In this document: positions 1 to 64,000 of the stretch, one piece after another | Layout of the letters: every line of letters starts with the position of its first letter | Numbering within the stretch: position 1 is the first letter of the stretch | From: Opeltia flavorubescens | Taxonomy: Eukaryota; Ascomycota; Lecanoromycetes; Teloschistales; Teloschistaceae | NCBI GenBank assembly: GCA_000442125.1 | Contig: KE546984.1 | Coordinates: 186,001 to 250,000 of the forward strand | Length of the DNA stretch: 64,000 nt | Direction of reading: 5' to 3' | Program-made: the position numbers and the translations under genes | Notes under the pieces: model-generated | Databases searched by the model: none | Told to the model about the DNA's origin: nothing | What the model saw: the letters and a program-made list of their open reading frames with translations, nothing else

Positions 1-129
1 NNNNNNNNNNNNNNNNNNNNNNNNNNNNNNNNNNNNNNNNNNNNNNNNNNNNNNNNNNNNNNNNNNNNNNNNNNNNNNNNNNNNNNNNNNNNNNNNNNNN
101 NNNNNNNNNNNNNNNNNNNNNNNNNNNNN
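1..129. other. N run at contig edge
   Basis: Undetermined bases; the real sequence starts at 130. Confidence 0.99.
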
Positions 130-832
130 CCCCCAAACAAAAAAAACAACTCTAAATCTAGTTCCTAACCCCGATAATAATAATTGAAACACCACCACGA
201 AATACCCAGGAACATAACTCTCGAAGTTATATATATCTATACATCTCTTCGATTAATTGCAACCAATCATCCCTTAGCAGACCAAAACAACTTACAATAA
301 TAAATACCTCGCTCACAGCTCAGAAAAATCCGATGCATCGAAATTCCCGCAAAATCGAAGACCCATCTCACCACCAACACGAGAACGCTATCCTATCCTC
401 TCTTCTCCCGCCACAAAAAAAACCATCCCACTTCCTTTCTCAGCGGTGCACACAGAAAAATCAAAATCACGAAACTAAGAAGAAAATGTACATTCGTTTC
501 TTGATAAGGGAATCACTATTAAAAATTTTCCGTTCATATCAGTCGCTATTTTATTTATGCGTTGATACTAACACGTAACACTCTTCCCCCTTCAATGCTA
601 ATGAGAGGGGCTATAAACCAACACCAAAACACCAAACGGCCGAACGCTGCATCACTAATCGCTGAAAAAGCAAAGGGGGGAATCATAATCTTTCAACTTA
701 TGCCAATGCTAATTTTCCAACCTCCTTCCCCCTCTCCTCTCCTTTTCCTCCCAAATTCCTCCAACTCCTCCTCCCCGAAACCCGTCTCCCCCCAGCTCTC
801 CTCTCCCCCTTTCCACCAAACCCCAAACCCCC
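130..832. other. Intergenic, 3' flank of MPS1
   Basis: AT-rich from 130 to about 560, then a C/T-rich stretch (about 715-850) that runs into the MPS1 stop codon on the opposite strand. Short open frames here look random. No gene or RNA seen. Confidence 0.6.
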
Positions 833-3417
833 TTACCGCCCCTCCTCAACCGCAGCCTTAATACTAGCAAAATACCTCCCCGGCCACCCCGCCAACTCCC
901 CATCACTCGGCATCCCCCTCTCCCGGATATGTTTAATCATGCTATGCTGCAAGCGTGCAATCATATCCACGCCCACCGGCACCGTGCCTACGGTTGCTGA
1001 ATCCGGATCTAGGAATGGATCGCCCTCACGCAACATCTCCTCTACAGTTGGTCTGAGAGTTTGGTCGCGATTGAGGCAACGTTTGAGAGTACGGAGGAGG
1101 CCGAAAGGAATGGGGACGGAGCCGATGGCTTTGTCGGGGAAGGAGATGTGGTGGTTTGGGTTCGGGATGGCCATTATGCGTTGCATTTGGTTCGCTGAGC
1201 GAAGCAAACTCCGTAGTTAGCAGTTTTTCCACAGAGTAAAACGGAAAGGAATCTCGGAAAGACCATGAGATATTTTATCTCTGGAGGGAAATCATCGCTT
1301 GGGAAATTTCANTCACCAATATGCGCAAAAGGAGGCTTCCCATAAACCATCTGATACAGAATACACCCCAAACTCCAAACATCACTCGGTTTCCCCAACT
1401 TCATGATTTTCCCCACACTCGCCGGCAGCCCGCTCGCAGCATTAGAGTCAATGAGTGCTTCGGGGGACATGTAGTTAGGCGTGCCGATATGCTGCTCTCG
1501 ATGAACATTGACGGTTTCGTCTCCAATCTGATTCGAGATGCCGAAATCGATCAACTTCAGCCTCCCCTGCAAGAGCAGGAAGTTCGCGGGCTTGAGATCA
1601 GAATGCACGATATCATACTCATGCACCGCCTTGACACATTCCAGCATCTCCTTCCAGTAGTATCGCGTGAAATTGATATCGAATCTCGCATCCTCGCAGT
1701 TCAGGCGAAGAGTCAAGATCCGGTTGAGATCTGATTCACCCATTTCCATCAGAACGCTGAGCGTTTGCTTCTCCTCATTTATCTCGTAGTCGAAGAGTCG
1801 GACGACACGATCAACATTCTCGAGACGTTTGAGCAAATCGATTTCGCCCTTGAAGCCGCGGATAGCTGCCTCGTCTTGATCTTCCAACGTAACTCTTTTC
1901 AAAGCGAAGACTTTGAAATTCTCGGCCATGACGCGGTAGACTTTTGAACTCCCTCCCCTACCCACACAGTCCATACGGGTGAAGAGCTTGGAGTTGACGG
2001 AGATGTAATTGCGTTTCTTGCGGGCTTGGGAAGCTGACGCGGCACCTGCTGTAGCCGTTGCTGTCTCAAGCATTGTCATTTTTGGGGGTGGAGGAGCAGG
2101 TCTATGAGGCGTGTTTTGACTTCTTGGAGCGAGAGCTTGACGCGGAGGTGATGTCGTTGCTGGCGTGTCAATGAGCATCTTTTCGTCTTGTAAGATTGAT
2201 ATCTTCTGCGGTCGGTCCAGCAAAACTCCAGGTTTGTTTCGCTTGAAAGTAGGTGGTGGTTCGTTCTCCTGATCATATCTGGATGGGAGGGGTGGCAACG
2301 CTGGAACCTTAAAGACCGGCTGATCTCTCTTACCAGATGAGTTCCTGAAATTGTGGTTGATGGAAGATTGCTTGAGTTGTGACAATGGCTCCAGCGGCTT
2401 TTGCAGTCGATGATCGTCTCTTGTTGGGCTTTCTGCGAGCACGCTTGGCTGCTTCTGAAAGCGAACTTGAGGTTTATGATCCTCGGAGGTTCTAGCCTGG
2501 GCATCTTCTCGAATCTCAATCAAAGGAGACGGAGGCCTCTCCTTGCGATCCAAAACTTCAGCGTCTGGTCTGGATGGTTCAAGTGGAGAAACTTCATCCC
2601 TCATCGGACTCTCCTCCTCACTTTGTCTTCGTTTCATGACCCTCCTTGCTGGTCCGCTGAGAAATCTCCCCCCTGCTCCACCAAGTCTTTTCACTCTTAT
2701 CGAAGTATGAACNCCCGTCTCTTCCGCCTTCCTGCCGATCGAAAGATTCCCCATTTGTGAAGCTGCCTCTTGGAATTCCCTCTGATCACTTCCTGGTGCT
2801 GACTCACTTGGTGTCGTCGAAGTCCGCCGATTAGTCTTCCAGCCAGACCCATCCCTGTCAGAAGCTCCAGATCCATTGCTTGTAGCATTCGTAGCTCTGC
2901 TTCGAGGTCTTGGAGCAGGTGTAATCCAGTCTTCACTGGGCTGTGAAAGAGGCGATTGGCGGTATTCCGATGCCTCATGCTTTGGCGCTGCTCTTATTCT
3001 TACAATGCGTGGACTTCCTGGGCGTGTTGATACTGGTGATGCTGATTTCTCCCTTCCCGTCCTTGTGGAAAGCAATGGGCTGGGCTGTGACGAAATCCTG
3101 ACATCCTTCTTCCCTGTTTCAATTCCACTACTCTTCCGAGATGGCGAAGAGTTTTCCATGACCGAAGCCTCATCCCCTAATATTGCTTTTGCTTCGGCGC
3201 TGAATTTCATTGGTGGTACGGGAACTTCATCGTCTGAGCTATCAATTGAATATTTCCAGGACTGAGGTAATGGTCCAGCGATGTGCATATTCGAACGTGG
3301 ACTACTTCGCTTGAGCACTGGTCGTGAAGATTGCGGACGCATAGCAGCACGGGATGGAGCTCTTCGAACGAAGCCTTCATGGCTTGAACCGAGAGGTGTA
3401 GGTGATAGAGTCGCCAT
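833..3417 (-). CDS. MPS1: Dual-specificity spindle checkpoint kinase Mps1/TTK family
   Basis: Two exons, 1317..3417 and 833..1194, joined across a 122-nt intron (GTGANT donor, CAG acceptor) in phase; the product is 820 aa. The first 450 or so residues are basic, Ser/Pro-rich and probably disordered. The kinase domain starts at about residue 475: glycine loop GRGGSSKVYRV, lysine in FALKRV, catalytic loop HSDLKPANF with HSD in place of HRD as is typical of Mps1/TTK, LIDFGIS for DFG, and GTPNYMSPEA. The second exon adds the C-lobe and ends AVEEGR. In fungi this kinase acts in the spindle assembly checkpoint and in spindle pole body duplication. Ambiguous bases lie in the coding region (2713) and in the intron donor (1312, probably GTGAGT). 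Family assignment is secure. Confidence 0.93.
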
Positions 3418-4106
3418 TGCTGCGCGATCCTGGTCACCGGCGCGTTGATGACAATAAGCGACTGTCTTTCCAAAGGGTACAGATCTTCTCGTTCATAGTG
3501 TCCAGACCGCACCGTCACGATAGCAAAGGGAGCAATAACTCAAGCAACGTGCTGTGCATAAGAGCCGAGTGTGATCGCATGGGAAAACGGGCGGTTGCCC
3601 CGTAAACATGCAAATCGGGATAAGCGCTCAAAGACAGGAAGAATTCCGCGAATTGATCTTATCTAATCTCCATCCTTGTCAATCCGGCGTGTCCCTTATG
3701 CAGAAGTACCGAAGATAGCCCGTCAGACCAAGCTAAATATGGGCATTTCCATGAGTTCATCTCCAAAGATAACAAATGGAAGAGATGACAGCTACCAGTC
3801 CCTAACAGACATAGAGGATGAGGTAGGCTTATTACATGAACACCACGGCAGCGATCGCTGCATGAAGAATGAATTAGATGCCCCGATTCCCTCAAGGATC
3901 TTAATCAAAAGTTTAAAACTTCTTATCGGGAAGGTTGTCGGGGCGGCTCCTTGTACAAGATTCGGTGACTTCTAGTCGGTGTCTCTATTCACTTTTTCGA
4001 TTAAGCTATGGCTTGTGAATTGACAATTATGGGGTCATTTAGACTTCCTACAATCATTCCTACAGAGGCCATCTCACTCAGGTACACGACATATCGAGAT
4101 GTCTTC
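3418..4106. other. Intergenic, MPS1 upstream region
   Basis: Holds the 5' flank of MPS1. Short ORFs on both strands show no recognisable domain. Nothing else seen. Confidence 0.5.
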
Positions 4107-4457
4107 CTATGCATGCCCACTACCACCGTCATCATCATGCATTCCACCAGCATCGACATCAACCCCATGCGCCATCCCTAAAGCCTTCGCCTGTGCATCA
4201 TCTCCCTTATTCTCCTCAAAGAACTCCGCATTAGCCTCCTCAGCTATACCAAGAAGCCGACTTGTCACCTCCCCATTAAGCTTCGGCAAAAACAGATTCG
4301 CAAGTGCCGACGTCGTGGTTGCGGCCATGAAGATGTAGCCGACAATGAAAGGAAGCTGAGACTCCTTCTCAAGATAACCACCCCCATACATCTCCAGTAG
4401 CTTTGGTTTGCACTTTCCATTAACGTGCCGAAGAAGCTGCCAACAGGTGCGGTGCAT
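4107..4457 (-). pseudogene. Fragment of an unrecognised membrane protein
   Basis: A 116-codon frame with a real ATG at 4457. It contains one hydrophobic stretch at about residues 37-57 (LPFIVGYIFMAATTT onwards), followed by an acidic region and a His/Asp/Gly-rich end. The same frame stays open upstream of the ATG for about 12 codons (reading ILLDYLQ) until a TGA. That suggests the ORF is the 3' end of something larger whose 5' part is lost or diverged. The single helix followed by a soluble tail resembles the end of a multi-pass transporter, but I cannot name a family. It may also be a small real gene. Confidence 0.3.
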
Positions 4458-4942
4458 CTGGAGGTAGTCAAGTAATATAGACTTGGTCTTATATCAGATC
4501 TCTGTCGATCAAATGATCATCTTATGAGCTATACATCAACAGAGCCACAGTTCATACAAAGCCACAGTACTGTACGCACTGATTTTTTTAAGCCACCTAT
4601 CTATCGACGTATCATGTCGTCAAGCTATGGGATTTGGAAATCTGATGTTGTATCAATTGTGATTCATTCATATGGATGATGCTATCATCATATATCGATA
4701 AAGAAAGATGAATATTCAACAATATTCTAATGAACGATCACGTCACATTGAATGGACAGAATTTTCAAGATCCTTGACCTGGTTCGTTGTGTCCTCACGT
4801 CCTCACATTCTCACATCCTCACCTTTCACCCGCCTCGAATCTCGACGCAATTTGCTTAGGTATAGCTTGACATGACCAGTACCCTTCAACAGCCCTTCAT
4901 TACTACCAGATACATCGTTGAGACATCTTCCAACTACGTACG
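4458..4942. other. Intergenic, upstream of the 878-aa gene
   Basis: Between two divergently oriented frames. It has an AT-rich stretch at about 4500-4750 and a short CCTCACxTTC-like direct repeat at about 4793-4820. No gene. Confidence 0.5.
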
Positions 4943-7579
4943 ATGGCTGAGCTTGTGCCACGACCACATGATGAGAGCGAAGAGTTGAAGCAAATCAATC
5001 GAGACAGAGGGAAATGTACCCCCGAAGAAATTGCGGCAGAATTGGCCGACTTATTTCTGTTCAAGCTACAATGCCTATGTACAGAATGTTTGAGCCAGTA
5101 CAGAGACTACAAATCGCAAGACCACATAATGTTTGCCTATCTCGGTCACCTTGAAGATACCGAGGCGTCGGACCTTGCTACGAAGTACACCATATCAATC
5201 ATCAACGATTTGAACTTCTTACGAAATGCAATTCAACTTCATGGAGATTCACTGCTCAAGCGTTGGCGGCGTCGTACCTCGACTAAGAGACGAGACCTCT
5301 TATTGCAGGTCAGTCCAAATCTACAGCCCACCAACAATCCCTTGATCGACCTGGGCACGCGGCTGGCAGGGAAGTCAATGAGCGAACAAGAAAAACATCG
5401 GCACGCCTACCTCCTTCCATGTCTTAATCTCGACTGTCTTTCTGCGGACTCGAGTAATCTTGTCAAGCTCCTGCACCACCGAGCTTCATTCCCACCACAC
5501 AGCTGGGTAGTCTACGACAACGCAGTGATTCAAGCGATCTGGAAGACCGGTGTGATAAGAGAAAAAACCGCTGAAGGCTGCATTACCATGTCGGGGTGTC
5601 ATTTCGGTCATTGGAAGGCCTTGAACGCGGATGAGGTGCACAGAGGGGAAGCCTATGGTGCTCCAAGAGCACTGTTAATTCTCGAAGCCCAGAGCCATTT
5701 GCTCCAGTTCCTGCGTAAGGTATGTGTCGCCATCCTAGGGGATGACTTTGCCTACGAGAGCCGGGCAATAGATGCATCGACTAGCGTCTCTTTGGGCCCA
5801 ATCAACCATCGATCCTGTCCGAAGTGGATATCTCTAATCAACTCCGAATCTCAGCCCAAAGAGGATGTCCCTTGGCGGTCACTGAGCTGGTTTTACGCTA
5901 GCGTCCCCTTTTCTCCACCACCGAGTTTTGACATCGACATTATGATTGAAATCGCCCAAAACCAAGCTTCCGAGGCTCAAGATGAACTCTGGCTACTGCA
6001 GACAGATCCCGCATACTTTTATGAAGTAGCATCATACCATGAGGCCAAATGGAGCGATTTCACGGATCTTCGTCCATTCAGTCAAGCAGAGAAGTACAGT
6101 AACATAGCATATATCATGACCTTAAAGATAGCCATTCGTGCTCGAGACTGGCAATGGCTGCTCGATGAATGTCGAGAAGTCAAGCAACTACTCGACTCAT
6201 CCGAGAAGATGACCCTGGACAAACACTTGCCTCCACGATACAGTAACGTCCTCTGCATCCTCCGAGGGCTCTTGCGGAAAAATCACGAGTACTACAGGAA
6301 GAACCTGATGAAGTCCGTAGTCAGATCAGAGGCTTTTAGGAAAACCTTCGAGGTCACACATATTCGGGATCCACGGGAGCCGGGTTGGGAGTTTCGCCTG
6401 GGCATCAAAAACTGGGGGACACTTTACCTCACAGATCGCACCGCCTGGTGTCTCCTTCAAATAATCCAATACGAGAGCCCCTTTTCGTTTCCACCAGACC
6501 AGGTATTCCAACACCTTGACGAACATTTAAGGCGCTCTCCAAAACAAGAATCTCAGAGAATTGATCGAGAGATCAATAGTTGGATTTCTGATCTAGCAGC
6601 GAACGAAGCTATGGCCACGATATTAAAATATCACAGACCAAAATTCCAATCAAAGAAAGCCGAAAAGGGCGAGGTCGCGCCTCACTATCACAAGTCATGG
6701 CTACAAATCTTCGCGGGAGAAAAAGATGTACCAGATACTCCCGATACTACAAGTCTCGGGCTAGATGAGCCCATCTTGCCCCTCAAGAAGTTCAAGATGC
6801 CATCTGGTCCGAAAAACCAAGCATGGTTTCAAAAAAGAGACGAGGCCCATCGTTCCTTGCGGGTCTTGTGGCAAGCTGCTCGTAAAGCGTATCAGATGAT
6901 GTACGAACTGAAACGCGTAAAATACAGATACATTGAGCCTCAGCTAGACCAGATGAAACAAGGCGAATCCGATGAGCATCTCCAACAGCTCGAGCTGGAA
7001 AAACAGGAGATCCTGAGTCGACTGAATGTCCCCAAAGCTCGTACCTATAAAGATGATGAGTTCGTACCATTCGCCACATCCAGTATTGCTGCGCCCAAGG
7101 AGGAATTGCCCCTACCACTCAGAGAAAAGGTCAAGACCCGTCCAAATGAGCTTGCTGACCCATGCTCACCCCCTCCTACCACCGCTTCCGAAGCGAGACC
7201 ACAATCGACGCCACCAATCCTCTACGAAATACAACCCAACTGCATCACCCACCGAATCCTCGCCCTTCTCTTCCCCGAACCCGACGATGACCCCAATAAA
7301 GAATGCCTTGACTGGCTTGACTTCGTGACCGCAATGTCCGAGTTCGGTTTCCGAGCCGAGCATAGAGGAGGTTCTGCATTCACCTTCAAGGGAGATATCA
7401 AATTACCAACGACGACGCAGGAGGATGAGATCAGAGTTCGGTCTCGGAGTATCAATTTCCATATGCCACATCCGTCGACGGAGATGAGCCCCGTGCTATT
7501 GAGGAATATGGGAAGGAGGTTGAATAGGAGGTTTGGATGGGAGAGGGCACACTTTGGGATTCGTACGATGGAGTCTTGA
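4943..7579 (+). CDS. Large conserved-looking fungal protein of unknown function
   Basis: An intronless frame of 878 aa from a real ATG to a TGA. The protein looks soluble and rich in charged and aromatic residues, without signal peptide or TM segment. Residues 1-130 are helical, with a Cys pair in LQCLCTEC. The middle contains WVVYDNAVIQAIWKTG and a long acidic helical stretch. About residues 645-700 look like a coiled coil (ELKRVKYRYIEPQLDQMKQG onwards). The C-terminal 120 residues are separated by a proline-rich linker and contain a compact block (ILALLFPEPDDD, WLDFVTAMSEFGF). Its length, even composition and lack of stops argue for a real gene. I do not recognise a catalytic motif. Large intronless orphans of this sort are common and often multicopy in filamentous ascomycetes. 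Confidence 0.8.
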   Translation: MAELVPRPHDESEELKQINRDRGKCTPEEIAAELADLFLFKLQCLCTECLSQYRDYKSQDHIMFAYLGHLEDTEASDLATKYTISIINDLNFLRNAIQLHGDSLLKRWRRRTSTKRRDLLLQVSPNLQPTNNPLIDLGTRLAGKSMSEQEKHRHAYLLPCLNLDCLSADSSNLVKLLHHRASFPPHSWVVYDNAVIQAIWKTGVIREKTAEGCITMSGCHFGHWKALNADEVHRGEAYGAPRALLILEAQSHLLQFLRKVCVAILGDDFAYESRAIDASTSVSLGPINHRSCPKWISLINSESQPKEDVPWRSLSWFYASVPFSPPPSFDIDIMIEIAQNQASEAQDELWLLQTDPAYFYEVASYHEAKWSDFTDLRPFSQAEKYSNIAYIMTLKIAIRARDWQWLLDECREVKQLLDSSEKMTLDKHLPPRYSNVLCILRGLLRKNHEYYRKNLMKSVVRSEAFRKTFEVTHIRDPREPGWEFRLGIKNWGTLYLTDRTAWCLLQIIQYESPFSFPPDQVFQHLDEHLRRSPKQESQRIDREINSWISDLAANEAMATILKYHRPKFQSKKAEKGEVAPHYHKSWLQIFAGEKDVPDTPDTTSLGLDEPILPLKKFKMPSGPKNQAWFQKRDEAHRSLRVLWQAARKAYQMMYELKRVKYRYIEPQLDQMKQGESDEHLQQLELEKQEILSRLNVPKARTYKDDEFVPFATSSIAAPKEELPLPLREKVKTRPNELADPCSPPPTTASEARPQSTPPILYEIQPNCITHRILALLFPEPDDDPNKECLDWLDFVTAMSEFGFRAEHRGGSAFTFKGDIKLPTTTQEDEIRVRSRSINFHMPHPSTEMSPVLLRNMGRRLNRRFGWERAHFGIRTMES

Positions 7580-7977
7580 TCTATGACGTCTAGCTTCAGC
7601 TGGAGGAGGTTTCAACGTAGAAGTTCGGCAAGGTTGGTTCTAGATGGTGACCGCCACGCAACCCAAATACGTATTTGCAGTCTGTTAGATGTCATTCGAG
7701 ATATCATACATCCAAATTCTCTACAGCCTGGTAAGTAATACCTGACTTTCCAAATTTGAAGTATCGATACCCGTGGTGTGCCTGTCACATGACTTATCTG
7801 GAATATCCTTATCTCGTGTGACTCATCATCCATCAATCTCGAAAAGGGGCAAAATCTATCATGAGAACTGCCCACTGACAATTCAGACGTTCGAATGTTC
7901 TAGTGGGGAGTGGATAAACGGATGGTCAAAGATGATGAGGAAGGTAGGAAAGATTTGCCCAAAAAAAAAAGGAATGT
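7580..7977. other. Intergenic between the 878-aa gene and the tRNA
   Basis: 3' flank of the 878-aa gene. An A10 run at 7961-7970 lies just beyond the 3' end of the minus-strand tRNA. It reads as T10 on the transcribed strand and fits a pol III terminator. Confidence 0.5.
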
Positions 7978-8048
7978 AGCAATTGATGGTTTCGATCCAT
8001 CGTCCTCCGGGTTATGAGCCCGGCGCGCTTCCGCTGCGCCAAATTGCT
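7978..8048 (-). tRNA. Initiator tRNA-Met (CAT)
   Basis: 71 nt, no intron. The acceptor stem AGCAATT/AATTGCT pairs perfectly and starts with A1:U72. The D stem is GCGC/GCGC. The anticodon arm is CCGGG-CTCATAA-CCCGG (anticodon CAT) and the T arm is GATGG-ATCGAAA-CCATC. The A1:U72 pair and the T loop with A in place of the usual TΨC are hallmarks of the eukaryotic initiator. The T10 run on its strand downstream fits a pol III terminator. Confidence 0.95.
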
Positions 8049-8279
8049 GAATATATATTCCTAGATCTTATTTTGACTTATCTGTTGGCAGCATATTACA
8101 TGTCGGTCAATTTCTTGAGCAACAGCTGCAGTTAACTCCTTACTATGCAATCACGGGGGATCATATTCGCGGAGGCAATCACAGACAGGAAGATAAAGCA
8201 TCAAATTTTCGAAAGTCTCCAATTCATTCTTTAGCATCTATACAACCTATTCATCTCTCCTGAGCCTCCCCAAGCCGAC

Positions 8280-8813
8280 CTACAGCCCAGCACTCCTCCT
8301 AGCCTTCTCCTTCAACACTCTCTCCACCCTCGCCGCATTCATCCACTCCTCCTCCGTCATCTCCAACCCATTCCCATTACTAATGACCTTCCCCTTTCTT
8401 TTCCCCTTTCCATTCACCCCCTCCTCCCTATCTACACCACCATTAACTCCACCCCCTTCCTCTACCCTCCCCTCCCCAACACCCACCCCCTCCCCTCCTC
8501 CACCAACCACCATCTCCCTCCCCCCCTCATTCACACCCACCTCATCCCCCCTTCTAACATCCAACTCCACGCCCCTATCAATCCCCCCCTGAATGACCTC
8601 CGCCGCTTTCCTCGCATTCTTTAAGCATCGATAGCGACGGTAGTAGTGGTAGAGGAGTGTTAGGAAGAGGGAGAGCAGGAAGAGGGAGAGGAGGGGGATT
8701 ATTACGAGGAGAGTTGGGGAGATTTGCTGTTTGTGGTTTGGGGAGGAGGGGGAGGAGGTGAAGGTACAGGTTTGGGGGGAGGTTAGAGAGGGGTTGGGGA
8801 GGATGATTGGCAT
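8280..8813 (-). CDS. Small single-pass membrane protein, function unknown
   Basis: 177 aa from the ATG at 8813; the frame extends further upstream but that part is low-complexity Pro/Thr and probably untranslated. A short Ser/Thr/Pro lumenal N-terminus is followed by one strong TM helix at about residues 33-55 (LLVIIPLLSLFLLSLFLTLL) and a basic anchor (YHYYRRYRCLKNARK). Then comes a Gly/Val/Glu-rich cytosolic linker and a compact C-terminus (EEEWMNAARVERVLKEKARR). The C-terminus looks like the only part under sequence constraint. Codon usage is skewed by polypurine/polypyrimidine DNA. No family recognised. Confidence 0.55.
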   Translation of the reverse strand: MPIILPNPSLTSPQTCTFTSSPSSPNHKQQISPTLLVIIPLLSLFLLSLFLTLLYHYYRRYRCLKNARKAAEVIQGGIDRGVELDVRRGDEVGVNEGGREMVVGGGGEGVGVGEGRVEEGGGVNGGVDREEGVNGKGKRKGKVISNGNGLEMTEEEWMNAARVERVLKEKARRSAGL

Positions 8814-9595
8814 GATGTTTTTTTTTTGTTGGGGGATGAAGGGGGGTGGTAAGGGGGTGATATAGGGGGTGAAGGGGGTTGGATGAGATAGGGTAAGTTG
8901 CAGTCTACTGAGTTTCGGTGGGTATTGAGGTCTTCTAGTCTGCTGGGGGTGTTGAGATTGTGCTGGAACAGTGAGCAGTGTGGGATGAGAGCAAGGGGTT
9001 CTGGGAGGCAGTTTGGGATTAAGATGAGTTCTGGGGACAAAGAAACTCTGCGAGAACAATGCCAAGGTTTTGACAATGGAATGCTGAGGGAAAATGTAAG
9101 GGAGTAGAGTTTTTGGGTTTGTTTCGGACAACGGCATTTTTGGCATGTCAGTGAGACTTTGATGGGAGTCATGGAATTGGGTATGGGGATTGTAATGAGG
9201 CGTCTCCTCTCAACAATGGGGTCCATGTGCAGGTAGTGATGTACCCTTGGCTACTGGAGCTGAATGTAAGTGGGCTATCACGAAGCCGTTGCTCAATGTT
9301 TCCCACTGATCAGAAGTATCATACGGACTATCTGTAAGGACTGCAAGAGGCATTCCAAGCCAATCTCCCTGCTTGAAAATTGAAAATCCAGCCTATTATG
9401 GTTCGAATCGTCGCTCAACGAAGTAGACAAAGACAAGTCAGCCTTTCTTTGTCTCTGGTCATCACTCAAGGTGATCATAGGCATTGTGTCACCTCACTCT
9501 TTGTCAAAGCATACAAAAACACACCCTCCAACGCCTGAAAATGGATATTCCACCGTCCATCCACATCCACCAAATCTACCCAAAACAACAGGATT
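8814..9595. other. Intergenic between two small membrane-protein genes
   Basis: Divergent spacer. It starts with G-rich/T-rich low-complexity sequence (to about 8900). An open frame on the plus strand at about 9471-9671 contains a Ser/Thr/Val-rich stretch (STVVDSVNTIITVVVSVPT) that looks like an ectodomain and could be a missed 5' exon of the next gene. I could not find a good splice junction for it. Confidence 0.4.
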
Positions 9596-10120
9596 ATGTA
9601 TCTCCACCGTCGTCGATTCGGTGAACACCATCATCACGGTGGTAGTAAGCGTACCGACTCCTCTGTTCTGAAGAGCACAGCCACGCCGACGCCGTCAGCA
9701 ATGAGTTCTGGTAAGCATCTCGCACCCACGAAGACGGCTGACATATCCAGTCTCCCTGTTTCCCTGAGTAAGACACTAGCGAAGTCTCTATCTGCAAAGA
9801 CGAGCGCGAGCATGATTTCTTCCTCGTCAAGTAATGGCGGTAAGTCCCTACCTACCGGTCTCGCTAAAAGCCTCCCTAGTGTGATTCCGCATGGAGATGA
9901 TAGCAAGACAGGTACGGACAAATCCCCATCAACAATCTCAAAACTCTCCCACAAACCAATAATATGGACAACACTGATCGTTATATTTCTGATCGTCGTG
10001 ATTGCAGTGATTGTTTCGGTGGGGATTAAGAAAAGGAAGCAGAGGAGGGTGAAGTGGAGCGGTGGCGGGATGGGAGGAGTGGGTTGGACAGGGTGGTGGT
10101 GGTTGGTTCCGGGGAGTTGA
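9596..10120 (+). CDS. Small single-pass membrane protein, function unknown
   Basis: 174 aa from a real ATG. Residues 1-120 are Ser/Thr/Lys-rich with a loose SLPxSLxKxLAKSLS repetition. One TM helix (IIWTTLIVIFLIVVIAVIVS, about residues 126-147) follows, then a strongly basic stop-transfer segment (KKRKQRR) and a Gly/Trp tail. The layout (Ser/Thr-rich ectodomain, one helix, short basic tail) matches many fungal cell-surface proteins. Divergent from the similarly built gene at 8280-8813. The 5' end is uncertain because the frame upstream may contain another exon. Confidence 0.45.
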   Translation: MYLHRRRFGEHHHHGGSKRTDSSVLKSTATPTPSAMSSGKHLAPTKTADISSLPVSLSKTLAKSLSAKTSASMISSSSSNGGKSLPTGLAKSLPSVIPHGDDSKTGTDKSPSTISKLSHKPIIWTTLIVIFLIVVIAVIVSVGIKKRKQRRVKWSGGGMGGVGWTGWWWLVPGS

Positions 10121-10462
10121 ATGAGAACAACGAAATCGAATTTTTTTTGTGAGTATTTACTTTTTTTGAGGTGATTGAAGGGTCATACCTTAGCAGTAGT
10201 AATTCGTGTAGCATATAGTCGTGATTGCTTTTGTAAGGGCGCCCATGGCATTGATACTAGGATACGGAGTATAGATGTCTCGTTTGCTTTTCGTTTGATT
10301 TCATAGCAGAGGAGTGAGATACATGTTTGGGAAGAGTTGAGCCGTCGGGGAAGCATTATACGAGTCCATTGAAGATGCTCATTCAAATTCTATTGTTCCT
10401 AATTTTTTCTTTAATTGATGAAAGATGATTTTATAGAATATAAACTAGAAGTTTATGATCAC

Positions 10463-11525
10463 TCAGTGATGATGAGCATAACCAGAGTAGGGATAGCCTG
10501 GAAAACCCAACATCATTTCCATCTTGAATAATGACTCCATCCGCACTTTCTCTATGTACTTCGGGCCTTTCTTCGCTTTCAGCAGGAAATAAACTTCAGT
10601 GACCTGAGAAGGTGTCCAGTGTTTTTTCTCGGATTCGTTGGCTTCCTAAGATCATGGAATATTTAGTGTCATGATATTTGAACGTGTCGCTAGCTTAGTG
10701 GAATGGGTAAGAGGTAATAAAGCGAACCCTATAGGGACTTACTCACCCAGTTAAAACGTAGGTCATCGAGGACTTCAATCTCTCCCAGCCCCATGTCCTC
10801 GAGGGCCTGAACAATGTCATTGCTGTGGTACCCAGTAGTCTTGTAACCGTCGATGAGGCCTTGCAATGCCGGTCCAGTTTGAGTCGTAGCTCTCTGGATG
10901 TCGAAGATTAAAAGCGTTCCGTCATCACCAATTCGATCGATGATATCACCCAAGCTCTGGGAGAGCTGGAGCTGGCGTTTTTCGGGAGGAAGATTCAGGG
11001 TCCCAAAATCGTCTATTCCAAGCTTGAGGTGAGTCAGTATGTAGTATGAAATAAGGAGGGACAGGCCTTCTAGTTCATGGTCTTACTGAGATCATTGCAA
11101 GGTTGAATTCTGCTACGTAGACTTTTGGTGCGACAGTACCGAGCCACAATTTGCACTGAGTTTCGGGATTCCGGATCAAATTGAAAGCATATGCTTCCAT
11201 AGTGCAGGTAGGGTGCGCTTGGCGTTTGACGATCTCGTTGTAGATGCTGACCATTCCTTTGGACTTGTCGATGCCAATGATTTCCTTGACGTGGGGAGCT
11301 ATGGCCTTTTTCGTCAAGGTATGATTCAGCATCATGATTTCATATGGGAGCAATGATCTTAGCAAGATCGCCCTGACAAGTATCGACCACTGCCTTCAGC
11401 GAGGACTTACTTGACTTGTGAGACCAGTCCCACAGGCATAATCCAGCACCTTCCATTTGCCATCTTTCCAGTCGTTTAAAATTCATGTCTTATAGTCTTT
11501 AAAGAGCTGCGTCGTGAATTCACCT
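10463..11525 (-). pseudogene. Class I SAM-dependent methyltransferase with in-frame TGA
   Basis: Four exons resolve in phase: 11411..about 11525, 11087..11305, 10747..11022 and 10463..10645 (stop). Motif I is LDYACGTGLTSQ, followed by IAPHVKEIIGIDKSKGM, which carries the acidic ribose-binding Asp, then DDGTLLIFDIQ and the C-terminal WTPSQVTEVYFLLKAKKG. In the first exon the frame FTTQLFKDYKT is followed by TGA (11483-11485) and then ILNDWKDGKWKV, so the stop sits about 13 codons upstream of motif I, where related proteins often have Trp. Either this is a nonsense mutation (TGG to TGA) or the 5' end is spliced in a way I cannot see. The rest of the gene is intact, so decay would be recent. Likely substrate class: small molecules. 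Confidence 0.6.
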
Positions 11526-11691
11526 AAGAAGTGAGTTAGTGATCTACTGCTTGGAAAGCGAGACATTGATACTTGTAATTGGGCTTACATACCTCTACAA
11601 GTGCACTTAGGTATCACAGCATACCACATAGCACGTGGGCTGGCACTCAAGATTAGGAGAAAGGACATAGGGTTACGCCGGTAGTCAAAAC

Positions 11692-12093
11692 TCACATATA
11701 CCACTCCGGCTGACCCTCTTTGCTATCCTCGGTAGATTGAGGATTTGTGTGCATGGCAACAACACCCTGTACTTTGCTCAGCTCGGTCTCTTTGAACATC
11801 TCAATCGCGACGTTGGCGTAGGATTTGACGTTTCCCTCCAAGGGAGACTTGGAAAGCCATGTTTTCAATCCTTCCTCGATTTGCTTCAGAGCATCTGCAG
11901 GCACGGTAGTTGCTTTTCTGGGGGTCTCCTCGACCTCGTCTTCGCAGGTGGCTTGATGGGATGAAGATACCTGATGGACTGAGAAGGTCACCGTGCTTCT
12001 ATGGTAATGGTTTTGCTTGCTTGACAAAACGCTGTCTGTTGTAATGGCCGGTATGGAGATAAGTTGAGAAAGCAGACGAGGATTTCGTCCCAT
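11692..12093 (-). CDS. Open frame, possible 5' part of the methyltransferase locus
   Basis: 133 codons from a real ATG on the same strand as the methyltransferase, ending QPEWYM before a GTGAGT donor-like site. The central part (ALKQIEEGLKTWLSKSP, YANVAIEMFKETELSKVQG) looks like amphipathic helices. The N-terminus is Ser/Thr-rich. Joining this donor to the next exon in a simple way gives a stop; a 2-nt microexon would keep the frame, which I consider speculative. It could be an independent small gene or noise. Confidence 0.25.
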   Translation of the reverse strand: MGRNPRLLSQLISIPAITTDSVLSSKQNHYHRSTVTFSVHQVSSSHQATCEDEVEETPRKATTVPADALKQIEEGLKTWLSKSPLEGNVKSYANVAIEMFKETELSKVQGVVAMHTNPQSTEDSKEGQPEWYM

Positions 12094-14460
12094 CTACGCA
12101 GAATTCATTTGTCGATAACGATCCGTACTTCACTTACTCATCACTCTTCATCCACTTCAACAGTATATCTGTGGGCAGAATACATTGAGGCAGTCATGAG
12201 AGACAAAGCGAATAATATGACTTAACAATTTCTAAGTGAATGAGACATCGAGACTGCGATTGAATGCAGCACACTTACCCGATTTCAATCTGCTCCTACC
12301 AGTCATTCCAAGGGCTGAAATATCGATTCCACATATTCTACTACAAGTCGATGCTTAGGTCGTTATAAGCTGTTGCGGGCGGGCATTTCTCAGGCTGAAG
12401 AAAGGCACTACACTCTAAATAGACTTTTGTATGTATACTTTGGTGGCATTGAGGCGCCTGCGCAAATATATGCGATGTATTTTGTAGTAGAACTCACGTA
12501 AAGAAACATAGGCTCAGAATAAGGAATTATCCGGTACCGTTCAGCATTGAGCCGTGAGAACAGTATGGTTCCCCATGTCAGTCATCATTGCCGGCCAACT
12601 CTCTTCATTCCCCCTACGCGGCTGCTTGCAAAAGATCCACAATAATCCCTTGAGCAAGTTCACCCGGAACCCGGCATACTGTTACTTTTCAGCTTTTGGA
12701 AAAGCAAACCCTCTTGTAACAAAATCCCCATAATTGCATCTCCCCTTGGATGTAAAACACCTTAAGATCTTGCAAAGGATGTATGGAAAAGAAGCCCTCG
12801 AATACGACAACTGGGAAAGATACTGGTGCCTCTTAAACCAGCCGCCGTATATCTGCCACATCTCCGTTAAGGTATGCAAAACCCCTCAGTACTATTCCAT
12901 AGGTGTGATCCCCCAATTCTTAGCTCAGGACAGAGAACACACGCCTGGAGGAAATTCTCGGCGTGTAGACATTTTTATTGCATCACTGGCTTCATTGGTT
13001 TCGAACACTCGCTGCAGCACGATCTTGTGGGCGATGATACCACCCATCATCAGGAGGCAAGAGAATAATGAGGCTGAGGTGGCCGTCGAACCAGAGTTGT
13101 GGTTGCTTCAGCAAATCTAGCATATTAGCGAATACAGCCTTCGGTCATAATTGTCTGGACATCGTATGCTTGGAACGGGATGCGATCTTTGGTATTTTTA
13201 AGCCTGTACAGTCAGAGAAATCTTCCAAGTAGCCATTGTGGACCAGACCCAACCCCCGAACATTGATGGTGACACCGGCCAGCGGAGTTCTCCTTCGATT
13301 CCTATTTCTGTTCGCGAAGTGGATCTCTTTGCTCCCGAGTATGAAAACTCACTATGTGGAAAGGATAAAAGATGTGGATTAAGTGCCAGGTTGCATGTAA
13401 TTCCTAAGAAGATGACACTGGTCATAATTCGTACTGGACATCATTGTGAGGCTTGTTAGCTAAATACTACGAGATCAATCTATATGAGAGCAGCTTGTGG
13501 AGACCAATCCTGATTTCCGCAAGAAGTGAAAGGAAAATCGTCAGAGTACCGGAATTCTTGTCAACCGCAGCTGAGGCGGATGTCTTCGCAGACATATATT
13601 GTAGATCTCGCGAATGCACATGTAGATTAATATCATTTCGTAATTATAGGTAGTCTTTCATGGTCACCACCATCAGATGTCTAGCCTTGAAGTCTTCACC
13701 GCCTGTGTGTTTCTGGGGTCTGGTCCTCTGTTTCAAGCCAGCGCTGATGATTCGGAGGTAGATCGCTTCACAGCTATCGAGCCAGCCAGCCAGCCATTAA
13801 TCTCTAAGCTTACGGCCCGTGAGTTCTCACCATCATTGTCGAGCTCTCCGTAGTTCCTCTTTTCCTGTATTTTCATATCTACCAAGTACAAGGCAGCAAT
13901 GATGCTCGAGTCAAATGCACAGCATTATGGAACACCCTAGTTCCTCTTATGAGTTCCACTCAAGACAGTGCCGGTAGAGACGAACATGGTGCAATTGCGC
14001 AATGAGGTAACATTTACGTGAGATTACATGGAATGACCGTGGGCACGTGCGTGGAGCAATGGAGATATGAGGTATTCTTACAAGCAGAGTGGTCACATGA
14101 CACGATCAAATGGAGCAAATGTGCGCAAAATGAAAATTCTTAATCAAAAAAAATTTGGAATTGTACTAGTGAGAGAGTCAGTCAGGTATATATGAAAGAT
14201 GATGCTTCGTTCAAGGTGATAAGTTGGATCCTCAGACTTTGAAATACGATCTTAATTTTATCATCATCGAGGCTCCCGTGAAGCAAACGCTCCAATCGGC
14301 AGACTGCTTTGGCTGATGAGAAATCCCAAATGAGGGACCATACCGTGCATCGAGCCTTTGGCTTTCCGCAGGTCATGGCCCTCAGTGATGAAAAGCAACA
14401 GTTTAGAAGAATCATCATATGAAAAGGGGCAGTGATGAAATGGAAAGTGGGCTTACCATT

Positions 14461-14492
14461 CTCTGAGCCTTTTACAACTGAGCTATGCGGGC
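14461..14492 (-). pseudogene. 5' half of a tRNA (tRNA-Lys-like)
   Basis: Read on the minus strand, the 19 nt from 14492 (GCCCGCATAGCTCAGTTGT) match the acceptor strand and D arm of fungal tRNA-Lys at 17 of 19 positions by my recollection of that tRNA. No anticodon arm, T arm or complementary acceptor strand follows, so it is a truncated copy or a chance match. Confidence 0.35.
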
Positions 14493-15863
14493 GGGATACG
14501 ATTTTGTTCTCTATAATTCATTATATTATTGTCTTAGTCTTATCATGATAAGGCTTTGGTATGTGGGCGCCGGTGTTCGAGACCATGATGTACATTTTGA
14601 AGGAGCTTTTTTTCTTTCGTCCGATCTATATCCATAGCTCATGAGAATTAGGTTCAATCAAATCTCAGCTTTTTGACATGTTCTGACGCTGATCTGGCCG
14701 TTCTTCATCGTTGACCTGTAGACTGGTGCTGTCTTTGCCAAGGAATCAGGGTCGTTGCCAGTGACTGCCATCTTTTGTCTCCACGCGATCGACTCAGTGA
14801 AGTAGCTGCCAAAGAACCTCCCGAAACATTAGAATGCTCTGATGAGGAAAAGAATGTTATGATTCCAGTGCATCCGATGCGATTCTGAGCAGCGTTGGCA
14901 ATCGCACATTCTTCGACCAGCACATCGAGTCCATAACCTCACAGGAATCCGACACGAAAGCACATGATCTTGACACGCCAAATTTCTGGATAGCATCTAT
15001 GCGATTGGCAAGCGGAACTTCTTACCTTCTCGATTCCATCTTTCAGTCCCCATCTTCCTACCTACGAACAAGACTACGAGTAAGGAGATGGAAATGCCAC
15101 ATCGAAAGAGTTGGGAAATAGCAGGGAGAACACATCAAGCTACAGAAGCATGGATAAACACTATGGGTCCTACACTTACGCTTACATTTTCCCGGACCGA
15201 AGAGGTGGATGGCTGAATCAATACTCGGGAAGTACCCCGGGGGTTCCATAATACCCATCGTGTGGATGAAGGAGGGAGACTGAATGGTCGCCATGGTGGA
15301 AATTGGGATGATAACACACTCGCGGTCCTGACACGGGTTCCTTCACACGGTGCTGACTCACACTCAACGAAGTCCGATCTAATCGTCTATATGTTGCTAG
15401 ACGGCGAATGTGCTACAATGCTGAGGTCAGCCCGTCGAACCGCTTGATATTCCTTCGCCAAGATTTAGCTTTATCAATTTTCCTCCTTCACAGCCGTCCT
15501 ATCCGATGCATCGCACAGGAATTGCTTCCATGACGAAATGCCGATTCCGAATGCCAGCAACCGAGGTGGCATTTTGGCGAGGCCTTGATAAAATTCAGTG
15601 GATGGAATGGAGGGGGTGCCCTGGGTGCAACTGAGCTTGCTGTCGTGGAGGATTTGCTATCGTCGAGCTATCCCTTTCATGGAAAGGCGTATGCAGAAAC
15701 CCCTGGGCGCCGCGTTCGGTCTGGATTGTGGTACACCCTGTAGAGTTATACACATTGGCGGCGGTGATGAAATACTTTCGGTGAGCTCGAAGTCAGTCTG
15801 CCTTGCTGATTGATAACCTTACATGCGACAGGTATCACCAGTCGGTCACGCTATACGCGCAAG

Positions 15864-15887
15864 AATGCTTGCCTGAAGGCAAGCATT
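15864..15887. repeat. Perfect 10-bp inverted repeat with 4-nt loop
   Basis: AATGCTTGCC, loop TGAA, GGCAAGCATT. Followed at once by TGACTCAT, a match to the Gcn4/CpcA (bZIP) consensus. It could be a terminator-like hairpin, a palindromic protein site, or chance. Confidence 0.5.
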
Positions 15888-16432
15888 GACTCATTTTGAG
15901 TTTGAGTATAAGAGCATCAAACTCTGATATGATCATGCCTGTGGCGATGATGTGATTGTTGAAGGCTCCTGAAGGCCGAGCAAAATTCAAACATTTTCCG
16001 GGTACGACGCGTGAAATGGCTCATGCGCAAGTTATCCTCCATTGAACCTTGTCTTATTAACACCCCTCCCAGATCGACACGCCCAGAATTGACACGCCCC
16101 GCCAAGACTAGGCCACCACCACCACGATCCTCGAGGCTACGTGAGGACCGACGCCTGACAACACCCAAGCTCATGAATTTCACGTAACAATTAGGATCGT
16201 AATCTGATGTCATATTTGGTAGCTGCATTGTACTGCAGGAGCTGGCATCAACAACAGCTTATCACGCCGTTCATGCCCAAGGCACGCGTGGGGAATAGCC
16301 TGACAACTTGACCAGAGTAAGCCATTGACTACCAACCCCACCACTGAGGTTCAGCCTTCCCGTCCACTTCCTCGATATCTCCCAAATCTCAACGGAGTAG
16401 GGAAGTACCTTGACTATTGGTCTTGTCCATCC

Positions 16433-17158
16433 ATGGCTCCTACTACATTTACTCAGACCTCCGGTACCTCGATGAGCTTCCTATCTCTTCCTGGAGAAGT
16501 ACGTAATTGCATCTATCAGCTTCTTTTCTCGGACCCTGTTCATGCGTCGAGGTGTCCAGCAGATGAAACCCATGTAGATCTCTATAAAGGACCACTTTTG
16601 GGTTCCAGTGCAAATGTGTCTCCAAACACTGGGCAGATACTAGCAACCTGCCATCAAATCCGCCACGAAGCGGCGCAATTTTACTACAAGGGAGCGATTG
16701 CAATAACAGACTATCAATTTCTACACATTGATGAACCCGGTCGCCTCATTGTAATTGCGGATGCTCTGACCAACCTCACGGTGCATTTTCACGATAGCGT
16801 ATATATTGATATCCTCAGTCTCAACCACTGCTCCAGTTTGAAAAGGTTTCAGATCATGTCTCGTACCACGCCTCGAGAGATCAAGAAAAGGAGGGCGCTG
16901 TGCAGCAAGGCGATCAGCTTGCTATGGCAAGTAAAATCTTGGCTTCAAAGCCATCCTAGCCTCACCATGGCGCTGAGCGCGGATGATCGATTCTATCACC
17001 GCCATCACTATCGGGGCGGCAACACCTGGCTTTGGGAAGGTCTTTGGTTGGTCCTTGTTAAGGCCAAGAGCGATGGCTATGAAAATGATGGGGACGTCTT
17101 TGACATTGACTTTGAAATTCAAAGACTTTCAAGAGAGCACGCTTGGCGTAGTTTATAA
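16433..17158 (+). CDS. 2EXR/F-box-like domain protein
   Basis: 241 aa from the ATG at 16433; the frame upstream of it lacks an ATG. The N-terminus has SFLSLPGEVRNCIYQLLF, the LPxExRxxIY(x)LL signature of the F-box-like/2EXR proteins that are abundant in filamentous ascomycetes. Next comes a block with ILATCHQIRHEAAQFYY, where a Cys/His-containing helix often reads 'LLxxCRQIRxEA' in this family. Helices continue to the end. No repeats or catalytic residues. Such proteins are lineage-specific and poorly characterised; a role as a ubiquitin-ligase adaptor is only inferred from the F-box resemblance. It stands alone beside a gene-poor stretch and the hairpin array. Confidence 0.75.
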   Translation: MAPTTFTQTSGTSMSFLSLPGEVRNCIYQLLFSDPVHASRCPADETHVDLYKGPLLGSSANVSPNTGQILATCHQIRHEAAQFYYKGAIAITDYQFLHIDEPGRLIVIADALTNLTVHFHDSVYIDILSLNHCSSLKRFQIMSRTTPREIKKRRALCSKAISLLWQVKSWLQSHPSLTMALSADDRFYHRHHYRGGNTWLWEGLWLVLVKAKSDGYENDGDVFDIDFEIQRLSREHAWRSL

Positions 17159-17913
17159 CTCAATTATCACGAACCTCTATCAGGCCAGAGAATCGCCCAA
17201 CCGGAACACGAGTATCAACTGTGCCTCCAACGCTCTTGGCCGAAAAAACCTCTGGCCAATTTACAAGGCCATCTGAGAACCGACTAGTTTGACGATAACT
17301 ACCAGGGGGCTAAATCTCGGACATATTTTCTTTCGTTCAGCTAAAGGCAGCAATATTATCTCTATCAGCAGATCTATTAAGCTATCACTGGCTTATTTCA
17401 CCCACATGAGTGCGCATAGATCTTGCTTACGGTTCCAAGAACACACGGAAAACGCTTTTTTCTCCTATCTTTCATCTAGGCAGTACATTCGCCGAAAGTG
17501 AGAATTTTTACCCTAAAAGTCTAATATTTAATGTCTATCACCAATTAGACAGCACTTACTACTGCTCTACAATGTGATTTTTCATGATTTCGGTCTTTTC
17601 CATCAAGGGTTTGCCAGAATAGCATTGTGCCGCCGCTTGAAACACATCCTCTGTGCAATGAAAATGCCAAAAGATTTGAGGGGAAATCCAGAACCTCCCT
17701 CGAGCAGCTGGGTCATCATGATGTGCAATCAACTCGTGGAAAAATAGTCTTTGGCCCTTGACACTGCTTCTCCAATCATTGAAGTCACATGATCCAACTA
17801 AAATAGAGGGAACATGCTCAAATCCCCTGAGCCCTAAGGCTTGGCGCCTCGAAGTTATAAAAGAGGAACTAACGAGTTCCCCCCGCCTTTTTCACTCACA
17901 AGACCCGTCGATG
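17159..17913. other. Intergenic
   Basis: 3' flank of the 2EXR-like gene. No gene. Near 17870-17887 there is GGAAC-TAACGA-GTTCC, a 5-bp hairpin that does not share the loop of the array that follows. Confidence 0.45.
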
Positions 17914-17933
17914 AAAAGTCGTAACAAGGTTTC
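17914..17933 (+). other. 20-nt exact match to the 18S rRNA 3'-end region
   Basis: Contains GTCGTAACAAGGTTTC preceded by AAAA, identical over 20 nt to the near-universal sequence near the 3' end of fungal 18S rRNA (the ITS5 primer region). The match stops abruptly on both sides: downstream reads AACGGGG, not CCGTAGG. A chance match of this length in 64 kb is very unlikely. It lies immediately before the hairpin array. Confidence 0.6.
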
Positions 17934-18161
17934 AACGGGGGCAAACTGATTAAAGAGGCGCGAATCTTTCTTCAGTGAGCCGTGAACACAGACGAAGGCC
18001 ATGATGCCGTGGAGACTTTCTTCGCATTGAGGGTTTCCCAAACGTGTGACGAAGTCTCCTGCGGAGCCTATATCGAGGGAATTGTCGCGGGACAGGGGGC
18101 TCCATAGGGTACACCATGATGGTGTTTTAGCTAATAAAAAAGTCGCTGTTAGCTTTTCGTT

Positions 18162-18770
18162 GGAGAGACACCAGGATCTTCTACGAGCACCGGTGTACGC
18201 TAAGCTTTGAAAGTGTGGCCGAGGGCTCCATTGAGGATGCAGTGGGATTTGGCTTTCGAGAGTGACTCAACACAGGATCAGGTGTCGGCCGCCTGAAGCT
18301 CGGCCAACCGGTTCAAAGAGGCACTAGAATCTTTGTCCCGGTAGCCGTGCGAATCAGACTTTAAATATGAGGGCCAGAGGGCTCCATAAAGTCAAAAATT
18401 GGCTTTCAGCGAACGGGGTTCGTCACAGTTACCACAGGGAACGGTCACCGGTCAGCTCGTTGAAGAGACACCAGGATCTTCTTCAAGTACCGGTGCAGTA
18501 AAATCGTTGAAAGTGTGGCCGAGGGCTCAATTAAAGAGAAGCAGTGGGATTTCCCATACAAGGATGACACACCGGATCAGTGTACCGGCATTACCTGACG
18601 AGAGTGCGGTCAGCTGGTTCAGAGACATCGGGATCTGCTCCAGTAGCCGTGCTAATCAAACTTTTAAGCATTAGGGAGTGAGGACTCCGAAAAAACCTAC
18701 CTAGTGAGTCCCTTCCGATCCGAAATATACAACAAGCCGGGCTAATTCAAGCAGAACCATGAAAGTGGGG
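18162..18770 (+). repeat. Higher-order duplication of two array units (period about 300 nt)
   Basis: The units at 18162 and 18462 are closest relatives (GAGACACCAGGATCTTCT, then ACCGGTG, then AAAGTGTGGCCGAGGGCTC). So are the next two, at 18314 and 18620 (AGTAGCCGTG/GGTAGCCGTG, AATCA(G/A)ACTTT). A two-unit block was therefore duplicated and has since diverged. Confidence 0.65.
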
Positions 18771-19881
18771 TAAGCTGGTTCAAGAGACTTAAATGGATCT
18801 TGCTCCAGTAACCTTTTCGAGACGGAAATCATTTGAGAGAATCTTCTTGCGCTTGCGGGATCCTCCAAACCTCGATATGACGACCTCCCACTCTGCGCCT
18901 AATGAGGAAACATTGATCCTATGAACACACCGGGACACCGCCGACAAGGATACGCTGGTTCAAGAGGCGAATGAATCTTGCGCCAGTGCCCATCACAGGG
19001 ATGTCGAGACGGATCAAAGAGAACCGTATTATATACGGAGACCAATTCAGAGGGCTCATCGAGGACAGAAAGGGGATCAGACGAGATGAAGAAGGGTTCC
19101 GCAGCGAAGAAGAAGCGGCCGTGCGTATGCAGGTCTCATGAGGTACGGAGGGCTCTAGCCGGAAAAAAAACGCGTTCGCGACGTTGCTTTTGATCTACAG
19201 TGGACCAGGGCAATGAGACACCTGAATCTTGCCCCTAGTAACCACCAGGGGAGAGGCTTCGATGCTACAGAAACACCTATACTTGGGGTTTCCCCAAAGC
19301 ATTGGAGATATTTCTTTCATGAGCCCAAGGGAGATTGGAGGCACAGAGGGCTCTTAGAAAAGCGAAGTTGACGCAATGTGCTTTGTATTATACAGTGGAC
19401 TGGGACAAGAGGCACTTGAATCTTGCTCCTAGTAGCCATTGAAGGGGGAGGCTATGATGCAATGTGGAAATTTCCTTTGCTTGGGGTTTCCCTGAAGTGT
19501 TGAAAGGTTTTTCTACTCTGAGCCTGTTGACGGGGGATTAGTGGTCTTGGAAGGCTCTAGCGAACAAAACCTTAACGAGGGCAAGTCAAGTGCTAGCAGC
19601 AACATGAGGGTACGGTCATCTGAATTGGGAGACATGTGGATCCCGTCTTCGTGACCGTTAGAGGAGAGGCAGTGATGTCACGAAAAACTGTTACCCTTTG
19701 CTTCGGTTCTTCCTTTGGGATTAGCATGTTTCCATTTTTGAGCCCAACGAGGGCCAAGATCTGGCACAGAGAGTCCGCTCCTCCGCGACAACGATCACCT
19801 TATTCAGGCCGCGGCGCTCCATCACAAAGCCGGAAAAATCTTTTCCAAGAGAAGAGTCGGTTACATGATCCGTCGGCCCCC

Positions 19882-20231
19882 GCTGGTTCAGCAAGACCCC
19901 AGAATTCTGCTCCAGTGGCCGAGTAATCCAAATAACTTCTTTCAGAGTTACACAGCCGGTCTCGATGTAAAATAATGGCCAAAAGGGCTGTGACTCAACA
20001 CTGAGCTCGGGGGGTCCGCCAGTTGACAACCATTTTGTCCATGGGCAGCACTCCGTCAAAATGGGAAAAATTCCCTTCTAAAATTTGGCTTAATGATCCT
20101 TCGACGTGCCACCGATTCAGAAGACCCCAGAATTCTGCTCCAGTAGCCGAACAACCAAACAACTTCTTTCAGAGTTACACAGCGGTCTCGAGCAAATAAT
20201 GGCCAAAAATGCTGTGACCCAACGCTGAGCT
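19882..20231 (+). repeat. Youngest direct repeat pair of the array
   Basis: About 19882-20008 and 20111-20231 are near-identical over about 120 nt (shared AGACCCCAGAATTCTGCTCC, AACTTCTTTCAGAGTTACAC, AAATAATGGCCAAAA), with small indels netting 3 nt. The 100 nt between them are unrelated. Confidence 0.75.
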
Positions 20232-20232
20232 T

Positions 20233-21319
20233 TGAATAGCTGCAGCTACTGAGGAGTGAGGGAGGGCGATGATGATATTGGGAATCCATGTCTTTCCGTG
20301 TTCCTTTTTTATGTGTTTTTTTTTGTGAATGGATGGGAGGAGGGATTTCTCATGTTTCTGAGCCAAGAATGGGATATTTGACATGTCTTAGTGGGGGAGT
20401 TGGGATTGAATTACTCATTGATATTGAAAAGATGTGGGTTACATTGGACGGTACTGTACTGCTGGGACTTATCATGAGCACGGGAGCTGGAGTATGGAAG
20501 TTATAACCCAGACACTCCTTTGGGATTCCTTGGCGAGGTAAGTAGGGGAGCTCTGGTTTTCTTTCTTTAAGGGTTAGAATTTAGGAGAAGGGGAGGCGGA
20601 GAACAGAAGGGAGTTGAAGGAGAGAGGAAAGATCTTGATTCAGGAGTAAAACGAATTGTATTATCGAATATTATCCCTTTTTCACCTCGAGTCCCGAGAT
20701 AGGACTATTGATAAACAATTGACAAGACACTCAGCATCCTTCTCAATATCCTCCCCTCATCCAAAAAAAAATTCAACCCAATCACTCACATTAAATCCAA
20801 TTGTCCTGAAAACCGAAGTCGATCTACCAACTCAAGCACCGAACTATCCACTCAAAGTTCTACAAACCCGGATAACAAAGTAATAACAAGATCAGCACTG
20901 ACAAGCTAAACTAGGGAATTAGTGTACATTTCTCACGGATATCCAGATGAAAAAAGAAGGAACGAAATACAGTATACTTAGCCAGGGGTGGCGGACGAAT
21001 GTATCCACTCACAAAATCCGCCATGGCCATTAGGGGAGAAAGAACATCGAGTCGAAACCTCCATTATCACGCAGAATTCACTCATCACAAATAGAATAGT
21101 ATTTCAAAGTGAATCATTACAGAAAGTCACAACCTCAAAGTCGTGCAAGTAATCATCCCCTCCACCCCCAACCCTTAGGACGCACATAGGAAACCCTTCC
21201 CTCGTGAATATCAATACTAATCAGGTAAAGTCACCACAACACAAATCCCCTCCGCTGTTACATCCTGCCCATCAAAGGCTCACAAATCCCCTCTCTACCC
21301 CCAGCCGACCCCCTACCCC
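20233..21319. other. Intergenic, 3' flank of the glycosyltransferase gene
   Basis: T/G-rich to about 20500, then mixed sequence. No array units after 20232. No gene seen; short ORFs are without features. Confidence 0.5.
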
Positions 21320-22767
21320 TCACTCCCCTCCCTCCCTCATAATCAACCTCCCAAGATCCTTCGCCGACTTATCCCTCCCCTCAATACCAGACTTCCTCAA
21401 AAGCTCACTCCCACTTTCCTTGGCCCCGGCCACAACGTTCTTCGCCGCATTCTTCGCCGCGTTCTCAAATCCAGTAGTCAGACTCACCCGATCGCCATTC
21501 CAAGTAGTCCTATACAACGTAAGGAGCGAGTAAACCTTGACCAGACCATGAAGATACCCAAACGCAATCGAAGCGGGCAGAAACCTCAAATCAGCCGGAT
21601 ACTTCCAAAAATACGGCACAAGCTTCACAATCTTCGAGAAAAGGATCCAAACCCCCAAGAGCGTCAGCGCCGATCGTCTCGATGCCGGGAGAAAGAACCA
21701 AGCTTCAGGCTTCCCATAATCGTCGTAGGCATGATAAAGGCAATACGCCAAAACCCCCTCAAAGACCGCCGGCGGAGGATTGAAAGTGGAAAGATGCAGC
21801 GCATAACTGGACCAAGGCTGCTCTTTCCAAACCCTCCTCTCCACAACCATACTCGTGATATTACTCCTCCAAGTAGTCCTGCACCAACGTACACACTGTC
21901 CCACGAACGCCGAATCACTAGCCAGGACAGTCGTCAACGCCGCTTCCGGTGCATTCTGGACCTTAATCTTCCATCCATGGTTTACCAACCAGCGGGTGAT
22001 GAAATTATCATCATCGGCCTTCGAAAGCGAGATGTGCCCAAAAAACCAAGTCTCCCCCGCGAACCCCTTTGTGAATTCCTTATCACGGAGGATATCCGCG
22101 CGGATGGCGTAGGTGCGGCCGGAAAGGCAGGACATGCCGCCATCAACGTTTGAGGAGCCGGATACGTCGAAGTTCCAGCGCTCGAGGTAGGCGGCACTCA
22201 AAAAGTCCCAAACCTTGCCGTTCTTGGGGCGGTCAAGGGTGACGTATGGGCCCACCGCGCCGACGGAAGGGTCCTCGAATGCAGCGAGGAGATACTTGAG
22301 GGAAGTTTGTGGCCAGAAGACATCGTCGTCAGCGCAGAAGATGATGGAGGTTTTGACGTATTGGATGCCCTGGATCATCTGGAGACGTTTATTGGCTCTA
22401 GGAGCGGCCACGATCTGGAAGTGCTCTAGGCTTAAATCTTTGCAGACTTTGCGGACGATGTCAGGTCGTGGGGTCACGATGACCACGGCTTTCGGGTGAC
22501 AAGCATTGATTGAAAGGAAGCAGCGTCGGAGATGTTTGCTGTCGTTGCCGAGGGTGGGTAGAACTATGGTGACGTCTTGAGCATTGAACCTGGGGTTCGA
22601 GGCTGGGAGAATGGGTTTCAAAGTCCATGCTGACACAAGATGCACCAGGAGGCGGAGGTATCGCCATAGCCTGTACTAGATCAGCTCATCTCTCCATGTA
22701 AAGTCGGCAGGGGGATTTCGATCAGTACTTACCAAAGGATGGTAAAGGTCACTGCGTACGGTTGCAT
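21320..22767 (-). CDS. GT2 glycosyltransferase, hyaluronan-synthase/CPS1-like
   Basis: Two exons, 22733..22767 and 21320..22670, with a 62-nt intron (GTAAGT/CAG); the product is 461 aa. The tiny first exon supplies MQPYAVTFTILW, which restores the WRYLRLLVHLVSAWTLKP lead-in seen in this family. Catalytic features in order: VTIVLPTLGND (nucleotide-sugar binding), CADDDVFWP (DxD), a Gly-rich acceptor loop (GGMSCLSGRTYAIR), ADDDNFITRWLVNHGW, and QCVRWCRTTWRSN (QxxRW). Hydrophobic segments follow at about residues 295-310 and 335-400. Processive GT2 enzymes of this type sit in the plasma membrane and make or export a polysaccharide; in fungi the CPS1-type proteins affect the cell surface and virulence. 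The substrate is not predictable. Confidence 0.88.
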
Positions 22768-23538
22768 TGTGACAATATCAGAGCGTGAACCGGCTGGGTC
22801 GAGTTGGCAAAGCTTCGCTCTGCTGGAGATGGCTTCGAATTTCTCAGCTCCAAGGTGCAAGCCTCACAGCTAGACGTCAAATTCTTCAGGACTACCCAGA
22901 TCTCGTGCGTCTGGTCTGTACCTTGATATCCCTTAAGAGATCTAGACTGGAGTAGAGAGTACTCCTGCAATATTCGCTGCTTATCGGATAATGTACCGCT
23001 GTAGAAGATATAGGAAAGTAGGTGCAAGGTAAGTATATTTGATGATAGAAGATATTGACTTAGGAAGGCAGTTGTGTATAAGGTCATATGACTATCGGAA
23101 AAGATTCCGAAACATTATTGTTGTTTCTGTTGCGTGAAGATACTATGTATTCATCACAAAACGATACAAATCAGGAAAGAGCGAAGCACATAGAACATTT
23201 TTCAGGGACAATCTTCCGTCATTGTTGCTCGACCCTTTTTCTAAAGTAGACCCTGAACTAGAGATATGTCATTTGGAACGACATCGAATTGGTAACATTA
23301 AGTTCTGGCATGACGGGTATATACAACAACGTCTTTCCTTGTATTGTCATCTGAGCTATAGCATCAGTATACAACTAATGATGAAAATTGAGCTCATCAA
23401 GCTGAGTGATAAAATTGACTTACGATCTTGCTAATCTCCGTCGGCTCTTGTGTTCAACTCGGCCGCGCCTTTCTTTTCGAGAGGTTAATTAGTGTTGACA
23501 GAAGACATGACTGAATCATAGTCCAACGACCAAACCTC
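22768..23538. other. Intergenic
   Basis: 5' flank of the glycosyltransferase and 3' flank of PRP4. AT-rich around 23000-23120. No gene. Confidence 0.5.
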
Positions 23539-25092
23539 TCATAACCCCTGGCCATCTTCGCAACCCCAAAGCTTGACAGTGCGATCGTAACCGCAACTCG
23601 CAATCCATCGCGCGTCGTTACTAACATCCACCCCTAGCACATTTCCTGAATGACCGCTTAGTGATTTCGCAAGGCTCCAATCATCTGCTGAGAAGATGTT
23701 CACATTCTTATCGAATCCACCAGAAACGAAAAATGTTCCTGCCTTTTTTGGAGTAACTTCCATCACGGCACTCGAACCATTAGACATAAGAACGTCCTCA
23801 ACCACAGCATCATTACCCTTGTACCACCGAAGATCCGTGACACCACGATGATGTGCGCCTACTGCCCCTACGCTCTGAACCTTGCGAACGTCCCAACATT
23901 TCACCCATCCATCACCAGAACCAGAGAGGATCCTATGCCCATCCACACTCCAGTCCAGGGCGTAGATCTCGCGAATATGCCCATCCAAGATCATGACCGT
24001 TCGTCCCGTTCGTAGATCCCAGACCCGACCAATGCTATCGAGACCAGCAGTTGCGAGTAGAGAACCATCCGTATTGAAACTCAAAGCATAGACTTCACGA
24101 GAATGGCCTTCTTGCAGAAGGATCTCCGACGTAGTGGCGACATCCCAAAGTCGCCATGTTGTATCACTAGATGCTGAAGCGAGGTACTGGCCTGAAGGAT
24201 GAAACTCAATGCGTGCAACACGAGCATTATGTCCTGATAGAGTGGATACGGGAACGTCTTGAGTCAAGGACCAGAGATGGATATCACCTTCACCGCCGCT
24301 AGTAGCCAGATTGATGGCAGAAGCCGAGATGTTATGGTCAGGGAGAGTTGCATTTGGGAACCATGAAATCCCTCCAATCTTATCCTTGTGTCCGCGTAGA
24401 GTCTTGATTTCATTGAGATCAGGAATGTCGAGAAGCTTGACTCCACCGCCCCAATTCCCTGCCGCAATGATCTCTCCATTAGGGGAAAAGCGTACAAGGC
24501 TGACGGGTCGATCACCGGTAATCTGAGTGGCCATGAGATCAAAATTGGCCAGTCGACTCTTGATAGCCTGCCGGTGCTTGATGTGCGTTCGTAGGGGGAT
24601 TGACGACTCCGCTTTTTGGGAGCGAAGTCTGGATTTGGCGCGGGGGAGAGAGTAGCGTGCGATGGACTGTCGAGCTTCGAGTAAAGCATTTGATCCAGCG
24701 GTGTAGAATTCCTCCTCCTCGTCCACCTGCGGAGCGGCCTCCTGCACTGTATCCAACACCTCATCCTCTTGAGTGTCCAGCAGCAACGAACGCAAGCGGT
24801 CTCGGCGCTCCGGGGGACCTTCTCCAAACAAAGTAATAGGCTCCTTCATGCGACGGAGATATTGCCTAACCTTTGCATCGTCGGTTGGGACTGTTACAGC
24901 AGCAAGACGACGTTTCCTGGATAGTTGAGAAAGAATGGCCAAACTCTGTGGATCCTGATTTGTCTCGACGTTTTGTAGATCGACTGACGGAAGTTCTTGC
25001 AGGTCCAAATCAGGTTCGGGAGAGGCGTCTTCAATGTATGCACGCCTTGAAGGGTGAACGGCACCATCCTGGTGGGGAGCTGGAGAAGCCAT
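23539..25092 (-). CDS. PRP4: U4/U6 snRNP component Prp4 (WD40)
   Basis: Intronless, 517 aa, ATG at 25092. At about residues 70-115 the PRP4/SFM motif appears (KVRQYLRRMKEPITLFGEGP, then RRDRLRSLL). It is followed by a linker and seven WD40 blades from about residue 190: SLVRFSPNGE, LRGHKDKIGGISW, LSGHNARVARIEFHPSG, EGHSREVYALSF, LDGHIREIYALDW, VGAHHRGVTDLRW, LSGHSGNVLGVDV. Prp4 is a core protein of the U4/U6 di-snRNP and is needed for pre-mRNA splicing in the nucleus. Length and domain order match the fungal orthologues. It is divergently transcribed from the PTC7-type gene with about 250 bp between start codons. Confidence 0.95.
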   Translation of the reverse strand: MASPAPHQDGAVHPSRRAYIEDASPEPDLDLQELPSVDLQNVETNQDPQSLAILSQLSRKRRLAAVTVPTDDAKVRQYLRRMKEPITLFGEGPPERRDRLRSLLLDTQEDEVLDTVQEAAPQVDEEEEFYTAGSNALLEARQSIARYSLPRAKSRLRSQKAESSIPLRTHIKHRQAIKSRLANFDLMATQITGDRPVSLVRFSPNGEIIAAGNWGGGVKLLDIPDLNEIKTLRGHKDKIGGISWFPNATLPDHNISASAINLATSGGEGDIHLWSLTQDVPVSTLSGHNARVARIEFHPSGQYLASASSDTTWRLWDVATTSEILLQEGHSREVYALSFNTDGSLLATAGLDSIGRVWDLRTGRTVMILDGHIREIYALDWSVDGHRILSGSGDGWVKCWDVRKVQSVGAVGAHHRGVTDLRWYKGNDAVVEDVLMSNGSSAVMEVTPKKAGTFFVSGGFDKNVNIFSADDWSLAKSLSGHSGNVLGVDVSNDARWIASCGYDRTVKLWGCEDGQGL

Positions 25093-25344
25093 GGTGATTC
25101 ACTACGGCGAAATCCACCAGTCGATGATTGATGAATCCACCTCCTGCCACGGCCCCATATCAGACCTCTTTCCTCTGGTGGTGCTGCAAGAATAGCGCCC
25201 CAAAATTTGACTTGCTCTTGGTAGTCGGAGAAATTAGTATTGCACGAAAAACTCCCCGCGATTCGGAATACGCGCCTAATCCCGAAACGGAATCGTTGTC
25301 CAAAATTCTTCCTCTCGTCATGTCTGCTTTCACCTCATCCTCTG
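25093..25344. promoter_or_regulatory. Short bidirectional promoter region PRP4/PTC7
   Basis: 252 bp between the ATG of PRP4 (minus) and the ATG of the phosphatase (plus), so both promoters and 5' UTRs must share it. No TATA box is evident. It contains a short plus-strand frame that may be an upstream ORF of the phosphatase (ATG at 25321). Confidence 0.5.
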
Positions 25345-26600
25345 ATGCACCATTTCAAGACCTTCGGCTTGCTGAGCTGCTCAACATTGATCTACAGCTC
25401 AACCACCTGTCGGATCGCGCCTATCCTACAATTCCAACAATGTCCTGCTCCTTGGACTGACTTTCGTTCTATCAGTCGTTCGCCATTCAATAGCCAGTCA
25501 TCGCGCACGGCCAGTACCTCTACAAGTCAGTCTAGCATCACATACAGAATTGGTGCCGCATTCTCTGCCAAAGGTCGAAAATTCAATACGAAAAAGGACT
25601 TATTTTCCTTTGACCCAAACCGGCAATCCTCCGAAAAGCCACCGTATACGGGAAGACCTGCCAGTGGTCAAGACGCATTCTTCGTCAGCAATGTTGGAAA
25701 TAGTAGTAGTATAGCCTTTGGAATTGCCGATGGAGTTGGCGGATGGACCGATTCCGGCGTCGACCCTGCCGACTTTTCTCACGGCTTGTGTCAGTATATG
25801 ATCCAGAATGCTCGAGATCGGGGGGAGGAAAGACTTGGGCCAAGAGAGCTACTAGAAATGGGTTATAAGGACCTGGTAGAAGATGAAAGCGTACCAGCTG
25901 GTGGCAGCACTGCTTGCGTTGCGGTGGCCGACCCTTCAGGCCAGCTCGAGGTAGCAAAGTAAGCCTTCATTGTGTAAATGTCTCATTATCCTACTTCCCC
26001 ATATGCTAATGAGTTGACGGTAGCTTAGGTGATTCTGGCTTCGTCCAACTTCGCCTTAAAGCGGTACATCATTACTCCAACCCCCAAACCCATGCCTTCA
26101 ACACCCCCTATCAGCTCTCAATCATCCCACCCAAAATCCTCGCGCGATCTCGAATCTTTGGAAGTATGCCTCTGCACGACTTTCCCCGAGATGCTAGCGT
26201 CACAAGTCATGAGGTTCGGCATGGTGATGTTCTGATCTTTGCGACCGACGGTCTATGGGATAACATAGGCTCCAGTGAGCTCTTGAAGATTGTGGAACGT
26301 TACATGACCCAATTTGGTGCTTGGAAAGCGGGGGCCAAAGGCACGACCGCTGGGGAAGATCTCGACGCGCTGACAACGGAAGGAGGAATCCCGATGCAGA
26401 AAGAGAACTCGCTACAGAAGATGCTGGCTGTTGCTATAACAGGCGAGGCAAAAGCAGTAAGCCAGAACCCACACCGGGATGGACCCTTCGCGAGAGAGGT
26501 GCAGAAATTTTACCCGTATGAGGAGTTCCATGGCGGCAAGGTTGACGATATCTGCATTGTAGTAGTCATCGCTGTTGATGGCACGGACAAGGGGCCGTAG
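25345..26600 (+). CDS. PTC7: PP2C-type protein phosphatase, Ptc7/Azr1 family
   Basis: Two exons, 25345..25958 and 26024..26600 (GTAAGC donor, TAG acceptor, branch site TGCTAAT); the product is 396 aa. The start at 25345 gives an N-terminus rich in Ser, Arg and hydrophobic residues that could target mitochondria, as known for yeast Ptc7. PP2C motifs in order: GQDAFFV, FGIADGVGGW (metal-binding Asp), GGSTACVAV, LGDSGFVQL (built across the splice junction), FATDGLWDN and VDDICIVVVIA. Family members are Mg/Mn-dependent Ser/Thr phosphatases; Ptc7 dephosphorylates Coq7 and controls coenzyme Q synthesis in yeast. The exact start is uncertain. Confidence 0.9.
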
Positions 26601-27628
26601 AATTGTCGGGTATACAGGCTTGATAAGTACCAGGAGGATGGGCGGCTCCAGATTGGACAACGCGGAGATCCATCAGCTCCGCAAGATTAGCCTTGAGTTT
26701 TCGAGGCTCCTCAGCTCCGTTCGACAAGAGGCGACCAGTCACATAACGGAATCTCTGCGCACGGAAAGAGAACACAGCTACGGACCAGCAGCGTCGCCAG
26801 TGGATAGGTCCAGCTAGCAAAACACCAAAGGAAGGCAAGACTACGGGTCACAGGCCAGTGAAACAGATAAATGCAATGGCTGTAGTCAAGTGGGCCATGG
26901 ATGACACAATCGACGCGCCAAAAATGACGATGAGGCAGACGGTGGAGATACTGACCCAGAGAGAAGATGAAAGCCTGTACGATTATCGGTGCACAATGCA
27001 CCAACAAGGGTGAAGTAATTTCCTGCACTGTATGTTGAGGAATGAATGAATATACAAAGAAGAACCCGAGTTCTGCGGGATGTATAAATAACCTTTTTTG
27101 TAAAGAGACTGCGTCATACAATCGACTCTGATTAGGATGAACAACTGATATAGAGCTATATCTCGCCCTTCTCGATCAATTTTTTGTCTAGAATTCTTGC
27201 CAACACTCCTACAATCTGTCATACATAGAACTAGCAGCGGTCCCTCGCCATGGAAAGAAACGGGAAACCTTCCTGTCTGCTATTGGAAGTTTGAATGCGT
27301 TGATGATCATGTATTGAAACGTCATGTAGTATGTTCATATATATCACCTTCCATAAAAAGCAGCAAGTGGAGTTAATTTCTTGTCCTCTGTGGAGAGGAA
27401 AATTCTTTTCTTGGCTTCCTATCATAGCTTTCTCTCTTAGTCTCTTCTTTTCCCACCACCTACATAACCCCTTCCTCTCTGCCCTCCCCTCCCATCCTTT
27501 CCCTATCTCCCCCCACCCCCTCTCACTCCCCTCCTTCTTTCCCTCCTCTCCTCTCAACCCTTCACCCCCTCCCTCCCCGTCCCCCCTTCCCTCCTCTCCC
27601 CCCTCTCCCCCCTTCCCTAAAACCCTCA
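26601..27628. other. Intergenic between convergent PTC7 and P450 genes
   Basis: Open frames at 26566-26838 and 26711-27121 (minus) have no domain and I reject them. From about 27440 a pyrimidine tract begins. Confidence 0.5.
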
Positions 27629-27672
27629 CTAATCCTCCCTCTCCTCCACCCTAACCCTCAACCCCCTACTCC
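27467..27672. repeat. Polypyrimidine (C/T) tract
   Basis: About 200 bp almost purely C and T on the plus strand (for example TTTCCCTATCTCCCCCCACC). It covers the stop codon and last codons of the P450, where it encodes a Glu/Arg/Val-rich tail. Such tracts can adopt triplex DNA. Confidence 0.7.
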
Positions 27673-30411
27673 CCCACCCCGGCTGCCCCAAAAAGCAATC
27701 CCGTCTAACATCCAAATCCCTCTCCCTAACCGTCTCGCTGACATCGAAGCGGAAACGACGGAATAAGACGGCGGTGCAGATGAGGATTTCGGCTTGTGCG
27801 AAACTGTTAATTCGAAAATTTGGGTTAGCTCTGGGGTTGACAACCCTTCCCGCTCCGCTCCGCTCCGCCCACCCCTCCCAGGAGTACATACTTCATCCCC
27901 ACACACATCCTCGCCCCCCTTCCGAACGGAACCCAATAGCTCGCTAGTCTAGCTTGCTGTTCTTTCGTGCCTTCGATCCAGCGTTCGGGCCGGAAGATGT
28001 AGGGATCTGTGTAGATGGTGGGGTCCATGAGGATGTTGGAGAGGGACATACTTGTCGGTGTCTGCAAATTGAGACGTTATCAAAATAGTTTAGTTTCTTT
28101 TTGGTTTCGGGGGATGTTCTGAATGGGTTGTGGGTGATGCTGATGATGGGGGAGAAGAAAGTCGACATACACCGGGAGGAATAACCCATTCCCTACCGGC
28201 ACCCTCATGGTCCTTGTACAAGAGTGCTTTTTCGGGAGAAACGAGCGGAAGTCGAGCTGTGAGCGCGGTGGTGATACGTAGGGATTCTTTGACGATGGCG
28301 ACCTATTACACCCAATAACCCACATTAGCAAAAACCAAAAAACCGGGGCGAGAAAGAAATAACGAAAACGCGCAACCCCTTCTTTCGTCCATACAAACTT
28401 TTCACTCATTCCCCTCCTGACAAAAACGCACAAGATCTGGAAACCCCCCTTCCCCGGCCCGACAAACATATCTCTCCCCCCCCAAACACAAAGAAAAAAT
28501 AAAACACTCACGAGAAATTCCTCCCTCTCCAACTCCTCCAACCCCGGCCAATCCATCTTCCCTTTCATAACCCTCCCCAACACCTCCAACAACCTCTCTT
28601 CCACCCCCTCCGTAGCAACAACATGATACACCACCCTCATCATAACCCTCATCGTAGTCGCCGAGCCACCAACCAGAAGCGTAAGAACCTCCTGAGCGAC
28701 ACGATCGGGTTCTTTATCGATTGCGGGGAGGGAGGAGTCGAGGATGGCGCGGTAGGCGTCGATTTTGGTGTTGCCTGTGGGGGAGGTGTAGGAGGATGTG
28801 GTTTCTTCTTGTTTGTCGTTGTTTTGTTTTTCTTTTTCTTGGAAGGCGGCGGTGTGGAGAGCGAGGTATTGGCGGGCTGTGGAGCGCATACGCTGTGGGA
28901 AGGAAAGGGGGGGATGTCAGCTTTGTTTGAAGAAGGGGTGCGTGATATTCCTGTCTCTCTGCCACGGATTGAATTTTCCAAGGGGGTACATCTACTACAT
29001 CTCGATCTTCCTAACCCCAGGAATCCTACACCAGCAAGACATTCACGCCCTACATCCCATTCCCCTCCCCAATCTCTCCCAACTCCATTTTACGCAAGAA
29101 AAATTTAAAAACATCCTCTCCAAAAAAGAGTAAAACACCGAACAGAACATAACTAACCTTATGCATCCTCAACACCAAATTCAACCTCGGACTCACCACC
29201 GCCATCAACCACCCCGGCACTTTCAACGTAAAAGGCATAAACGCCGGAAACTGCTTAACCAACGGCGTCAACTCCACAACCTTCACAATCGTGTCATACC
29301 AATCCTGCCTCCTCCCTTCCTCGTCCAGTAACCCATAGGTGGAGTTTTCGAGATACTTGGCTACGCTATCGGTTGCCCATGCGAGGAGGTAGATGCTTAG
29401 TTCGAATGTGTCTTCACTGTTATTTTTGTTGTTGTTTTTGGCTTGGAGGGAGAGTTCCCGGCAGAGGAGTTCGACGGTGGAGCACATTGCTGGTTGGAAG
29501 GTTTGGACGGTTTTTTTGGAGACGAAGGTTTTGACGGCGGAGCGGCGTTGGCGGTGGATGTAGTGGTCTACTGTACCGAATGCTACAGTAATAATTTTCT
29601 TTAGAAAAAGATTATGAATTTTTCCGAGCTCGATTTATCCATCAAAACTAATCAAATTTGACAGGGGAAAAAGTTTTTATATAATAAAAATGAGGTTTGG
29701 GACTAAGAGTAGGGGATAATAAGGAAGGAAGGGCGAGCATTTAGTTTGTTTTTCTTCCGTGAAATATGGACATGGAAAAAAAATTGACATACTTCCCTGA
29801 GGAACACCGGACATATGAGCGCTCGGGGCGTATTTATCTCGGACCTTTTTCCATTCATCAGAAAATTACAAAACTTGCAACAGGTAAAGCTGAAAAGTGG
29901 GCATCTCGATCATACCGGTCCCGGCCCCGGATACAAACTATCCAACCACGTCGGATCGCTAACGTGAATCTCATGCGGATTTATCCTCACAATCGGACCT
30001 AGAATATTCAAAAATCATTATCATCAATCTCAAGTCCAAAAAAAGCAAAACAACTTCCAAAATATCTTCTCCAAATCAATCACCACCACCACCACCATCT
30101 CCTCTTGCCCCCCGTCATCATCCACCCCCCCTCAAATCAAACCACACCAACATTCAAACTCCCAACAACAAAAGAAATTAAAAAATAAAAAGAAAACCCA
30201 TACCATATCTCTCATGCATCCTCTCCACCTCATAAGAAAAAAGCCCCCCTCCCCCCTTCACAATGTCAAAGTAAAACTCATACCATTTCGTCGCCGCCGC
30301 GAATTTCGGGCCCGGAAACCCCTTAAGCGGATGGAAAAAAATCCTATAAACCACCAGGAATACACCGTAGGAGAAAAGGGCAAGGGGGATGTAGAGGAGG
30401 AGGTTGATCAT
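27629..30411 (-). CDS. Cytochrome P450 monooxygenase
   Basis: Eight exons resolve in phase: 30204..30411, 29916..29998, 29793..29844, 29158..29582, 28512..28892, 28171..28302, 27892..28061, 27629..27803; the product is 541 aa. The N-terminal helix ([20 protein letters not shown]) anchors it in the ER and is followed by [11 protein letters not shown]. The I helix has GGSATTMR, the K helix KESLR (ExxR), the PERF-like segment IFRPERW, and the heme loop [10 protein letters not shown] with the Cys ligand. The sequence style ([12 protein letters not shown]-like second exon, [16 protein letters not shown]) fits the trichodiene-oxygenase/CYP58-like group that often modifies terpenes. Start chosen at 30411 because the upstream frame begins with TTG. 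First of four minus-strand genes in the terpene cluster. Confidence 0.92.
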
Positions 30412-31051
30412 CTTGCCAACGTCGTTTAACTTAGCCCTCCGACGACGAGATATTGAAAGATGTCGATACAACGAAATTCAGTGATCCGGGAGAGGATTGA
30501 GTGTGTGACGTTCCTCGCAACAACGATCTCAGCCTGGTCAGCCTGCCCTTAGGTGTGACTGCCGTGCCGTTGCATCTGCAGGCTATATGTAGGCTGTATG
30601 CAAGCTATCTCGAAACCCATTTCATTGGTTCTCGGGACAGGCAATGCATGAACCAACCAGCTCTTAGGGTGACTAAAGCATGTCATTCTTCGTTCAGTAG
30701 CCACCTTCCTGAATAAGCCATTAGTCCGTGCGAGTCGAGATAGGGTGCGAATTCTAGAAAGTTAGAATACACGTCAGCGCTTTGTTACAGGGGTGGACTC
30801 ATGATGCTGGCCTTGGTAGGGGTTGCTCCATAGGTAGTAAATCTGCTGGGGTGCTAAGGCCTGGCTTGTGCATGAAGAAACTAGTATCCCTGGTCAATGT
30901 CTCACATCTCATCGATATCGATGAACGGCCTGCATTCTCGATGTCTCAATATCATAGCAGGTCAAAGCAGAATATGTACAATTCCAAAAAAACCAGAATA
31001 ATTACAACATCTCCCAAGTAACCAATCTAGCCAGCAAGCATAAACCCCCCA
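30412..31051. other. Intergenic between P450 and GMC genes
   Basis: 5' flank of the P450 and 3' flank of the GMC gene. No gene or clear element. Confidence 0.5.
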
Positions 31052-32998
31052 CTAGGCACCCCTTGAAATATCCTCGGCAATTTTCTCCGCCAGCATGTAA
31101 ACCGTAGCTTGTGGATGACCTGGAGGAACAAACGGTACCGCCGACAAATCCACCACCCGTAGACCCTGCACCCCGCGTACCCTCGCTCGAGAATCGACAA
31201 CGGCTTGAGTATCGTTGCTTCTTCCCATGGCACATGTACCGCCAGCATGATATAGGGGTATGGTCGTGTTTCGAATATAGGTCAGGATATCTTCGTCACT
31301 TTGAACCGTAGGTCCCGGACTAAGCTCTGGACCGATCGTGATATTCGACAAAGTGGCGAACGCTTGTCTAACTCTCTTGACTGCAGCGACGGCGAGCTGT
31401 GCGTCAGCGTTATTTTCGTCCGTGTACCAGCCCAGATTAATGACAGGTTGACTTGAGATATCCGAGCTGCTAATCGTGACATTACCGCGGGACAGAGGAA
31501 ATGACAATGCCCCAGAAAGGATACCTAGACTGCTCCCGCCCGGACCCACGGCCGTTGCAATTAGATATTCTATCTCGGGTACATCACCTGGAAGAGCTCT
31601 CAAACGGCTAAGAGCTGCTGGAGATATCTCATTCCGCAGGGGCCTGGGTATCTTTTCGAAAGCAATGAGCCCGTTGAGCGATGAGAAAGGACCTGACCCA
31701 TTTTGAAGGAATTGGGTGAGGGCTTCTGGTGTTTGTATGAATTGCCCTTGAACCGGTATATCAATGGCCCGCAAAACGCTGAAGATTGGCTGGTCCTGCA
31801 GATTCTGACCTACGCCGGGCAGATCGACGAGTACAGGTATTCCATGCTTCTCAAGCGTTGATCGAGGTCCAATCCCTATACATGATTAGTATCAAAATCG
31901 GAAAGAGTCATGGTTCAAAGCATACCGGATAACATGAGCACCTGAGGCGAGTGAAAAGTCCCAGCGGAAAGTATAATCTCCTTCCTCGCCGAAATCACAT
32001 ATCCCACTCCTTGTGTGGTCACATTGACAGCAGAAGCAGTAGTCCCATTGAACAAAATCTTGACCGCTTTAGTCTGAGTATACACGAAAAGATTGTTGAG
32101 TTCGATATCTGACTCCAGGAAGGATGCCTCGGATGATGAGCGTTCCCCAAGATTAGGATCGATCGTCGACGGAACCCATGAGGATCCATTCAGAGAGCCA
32201 CTGTTGAATCCACTTCTGTTGATTGGAAGTCCAATCGCAACCAAGGCTCGCTCGAACCATGTCAATGCTGGATCAACCCAGTTGCTGTAAGAAACTTGAA
32301 GTGGCCCGGCGCCGGCTTTGAATGCACTCGGATCAAATTTAACAGTTGCGTTGCGCAGTTGACGTTTTCGATAGTTGGGCGGACTGAATGTGCAGGACTT
32401 CTGAAAGAAGGGGAGAAGATTAGGGAAGGTATAAGAATCATCTCCAACCATTCTGGCCCACAGATCGTATGTCCCAGAAGTTCCGCGATGGTAGGCCATA
32501 GCATTTAGAGCAGACGAGCCGGCCAGAGTCTTCCCTTGAGCGTAATGTATTCTGCGATTCAGCGCTCCGCTTTGTGGTGTTGTCACCAGTCCCCAATCCA
32601 CCAACGGCTGAGGAGGATATATCTCAGTTGCCGCAAGAAATGGGTTGGCGGCGTAGAGACCTGGAAGGACACTGCGATTTCCATTGTCTACCTCGTAGAA
32701 ACCTCCTGCTTCTATGATTGCTACCGAAGCCGATGAATTCTCGGCTAATCTTGATGCCAAAGCAATTCCTGCTGTCCCGCCACCGATGACTATTTGCCCT
32801 CTTCGTCAGTCTAGATGCAAGCCAGACTATTCAACATTTGTTCTTACCAACGTAATCGTAGACAGCATCCTCACCAGGCACGCCGAATGCGGTCGAACGC
32901 AGTCGCTGCCGGGACCCGTAGCTACTCGAGGCAGCCCCGTTACACACCCATGACAGAAGTGAACAAGTCAGTAGAACGTAACGACTGTTGAGGATCAT
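31052..32998 (-). CDS. Secreted GMC oxidoreductase (glucose-methanol-choline family)
   Basis: Three exons, 32848..32998, 31926..32789 and 31052..31875, in phase; 612 aa. A cleavable signal peptide (YVLLTCSLLSWVCNGAASS) precedes the FAD-binding fold: VVIGGGTAGIALASRL (GxGxxG across the first splice site), IIEAGG, the GMC signature HYAQGKTLAGSSALNAMAYH, and SAGTFHSPQVLMLSGIGP. The C-terminal substrate domain ends with IPLYHAGGTCAMG (catalytic His) and VPPGHPQATVYMLAEKIAED (second active-site His). Members oxidise alcohols, sugars or aryl alcohols and release peroxide; several act in secondary metabolism. Many N-glycosylation sequons (NRS, NAT, NGT, NIT) fit passage through the secretory pathway. 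Sits 640 bp from the P450 and 540 bp from the FAD oxidase, same strand. Confidence 0.93.
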
Positions 32999-33538
32999 TG
33001 CGAGTAAGCCTTTTGCCACAGTCTTCAAGTTCGAATCAGGCGGTTCGTACTTACAGACGAGCCTAAAGATATATAAACCTATGTATCCATTTGGCCTGTT
33101 TCGTCCCACCAGGCAGACGGCGAGAAAGACGTCACGAGCTGTGCAACATACATGCCAGCTTTGTCGCTAGCATCAGCTTAGGTGGCGGAGAATATCTTCA
33201 TCAGGTCTAGATTGAAGAAGAGATCTGAGAAAGACTGGGCAATGTCGGTGCATTGACGCAAAACATCCAAATTGATACGTCCATTCTTCTAGTGTTCACG
33301 GTGCATATGCAAGATCCTGCCGTCATCTAGCCTCATTATGGCAATGCAGGCTCCACTTCACGTCCGCCAAATTTGGAGTCATTTGCGATTACGGACATGA
33401 GGATTGCAAGCTTCGTCAGCCGCTCATCGCAGGGCTCATTTGTGACAGCCCTAGAATATTTAGCGCCGATGCTTCTTATTTGAGACTCAGTCATACTACT
33501 TCCGTCATCTACAGTTGAAGGGTGGCACACACAAATGC
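32999..33538. other. Intergenic between GMC and FAD oxidase genes
   Basis: 5' flank of the GMC gene. A 68-codon minus frame at 33336-33542 has no domain and overlaps the end of the next gene. Confidence 0.5.
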
Positions 33539-35089
33539 TCATAGTAGTTCCCGTGTCATCGCCCCATGAGGGTCATATTCCAATTTCAAAGCGCGCAGTT
33601 TAGCCAGCTTATCGGACGCCGGAAATCGTCGCTCAATGGGATTAGTACGAGTCCCATGAGGTACATCGACATAAGTATCAGGCTCGGTTCCAAGCCGCAT
33701 CGTGTCGATTGCACGAGCTTCGTATTCGAATACTTTACTTACATTCTTCTCCTCCTGACACCAGGAGAGACAGTGGCTAAGGTCTCGTTAGTCGTCCGTC
33801 TCAGAAATTGGCAAAGTCGTAGATGCGTTATTACTTACAGCCAAATTCGGATCTTTTCATGACTGAATGCAGAATTGGTAAGGACATCAGCAGGAGGTGG
33901 ACAATGCCATTCGACAAAGTAGCCAGAGCTGGCTGCATCGGGGCAAGATATCAGTAGTTCCTTGAACAGATCAATGACCTTCATGCAATTCTCTACTTTG
34001 AACTCATGTAGACCTGTGAGATTAAATCGTCGTAGACCACCTTTACCACATGCGAAGTCTAGGTGATCACTAAGATTTTGGAAATGTGGAGTCCTCTCGC
34101 TGGTCATAATTGGCCCTAGATCCGCAAGTTCTTGGAAGATATTCGGGCCCTCGTCAAGGTTACCGAAAAAATGCGGACCGACAGCTATCACCGGCTTAAA
34201 GTGCGGTGGTGGCGCCAGGATCATTACCAATCCTGCTGTCCGGCTTTTCGAATCCTGAATCATTGACTCGACCACCTTGAAAACTTCGGCAGCACGTTCC
34301 ACTGGGTAAATGAAGTTCCCAATCCAGTGTTGGCCTTCGGCGGTACCAAGGATAGCCAGAGGATAGGTTCTCAGAGTGATTTGAATGACAATACCAAAGT
34401 AGTAGCCTGCCCCCTTAATGGCCCAGAAAAGGTCGGGATGATGGGTATCATCGACCACAACGAGTTGGCCATCGGCCAGAACGACCTTGGCGGACAGAAT
34501 ATTGTCGCATGCGAAGCCCATGAGGCCTGTAGCGACACCTATGCCTCCACCCAGGCAGTAGGGGATCACACCGATCGTGTTACCGTTCCCCAGCGCTAGA
34601 CAGAGATTACTGACTGGCCGATGTTGACACAGGCGGATTCATACCTGCACATTCTCCTTCCTTCTCAAGAGCTGTAGCAAACTCCTTCATCAGCACTCCA
34701 CCAGTGACGATCGCTCGATGTGCGGCAGCATCAACGTCGACGGATTTGTACTTGGTGAGATCAAGGATGAATCCTTCGGTGCCGATCGTAGACCATAAGC
34801 TATGACCACCACTGACTGGCACGAAAGGGATCTGGTGCAGTGATGCTGTTTTCACCTGTGCCGGCTGCAGTCAGAGAATTGTAGAATCCCAAATCATTGA
34901 ACACATGCTTACCGCTGTAACGACATCTTGTTCGTCGGCAGCTTGCACAATAGCGCCTGGGGTTTTGACGTCGACATCTGACCATCGTAGCAGTGCAAGC
35001 TGAAAGTCTTTTTCCGTAGCATCTGTGATCACCCGGGCTCCTGCGGAAAGGCTGTCCCTTAGCTGAGTAACAAATTCGCTGAAAGCCAT
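33539..35089 (-). CDS. FAD-linked oxidase, BBE-like (PCMH domain)
   Basis: Four exons, 34913..35089, 34645..34855, 33839..34595 and 33539..33776, in phase; 460 aa. The FAD-binding PCMH domain shows GAIVQAADEQDVVTAV, then VPVSGGHSLWST, where the GGH histidine is the usual covalent flavin attachment site, and PYCLGGGIGVATG. The Cys of the usual bicovalent pair is replaced: the sequence reads CLGGGIG with Cys three residues before the Gly triplet. The C-terminal BBE motif is LRALKLEYDPHGAM. No signal peptide is visible, unlike many BBE enzymes, although the frame stays open upstream of the ATG. Such oxidases carry out dehydrogenations and ring closures in natural-product pathways. It follows the terpene synthase on the same strand. 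Confidence 0.88.
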
Positions 35090-36334
35090 CACAGTAGCTA
35101 GGTTTTTTTCGATGAAGGGACCCTTTAGGGTAGCTCTTCTGGCGAGAATCGAGGCTGATGCACAATGCACTTCGGAAGAATTGGTACTGCGGAAAGGTTG
35201 CTTACTGGGATTATCGCTTCTGCGGTGCTCACTTATGAGCTGTAAGGTCCATAGATATTCGGATTGGCAGCCAGAGTGACTAATCGCAGAAAAGTGGAGT
35301 TGAGGCACATGAATGCGGTGCAATGCACTACGGACATGCTCTATCGCGGTGTTGCCTGGAGGTCCTCGACGCAGATGGGCCGAGCACACCAATGATTGAC
35401 GTCATTCTCGTTCGTCCCTTCCTACAGAGAAAGCGAGAGGAACGAGATCGAAGATTCTCAACCCCCATCTCCCAGCTCGGACGAAACCTTGGTGCTTAGC
35501 TCTAATGCGCAGGAGTAAAGCAGACTATGAACAGGGCTAAGTTATTGGAAGGAACGGGCCGGCAGTAGCTCGCTGCCCCCAGACTCCATCGCGCCGCTTC
35601 CTTTGGACGAATGTGAAATTGAGCGCCACCCGAATTGCTTGCCAGAAGGGATTGTGTCCCGCATTGCCGCCATTGGTTACTAATCCTTACGGCTGACTGT
35701 CTCAGGTGACGCAGCTCGCAGGGTTCCAAACGTCGCGCTCCGAGAGGCCGGTAAATCGAGATAGCGACGACGGCAGTGCTATGGCGTGCATGCATCGAAA
35801 GGTCAGCAATCCCATCTTAGCAGTCGTAGGGGCCATTCCTTCGGGGTGCCTAAATTACGAGCTGCCATTGGTGCCACAAACCTCATTCGGCACACCCTTT
35901 TTCATTAGCTTGGCATGGTACACTGGCCTCACGGTCCATTCTTCGCTGGCACAACTATCCTTGTCGTGTATACTTTCAGAAGAACATAAGTTTGCATTGC
36001 CAAGTGGGCCAAGATATCGGCAGCTCAATCGGGCAGTTGGGATAATCTGGCGGGGAGAATTGGTATCATTATATTAGCGAGGTGAAATTCATCAGAGTGG
36101 CAAGACGATGATGAGCGAGGTCACTCTTGCTGTACCAGTAAATTGTTTCTATGCCAATGTCCTGTGTCACAAATATCTTATCAAGACATTGACATGTCGC
36201 AATCTATTTGTCCAAAAGGTCTAAAGCTGAATGGCACGCAGTATGTGACTATTCAGCAAACAAAGAGTTCCTACGAGAAGTACCGTGAAGCCGACAATCA
36301 AACTAGATAGTAGTTTACACCCTTCGTCAACCAT
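35090..36334. other. Intergenic between FAD oxidase and terpene synthase
   Basis: Promoter side of the FAD oxidase. Frame open on the minus strand to 35392 continues the FAD oxidase reading frame without ATG. Nothing else supported. Confidence 0.5.
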
Positions 36335-37908
36335 TCATAACTGTATACACACCCCTTTGGCGAGATTCTCATCGTGAACTCCGTACCGCTTGGTAGCCAG
36401 ACTGGTCACGACATTGTCAGCATAGGTCGTAGGTGACAGCCTCTGCCAATCAAAGTTACCTCCAAACTAAATTTCCAGTGCAGTTGTATTGACACCCCTT
36501 GATATACTCCCGTATTTGACGGGCTTGCTTTTCGTCCTGCATCATCTCCCCTTTGAGAAGTTTCTCCTCCGTTTGCTGGAAGCCCTTTACAGCCATAATC
36601 AGGAGTTCAGTGGTGTGATCGACAGCCCCCTGCGCATTCCTTGACTTTGCGTACTCGAGCGGGATCATGCTGCCTATGCTTCCACGGGCCTGAGAAACGT
36701 TAATACAAGCAAGCCATATTGCAAGGTCAAGGCCAGGAGCGCTGGGGCCCACATACTATTTCTTTTTTGAGCGATAGGATGTCATTGGTCCTGGTTGAAA
36801 ATATTAGATGAGCCGGATAAACGATATGCAATGATCTTTGGAGCGTACACCGAAATGATAATATTGGTATACTTCCGCAACAGAATCATGTCATCATGAT
36901 CCATCACTGAGCACGGTAGACTGCCATTGTCCCAAGCATACCTATTGCTCTCAGTCAGAAGCACTCCCCAATAAATTTATTCTTGACCCATTCAAGCCAG
37001 CACTTACTCGTTCACGGCAAGCGTAACGTATACAGCACTGCTACCAAGGCGATAGGACCAGAACTCCTCCATTGTGGGTACACCGCGTAGTCTTATCACC
37101 TGTTCTCGTTGTGACATCTCCAAGAAATCATTACATTCGTCCATGAATCTTAGGCGTTGCTCTAGGAAGGGTCAGTGGCAATGTCCTTTCGGTGAATTGA
37201 ACGAGAGGAAAGTTCCATCAATACCATAGCTGTATGCATCACGGATCGCCATGCCAATGCTTTCGAAAGCTATAATGGTCGCGTTCGTTGGACCGATGTT
37301 CTCATGATCGAGCTTCCCCCTCAAGCTGAGACAAGCTCTTACATATTCACGAGTCTCGTCCCTGTATGGTTGGGAGAGTTCCGAATCGTCCCATAGACTA
37401 CCATCGTCCTCGTCAATTTCTAATAGTATCCGCAATCTCAGTACAACGTTTTGTATTCTGTCAAAGCCGTCGAGAAAAATTCATACGAACCGTCATCCCA
37501 TGCGAACAGCTGCAAAGCAGATCAGGTACAGCTTCTGGGTAGAGCGCCAACAGGACGGGAAATGGACATACCCAAACAGCTACAAGCGTACAGGTTTTCA
37601 GGCGATCATAGCTGGCTTGAGGCCACCAGGTCGCTCCGAAGTATCCAAAGTCTGCTCCCCTGAGAGACTTGATTTTGGAATTGTGGCTCAAGGTACTTTT
37701 GGATTGGTCATTAGTGAGGTATACACGCCGGAGGAAGGCATCGAAGACATCCATACCGGGTCAACCATTCGTCAACATCGTCGCGAAGCCGGTCAAGACC
37801 AGGATTGACGTCTTTGGGCCATCCAAGGAAGATTGCATTTAAATCAGGTAGTACTATTGACTGGCCTCGTAGCTCCGCCAATATCGATTGAGAATCATTT
37901 TGTGTCAT
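36335..37908 (-). CDS. Class I terpene synthase (sesquiterpene synthase type)
   Basis: Nine exons resolve in phase: 37757..37908, 37572..37695, 37487..37509, 37225..37457, 37008..37161, 36849..36941, 36757..36790, 36460..36689, 36335..36401; 369 aa, a normal length. Motifs in order: WPKDVNPGLDRLRDDVDEW, ADFGYFGATWWPQAS, the Asp-rich region LFAWDDGS, EQVIRLRGVPTMEEFWSYR (effector Arg region), the NSE triad intact as NDILSLKKE, GCQYNCTGNLVWSL and the terminal RY in ATKRYGV. These enzymes ionise farnesyl (or related) diphosphate with Mg ions and cyclise it. The first metal motif reads D-D-G-S-I and lacks the usual third acidic residue, but this depends on the 37487/37457 splice junction. It is the core enzyme of the surrounding cluster. 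Confidence 0.93.
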
Positions 37909-39312
37909 GGCATAAGACGGCAAGAAGAGAAGGAAAATGGAGAGATTGGGACACGGAGACTAAACTGGCCAGATGAGGAGGATTGAAGCAGGCTGCCACA
38001 GATGCTCAGAAGGCCGGGCTACTGACGGCATGCAGAAGAAGGTTGACTACCGCATACTAAGGTGACTATAAGCTCACCGCTTGGCATGCAACATGTCATA
38101 CTCATAGGGCGAAGTGAATCTCAACGGCGTAATGTGCGACATAATGGGACGACCCGTCTCCGAAAAGGCTGCGGCTCCGGGTCCCAAGTGATTCAAGCTA
38201 TCATGCACTGGAGAATTAGATGCCCATCATCCGAGGTATCGGGTTGCATGGCTGGTCTTGTTTCAAAATCACCCACAGTTATCAGCATTCTCTGAAGGTG
38301 CTGGAGCACGTGACGGCAGAGAACTAAAAAAGTGTCAAGGTATATCATACACCAGCGAGGTCTACACCTCAAGTAGATTGGATCCAAGGCATTTCACAGA
38401 ACACATAAGGAGGGGTACATGCAAAGACTCAATCAACGTGAGACAGTGAACGGCTTAGGGCACAAATAAAGAGGGTGGTGTGACCGATATCTTTCTACTC
38501 ATGAGGGTGTCGTGGAAAGTCACCAGCTTCGATCATGGTTGTCACAGCCCTAGCCCTATCTTGTTACTGGCCATCCTTCAGTGCCATCCTTGCTTTCCTC
38601 CCAATCACACGAATCCCGACTTACACAGCTCACGACATATGAGAGTAGGGCTGGAGAAGACGGGCATACCGTTGGGGTCGATGAAACGGTAGGATTTCTG
38701 TTCCAATGCTTCTAGACTTCCCCACAGGCATATCGGCAAAATTATCACCGTGCACTCGATAGGATTAGTCAACTCAAAGTTAAAGCAGAGTGCTGACTGG
38801 CTTCCTCGGACGGTCAGGGTCGAAAGTATAACGAACAACCACATCGGCAGAACTTGTCGGCACCGATCAAAGCGCTGCATTGGCCGCTATCCATTTCCCG
38901 CATATCTCATGCAGACTGTCAGCCTCTTCTATTTTCTCTTAGTGGTGGACTCTTGTGATTCGTCAACCGTCGGCCCCATCTCACCTCAATTGAAATACCC
39001 TACATGGTGCTTATGGGTGTGATGCAAGAGCTGCATGTCAGAAATCCTATGAACCCCGACGACGATATGATTCGCGTTCCTCCCTTGCCAACCTCCACGC
39101 CTCATATCTGCAGCGATTTCAAACTCCTGCAACCTCCGGCTGTGCCACGATATTCCTGTAACACTAAACCCGAGGGTGCACGTCTCCTCATGTCCTTCTC
39201 GAACTGGCATGTTTGCCCCCAATCGGAGCATTTGCCAAGTCACCTGTTTGCCTACCCCATCCTCACCTCCAAGATTTCCATCCAAGTTCACGACACATAG
39301 TGTGTATGCGAT
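37909..39312. promoter_or_regulatory. Divergent promoter region, terpene synthase / SAT4 gene
   Basis: 1.4 kb between the start of the terpene synthase (minus) and the SAT4 gene (plus). Short ORFs here (for example 38605-38880, 39004-39300) lack domains. No consensus regulator site could be assigned. Confidence 0.45.
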
Positions 39313-40844
39313 ATGGCTTCAGCGGCCGCCTTAGCATCTTTGCCTACTGATCACAGAGACCGGTCCGCTGGATTCCTTGCCTGCGTCTCTATCACCACCG
39401 CAGCAGCGCTCTTCCTGGTCTCTCTACGCACCTATGTCCGGGCAGCCATCGTGCGCAAATTCGGGCCCGATGACTATACAATTCTTGGAGCGATGGTATG
39501 AGCCTCATATTTTGCCTTGTTTCGATCTCGACTTCCTATTATCTGATCTAAGTGTTAAACCTCCCACAGGTTTGTGGGATACTTGCAGTCGCGATCGACG
39601 GAGTCCAGGTCCATTACGGCTTCGGTAAACATGCGTCGCACGTTTCACCGCAGAATCAGATCGAGGTGCGGAGATGGAATTTTGCCTTGAGGGTGCCTAT
39701 TTTGGTCGGAAGTGGCCTTTCCAAGATCTCCATCAGTCTCTTGCTTCTGCGTTTACTCGGCAATGCGGCCGGTCGCCCGCGTCGATTTCTTCTTCACGGC
39801 ATCAATGTCTTCATCGCAATATATACTTTGATCGATATCATCAATGATGTTACTTCTTGCAACCCGACCGCTAAAGCTTGGGATTTTGCACTTCCGGGTA
39901 GTTGCAGGACCCCAGAAAGTATCGTTGACCCGGTATATTTCCAAGGAGGTATGTGCCTCATGAGGCTCCAATCATTACTGTCGAAGAGTTTACTTATCAA
40001 GCGGGAACAGCTTGCGCAGCAGCAGTCTCTTTACTACTCTCCGCTCTCCCCACGATATTTTTTGCTTCATTGCAAATGCCGATGCGCAAGAAGCTGGTCA
40101 TAATCCTCCTCACGAGCCTCGGAGTTTTGTAAGGAAACTCGCCATTGTATTGCCAGTCGGCGGAACTAATCCAAACTCTCAGTGACGCGATCTGCTCCAT
40201 CATTCGAACAGCGCTGCTCCCCAATTATGAGAAAAGCCTAGACTTTACATGTGAGTCCCGAGAAGATTCCCCAACTCCGGCATTTTGGAATGCTAAGAAA
40301 AAACCGAATGTAGACACGGCAATACCAATCACACTCTGGGCCTCGTATGTGCACCATCTCCTTTTTTCACACTCTCTTCCCTGGCCATCTACGTTCCGTC
40401 CCTACACTCTTCTTTGTCCGATTTACTAAAAATCCCACCACAAACATTAGTCTCGAGCTCACCCTCGCCATCCTCGCCGCCTGCATCCCCACCCTCCGCC
40501 CCCTCTTCTCCTCAATCTACGGCAGCACCACCGGCGGCCGCGCCTCAGACTACACCCCTGGAGGAAAAGGCTACATCAAGCGAAGCGGCGGTATCAGCGG
40601 CCTCAGCAGCAAAATGACAGGTCGAGGCTACCAACATCATTCCTCAAATTCTCACGATATGGATACGCATATTTCGAGCGGTGGTGGTGCTGGTGATCAC
40701 AACAGGCCATACCACCTTTCGAGCTTTAGTGTTGGGGGGAAGAAGGGAAGGGACGATGTGGAGGAGAGGAGTTATTCGAGCACGGAGTTTTTGAGGAATC
40801 CGGGGGGGATTCGGAAGACGACTGATATTCAGGTTGTTGTTTAG
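39313..40844 (+). CDS. SAT4-type (rhodopsin-like) integral membrane protein
   Basis: Six exons, 39313..39495, 39570..39948, 40002..40128, 40183..40250, 40314..40344 and 40451..40844, in phase; 393 aa. Seven hydrophobic segments: FLACVSITTAAALFLVSL, GAMVCGILAVAIDG, LVGSGLSKISISLLLLRLL, INVFIAIYTLIDI, a fifth helix reading AAAVSLLLSALPTIFFASLQ, VIILLTSLGVFDAICSIIRT and LELTLAILAACIPTLRPLF. The loop Cys residues (TSCNP, GSCRTP) and the motif FGPDDY near helix 2 are typical of the fungal SAT4/rhodopsin-like family. The C-terminus is Ser/Gly-rich and cytosolic. Function in this family is mostly unknown; some relate to surface sensing. Lies divergent to the terpene synthase and may or may not belong to the pathway. 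Confidence 0.9.
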
Positions 40845-41310
40845 TATAGGGGATTTTTTGTGTTTTTGGTTTTGTTTGGTTTTGGAGTACGAAAGTAAGA
40901 GGAGGGCGAAAAAGGCTTAATGGGAAAATGGATAACGCGACATGTGAAGCATGTTATGAGAAAGAGGTGGATCCTCTGCACATATGGTTTTGTTTGGTGT
41001 TCTGCCTTGATGAAAATCGATTATTGTATCATCAATACTACCTATCCATTTAACATTTCGAGTTGATAGCGCCTACATTTTATTTTGGTTCACATGCCTA
41101 GCCATACTATGTGCAACATATAACCCTCAATCCCTGATAAGTAGCAAGCTCACAATCTTCCAAATACCCGCTTCCTCATCCACAAAACTCTTTCCCCTAA
41201 TCAATCCATCACATCAATCAACCAAACCCACCCCATACAGCCCACATCCTTCAATCAAACACCACACCCCCAAACATCCACCACACATACAACCCCAAAC
41301 CAAAATCAAA
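40845..41310. other. Intergenic between convergent SAT4 and SDR genes
   Basis: 3' flanks of both genes; C/A-rich from 41140. No gene. Confidence 0.5.
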
Positions 41311-42713
41311 CTAAACATCAACACCCTTAGCCTTCAGCATTTTCTCGCTCGCATCCCACAGTTTCTCTTCCAATTTCTGGGGAGCGTATTTCTGTATTAG
41401 TGTATCGCCCTGCTTATCTCGCTTTCCGAAGGGGCGGAAGAAGAAGCCGCTTCCTGAGAGGATGGACCTAAGGGGGGGAGGGAGAGTTGTTAGCATTTTT
41501 TCCTCGCGACCAGTCCACACACCTCATTGGCAGAAAACCCCCACAAAGGAAAACTACATACCCCTCCCCGCTCGTAGCACAAGCCAATGTCGTCCTCGCC
41601 CCATCCTCCCTCGACAAGGTCCCCGGCAATAAACCCCATTTCATCATATACTTTATAAATTTCCCCATGTACGTCGGGTCGACGGATTGCAGGTTCGTGG
41701 AAATGAAGCCTGGGTGCGCGGAGAAGGTGAGGATGGGAAGGGAGGCGGCGGAGAAGCGGGTGTCGAGGTGGTGGGTGTGGAGGACGATGGCAGCTTTGGA
41801 GTGGCAGTATCGTTTCCTATGGGGAGGGGGAGGGAAATGTTAGTTTTGATGGGGGATTGGGATGAGATGGGGGATGGGGGTTGGTTTTTAGGAATTGAGG
41901 AGAGGGGTTCAGGGGGTGGGGAAGGGTGCTGCCGATCATGAAGATTCGGGGGAGGGATGATGGAAAGAGAGGGAGGAAGGGATGGCGGGTTTTACCAGGG
42001 ACCAAGGAAGCCGGTGAGGTGGTCCAGGTTGGGGTTTTCGAGGTCGATGTTGGGGGTGATGGGGATAAAGGCTGCGTCGCTGGTAACATTGACGATTCGA
42101 ACGGGGCGGTCGCTCGGGGCGTGGGTAGCAGTGGACGTGAGAGTAGGGAGGAGGAGTTTGATAAGGAGGAAAGGGGAGAGATAGTTGGTTTGCCACTGGG
42201 ACTCGTAGCCGTCTTCGGACAGCACGTACGGCGCCGCCATGATCTAGATAGTTAGTTTGGCTAGATGCTGTGAAAAGGGACCAAGCAAGGGGGAACCTTA
42301 CGCCGGCATTATTGATCAGAATGTGGAGGCTGCTTTCCTGAGACTGGAATTGCTTGACCGCGTCGACTACACTGGCAAATCTGAGGAGATCCGTTTGAAT
42401 AAAGTGCAGATCGAGTTGCTGCTCAGCTGTGGTGGCTTTCTTCATTTCATCCATGGCCTTTGTCGCTTTCTCTGCATTTCGAGCGAGGATATACACGCGT
42501 GCTCCACGTAGAGCCAGATTAAGAGAAGTTTGGTAGCCGATTCCATCGCTGCCTAGATTTTCGAGTGAGCGATCAGAGTATTAGCCTTGAAAATAACTAT
42601 CGCTTCTTGGTTCTGCAGAAGAGCATTCGTTTACCTCCTGTGACTATGGCTACGAGCCCGTCGAGAGGTGGGATATTGGCGGCGGAGAAGCTTCCTGGCT
42701 TTTCAGAGGTCAT
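41311..42713 (-). CDS. Short-chain dehydrogenase/reductase (retinol-dehydrogenase-like)
   Basis: Five exons, 42635..42713, 42302..42552, 41996..42243, 41562..41816 and 41311..41467, in phase; 329 aa. The Rossmann motif is spread over the first junction: VAIVTGG then SDGIGYQT (TGxxxGxG), followed by LALRGARVYILARN, which favours NADP through the Arg. Then NNAG, a Ser in RIVNVTSDAA, and the catalytic YCHSK (YxxxK), built across the third junction, followed by HPGFISTNL. Members reduce or oxidise alcohols and ketones in many pathways. Together with the P450 and the oxidases it would suit tailoring of a terpene skeleton; this is inference from position. Confidence 0.9.
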
Positions 42714-44070
42714 TGTGCTGGATTTGATGATTTATAGAGTTAAATCGATGCAAGACTATGCGGTGATTTATATGAAAGATAATAGAATGATTCTACTCAG
42801 GCATCATTGTATCGCACGTGATCTATAACCAGAGCTTCGGGTTCGGGGAAAGTATGCGACGCGGCCACGCGGCATTGAGGCTGGCATTCAATCACATGCT
42901 AAGTGCCGGGATGGGCAGGTTCTTGCCATCAATGTCATGAACATATTGTAGTTGCCTAAATCCAGGAGCTAGGGTTAAAGAAACCACTACAGTTGCATGA
43001 TGAACGAGGTCCATAGGTATAGGCTATGAGCGGGTACAGAAACATGGGGTCGCGATCGACATGTTTTCCTCACCAAATCTCATCTTGTATATGATCTAGT
43101 CATCGGTCATCTACCCTTTAACGACGAACGACAGCGACATTACTTTCAACTATGTCGTAAATCGACGGTCCGAACAAGGTTCGCAACGTGCCCGCCCTAG
43201 CCGACCCGCAAGGCTTTTCTCCGACCCTGGGGGCGGGGAGGTTTAACGATGTTAGCGGACAGACCAACGGCGCCGCCGACTCTCTTTTCTACCTTCTGCC
43301 ATTTACGTCTTTGGGTTGCAAAAAGAACTCGCTCTGCGATACTTCGACAAGCGCATTTCAAGGATGGGGGATCATGTCTAGAGCGCCTTGTCTATCTTCC
43401 GCATCTACATGACTGTTTGGTGACTGAATAAAATGTCTCCGAAAAGTCTCCGAAAAAGGCATGGTCGTTTCATCTCCCAGATGCGCCACGGTAGCAACGA
43501 CAATGTCCCACAACTCTTCGTAGTAGTTCTTACCAGGGAGCCTTGGTGAGATAATGTCTCCGGGTTAGTCATGGGTCAGCAACCGAAGTAGCCGGTCTCA
43601 ATTTTGACGTAGATATATATACCTAGCATGGTTTGCCAATGGGGAAATGAGATTGGAGTAAATTCATGATTCTAAGACGATCTCTTTACAAAAATATCTT
43701 ACAACGTCCGTATTCAAACCTGAGGATGGAGCAGCAAGCCCGAGCTCGAGTGGAACAAGTTGTGTCATCCGTGTAAGTTGGTTCAGTACCGCTATTTGAT
43801 CTGATCAAAAGTTCCTCGATGTTGTGTCGATTTATTTCCAATATTTAAATTGGAACAACGTTCTCCATACGTTCATGTTTGTTTGCCTAAAGATTGTGCT
43901 TTCGTTCCTTCGATTCTACCTAAACCAATGTTTTACCTTCAGTTGCCAGAAAGACATATGCTCTTCAGGCACCATTGTGCTGTTCATTAAATACATGTAT
44001 TTCATTTCCCCAGCCACCTTCTGCTCAACCCTCCCCATCAAGATTTTCTCCTTTATAGCATCTAATTTCC
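42714..44070. promoter_or_regulatory. Divergent promoter region, SDR / methyltransferase
   Basis: Contains the 5' flanks of the SDR (minus) and methyltransferase (plus). A possible first exon of the methyltransferase is at 43726-43772. Remaining short ORFs lack domains. Confidence 0.4.
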
Positions 44071-44076
44071 ATGCAG

Positions 44077-45149
44077 CTCCCCACCACCATCTACAAATCA
44101 AAGTGAAAACGAATCTTCTGCTCCAACGAAGCAAAAAGACTGGAACGAATCTTACTTCAAGCAGAAAGACATGGCTCGTCGATACAAAAACGCTGAAGTC
44201 ATCACTGGCCCCTTTGCCAAAACCTTAATTCAACAGGCTGGACTCCTCGATGCAAACGATGTCAGCCAACTGACTATCCTGGATAATGCATGCGGCACAG
44301 GTGTCGTTGCGGCTGCGATCCATGATCTATTAGACTCGTCGACCAAGAAGCGCATGAAACTTACATGCGGGGATTTCTCTGAGCCAATGCTTCAGGCGGT
44401 GAAGGAGAGGATAGAAGAGAACGGATGGAACAACACAGAGGCGAGGATGGTGGATGCTCAGGTACACAGGGTTAAGACTGACTTTGGCAATATAGTAAAT
44501 GCTGATGACAGATGTGACAGAGAACAGGACTGCCAGACGCATCGTTTAGTCACGTCTTAGCTAACTTTGTAATCATGGGCCTCCAGGAACCGGATGCCGC
44601 TATCGCTGGTATAGTATCCCTGATTCTCCTGCTTCTTTCCGATGGGACGTCGTGATCTCTACGGCTTCCATGCTTACATGAGTGCCTACAGAATGCTTTC
44701 GCATCCTCCGACCAGGCGGAACCTGCGCCTTCACAACCTGGAACCACGTTGCCTGGATCGACGATCTCCGCGCCGCCTTCGCAACCCTGCCCGGCCCTCC
44801 AGCCTTCCCAGATGATCTAACCATGTATCGCTCATGGGGAAAAGGGGATTGGTTTTCCTCGGAATGGATACAATCTCACCTTCAGCAGACGTCACAATTT
44901 TCTGACTTACATGTCGAGACAGTGTCTAAAGATCTAGAGATGGAAAGTCCTGCAGCGATGGTGGATACTTTGTCCGTCATGATTCCCATGATTCTGAAGA
45001 GGTTCTGGAGTGAGAGGGATCAGAAGGAGAAGGGAGAGATGGCTGTACCAGCGTTGTCGAAGTATATGAATGAGAAATATGGGGAGGGGAACAAGGTTGG
45101 GATGCACTGGGTTGCCAATGTAGTTACGATGAAGAAACCTATAGAATGA
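44077..45149 (+). CDS. SAM-dependent class I methyltransferase
   Basis: Exons 44077..44461, 44521..44608 and 44692..45149 read in phase. Motif I is ILDNACGTGVVAA, followed by LTCGDFSEPML (acidic ribose contact), GLPDASFSHVLANFVIM built across the first junction, and ILRPGGTCAFTTW. The first ATG in frame (44171, MARRYKNAEV) lies inside recognisable coding sequence: the preceding codons read KDWNESYFKQKD and join smoothly. An upstream exon is therefore needed. One candidate is 43726..43772 (starting MEQQARARVEQ, donor GTAAGT), which joins an acceptor at 44075-44076 in phase. With it the protein has 325 aa. Small-molecule methyltransferases of this shape often decorate fungal metabolites. Sits at the end of the terpene cluster. 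Confidence 0.82.
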
Positions 45150-45386
45150 CTTGGATAATGCAATTGATTGGTGAAATCGCAGAAATCGATCTACCGAAAT
45201 GCTGCACGTCTTGCTGTGGGGATATGAAGATCGCTGCTTAAGTATCAAAACACCGAATCCAACACAATCGGCAATACACTAAACACTCCCTTACTCCCAT
45301 AATCCACAACAGTCCAAGTCGATATATCGACTGCGATCGTACTCATACAAGGACTCACAACCATGCCACATCGCCCGCCAAACCCG

Positions 45387-46519
45387 CTACATCGTCAGTA
45401 CATTATAAGCAGGCATACACCCACTCCCGTACTCGTTTAACACCCTAAACACCCCCATCGAACAACCCTCTACCACCGGCCTCGCCATCCTCGCCATCTT
45501 CCCCAACCGTATCATACCATTCACCTCCTCTATCATATCCAACTTCCCACCGCACAACGTGCCTCTCATTCGCAGCTTCAAAAGCTCGTCGACGGCATAC
45601 CTCACCTGGCCATCTCGCTGTGGCCCTCTCCCCATCATCACCCCGCCATCTCGCTGTGGCCCAACCCCCATCGTCATCGCCCAGCCATCTCTCTGTGGCC
45701 CTCCACTCCTCCATCCACTCCCACAACTCATCCCCGCCACCCTCTCCACCAACGCAAAACTACTCATCTGCAGCCGAAACTGCCCTCCGTTCTCACATTC
45801 AAAAAGCGGCCTCAACCAATGCACCGGCACTTCAAACCCCTCATCACATTTCAAATAGCTCGCCTTTGGTAACGACCCGAATGACGTGTCTAGGTAAAGC
45901 AAGCGCCCATTATCGGGATGTGCCTCATTGGGGAAGATTGGGATGTGATTTGCGCGGATACGGTGGGAGTATGCTGATAGGGGGCGGGTGGTGAGGGAGG
46001 TGATGATTAGGATTGTGGCGGTGAGGAGTGTGGGGTGGAGGGAGGTGATGAGGATGGGGTGGTTGAAGATGCCTTGAGGGAGGGTATTGGTGTTGTGGGA
46101 ATAGGGAGGGGGAGAGGGGAGGTAGTGGATTGTTCCTGGGGTGGGGAGGGCGGTGCAGGGGTTATTGTAGTGGAGGTGTTGGGTTAGGGTGCGGTGGGTG
46201 GAGCGTGGGGATGATGGTGGTGATGATGGTGGTGATGATGGTGGTGATGATNNNNNNNNNNNNNNNNNNNNNNNNNNNNNNNNNNNNNNNNNNNNNNNNN
46301 NNNNNNNNNNNNNNNNNNNNNNNNNNGTGGTGATGATTGTGGCGATGATTGTGGTGAGATGGAGTAAGGGGTGGCCATTGGGTATGGAGAGGCGAAGTAA
46401 TAGAAGGGTGGCGAGGTGGAGGCGAGTTGGTAATACGGAGATACTGGCTGGTATTCTGGGGCCATTGGGTCGAGAGGTTTGATTGGGAAGGCGGAGATTG
46501 GTTGGTGATGGAAATACAT
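45387..46519 (-). CDS. Low-complexity protein of unknown function, interrupted by assembly gap
   Basis: From the ATG at 46519 the frame reads a Pro/Ser/Tyr-rich start (YFHHQPISAFPIKPLDP) that enters SSPQ tetrapeptide repeats and then the N gap. After the gap a frame shifted by one continues with SSPP repeats and runs to a stop at 45387. A hydrophobic stretch (ILITSLHPTLLTATILIITS) precedes a compact conserved-looking part (NGRLLYLDTSFGSLPKASYL, then HWLRPLFECENGGQFRLQ). Next are three GPQRDG repeats and a C-terminus with several Cys. The tetrapeptide repeats on both sides keep one consistent frame only if the true gap is not a multiple of three. Function unknown; the two parts are very probably one gene. 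Confidence 0.55.
45610..45703. repeat. Three-copy minisatellite encoding GPQRDG
   Basis: Three copies of CCATCTCKCTGTGGCCC at about 45610, 45646 and 45685, spaced by about 36-39 nt, in frame within the low-complexity protein. Confidence 0.7.
46209..46345. repeat. 12-nt microsatellite (GGTGGTGATGAT-type) around a 75-N gap
   Basis: Imperfect 12-nt units flank N bases 46252-46326. The assembler evidently failed in the repeat. Confidence 0.85.
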
Positions 46520-47842
46520 GATTACGCAACGGGCGAGCAGGGCACAGCAAGAAAATGGTCTATAATCGTGAGATGATAATTGTATACGATACTGCTATGA
46601 TTATTGAGCAGAGAGTGATGGTATACAATGCTACGATAGAGACCGAAATGATAGAGAAGAGAAGGAAAATGAGACGAGAATGATGAATATATACTTAAGG
46701 TGACTTCTCTAGTCAACATGGCAACTATGGACAAGGTGAGAGAATTGGAGGTGGCAGTGTTGACCTACAAGATGAAGTCGACGACGATAAACATGGTACA
46801 CAGCGAACGAAAGAGACGTAGGTCCTTATTGGAAGACAAGCTTTGCCCAATTTGACCATAAAGGTATCAAGGTGGAGGCATCACACTCCCCTGGCCACTC
46901 GTAAACCGTCAAATCAACGCTCAGTAGAAACAAGGGGCATTGGCCAAGTCCTCAATGCAAGCGTACTCATAAAAGGAACTAAGCTTCTCTGGGCGATATA
47001 TATGAAATGTATACAAACCATACTATCCGCATGACGGACTTCAATCAAAGCGCTAGAAGACAATTGAGAAGGTTTCCTACTAAGTATAGACAGGACGAAA
47101 GTGAACTAACGAACCCCTAATGAGAGCATCAAGAGCTTGGGATAGGGCAAAGACGCTCGTCGAATGCACAATTGATGTCAAAGCACAGACAAGGAAATTC
47201 TGTCTTGGATGAAGAATATGGCTAATAAAATTGGCGGCTGTGCCACTAGTGCGAATTGTGCAATTGATGATTTCATGTCTTTGCCAGACCATGCCAACGA
47301 TCTCGTTTCAAACTGTACTAACGAAAAATCGTTGACGGTTTTCAGTAAACGGTCGATTATAATGCATGTTATGCAAATGGGCCTTGTGGGCTAAGCTTGT
47401 GTGATCATTGATCCACCTTCAACACCGGATAATGACTTGTGATGGTAGACAGCGCGCGAAATGATCGAGTACGTATGAAACAGACTTCTAGGAGACATAG
47501 GGCCATCGAACGATACGTAGAGAAGTAGATGCGGTCCCGGAAACTTACTGTCTCGGTCTCAGAGGAGATAGTCTGCAATTGTAGTATATACACTGTGTCG
47601 AGTAATGGAAATATCGCCAAAAGGCAGTCGGAAAGCTGCATCATCGAAGAGAACGTGAAGATTAAGCACCTATCAAATCGCATAGTGACTACTATAAACG
47701 CTACCCATTAGATAAGTTCTTTTTAACAACATGGCATCGAATTAAAGGTTATTACTACACGAACAGGGGTTATGTTGGCTATCGATAACGGGGTTAGGAG
47801 TTAAGGTGCTTAAGGACTGACAGTGTAAATAATGAATACTCA
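46520..47842. other. Intergenic
   Basis: 1.3 kb between divergent genes. Short ORFs at 47080-47292 and 47405-47683 (minus) have no domain. AT-rich around 46560-46700. Confidence 0.5.
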
Positions 47843-49708
47843 ATGAAGGCTTCACTTCTCCATTCCACTATTCATCCATTCATCGCCATGATGCCGGACC
47901 CATCCAGACGCCATACCTTGGTGCTAAATCTCGCTCATCTCAAAAACACCACCTCTACTCCTCCTCAATCCTCCTCCACCATTATTGACTGGGTTGAGCA
48001 ATTGCCCACACCTCCACAGGTGATAATCTTCGATCCAAAGACACTTGGTAAAGCTGATGCCATTATCAAGGTCCACCGTTCACCTCAGCAAGCCCTTGCT
48101 TCCATCTCTGCCAATGCACAGCGCCTACCTGAAAACTCAAGCCCTACCCACTATCGCAAACGCCGTGCCTTGTCACCAATTCTGAAGGGCCAGCACTCGC
48201 AGCCCAGAAACATCGTTGAAAGTGAGCCTACAAAGCGCCGTTCCGCAAGGCTCGTATCATTACGGAGCGAGGTGAGTCCCTTTAGCTATCTACTCACCTT
48301 TGTTACTAATCGGTGATAGATGGATAACAAAAAAGCAAAGCCAAATGCTCGCCCAGCCGGCCAATCAAATGCAGAACAGGCCTCGGCTGATAATCCGGGA
48401 CATGTCATGACGACTAGAGGTCGCTCTGGGACGCTCACCCCTAGCATATTCAATGGAGCTCCGATCCCTCACTTACAACCTGCTACGCCATCACGGAAGT
48501 CTGGCTCACCCGGAAGAGCCTCCAACAGGTCTCCCAAATCTCAGTCGCCTAGCCGGCTTGGAACAGATGCAACCTCATCCAGCAAAGGTATCACCAAAAA
48601 AGAGCAACTGGAACAGATGGAGCCAACCATTACATTCAGTCCAATTCGTGCTATCAAGGATCCATCGATTCCAGAGTCAGTGAAAGCTTTCTGGTCCTAT
48701 ATCGGGCCTGCACAGAGTGACGATCAGGTCTTACCCGAGGAGCTTAAGGTAAGTGACTGTAACAGGCCAATACAGCTCATCACCGCGACGCTAATATCTC
48801 CTCGTCAAGAAACCGCTTGAAGACCTCCTGAACACCCCGACGAAGACAAAACGTTGGGTGAATCCCAGCCACTTCAAGGCGCAACTCTTTAACAGTAATG
48901 AAATTGAACACGTTCTCAGACTTGTAACAACAGTTGTGGATAGCGCAGAGGATCACCGCGAAAATTCTCAAGAACCCCAATGGGTTACTCAAATAGTCGG
49001 ATATCTGCTCACGGAGCTCCAACGTCTGTCGCTGCTTGTTTCGGCTGCGGGGAAGAGGATCGAAGCTACTGACATGTATGTGCTTTTTGTCAAGCGAATC
49101 GTACCTGCTAATGTCTTTTGACCAGATCTCAGGTGTCTATCGCACCAATCCATCTATGTCCAACGTCTCCGTATGGTGTCTTTTCTGATGCAAATAAAAA
49201 GGTTGATCGTGCCTTCGCTTTCGTGCTATCCACGGCAGAGAGGTTGGCTGTGACCAAAGCTTTCAAGGAATCCGGAAACCTTGAGCCAGCGAGCATTAAC
49301 CAGACCCAATGTTCTATGACTGCCATGAAAGCAATGTTTGCCTATTTTGAGTTCAAGGTCGACGCTCGGGACCCTCTCATTCAACTAGCTGCCTTCATTG
49401 GAGCTGATTTCGAAAAACGCAGCATTGAGGGTTACCCAATGGAGATACCGGTAGCTGCAATCGCTGTGTACGGGGACTCGTGGCGACTTTACGTTGTCTA
49501 TGCGATCAAATTGACTACCCAAGAAAAGATGAAAGACGGAAAGTCATACCGTGTCCAGTTTCTGGGTCCAGTGGAAATAGGAAGTACGTTCAGTGTAGAG
49601 GGAGTATTCAGGATCCTGCATGTCATGAAAGCTTTAGCAAGATGGGGGTTCGAGGTCTATGAGCCGCAATACTTGAAGAAGGTTCTGGCGAAATATGGGA
49701 AGAAGTGA
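47843..49708 (+). CDS. PD-(D/E)XK nuclease-like domain protein
   Basis: Four exons, 47843..48271, 48320..48748, 48810..49075 and 49126..49708, in phase; 568 aa (starts at 47888 or 47891 are also possible). Residues 1-230 are disordered, Ser/Pro-rich and basic, with the typical block MTTRGRSGTLTPSIF. From about residue 285 the fold follows: WVNPSHFKAQLFNSNEIEHV, WVTQIVGYLLTELQ, SDANKKVDRAFAF (a candidate metal-binding Asp), an acidic/basic core, then YPMEIPVAAIAVYGDSWRLY and VEGVFRILHVMKALARWG. This layout matches the fungal PDDEXK-like family that is expanded in Leotiomycetes and Sordariomycetes. Biochemical activity is unproven; whether the E-x-K catalytic pair is intact cannot be settled by eye. 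Confidence 0.75.
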
Positions 49709-50142
49709 GAAAGAGGGTAGAGCCGGCGAGACGGTGCATTCACGACATATGAGACAACGATACATGATTAGACGAGATACGATAGACGGTGCCATCTAAT
49801 GGCTTAGGAGATATGTAGCATTGATACCCCTTTACCGGCTAGTGGTCAGGATCCCCAGGAGTTGTGTAGAAATTTCTAAGATCTTTTGATCATGTAGCAT
49901 GCAAGTACGATACCAAGTGCCTTATGCTAAACCTTGAAACACAATCAGATCAATACGCACTCTAATCCCAAAGAAATCTTTCTGATATAAAAATCGCTTG
50001 GGCGCTTCTGGTTGTTGTAGAATCTAATCGCTTCCGTACGTCATCGGCTGCACCCCGGATTTAATTCCGAACGTAAACAAACAAGCTAAGCCAGGTCATC
50101 TTCTTTTCAAACCTCCCTCACACCAACTTGTGTGCAAAAACC
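49709..50142. other. Intergenic
   Basis: 3' flank of the PDDEXK-like gene and promoter of the NTF2-like gene. No gene. Confidence 0.5.
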
Positions 50143-51931
50143 ATGTCTCTCAAGGCGATATACCAACGCTATCTAGCAAACTCGGATGCGTCTGCATTTG
50201 CGCCTGATGGTTCGCTCAATTACATCACTACGCTGACAACCCTACACAAACCAGATGCAATCGCAAAGCATTTGACTGCTCACCAGCGAGTATTAAGGAA
50301 GAAACACGAGAACATCCTAAGCGCCACTGAAAGTGATGATGCCTTATGCCTCGAGGTTGAGACTACCATCGAGTTCATTCAAGGTGGTGGGGCATACCTA
50401 CCTGGACTGGACGATAATTTCCTTGTCGACCGCGTGGTGACCATCCCAATAGTATGTGTATCATGAGACGAGTCCATCACCCAGAGAAAGCTTACTCATT
50501 AACGCTTGATAGATTCATCATGTACAGTTCAACGACCAGCAAAAGATCCAGCAGGTTCGGCTGTTCTGGGACCAAGGATCTCTGCTTAAGCAGATGGAAA
50601 TAATTGGAGCGAGAGGCAAGAATTGGCCCATCCGGGACGGAAAAGATCATGTCAAGCTTATCGCCTCGAGCGTTGCTGCCGCTTCTCCAAATGCTACCTC
50701 AAGACCTACTACGACTAATGGCTCCGGCCATCCCAGCGAGGTTGTCATTATCAGCAAGCCTACGGAGCCGAGGAAGACTGCTACACGAGATCCCCACGCG
50801 AGTTTATCTCTTTTCCAGGGTCGAGATGAGGATTACGAAGCATCACAAATGCCTACTATTACTGCCCCTCGTGGATCCGCAAGACCTCCACAACGAGATT
50901 GGAAAGATCTGTTCAGCGACAACGGCGAGGATCCAGCAAGCGCCCAGCCCCCGACTTCGCCAAAGAAGGGCGTCCGTCCAGGCTCGAAGGACCAGTCGGC
51001 CAAACCTCCTCCAAGAGATTACCACGACCTGTTCGTGGGCGAGGGTGATGGTGCCTCACCTTCATCCAAAGCCAGATCAGCTTCCCCTCAGAAAGAAAAC
51101 ATCGCTCCTAAAGCCGGCGCGGGCAAGAATTTCCAACCCAATCGTCTTTTCGAGGATATAGGCGAGCAGCCTGCTACACCCGGCGCAAAATCTCCTGAAA
51201 AAGCCCGCAAGCCTCACCCCAAGAAATTCGACCATTTCGATTTCGGCGACGAATCAAGTGAGCAAAGTAAACAAAACATACCTTCACGCCCAAAGTCCCA
51301 ACACCAACCTCAGTGGGACTTTGACGATACCTCAGCGCCTGCAAAGGCACCTCAGAAGATCCGCTCTCAAGACGTCCGCCACTTTGGCTGGGGCGACGAC
51401 AGCGCTCACGAAAGCCCAGCCAAGAACAAAAACGTACTCCAGCCTCGTCCAGATGCCAAATCCAACTTCGAATTCCTCGACGACGGTTCTCCAGCCGTCG
51501 CAAACCGCACTGCCGGTCGAGGCCACACGTCTGACCGTGGCGCGGGCCTGTACAAGAGCAGTCTTCTCCACGAACAAGATACACCACAAACCGCGGAGAA
51601 GAGTGCCCAACCCCTCAACACCGTCACGATGAATCTCAAAGACCGCCGTAAAGACTTTGATCCTCATTTCGCGATGGCTGATACACAATCGCCTTCTAGC
51701 ACGGATCACAACTCCGAACCACGTTTCCTAGCCCAGAGTCGTGCAACGGGGAAGGAGAACAAGGGTATTAAACTTGGAGGTGATGGCATGGGTGGGAGGA
51801 GGGATGCAACGAGGAGTTGGGGGTTTGGTAGCGAGAGCGATGAGGATGGGAAGATGGGTGTTAATGGGGGGAAGTTCCATCCGGGGAAGAAGCAGCAGGC
51901 TCCGAAGGATAATGATTTTTGGGATTATTAG
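50143..51931 (+). CDS. NTF2-like domain protein with repeated acidic-aromatic motifs
   Basis: Two exons, 50143..50451 and 50513..51931 (GTATGT/TAG), in phase; 575 aa. Residues 1-150 form an NTF2-like fold: SLKAIYQRYLANSDASAF, LTAHQRVLRKKHENI, CLEVETTIEFIQGGGAYLPG, then across the junction VVTIPIIHHVQFNDQQKIQQ and FWDQGSLL. The rest is disordered and carries repeated short motifs: RDWKDLFSD, RDYHDLFVG, NRLFEDIGE, HFDFGDES, QWDFDDTS, RHFGWGDDS, FEFLDDGS, WGFGSESDED and the terminal DFWDY. These resemble linear docking motifs. The family occurs across filamentous ascomycetes; I know no assigned role. The conserved fold suggests a binding platform rather than an enzyme. Confidence 0.85.
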
Positions 51932-52751
51932 GGTGGGTGGGTGGAAGGGGAGGTGGGTAGGCGGAAGGACTGGGGGGTAGAAGGTGAAGGGGGGACAAGG
52001 TGGTGTATGAATGAGTGTATGATGGATTTCAAGGGGTGGTATATTGTTAGATGAGGATTGTCACGAGGATGCAATTGTTATGGCGGGTTGGAATGTCTGG
52101 CTTGCAAGGTATGGTGGTCTCGATAGCAGAGATATCAAGTCATTTGTACTTTTACAATTCTCTTGTTTTTTGTTACCGTGTGTTATTCGGGTCTTGCCTT
52201 GCGGTTCTTTTTCGTTCTTTGAGGAAAGTGAGAGAAGTGACTAATAATCTTATACCTCAATCATTATTCTTCTTGGACAACCAAATCATTTCTGTGTCAT
52301 TTGCATTTTCCATGTATCTGTACAGAATTAATTCGCTCTAGACTAAAAATCAAAAGTGGTGAGTTTGGTGTATCTCAGTCCCACAAAACTCCATTTTTTC
52401 CGGACCATCAATCCCTCAACGCTCTTAGGAAAGGAGAAACGTGTCACCGCCTCATTGAAACACCGCATCAAACTCGTCAACGCAGGGCCGCGTGCCCATT
52501 CATCGCCCTCACCTCCTCATTTTCCGGGGAAAAAGTTTCCTTTGTTATTTATTGCTTACCCTACCTTTACCACCTCCATCCATACCTCACATCACTTGCC
52601 TAACCCCTTTTCCTTATCCCTGTTTTACCCGCTTCTTATTCTTTTCCAACAGCAAAAAGATAGCTCCGCTTTCTCCCTTGCTGTCCCTCTCTCCATTCCC
52701 AAGAACAGCACTAAGCCCCCCCCCCAATCCCCTCACCCTTCAAAAGAATCT
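51932..52751. other. Intergenic between convergent genes
   Basis: G-rich just after 51932, then T-rich, then C/T-rich from about 52540 to the stop of the transcription factor. No gene. Confidence 0.5.
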
Positions 52752-55700
52752 TTAAATGGGCATATTCGCCACCCCACTCACAAACGGACTATTCGGGCTC
52801 GCAAAAAGGTTATTCTGGATCTGCGCCCCTGACTGCCCATGATCCTGCTGACCGCCACCAGCACCGCCACCTTGCGGAATCCCAGATGGAGACATCGTAG
52901 CCGTAGGTGCGGGCGCGTTATTATTATTGTTATTGATGTTGCCCGAGGGAGGAGGGGCGGAGGTAGAGGTGGTGGTGGTGGTGTCCATGAAAGGGAGCAT
53001 GCCCGTCGTATCAATGCCTGCGTTTTGGATGTAGGAATCCCATGCGTCCTAGGAACGAAGATCGTTGCCGTCAGCAATCAATTTTTATGTTTTCCCATCA
53101 CAACAAAAGAATGGAAAGGTCCAAACTCACCCAGTCAATATTCGCCGGCATATCCCCTCCCTGCGCTCCGCCTGTCATGAATGAAAACGGGCTTGACGCC
53201 GCAGCCGCTATCGAGTCCATGCCATAACCACCCTGTCCTCCAAGGCCTTGATTCTGAATCTCATTATTTCCTTGTGGATTCGGGTACCCATTATTGAACA
53301 ATACCCCCGAAGTATTCGGCGTCAAACCCCCACTACTCAGCATCCCCAACGTCATCGCAGCGCTATGTTCCGGTTTATCCTCCATCGGATTCGGGTACGG
53401 ACTGAGCGTATTCCCATTCGCCAAGCTGGGAAACGGGAACGGGGCCGGCACGCCATGCCTCCCGCTTGCGCCACCAGATTGCGCCTGGTCCTTCATCTTA
53501 TTAAGTATGATTGTCAATATCTCCGACGCCTTGTACGATTCCATCGACTGGTCTCTTGTTTCTTTCCAGATCCCGTTGCTCACCTCGAGCGCGTGGATCT
53601 CATCTTCCCTTCGTTCCAAGCCCCAGGTGTAGATATCCGCCGAGTTCCGGCCACTGGTATCGGCTTCAGCGCCTTGCCAAAGGTCAAGAGCAATTATCAT
53701 TGCCGCGAGGAGGAAGTCGTGGGATGTGAGGGAGCTAAGCAGAACCCTGACATTGTGAAGCNGACAGCCTTCCTGCGACTCATAATGTAGTGTTGCTTGA
53801 TGATTAAGTAGCTCCATGGATGAATCGACACACGTTCGACGCGAATGGAGGTACTTGGGATTTTCCCGAGCTCGGGCGAGGAATTTTCGGTGCAGAACAC
53901 ACTGGCCCTTGTGATATAGAATCGATAGGAAAAAACGCTGCATGACAATGGGGCCAGGATCCATTGAAGAGTCTTCAAGAGACTTGAGGCGCAGATGCGG
54001 TGGAAGCTCGGCACGCGCTTCTCGAAGATTCTGATCCAATTGCATGATCTCTTCGTAAGAGCACGGTGTTATCGCATGCAATGTCTCAACAATTTTGCCG
54101 AAACACAGAGTCAGAGACGCCTTCGCAATCATATATGAAGCAGGCGTAGGTTCAGTCACTGGCCTTGAAGGTGGAAGAGCCTTCATATCTTCGTAAAGAT
54201 CTTCATCGTAGTAGTTTCCTGGCAACGCGGTATCACAGTCTCCTTGACGGATCATACCAGGCAAGCCTAGCTGAAAGGAAAACAAAATATCCGACTGACG
54301 AACAAATGTCCATATCCTTCTTCGCATCTCACCCTGGAAGGGTGTGACGTTGGAGAAAAGCTTGGAGTCCCGATGATACCCCATTCGCATTGCAAGACGA
54401 ACGATCATACCCACAAAGACCCAAATCGCAACATCTGCGTCTCGATTCCTCGCGTATTCGCCGTGGAGATGAAGAATGAGGGTCTCAATCATGTGATTTG
54501 AAGGTTTCAGGAAGTCCGCCCGTTGCAGAGACTGTGCGGTGAGGGCGCGGTATTTGTTCGCCAAGATAAGTGACTTGCCACGATACTCCGGAGGTTCGTC
54601 GCCCATTTTGTAGTAGGAATGCATCGCTAAGCACAGAACGGCATATATCTGACCCAACCAAGCCGCACCCATGGAATGAGGATCTGCCCAAAAAGCTTCG
54701 TACTGCGTCCCATTAGCCCAAGCAAACTAAGACGAAGCTACGAAGCCCTTCTTCAGCCAAGAAAAGTGGGACATACATATTTGAGCCATGAATTAGGATG
54801 CAAGATATCTAAGCCTATATCAGTCAATATACTCACATATACCGGCCAAATTAACTTACGAACTGCAGGGTCGAATGAGCCAAAATAACGCTGGACTAGT
54901 TTGTCGGTGATGACCCGTTTGGGCAAGGAGTTCAGCAATTCGGAAAATTCGGGTGGATTGACTGCACCGAGCAAAAATGCTGGATTTTGTGATTGTGGGA
55001 AAGCTTCGTCTGACTTGAGCGCTTGGACTTTCTGTGCTTGTTCTTCAAGCTGCTTCTTATGCTCCGCGAAATAATTCTTGACCTCGGCAATCTGTATGTA
55101 TCATTAGAGCTGGTCTGCGGCGCAGGCATAGAGATACATACATCCTGGAGGACGGTGGCCCAGTGAGCTTCTCCAAAATACATCGACTTATTATCGTAGA
55201 CTTTGAGGACACCTAATGATTGCGCCACCTGATCAGTATCGCTCTCCGGTCCTTCGCCATCGGGCCTCATCATGCCATTTGGATTGTGGACGTCATTAAC
55301 GTCAATATCCTGCGGATACTCCATAGACCCTGTGCTGTTGCTCATCGACAGCGTGCGATTTGCTGCTGCTGGCCCTTGAGATTGTGAACCATTGGTCATC
55401 AATGACAGGACTAGACCCTCCAAACGATCGATGCGGTTTTGCATATCACCCGGGCTGTTGCTGGATGACGATGTCGCTGAATGCTTCTTCCGACTTCCAG
55501 GTGTAGCATACGAACACTGCATGGCGTCTCCGCGTTTGACGCAATTCTCGCATGGTTGGGTGCGATTGCATTTGAGCCTGCCAGTGTGTATCAGTAATCG
55601 AAAGCTTGCTGTAACGCTGCAAGAAATGCATGGCTCACTTTCTGCTCCTGCAGGGTGCGCAGGAGAGTGGTACGCGGTTTCTTTTTCGCACAACGCGGTA

Positions 55701-55763
55701 TTGTCCATCAGGCGACTGAACGCCATTACTTGATGTAGTAGCGGATGGCGGAGTGGGTGTCAT
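52752..55763 (-). CDS. Zn2Cys6 fungal transcription factor
   Basis: Six exons, 55639..55763, 55142..55577, 54860..55091, 54777..54814, 53131..54702 and 52752..53048, in phase; 899 aa. The binuclear zinc cluster crosses the first intron: CAPCRSRK + LKCNRTQPCENCVKRG.. C, with a basic PLSC lead-in. A linker with a heptad-like segment (MQNRIDRLEGLVLSL) suits dimerisation. The fungal-specific TF domain follows: NSWLKYYEAFWADP, IYAVLCLAMHSYYKMG, MIVRLAMRMGYHRDSK, GEMRRRIWTFVRQSDILFSF and LGLPGMIR. The C-terminus is Asn/Gln/Gly/Pro-rich (activation-type). It is a nuclear DNA-binding regulator; targets unknown. One ambiguous base (53762) lies in the coding region. It is 7.6 kb beyond the terpene cluster, so cluster control is possible but unsupported. 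Confidence 0.93.
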
Positions 55764-57125
55764 TTTCGGTGTCTAGGTATCTGCGGCCGGGTGATTTTTA
55801 TCCAAGCTCAACCTTCAACGATCGCCCTCGTTTCAACAATGAAGCATTGCGCTACACCAAGAAGACCAATGTTATTGGTGTGTGTGTGCTGGATATGCGC
55901 GATATTGCTGATAATTGTTGCCTGTTGTGGTCTGTGATTTGTTGTAGTGTTCCTGCGATCTTTCCTAGAGAAGAATGACTGCAATGTCGACGCCGTGTTT
56001 CAATTCGAAGAAGTCCACGATAAGGTTCTGCTCTTTCAAGGTCGAGTATTAGTTGTCGATTGAATCTCGAGGAGCGCGGAAAATACGCACCGATTGGGTG
56101 AAGCTGTGCTTCTATCAAGGAGAGGGAAGGATTGAAGGAGGATGATGCAAGCTAACGGAGGAATAAAGACCGACTTAGAGGCAGAGGCTGTGGCTTTAAT
56201 GAGCGATTAGGATCGCGATCCCTGTAGGATGTTGCTGCAATCGCCTCTGACTCATAGAAGACTTTGTCGTCGATTTGCAAGAGTATCGACTCTTTCGTCC
56301 AGTGATGTTGATGTTGGAATCTCTTGCGTGATAGATCCGAGTCTTATCACCGCGAGGGGTCACTGCTTATTTAGTGCATTATTTGCAATCCGCTACTGCG
56401 ATACCGAGTACCCCCCAAACCCCTGTTAAATTGTTGGTGCCGTCGATCTGCAGGGGTCAGAAGCTAACCGAGCTCAGTAATATCGTGGCAAAAACAGATG
56501 TAATATATCGCACATTCTGCGTGCATCTTTTATCAATAATTATCTAAAGAAATGTATATTACTCCACTACGTATTTTCATGTACAATAATATTGTCTCGA
56601 GCGTTATATACCTTAAAGGACGTATGAGAAGCAGTCCGAATTGGGGAAGGCTTTTAATACTCACACGCGCTAGAACCCCTGCTGATCGACAGCACCTACT
56701 ATATTTCAGGGGTTCGGGTAGTACGAGGTGTTTCATTCAATCCTCGTTAAAGATGCTTAGTATCCCTGCCAGTACACAATAAATCCACATCTCCCAGCGA
56801 AGTCAATGCAATCAATCCGCTTTGATGGGAGCTGTAATAATGTAATAGATCATAAGCATGTTAGATCGGTTGTTTTACTTGCTAGGCGAACAGTGATGTC
56901 ACAGCGCCAAGCCATTAATTGGTAAAAGAGCGTGACGAGTATGCGAGGGTTGGAGAGGAGTTCGTATCTCGGACAATAATACTAAAAGATCGAGACGGAT
57001 TAATCTGTAGCTCGCAAATTCTATATCTCAAAATGTCTGGTGATGCTCCCTTGCAACCACCCAGAGGACAATATCCCTTTGAACATTATCAACCAAAACG
57101 CCTATCTAGCACCCCTTCTGCTCAA
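55764..57125. other. Intergenic
   Basis: 5' flank of the transcription factor and 3' flank of the WSC gene. AT-rich at 56500-56620. Short ORFs without domains. Confidence 0.5.
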
Positions 57126-59566
57126 TCAACTCCACCCGATCCCAAAACTCGAACACCTGTTTCCAACACTCGTTCCCTTGTTGATGGCTAAACAGTCATA
57201 ATATTGATTTGTGCACTTTGCCTTTGCACTATCATAGCTATCTTGATCGCCCTTTTGTGTTTGACCTTTGCAGCCATTCGCATATGTTCCCACACAACTG
57301 TTGTACTGCGCCAGGCAAGCATCTTTGCACGCCTGCGGCACATTATCCTTGGAGTATCCAGAACACTGTGAGCTCTCCTTTGATGTGTACAATTTGAGTG
57401 GAAATTGCGAAAACTCTTTGTAGATGTTGTTACACGTAAGCGCAGGAGGTTGAATGCCCCCAACGCAATTACCATTCGAATAGCCGGAGCCAGCGGGCCC
57501 CTTTGGAAGAACACAGATGCTACTGACAGTAGGAACGGGAGCCGTGCTGCTCGTAGAGCTCGTTGTCTTGATTGATGATGTGGCTGAGCACGCGGTTACG
57601 GACGTCGTACTTGTTGTGCTGCTCGGGCCTCCGACAGGTGGATTTTTGATGATGCAATCAGTCTTACTGCATTTACTACCAGAGCAGACATTGCCACAGT
57701 ATGTGCTGATCGATTGACACCACGATTGATACTTGGCACATTGGAGACTGGCAGGCCAACCAGCGGTGAGGAAGCAGTCGGCAATTTGGAGAATACATTC
57801 AGCAACGGCGATCTTGCACGTAGGGTTGTCGGAGAAGATGGGGATGGGTTTGGAGCACCACTTGCCACAGCCATATTCACAGGTCGGAGTAGGAGTGACG
57901 GTAACGACGCAACTGGTACTCGACGTTGTTGTTTTAGACGTTGTCGGCGTAGTGCTGGTTGACGAGGACGTCGTCGATCGCGATGTAGTTGGAGAAGTAG
58001 TGGTGGATGAAGATGTCGTCGATTGTGATGAAGTCGATGTAGTGGTTGTTGATTGGGACGATGTTGTTTGCAGAGTGGTTGGTGTCGTGGTTGTGGTGGT
58101 GGATGAAGACGTTGTTTGCGAAGTAGTCAGTGCGGTGCTGGTAGTAGATGATGTTGTTGCTGTTTGCGAAGTACTCGGCGTAGTGGTGCATGATGAAGAT
58201 GGTGTTGACTGCGATGTAGATGGCGTAGTCGTGGTTGATGGAGACGTCGTCGATTGCGAAGTAGTTGTCTGCAAGCTGCTTGAAGAAGTTGTAGTAGTAT
58301 CGGAAGTAGAGATCTCCGAACTTGACGACGGAGAGGTGGTCGTTCCAGAAGTGGAGCTTTCAGGGGTAGTTGTTTGGGAGGTAGTTGAGTCTGGCGTAGT
58401 AGTCGTCGAAGTTTCGGAGGATTCCACTGAAGAAGTCGAGGAGGTTGATGCCACTGCAGAGGAGCTCGTAGTAGCAGCGGCAGATGTCGTGGTGGAGCTC
58501 GATGTAGTCGACTCAACGGTGGCTGACTCGGAAGAAGTCTGAGAAGTCGTTGTCTCGGAGCTACTCGTAGTCGTTGTGGGTTCGGAGGATGATGTTGAAG
58601 AAGTCGTGCTAGCAGCGAGCGATGACGTAGTTGAACTCGACGATGTGGATGAGCTCGTCATTTGAGTCTGAGAGGTTGTAGTAGATGGTTTTACGATTGG
58701 GGGTGGTAGGACGAATGGCGAGCAAGGCTCAGCAGACATTAGGTCGTTCGCAACATAAAGATTGAGGCGACTACGGCCACCACAGATTTGAGTTGAATCA
58801 CCAGCGCACTTCGTCGAGCAGTCAGAATCAGGCGCAGACACAGTTCCGTTTCCTAAAACAACTCCACAATAGCACCTGATTGATACTTATCAGTAAAGGC
58901 TTGTTTTGACCGGAGGGGCAAACATACTCTCCACCATACTCGGTGGCTGCCAATGGGAAATTTTGGCCCTTGCAAGCACCCAGACAAGCCTCCGTCGTTA
59001 GATTCTTCGAGCTTAACTGGCTTTGTCGAAATGCTACCGCCCGACCATTATAGCCTTCGGTGTAACACCCTTCAGGGGTATAGTCCAAAATACTAGAGCT
59101 GTCGCTCGTAGGATAAGTAGGATCCATGTAGACAGAAACCAGCTTGTTTCCTCCACAGGTCTGGTTTTTATTGCCGGTACATTGGAAGGTGCAAGCATTG
59201 TCTGCTGCTACAGGCCCTTGGATAGAATTTCCACAATAACATTCGCCGTAATACTCGATTCCGGCGTATCGGAAGTTATTGCCTGTATATGTCAGTCGAA
59301 TTCTTCATGCGCAGATTTGACTGCTGACCTTTGCAAACAGCAGTACATGTCTCCACGGTCATATTTTGCCTGTTCAATCCCACGGGAGAAAAGACTAAGG
59401 CCCGAGGAGAGCCTAGATCCGAGTAACATCCAGCGTACAGATAAGGAGTGTAAGGCACACTACACGGTGGAGCAGTAGGTCCATCGTTGCGAGTAACAAG
59501 CGTTGCTGTAGAGAGTGTTGAGAACGCTACAGATGCAGTGATGAGAGGCTTGATAATGAATGACAT
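57126..59566 (-). CDS. Secreted WSC-domain protein with Ser/Thr-rich stalk and Cys-rich tail
   Basis: Three exons, 59329..59566, 58928..59282 and 57126..58875, in phase; 780 aa. A signal peptide (FIIKPLITASVAFSTLSTA) leads to two WSC domains. The first runs from YAGCYSDLGSPRAL over NMTVETCTAVCKG, YYGECYCG and CTGNKNQTCGG. The second runs from EGCYTEGYNGRAV over NLTTEACLGACKG, YGGECYCG and CAGDSTQICGG. About 265 residues of almost pure Ser/Thr follow (about 58680 down to 57900), surely O-mannosylated. Then come two Cys-rich modules, one starting CEYGCGKWCSKP and a C-terminal one with Cys spacing around SQCSGYSKDN and DACLAQYNSCVG. No TM helix or GPI signal is evident, so it is probably secreted or wall-bound and not a classic WSC sensor. 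The role is likely glycan binding at the cell wall. Confidence 0.9.
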
Positions 59567-60426
59567 ATTGAACTGACTACAGTAAAAGAGAGGAGGGTAA
59601 AGGAAAGATAGACTGGAAGGAGATAATTCGAGCAAGCAGTCAACAGGTTATATACAAGTCTGGAGACGGCGGTGTCAAACGGGCCGTTGCCATACTTAGA
59701 CATCTGGCTGTCCCAAGTCAACGATTATTGAAGCTATCGCCAAATCCTGCTCCAAATCAGGCACGATGGAGAGCAATGCGGAACATTTACAAGGGTGGTA
59801 GCCATGTGCTTGTGTGCATTAGAGCAACGGCGGTACCTGCTTTTGTGGGGAAGTGCTCCGTATGGGTAGATCACTTGAAGAAGCAGGAATCCGAACGGCG
59901 AGCCCCATGTTTTGTCGAGGCTCTGGGCTCAAATGATCAAAAACCGACGAGGCGATATTGTGTGGAAATTGGATGGCGGTTCTCGCAGTCTCAAAATGGA
60001 AAGCTTGAAGTAAGCGAGGTCAGAAGTGGACTATTAGCTTCACAGTGATTTCCAGACAATTCGGCGCCGGAGAGGTCAGCCGAGAAGTCCGCCATTCCTT
60101 TACGAGATAGAGTATCTTGTGACTTCGAAATACATACTCAATTTGTCTTGCTATTCGGGAGTGGGGAAGGAAAGCAAGGAAAGCCGATATGTGGAGAGAG
60201 CCAAGTCATTACGTAAGTCGACGATCCCAAAGCTCACTCGCTCACTCCGGCAACCGTTCGTCATTTCCGTTTCTGAGAATGTAGCCATGGCACTATCTTA
60301 CTACTCATCAGCTTTACACATGCTGCACGCATCACATATGACGAATGATGCGCATAAGCTGCTATGATGCCCAGATCTGTTTCGCCCACTTCGGCGTTGG
60401 CATGAAGCTTCCCATCGCCGTTTTCG
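59567..60426. other. Divergent intergenic region, WSC / GRF genes
   Basis: Promoters of both genes. ORF 59728-60048 (plus) has no domain. Nothing else supported. Confidence 0.5.
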
Positions 60427-61616
60427 ATGTTCAAGGGTCGTAGCAATGGTTCGATGAGGCCACGAGCAGGGGCAGGCAGAGTTCAGAAAGTACCCTTGAA
60501 AGGGCTATTCTCGGATGGGATCTGGCACTGTAATTGCGAACCTCGTCTCCCAGCTCAGCGCTTCCAGACGAAGAACGGTGGAAGGAATCATGGCCGTTGG
60601 TGTATGTTTTGAGAAGAGCCCACTACAGCCACCGGCAAATTACCGAGACGTCGAGAAGAGTGGCTGACATTCGAGTGGTCATATTAGTCTATACCTGTCA
60701 GCAAGCGCAACCAAAGCGCTGTGACTTCTTCCTTTGGGATGACGAGGCCAAACCCCGTGAAGCTAAAGCTGTCCTGAGCAACTCTCGTACCGAACCTTTG
60801 CCCGTGCCCCAAACGCCGACGAAACCTCTGGGTACATCATCCTACCTCGGCCTACAAACGCCTTATACGGATTCAATCAAACGCCACGGAAACAGCCCCG
60901 AGCCTTCAACGCCGAAGACGCCTTCCAGACTCTCTATCTTACGCCCATGCTTTGGTGACACGCAGAACACCAGTACTACGCTTTCGGCCTCAGAAGACGA
61001 AGAGTTTTACGACTGGCCCGCAAGTGATGAAGAGGATGTTGTTAAAGCCATCAACGAAGTCTCCTCGAGTAGGGGCATGCCGCCTCCTGAAACACCGATC
61101 AAGCTCACACGAAAAGAGCTGTCCTCCACACCAGTGAAGCGTCGATTTTCGGAGATGGATGATGAAAATGCAAAAGTCCGGCAATCTCCTTCGGATCCCG
61201 AGGGGGACATCTTCGTCACTCCGAATACCAGCGTCAAGAGGGATGAACCTCTCATGTTTCGCCAGGCTTTGGCTTCGCCAATAGATACCCCGACTCCGAA
61301 GAGGTTCAAGGATGCGTTGCAGACGAGCCAGGTCTCGGAGCTCACTTTAGAAGTTCTAAAGGTTTTGCGAGATTCCAATGTCTTCATAAATTCAGATGTC
61401 AGAGCTGCACTCACGGCTGTTTGCGATAAGCACAGTCTTTCGACCCGGGGTATCATGAAGGGCAGAGACATGTCAAGGGCCATGTTAGAGACGAAGAACG
61501 GAAAGATTTCGGAATTGCAAGAAACTATCGCGAGTTTACAAGCTGAAAGAGAAACTAATAGGGCAGTCATCAGGCATCTCAGGAGGGATATGGGAATAAT
61601 GAAGCCGGGGATTTGA
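60427..61616 (+). CDS. GRF-type zinc-finger protein
   Basis: Two exons, 60427..60601 and 60688..61616, in phase (donor GTATGT, acceptor TAG); 367 aa. The GRF finger spans the junction: GLFSDGIWHCNCEPRLPAQR, then GRWFYTCQQ and KRCDFFLWDDE, giving the Cys ligands C-x-C...C...C. The central part is Pro/Ser/Thr-rich with repeated TPxK/TPTKP motifs that look like proline-directed phosphorylation sites. The C-terminus is helical: SELTLEVLKVLRDSNVFINS, then a coiled coil (ISELQETIASLQAERETNRA). GRF fingers bind DNA or RNA in topoisomerase III and repair factors such as APE2; this protein has no such catalytic domain. An alternative start is the Met at 60454. Tandem to TMA22. Confidence 0.88.
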
Positions 61617-61910
61617 TTGATTTATGAAGCTTTCGGGAACTCAGGCCTGCCAGAATCATTTGCGAGTTGGACGGTGCCATGCTCAAGCACTACTGGGAAG
61701 GCTTTTGGGACTTTCGTGTGGTAAGGGGCGTGTACAAGTATTTAGATACCCAATGATTGCTATTCTTTGACTTTGCGAATGGTTTTGCACGCATGCCAAG
61801 AATCGATATCCGATCTAATCGATAAGAAACTCGCTCTACGTCAGACGTTATCATGTCCGCCCATCAATAATTCGCGACCTAATTCTGTCTCCATTTTGAC
61901 GGATGTGAAC

Positions 61911-62739
61911 ATGACTTCTGAAGGGGCTGTCACCGAGTCTAATTCAAGCGAGCCGCAAGCTAGGCACATTATCTATTGTGGAGGTATGTCCAGTTCTCTT
62001 CCAATCTTCATCCTCGTACACTAACGAACGTGCAGTGTGCACTCTACCCCCGGAAGTACGCTCCCCAATCCCCCTAATTTCGTCCTACGAAGTCATCAGC
62101 TAAGAATAGCCAGGCTGATGGCATATGATGCTTAGTATTGTGAATTCGGCGGCACTGCAAAGAAATGTAAAGAATGGCTGGAAAACAATCATGCCGATCT
62201 ACATGAGAAGCTTTACTCTGAAGGTATTTTATTTTTCTCCAGCAACACTGACCCATTAATGTGCGGCCATCTCCTCATCATACGAAATCAATACATTCTT
62301 TAAGGAGCGTATTCTAACGTCTCCTGCTCTTCTAGAAGCTGTAGCCGCCGTATTATCCACACTCTCCGTCGACGCCCAGAAACGTGCCGCCAAAGATTCC
62401 CAAAAGAAAGAGGCAAAGGCCGCAGCAGCCGAAGCCAAAGCAGCAGAAACCAAAGCTCAGGCTCAAGTCCTCATCAAGCGTGTCGAGCGTAATAAGCGAA
62501 AGTATGTCACGGCAGTCTCTGGCCTGGAGGCTCATGGCATGGACCTGAAGAAAGTGGCCAAAGAGTGGGGCAAGAAGTTTGCTACGGGGAGCAGTGTGAC
62601 GAAGACTCCGAGTGGAGGCGAGGAGGTTGTGGTGCAGGGGGATAACAGCGATGAAATTTTCGATTGGGTGGTGGATGTTGCGGGGGTGCCGGAGGCGAAC
62701 GTGGATTGTGTGGAGGATAAGAAGAAAAAGGCAACTTAA
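61911..62739 (+). CDS. TMA22: Translation machinery-associated protein 22 (DENR)
   Basis: Four exons, 61911..61983, 62036..62055 (20 nt), 62136..62223 and 62336..62739, in phase; 194 aa, the usual length. The N-terminal zinc-binding part reads HIIYCGGVCTLPPEYCEFG, then KKCKEWLENNHADLHEKLYSE. A Lys/Ala-rich helix (SQKKEAKAAAAEAKAAETKA) precedes the SUI1 domain: LIKRVERNKRKYVTAVSGLE, LKKVAKEWGKKFATGSSV, GEEVVVQGDNSDEIFDWV. DENR forms a complex with MCT-1 (Tma20) and acts in recycling of post-termination 40S subunits and in reinitiation. The gene lies about 300 bp after the GRF gene. Confidence 0.95.
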
Positions 62740-63698
62740 GAGAATGAGGGAGGTGTCCGATACTGGCGCATCATGTGTCTATGAAAGGGTCATTGTGGAG
62801 GTCAAGGAAATGTTATGGTGTACCAAATTAATGATTGTCGACATGTCGATACCTTGATCTCTATTCGACCGCGATTGTTTTTCCTAGCTTTCTACGCTCT
62901 GAGTGATCATCGACTCCCAACTTGATACGTTATTCAATTGCTTTTGTGTCTACCCGTCTTATTTTTGAAAGCACTACTCAAAACACATCAAGAAATATCA
63001 ATGATCAATTCAGCTTCGGATGGGATAACCCATCCCCTGCTACTCATGGCATCAAAAAGCTTGGCGCACACCCTCTGTGCTTCTTATTCCAAGATGACTA
63101 TATCGATTGATCGAGTTCCTGGTAGCCTTAAATACATGTCTGATAAACTGGTAATATTGCCGACTAAGAGCCTGTATGGTGGATAAAAATGAGACGAAGG
63201 CGAAATAGTCGTGGTAACCCCTATTCTTAGTGACATAGTAAGGGATGGGATAGATAGAGAATCAGGAATTGCAGGTACGATACCTCTCGGGAATTTCTCT
63301 TGACAATACAAGTCATATCACGAGAAAATTGTTAAGGGTAGCCCTTAAATTCGCATTGCCAGTGTTTAAGTTCATATGCTGACAACCTTAGCTGAATTTG
63401 CGGAGCATTGGTATATCTATGACTGACAGTTGATTCACGAGGTCGCGATTAAGAGCTGCCTTCTCATGTATAATATTTGAGCTCGAATAGGAGAAAGGAA
63501 ATTCGGGAGTCGATGTGATTGGCTAGATCCAAAACAATGAGCGGGGCCAGCCGCCGCTTCAGCCTCCCGCTTCAGCCTTGTGTGACGCTTTGCCACATTG
63601 GGGCCACGCAGCATCTTCAGGTTCTGTTTGCCAACGCAACAGTGAGAGTCTATCTCCTCCACTCTCCTTCGTGGGTGTCGAGAAGGTTGCGATCCATC
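62740..63698. other. Intergenic, VPS10 promoter side
   Basis: 3' flank of TMA22 and upstream region of VPS10. Short plus-strand ORFs 62922-63186 have no domain. Confidence 0.5.
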
Positions 63699-64000
63699 AT
63701 GTGGTTCTTAAAATATTCGCGACGGCTACTTCTGCTGCATTTCTTGATATTGCAGCTCCTGTGGCTAGACCCAGCTGCCGCAAAGAAAGATAAACCCGAC
63801 ATCTCATCACACAAACTCGATAATGCCCCTTCCAACTTTTTCTACTTTGATGACTCCAACGTCATTCTACTACACGACAGAGAGGGTGGACATGTCCATC
63901 GTTCCGAAGATGCCGGGAAATCATGGAAAAAGGTCGATATCGAAGGCGGGAAACCTATGGACCTTTGGCGGCATCCCTACGACAATGAAAAGGCATACAT
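63699..64000 (+). CDS. VPS10: Vps10/sortilin-type vacuolar sorting receptor, N-terminal part
   Basis: The ATG at 63699 opens a frame that runs off the window end (100 codons seen). A signal peptide (WFLKYSRRLLLLHFLILQLL) is followed by the start of the Vps10 domain: LDNAPSNFFYFDDSNVILLH, then GGHVHRSEDAGKSWKKVD, an Asp-box (S-x-D-x-G-x-x-W) of the ten-bladed propeller, and LWRHPYDNEKAY. Fungal Vps10 is a type I membrane receptor that cycles between the late Golgi and endosomes and delivers vacuolar hydrolases such as carboxypeptidase Y. The full gene is normally about 1,500 codons; the rest lies outside the window. Confidence 0.9.
   Translation, partial: MWFLKYSRRLLLLHFLILQLLWLDPAAAKKDKPDISSHKLDNAPSNFFYFDDSNVILLHDREGGHVHRSEDAGKSWKKVDIEGGKPMDLWRHPYDNEKAY

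Follow-up and report, generated by a model that had tools for sequence, protein, structure and literature searches.

Several described RNA systems resemble parts of the locus reported here. Box C/D snoRNAs are closed by a terminal stem of 4-5 bp, and a kink-turn consists of a 3-nt bulge followed by G·A and A·G pairs, set between two stems. Substrate hairpins of the yeast RNase III Rnt1 carry an AGNN tetraloop. Bacterial sponge RNAs of the CsrB/RsmZ type contain many hairpins with a common apical motif and variable stems, while sno-lncRNAs and scaffolds of the roX and Xist A-repeat type are long RNAs with repeated structured modules or box C/D ends. Among fungi, the accessible portions of the published reports describe six C/D gene clusters in Neurospora (PMC2780460) and, among the RNA candidates of Li and Breaker 2017 (PMC5640933) and Gao et al. 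2021 (PMC8216456), an 'atypical snoRNA motif' with AUGAUGY and CUGA boxes. Those portions of the literature on fungal structured RNAs (these papers and PMC5832005 included) contain no array comparable to ours, which does not prove its absence from print.

The window, a 64,000-nt stretch of the Opeltia flavorubescens contig KE546984.1 (positions 186,001 to 250,000), contains one hairpin repeated twelve times on the plus strand between 17937 and 20152, accompanied by elements resembling box C/D kink-turns; hairpins and box elements of the array all lie on one strand. With box C/D snoRNAs, including the clustered fungal genes, these elements share boxes resembling RUGAUG and UGA, a closing stem, a kink-turn-like layout and a non-coding locus. 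They differ from them in that the closing stem has 3 bp, box D is not CUGA in three of six cases, no convincing guide was found, and the elements are tied to a repeated hairpin which snoRNAs do not possess. As in the yeast snoRNA polycistrons cut by Rnt1, hairpins stand between putative small RNAs, but the array loops are not AGNN and the hairpin is the most conserved part of the array. Many hairpins with a common apical motif and variable stems are also the hallmark of CsrB/RsmZ; the array is eukaryotic, displays another motif and has kink-turn-like elements. The likeness to sno-lncRNAs, roX and the Xist A-repeat is one of description, residing in repeated modules or terminal box C/D elements. 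The array is fungal like these published candidates, one of which, the 'atypical snoRNA motif', has the AUGAUGY and CUGA boxes; the accessible descriptions of the candidates include no tandem hairpin array.

The array comprises the following features; where no basis is given for a hairpin, it is the arm-swap test together with the covariance model, both described below.

17856-17863, plus strand: candidate Pol II TATA box TATAAAAG, read from the sequence
17904-17942, plus strand: hp0, possible first hairpin, loop displaying AGUCGUAACAAGG (fold -9.0, z -0.48)
17937-17984, plus strand: hairpin u1, 8-nt loop GGCGCGAA
18147-18196, plus strand: hairpin u2
18299-18350, plus strand: hairpin u3
18447-18496, plus strand: hairpin u4 (covariance model)
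18605-18652, plus strand: hairpin u5
18766-18817, plus strand: hairpin u6, 12-nt loop GACTTAAATGGA
18946-18995, plus strand: hairpin u7
19196-19247, plus strand: hairpin u8, inner stem bulged
19391-19441, plus strand: hairpin u9
19611-19660, plus strand: hairpin u10
19874-19924, plus strand: hairpin u11, inner stem shifted
20103-20152, plus strand: hairpin u12, outer and middle stem degenerate (arm-swap test, covariance model, fold z)

All twelve hairpins reported by the first-pass annotation were thus recovered in their place, and the stem switches it named are real. The whole element probably extends on to about 20364. With a z of only -0.48, hp0 is no better than shuffles. The TATA box may serve as promoter, in which case transcription would start near 17886-17900.

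From the outside in, the hairpins follow a common plan: an outer stem, a joint, a middle stem of the CTGG/CCAG type, a 2x2 internal loop of the UU/CU type, an inner stem of the CAAGA/UCUUG type, a G·A pair, a second purine pair (A·G in five hairpins, G·A in four and A·A in three of the twelve), a C-G pair and the apex. The conserved loop GRC-N-GRA accordingly reads as two purine pairs and a C-G pair capped, in 10/12 hairpins, by a tetraloop; the apex has 2 nt in u1 and 6 nt in u6. Stem sequence is kept beyond the needs of pairing. Hairpins are 96-213 nt apart (147-264 nt from loop to loop), and they align across all twelve units, whereas the spacers align only in pairs or small groups (u2/u4, u8/u9, u11/u12, and u1 with u8-u10). 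Units u4-u5 look like a duplicate, about 300 bp long, of u2-u3. A scan for stems closed on GRC..GRA, a motif derived from these very loops, found 18 plus-strand sites in the 64 kb, 10 of them inside the 2.3-kb array, and 8 sites on the entire minus strand; it overlooked u8 and u11, whose inner stems are bulged or shifted.

A second short motif, GAGGGCUC or a sequence one change off, follows many hairpins. Sites of this type were noted at 18095, 18221, 18377, 18521, 18680, 19050, 19148, 19346 and 19550 on the plus strand and at 12792 on the minus strand; the plus strand of the entire window has 20.

Compensatory change in the stems, claimed from the first reading of the sequence, was borne out. 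In a MAFFT alignment of the twelve units, 85.6% of cells are paired as against 75.4% in shuffles, and changes on both sides occur in 10 of 14 pairs, amounting to 19 cells compared with 5.8 in shuffles. The five observed values were equalled by 0-4 of 500 shuffles, and shifting the partner by 1-3 columns lowers pairing from 85.6% to 31-47%. In the outer stem, 64.6% of cells are paired in this alignment, and joint lengths vary among units. Since shuffles disregard relatedness, we applied a tree-preserving null, a simplified form of the R-scape type, in which the changes inferred for each column are put at random on the FastTree tree. For the twelve units, 2000 such simulations reached the observed number of paired cells in no case, that of double changes once and the G statistic never. 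For 14 model-aligned hairpins (the twelve and two further copies described below) the counts were 0, 0 and 0, in an alignment that leans towards structure.

The arm-swap test is independent of alignment and compares the fit of each unit's own 3' arm with that of the 3' arms of other units. Among 100,000 permutations none was as good with arms of 12, 16 or 20 nt, and one was with arms of 24 nt; for the outer portions alone the counts were 30, 479 and 96 of 100,000. Single folds reach z <= -2.5 in 10 of 14 hairpins relative to mononucleotide shuffles, those not clearly better than shuffles being u12 (z 0.6), u2 (-0.3), u11 (-1.7) and X2 (-1.6), and the proposed strand folds better than its complement in 11 of 14.

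A covariance model trained on the twelve array hairpins recognized two copies outside its training set, which form a second, diverged locus at 12616-12849 on the minus strand, about 5 kb from the array. This locus, like the box C/D-like elements and the 18S-like segments discussed below, is additional to the first reading of the sequence.

12802-12849, minus strand: hairpin X1, loop GGCACCAGUA (27.4 bits, E 3e-6)
12616-12667, minus strand: hairpin X2, loop motif kept inexactly (16.2 bits, E 0.013)

In 24 other loci of this genome, 208 kb in all, the model matched five times and never above 12.6 bits; the best match lies at the boundary between loci L023 and L024, and inspection by eye of the joined sequence shows no hairpin. 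X1 folds as a single hairpin (-20.8, z -4.0), and the fold of X2 is weaker. Their loops depart from the consensus, that of X1 ending in GUA instead of GRA and that of X2 beginning with GAU instead of GRC. X1 is followed by GAGGGCUU, which is near the GAGGGCUC that trails many array hairpins.

The hairpin structure is under selection, has been duplicated in tandem and occurs at a second locus. Covariation above the phylogenetic null, the arm-swap test and the two extra copies found by the model uphold the view that this is a structured non-coding RNA, and we regard it as very probable that the region encodes, or once encoded, one.

Six elements near the hairpins resemble box C/D kink-turns of the form GGC-NNN-GAUG...GA-GCC:

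17997-18068, plus strand: element of u1, AUGAUGC / CGGA, degenerate (relaxed pattern)
19255-19325, plus strand: element of u8, UCGAUGC / AUGA, degenerate (relaxed pattern)
19450-19524, plus strand: element of u9, AUGAUGC / CUGA (strict pattern; sub-threshold Rfam C/D match)
19668-19744, plus strand: element of u10, GUGAUGU / UUGA (strict pattern)
20265-20364, plus strand: terminal element, AUGAUGA / CUGA (strict pattern; fold z -2.07)
12511-12592, minus strand: element after X2, AUGAUGA / CUGA (strict pattern)

They begin 7-12 nt past u1, u8, u9 and u10, 23 nt past X2 and 112 nt past u12; neither the strict nor the relaxed pattern finds one after u2-u7 or u11. The strict pattern (GGC-N-RUGAUG-N45-100-YUGAGCC, both strands, 64 kb) has four matches, all in the two loci (u9, u10, terminal and X2), to which the relaxed one adds u1 and u8; in 30 windows shuffled by a first-order Markov model, strict and relaxed patterns matched 0.0 and 0.1 times per window. 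As the pattern was composed after u9, u10 and X2 had been seen, only the terminal copy was unforeseen. Box C, RUGAUGA, is exact in two of six (terminal, X2), is RUGAUG with the last base altered in three and reads UCGAUGC in u8. Box D is exactly CUGA in u9, the terminal element and X2, the others having UUGA, AUGA and CGGA.

The GGC/GCC closing stem, imposed by the pattern, is present in 6/6 and with its 3 bp falls short of a 4-5 bp terminal stem; a 4-bp closing stem is available for u1 and u9 only, given G-U pairs and offsets, box C of u8 being beyond the limits of that scan. Scanning for generic C/D elements whose stems have 4 bp or more gave 1 match against 0.1 expected at its strictest setting and 2 against 1.4 and 6 against 4.75 at looser ones; the two loci are not clearly enriched. 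The letters of a kink-turn fit in 6/6, in part through the construction of the pattern, and the second stem is continuous in four of six folds (u1, u9, terminal, X2). Support for the stem within the element is weak: 18-75 of 720 arm-swap permutations did as well. In u1, u8 and u9, the GAGGGCUC-type motif could pair with the GAGCC holding box D, and such pairing would compete with closing of the kink-turn.

An Rfam search of the two loci found no family at gathering score and no E-value below 0.36, and the U3 families, searched over 17400-20700 with E up to 10, had no match. U3 or another named family was thereby discarded, in agreement with the original remark that no named family fits. The sole window match to attain an Rfam gathering score is a tRNA-Met gene at 7976-8048 (minus strand). 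Below threshold, the best C/D match in the array is SNORD36 at u9 (21.5 bits, gathering score 30), followed there by snoZ175 (18.1 bits, also below gathering). C/D families make up 7/7 of the sub-threshold matches in 12450-12900, 2/2 in 19245-19770 and 2/4 in 20160-20450, compared with one of two in a control region; in wider scans their share was 1/3 for the whole array, 0/2 for 17880-18340 and 3/4 for 12000-16400. Several of the matches at X2 and u9 have matching ends. Because the seven X matches overlap each other and Rfam is rich in C/D families, the support is weak.

Complementarity to rRNA was searched in a yeast-like contig (its 18S and 398 bases of its LSU), where a fraction of at least 0.11 of 60 shuffles equalled every test. 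In 18 tests of D guides on three divergent rDNA contigs, u9 formed 16 pairs in one contig (0/20 shuffles) and X2 14 pairs in another (1/20), the rest being equalled by at least 2/20; the blocks that can be aligned among the rDNA contigs do not include the u9 site. The LSU test is partial since 3000 reference bases were masked and the other contigs are divergent. No convincing canonical rRNA methylation guide emerged from the yeast-like contig or from the three divergent ones.

Two segments of the array match 18S rRNA in the sense orientation, the reference being the same yeast-like contig (L036), a distant one.

17914-17933, plus strand: 20 nt identical to the 3' part of 18S rRNA, the top-scoring 18S match in the 64-kb window
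19566-19600, plus strand: 18S-like segment with a 12-nt gap (score 34, control maximum 30)

These are the two best 18S matches of the window, and their scores, 40 and 34, exceed those of all 768 control windows of 80 nt. The first corresponds to the 3' strand of helix 44 and the second to a strand of helix 17/18, both in the decoding centre; being highly conserved, such strands are the easiest to recognize against a distant reference. Within the array, matches of at least 22 bits to 18S number 6 in sense (1.0 in shuffles) and 3 in antisense (0.8); the unmasked part of the reference LSU, 398 bases, gave none. In our view both sense segments are pieces of captured rRNA, functional or not. In the species' own assembly (23 contigs, 34.4 Mb), searches with the 18S 3' end returned the array alone and a search with the 5.8S family returned nothing. 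Descent of the hairpin itself from 18S helix 44 was dismissed, the similarity being at chance level. The sequence AGAGGAACTAA at 17862-17872 (plus strand), overlapping the TATA box, matches the part of 18S that immediately precedes the one matched by the 20-nt segment; in the window 41 additional bases separate the two, which looks like the interruption of a piece derived from 18S. A 13-nt stretch just upstream of u12 (20090-20102, plus strand) is a perfect complement of the very 3' terminus of 18S; this antisense match is near chance (E 0.16 and 0.82) and shares the 18S end with the 20-nt sense match.

The array behaves neither as a coding repeat nor as a dispersed transposon. Stop codons occur in 31 of 33 readings (11 intervals between successive loops in three frames) and column variability has no three-base period (0.94, 1.04 and 0.94 bits), which excludes a continuous coding repeat. 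The first-pass annotation also held that the spacing is out of frame, which is true in part: multiples of three account for 3/11 distances between hairpin starts, 6/11 between hairpin ends and 7/11 from loop to loop, with 3-4 expected. The longest ORFs of the array have 112 aa antisense and 96 aa sense. Searching with the former returned a mechanically predicted protein of 102 aa (P0121; window 19724-20059, minus strand), whose residues 2-102 are identical to the window's own antisense frame and which is listed for 4 contigs, none longer than 3026 bases; no diverged relative was among the protein matches. For a mechanical 91-aa ORF spanning u4-u5, none of 26 candidates matched at E up to 10.

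A DNA search of the 34.4-Mb assembly (E up to 10) found one copy of the array, a miss in such a search being no proof of rarity, and likewise one copy of the X locus. A transposon was discarded on this ground. One search each of the viral contig and genome contig collections with an exact consensus pattern gave no match.

What might the array do? Our preferred, still tentative explanation is a tandemly amplified structured RNA with box C/D-type elements which acts as a multivalent RNP scaffold or sponge. We infer transcription, strand, bound proteins, localization and function of the array RNA as follows. Transcription of the array would run rightwards, with the TATA box at 17856 as its probable promoter. 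The repeated module is a hairpin of three stems, whose cap consists of two purine pairs, a C-G pair and, in most units, a tetraloop. The box C/D-type elements (after u1, u8, u9, u10 and X2, and 112 nt past u12) would recruit Snu13 and the box C/D core proteins, which, once bound, would protect the RNA and retain it in the nucleolus. The repeated apical purine motif would offer a site for one further protein, and the RNA would thereby become a multivalent scaffold or sponge. The multi-site binding platform suggested at first is likewise a proposal. That the hairpin aligns across twelve units and the spacers only in groups favours a binding module over a mere cutting site. Conservation of hairpin over spacer, together with kink-turn-like elements fitting Snu13-type proteins, is the reason for our preference; a polycistron cut by RNase III, a sponge made of hairpins only and a fossil follow in that order.

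The first of these, which we judge somewhat unlikely, is a polycistronic precursor whose hairpins are RNase III sites and whose products are small RNAs of about 100-200 nt, orphan box C/D RNAs among them, in the manner of yeast snoRNA clusters. The hairpin spacing of 96-213 nt suits it, as do the box C/D-like elements beginning 7-12 nt past u1, u8, u9 and u10 and 23 nt past X2, and the genome has a 395-aa frame (L040) containing a single Ribonuclease_3 domain (70.7 bits), alongside frames that carry a pair of RNase III domains and look Dicer-like. However, processing predicts the reverse of the conservation observed, the hairpin being more conserved than the would-be products; moreover, the loops are not AGNN and stem sequence is conserved past the needs of pairing.

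An unlikely explanation is that the hairpins alone would titrate a protein, in analogy to CsrB, their purine-pair-capped loops binding it many times over and the box-like elements being incidental or serving to stabilize the ends. In its favour are the twelve copies, which keep their apical motif while their stems vary; against it, a box-like element recurs at the second locus. We consider it more doubtful still that the array is a fossil, once functional and now decaying, with covariation inherited from past selection and with copies multiplied by unequal crossing-over. The broken outer stem of u12, the folds of u2, u11, u12 and X2 and the degenerate boxes of u1 and u8 speak for decay; against it, 10/14 hairpins fold with z <= -2.5 and diverged copies retain their pairs.

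The 18S-like segments allow two further readings. An improbable one is that a nucleolar RNA of about 2.5 kb, with twelve purine-capped hairpins, C/D-loading kink-turns and two sense 18S decoding-centre strands (3' strand of helix 44, and helix 18), acts as a mimic of pre-ribosomal RNA and thereby titrates away factors of ribosome assembly or snoRNPs; if true, it would represent a new class of eukaryotic multivalent RNA. The other, very improbable, regards the region as chimeric debris of retroposed or recombined rRNA and snoRNA without a role of its own. It would account for two sense segments outscoring every control window, but matches to 18S inside the hairpins do not exceed chance, no excess appears in the unmasked LSU of the reference (398 bases), and compensatory change is left unexplained. 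A mobile element remnant, to which the short tandem duplications might point, is scarcely credible given that DNA search of the assembly found one copy each of array and X locus, and given ORFs as short as those given above.

Here the repeats within one genome have made a structured RNA visible without comparison of species. If transcribed, the array would provide a naturally occurring multivalent scaffold of RNA, with a repeated motif by which partner proteins could easily be fished out. It would also show box C/D-type elements employed outside rRNA methylation and a structured RNA growing by tandem duplication with its fold retained.

On one side the array is flanked by a 277-aa frame at 16325-17158 (plus strand), without Pfam match, and on the other by the 3' end of a glycosyltransferase frame at 21320-22645 (minus strand). 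The latter shows 72-73% identity to its three best protein matches, all from Gyalolechia, a genus of lichen-forming ascomycetes in the Teloschistaceae. Beyond it, at 23539-25092 (minus strand), lies a WD40 frame with a domain like that of PRP4, a pre-mRNA processing factor. Farther away, a 36-nt tandem repeat (2.8 copies, 45602-45704) is located within a 387-aa frame at 45387-46550 (minus strand).
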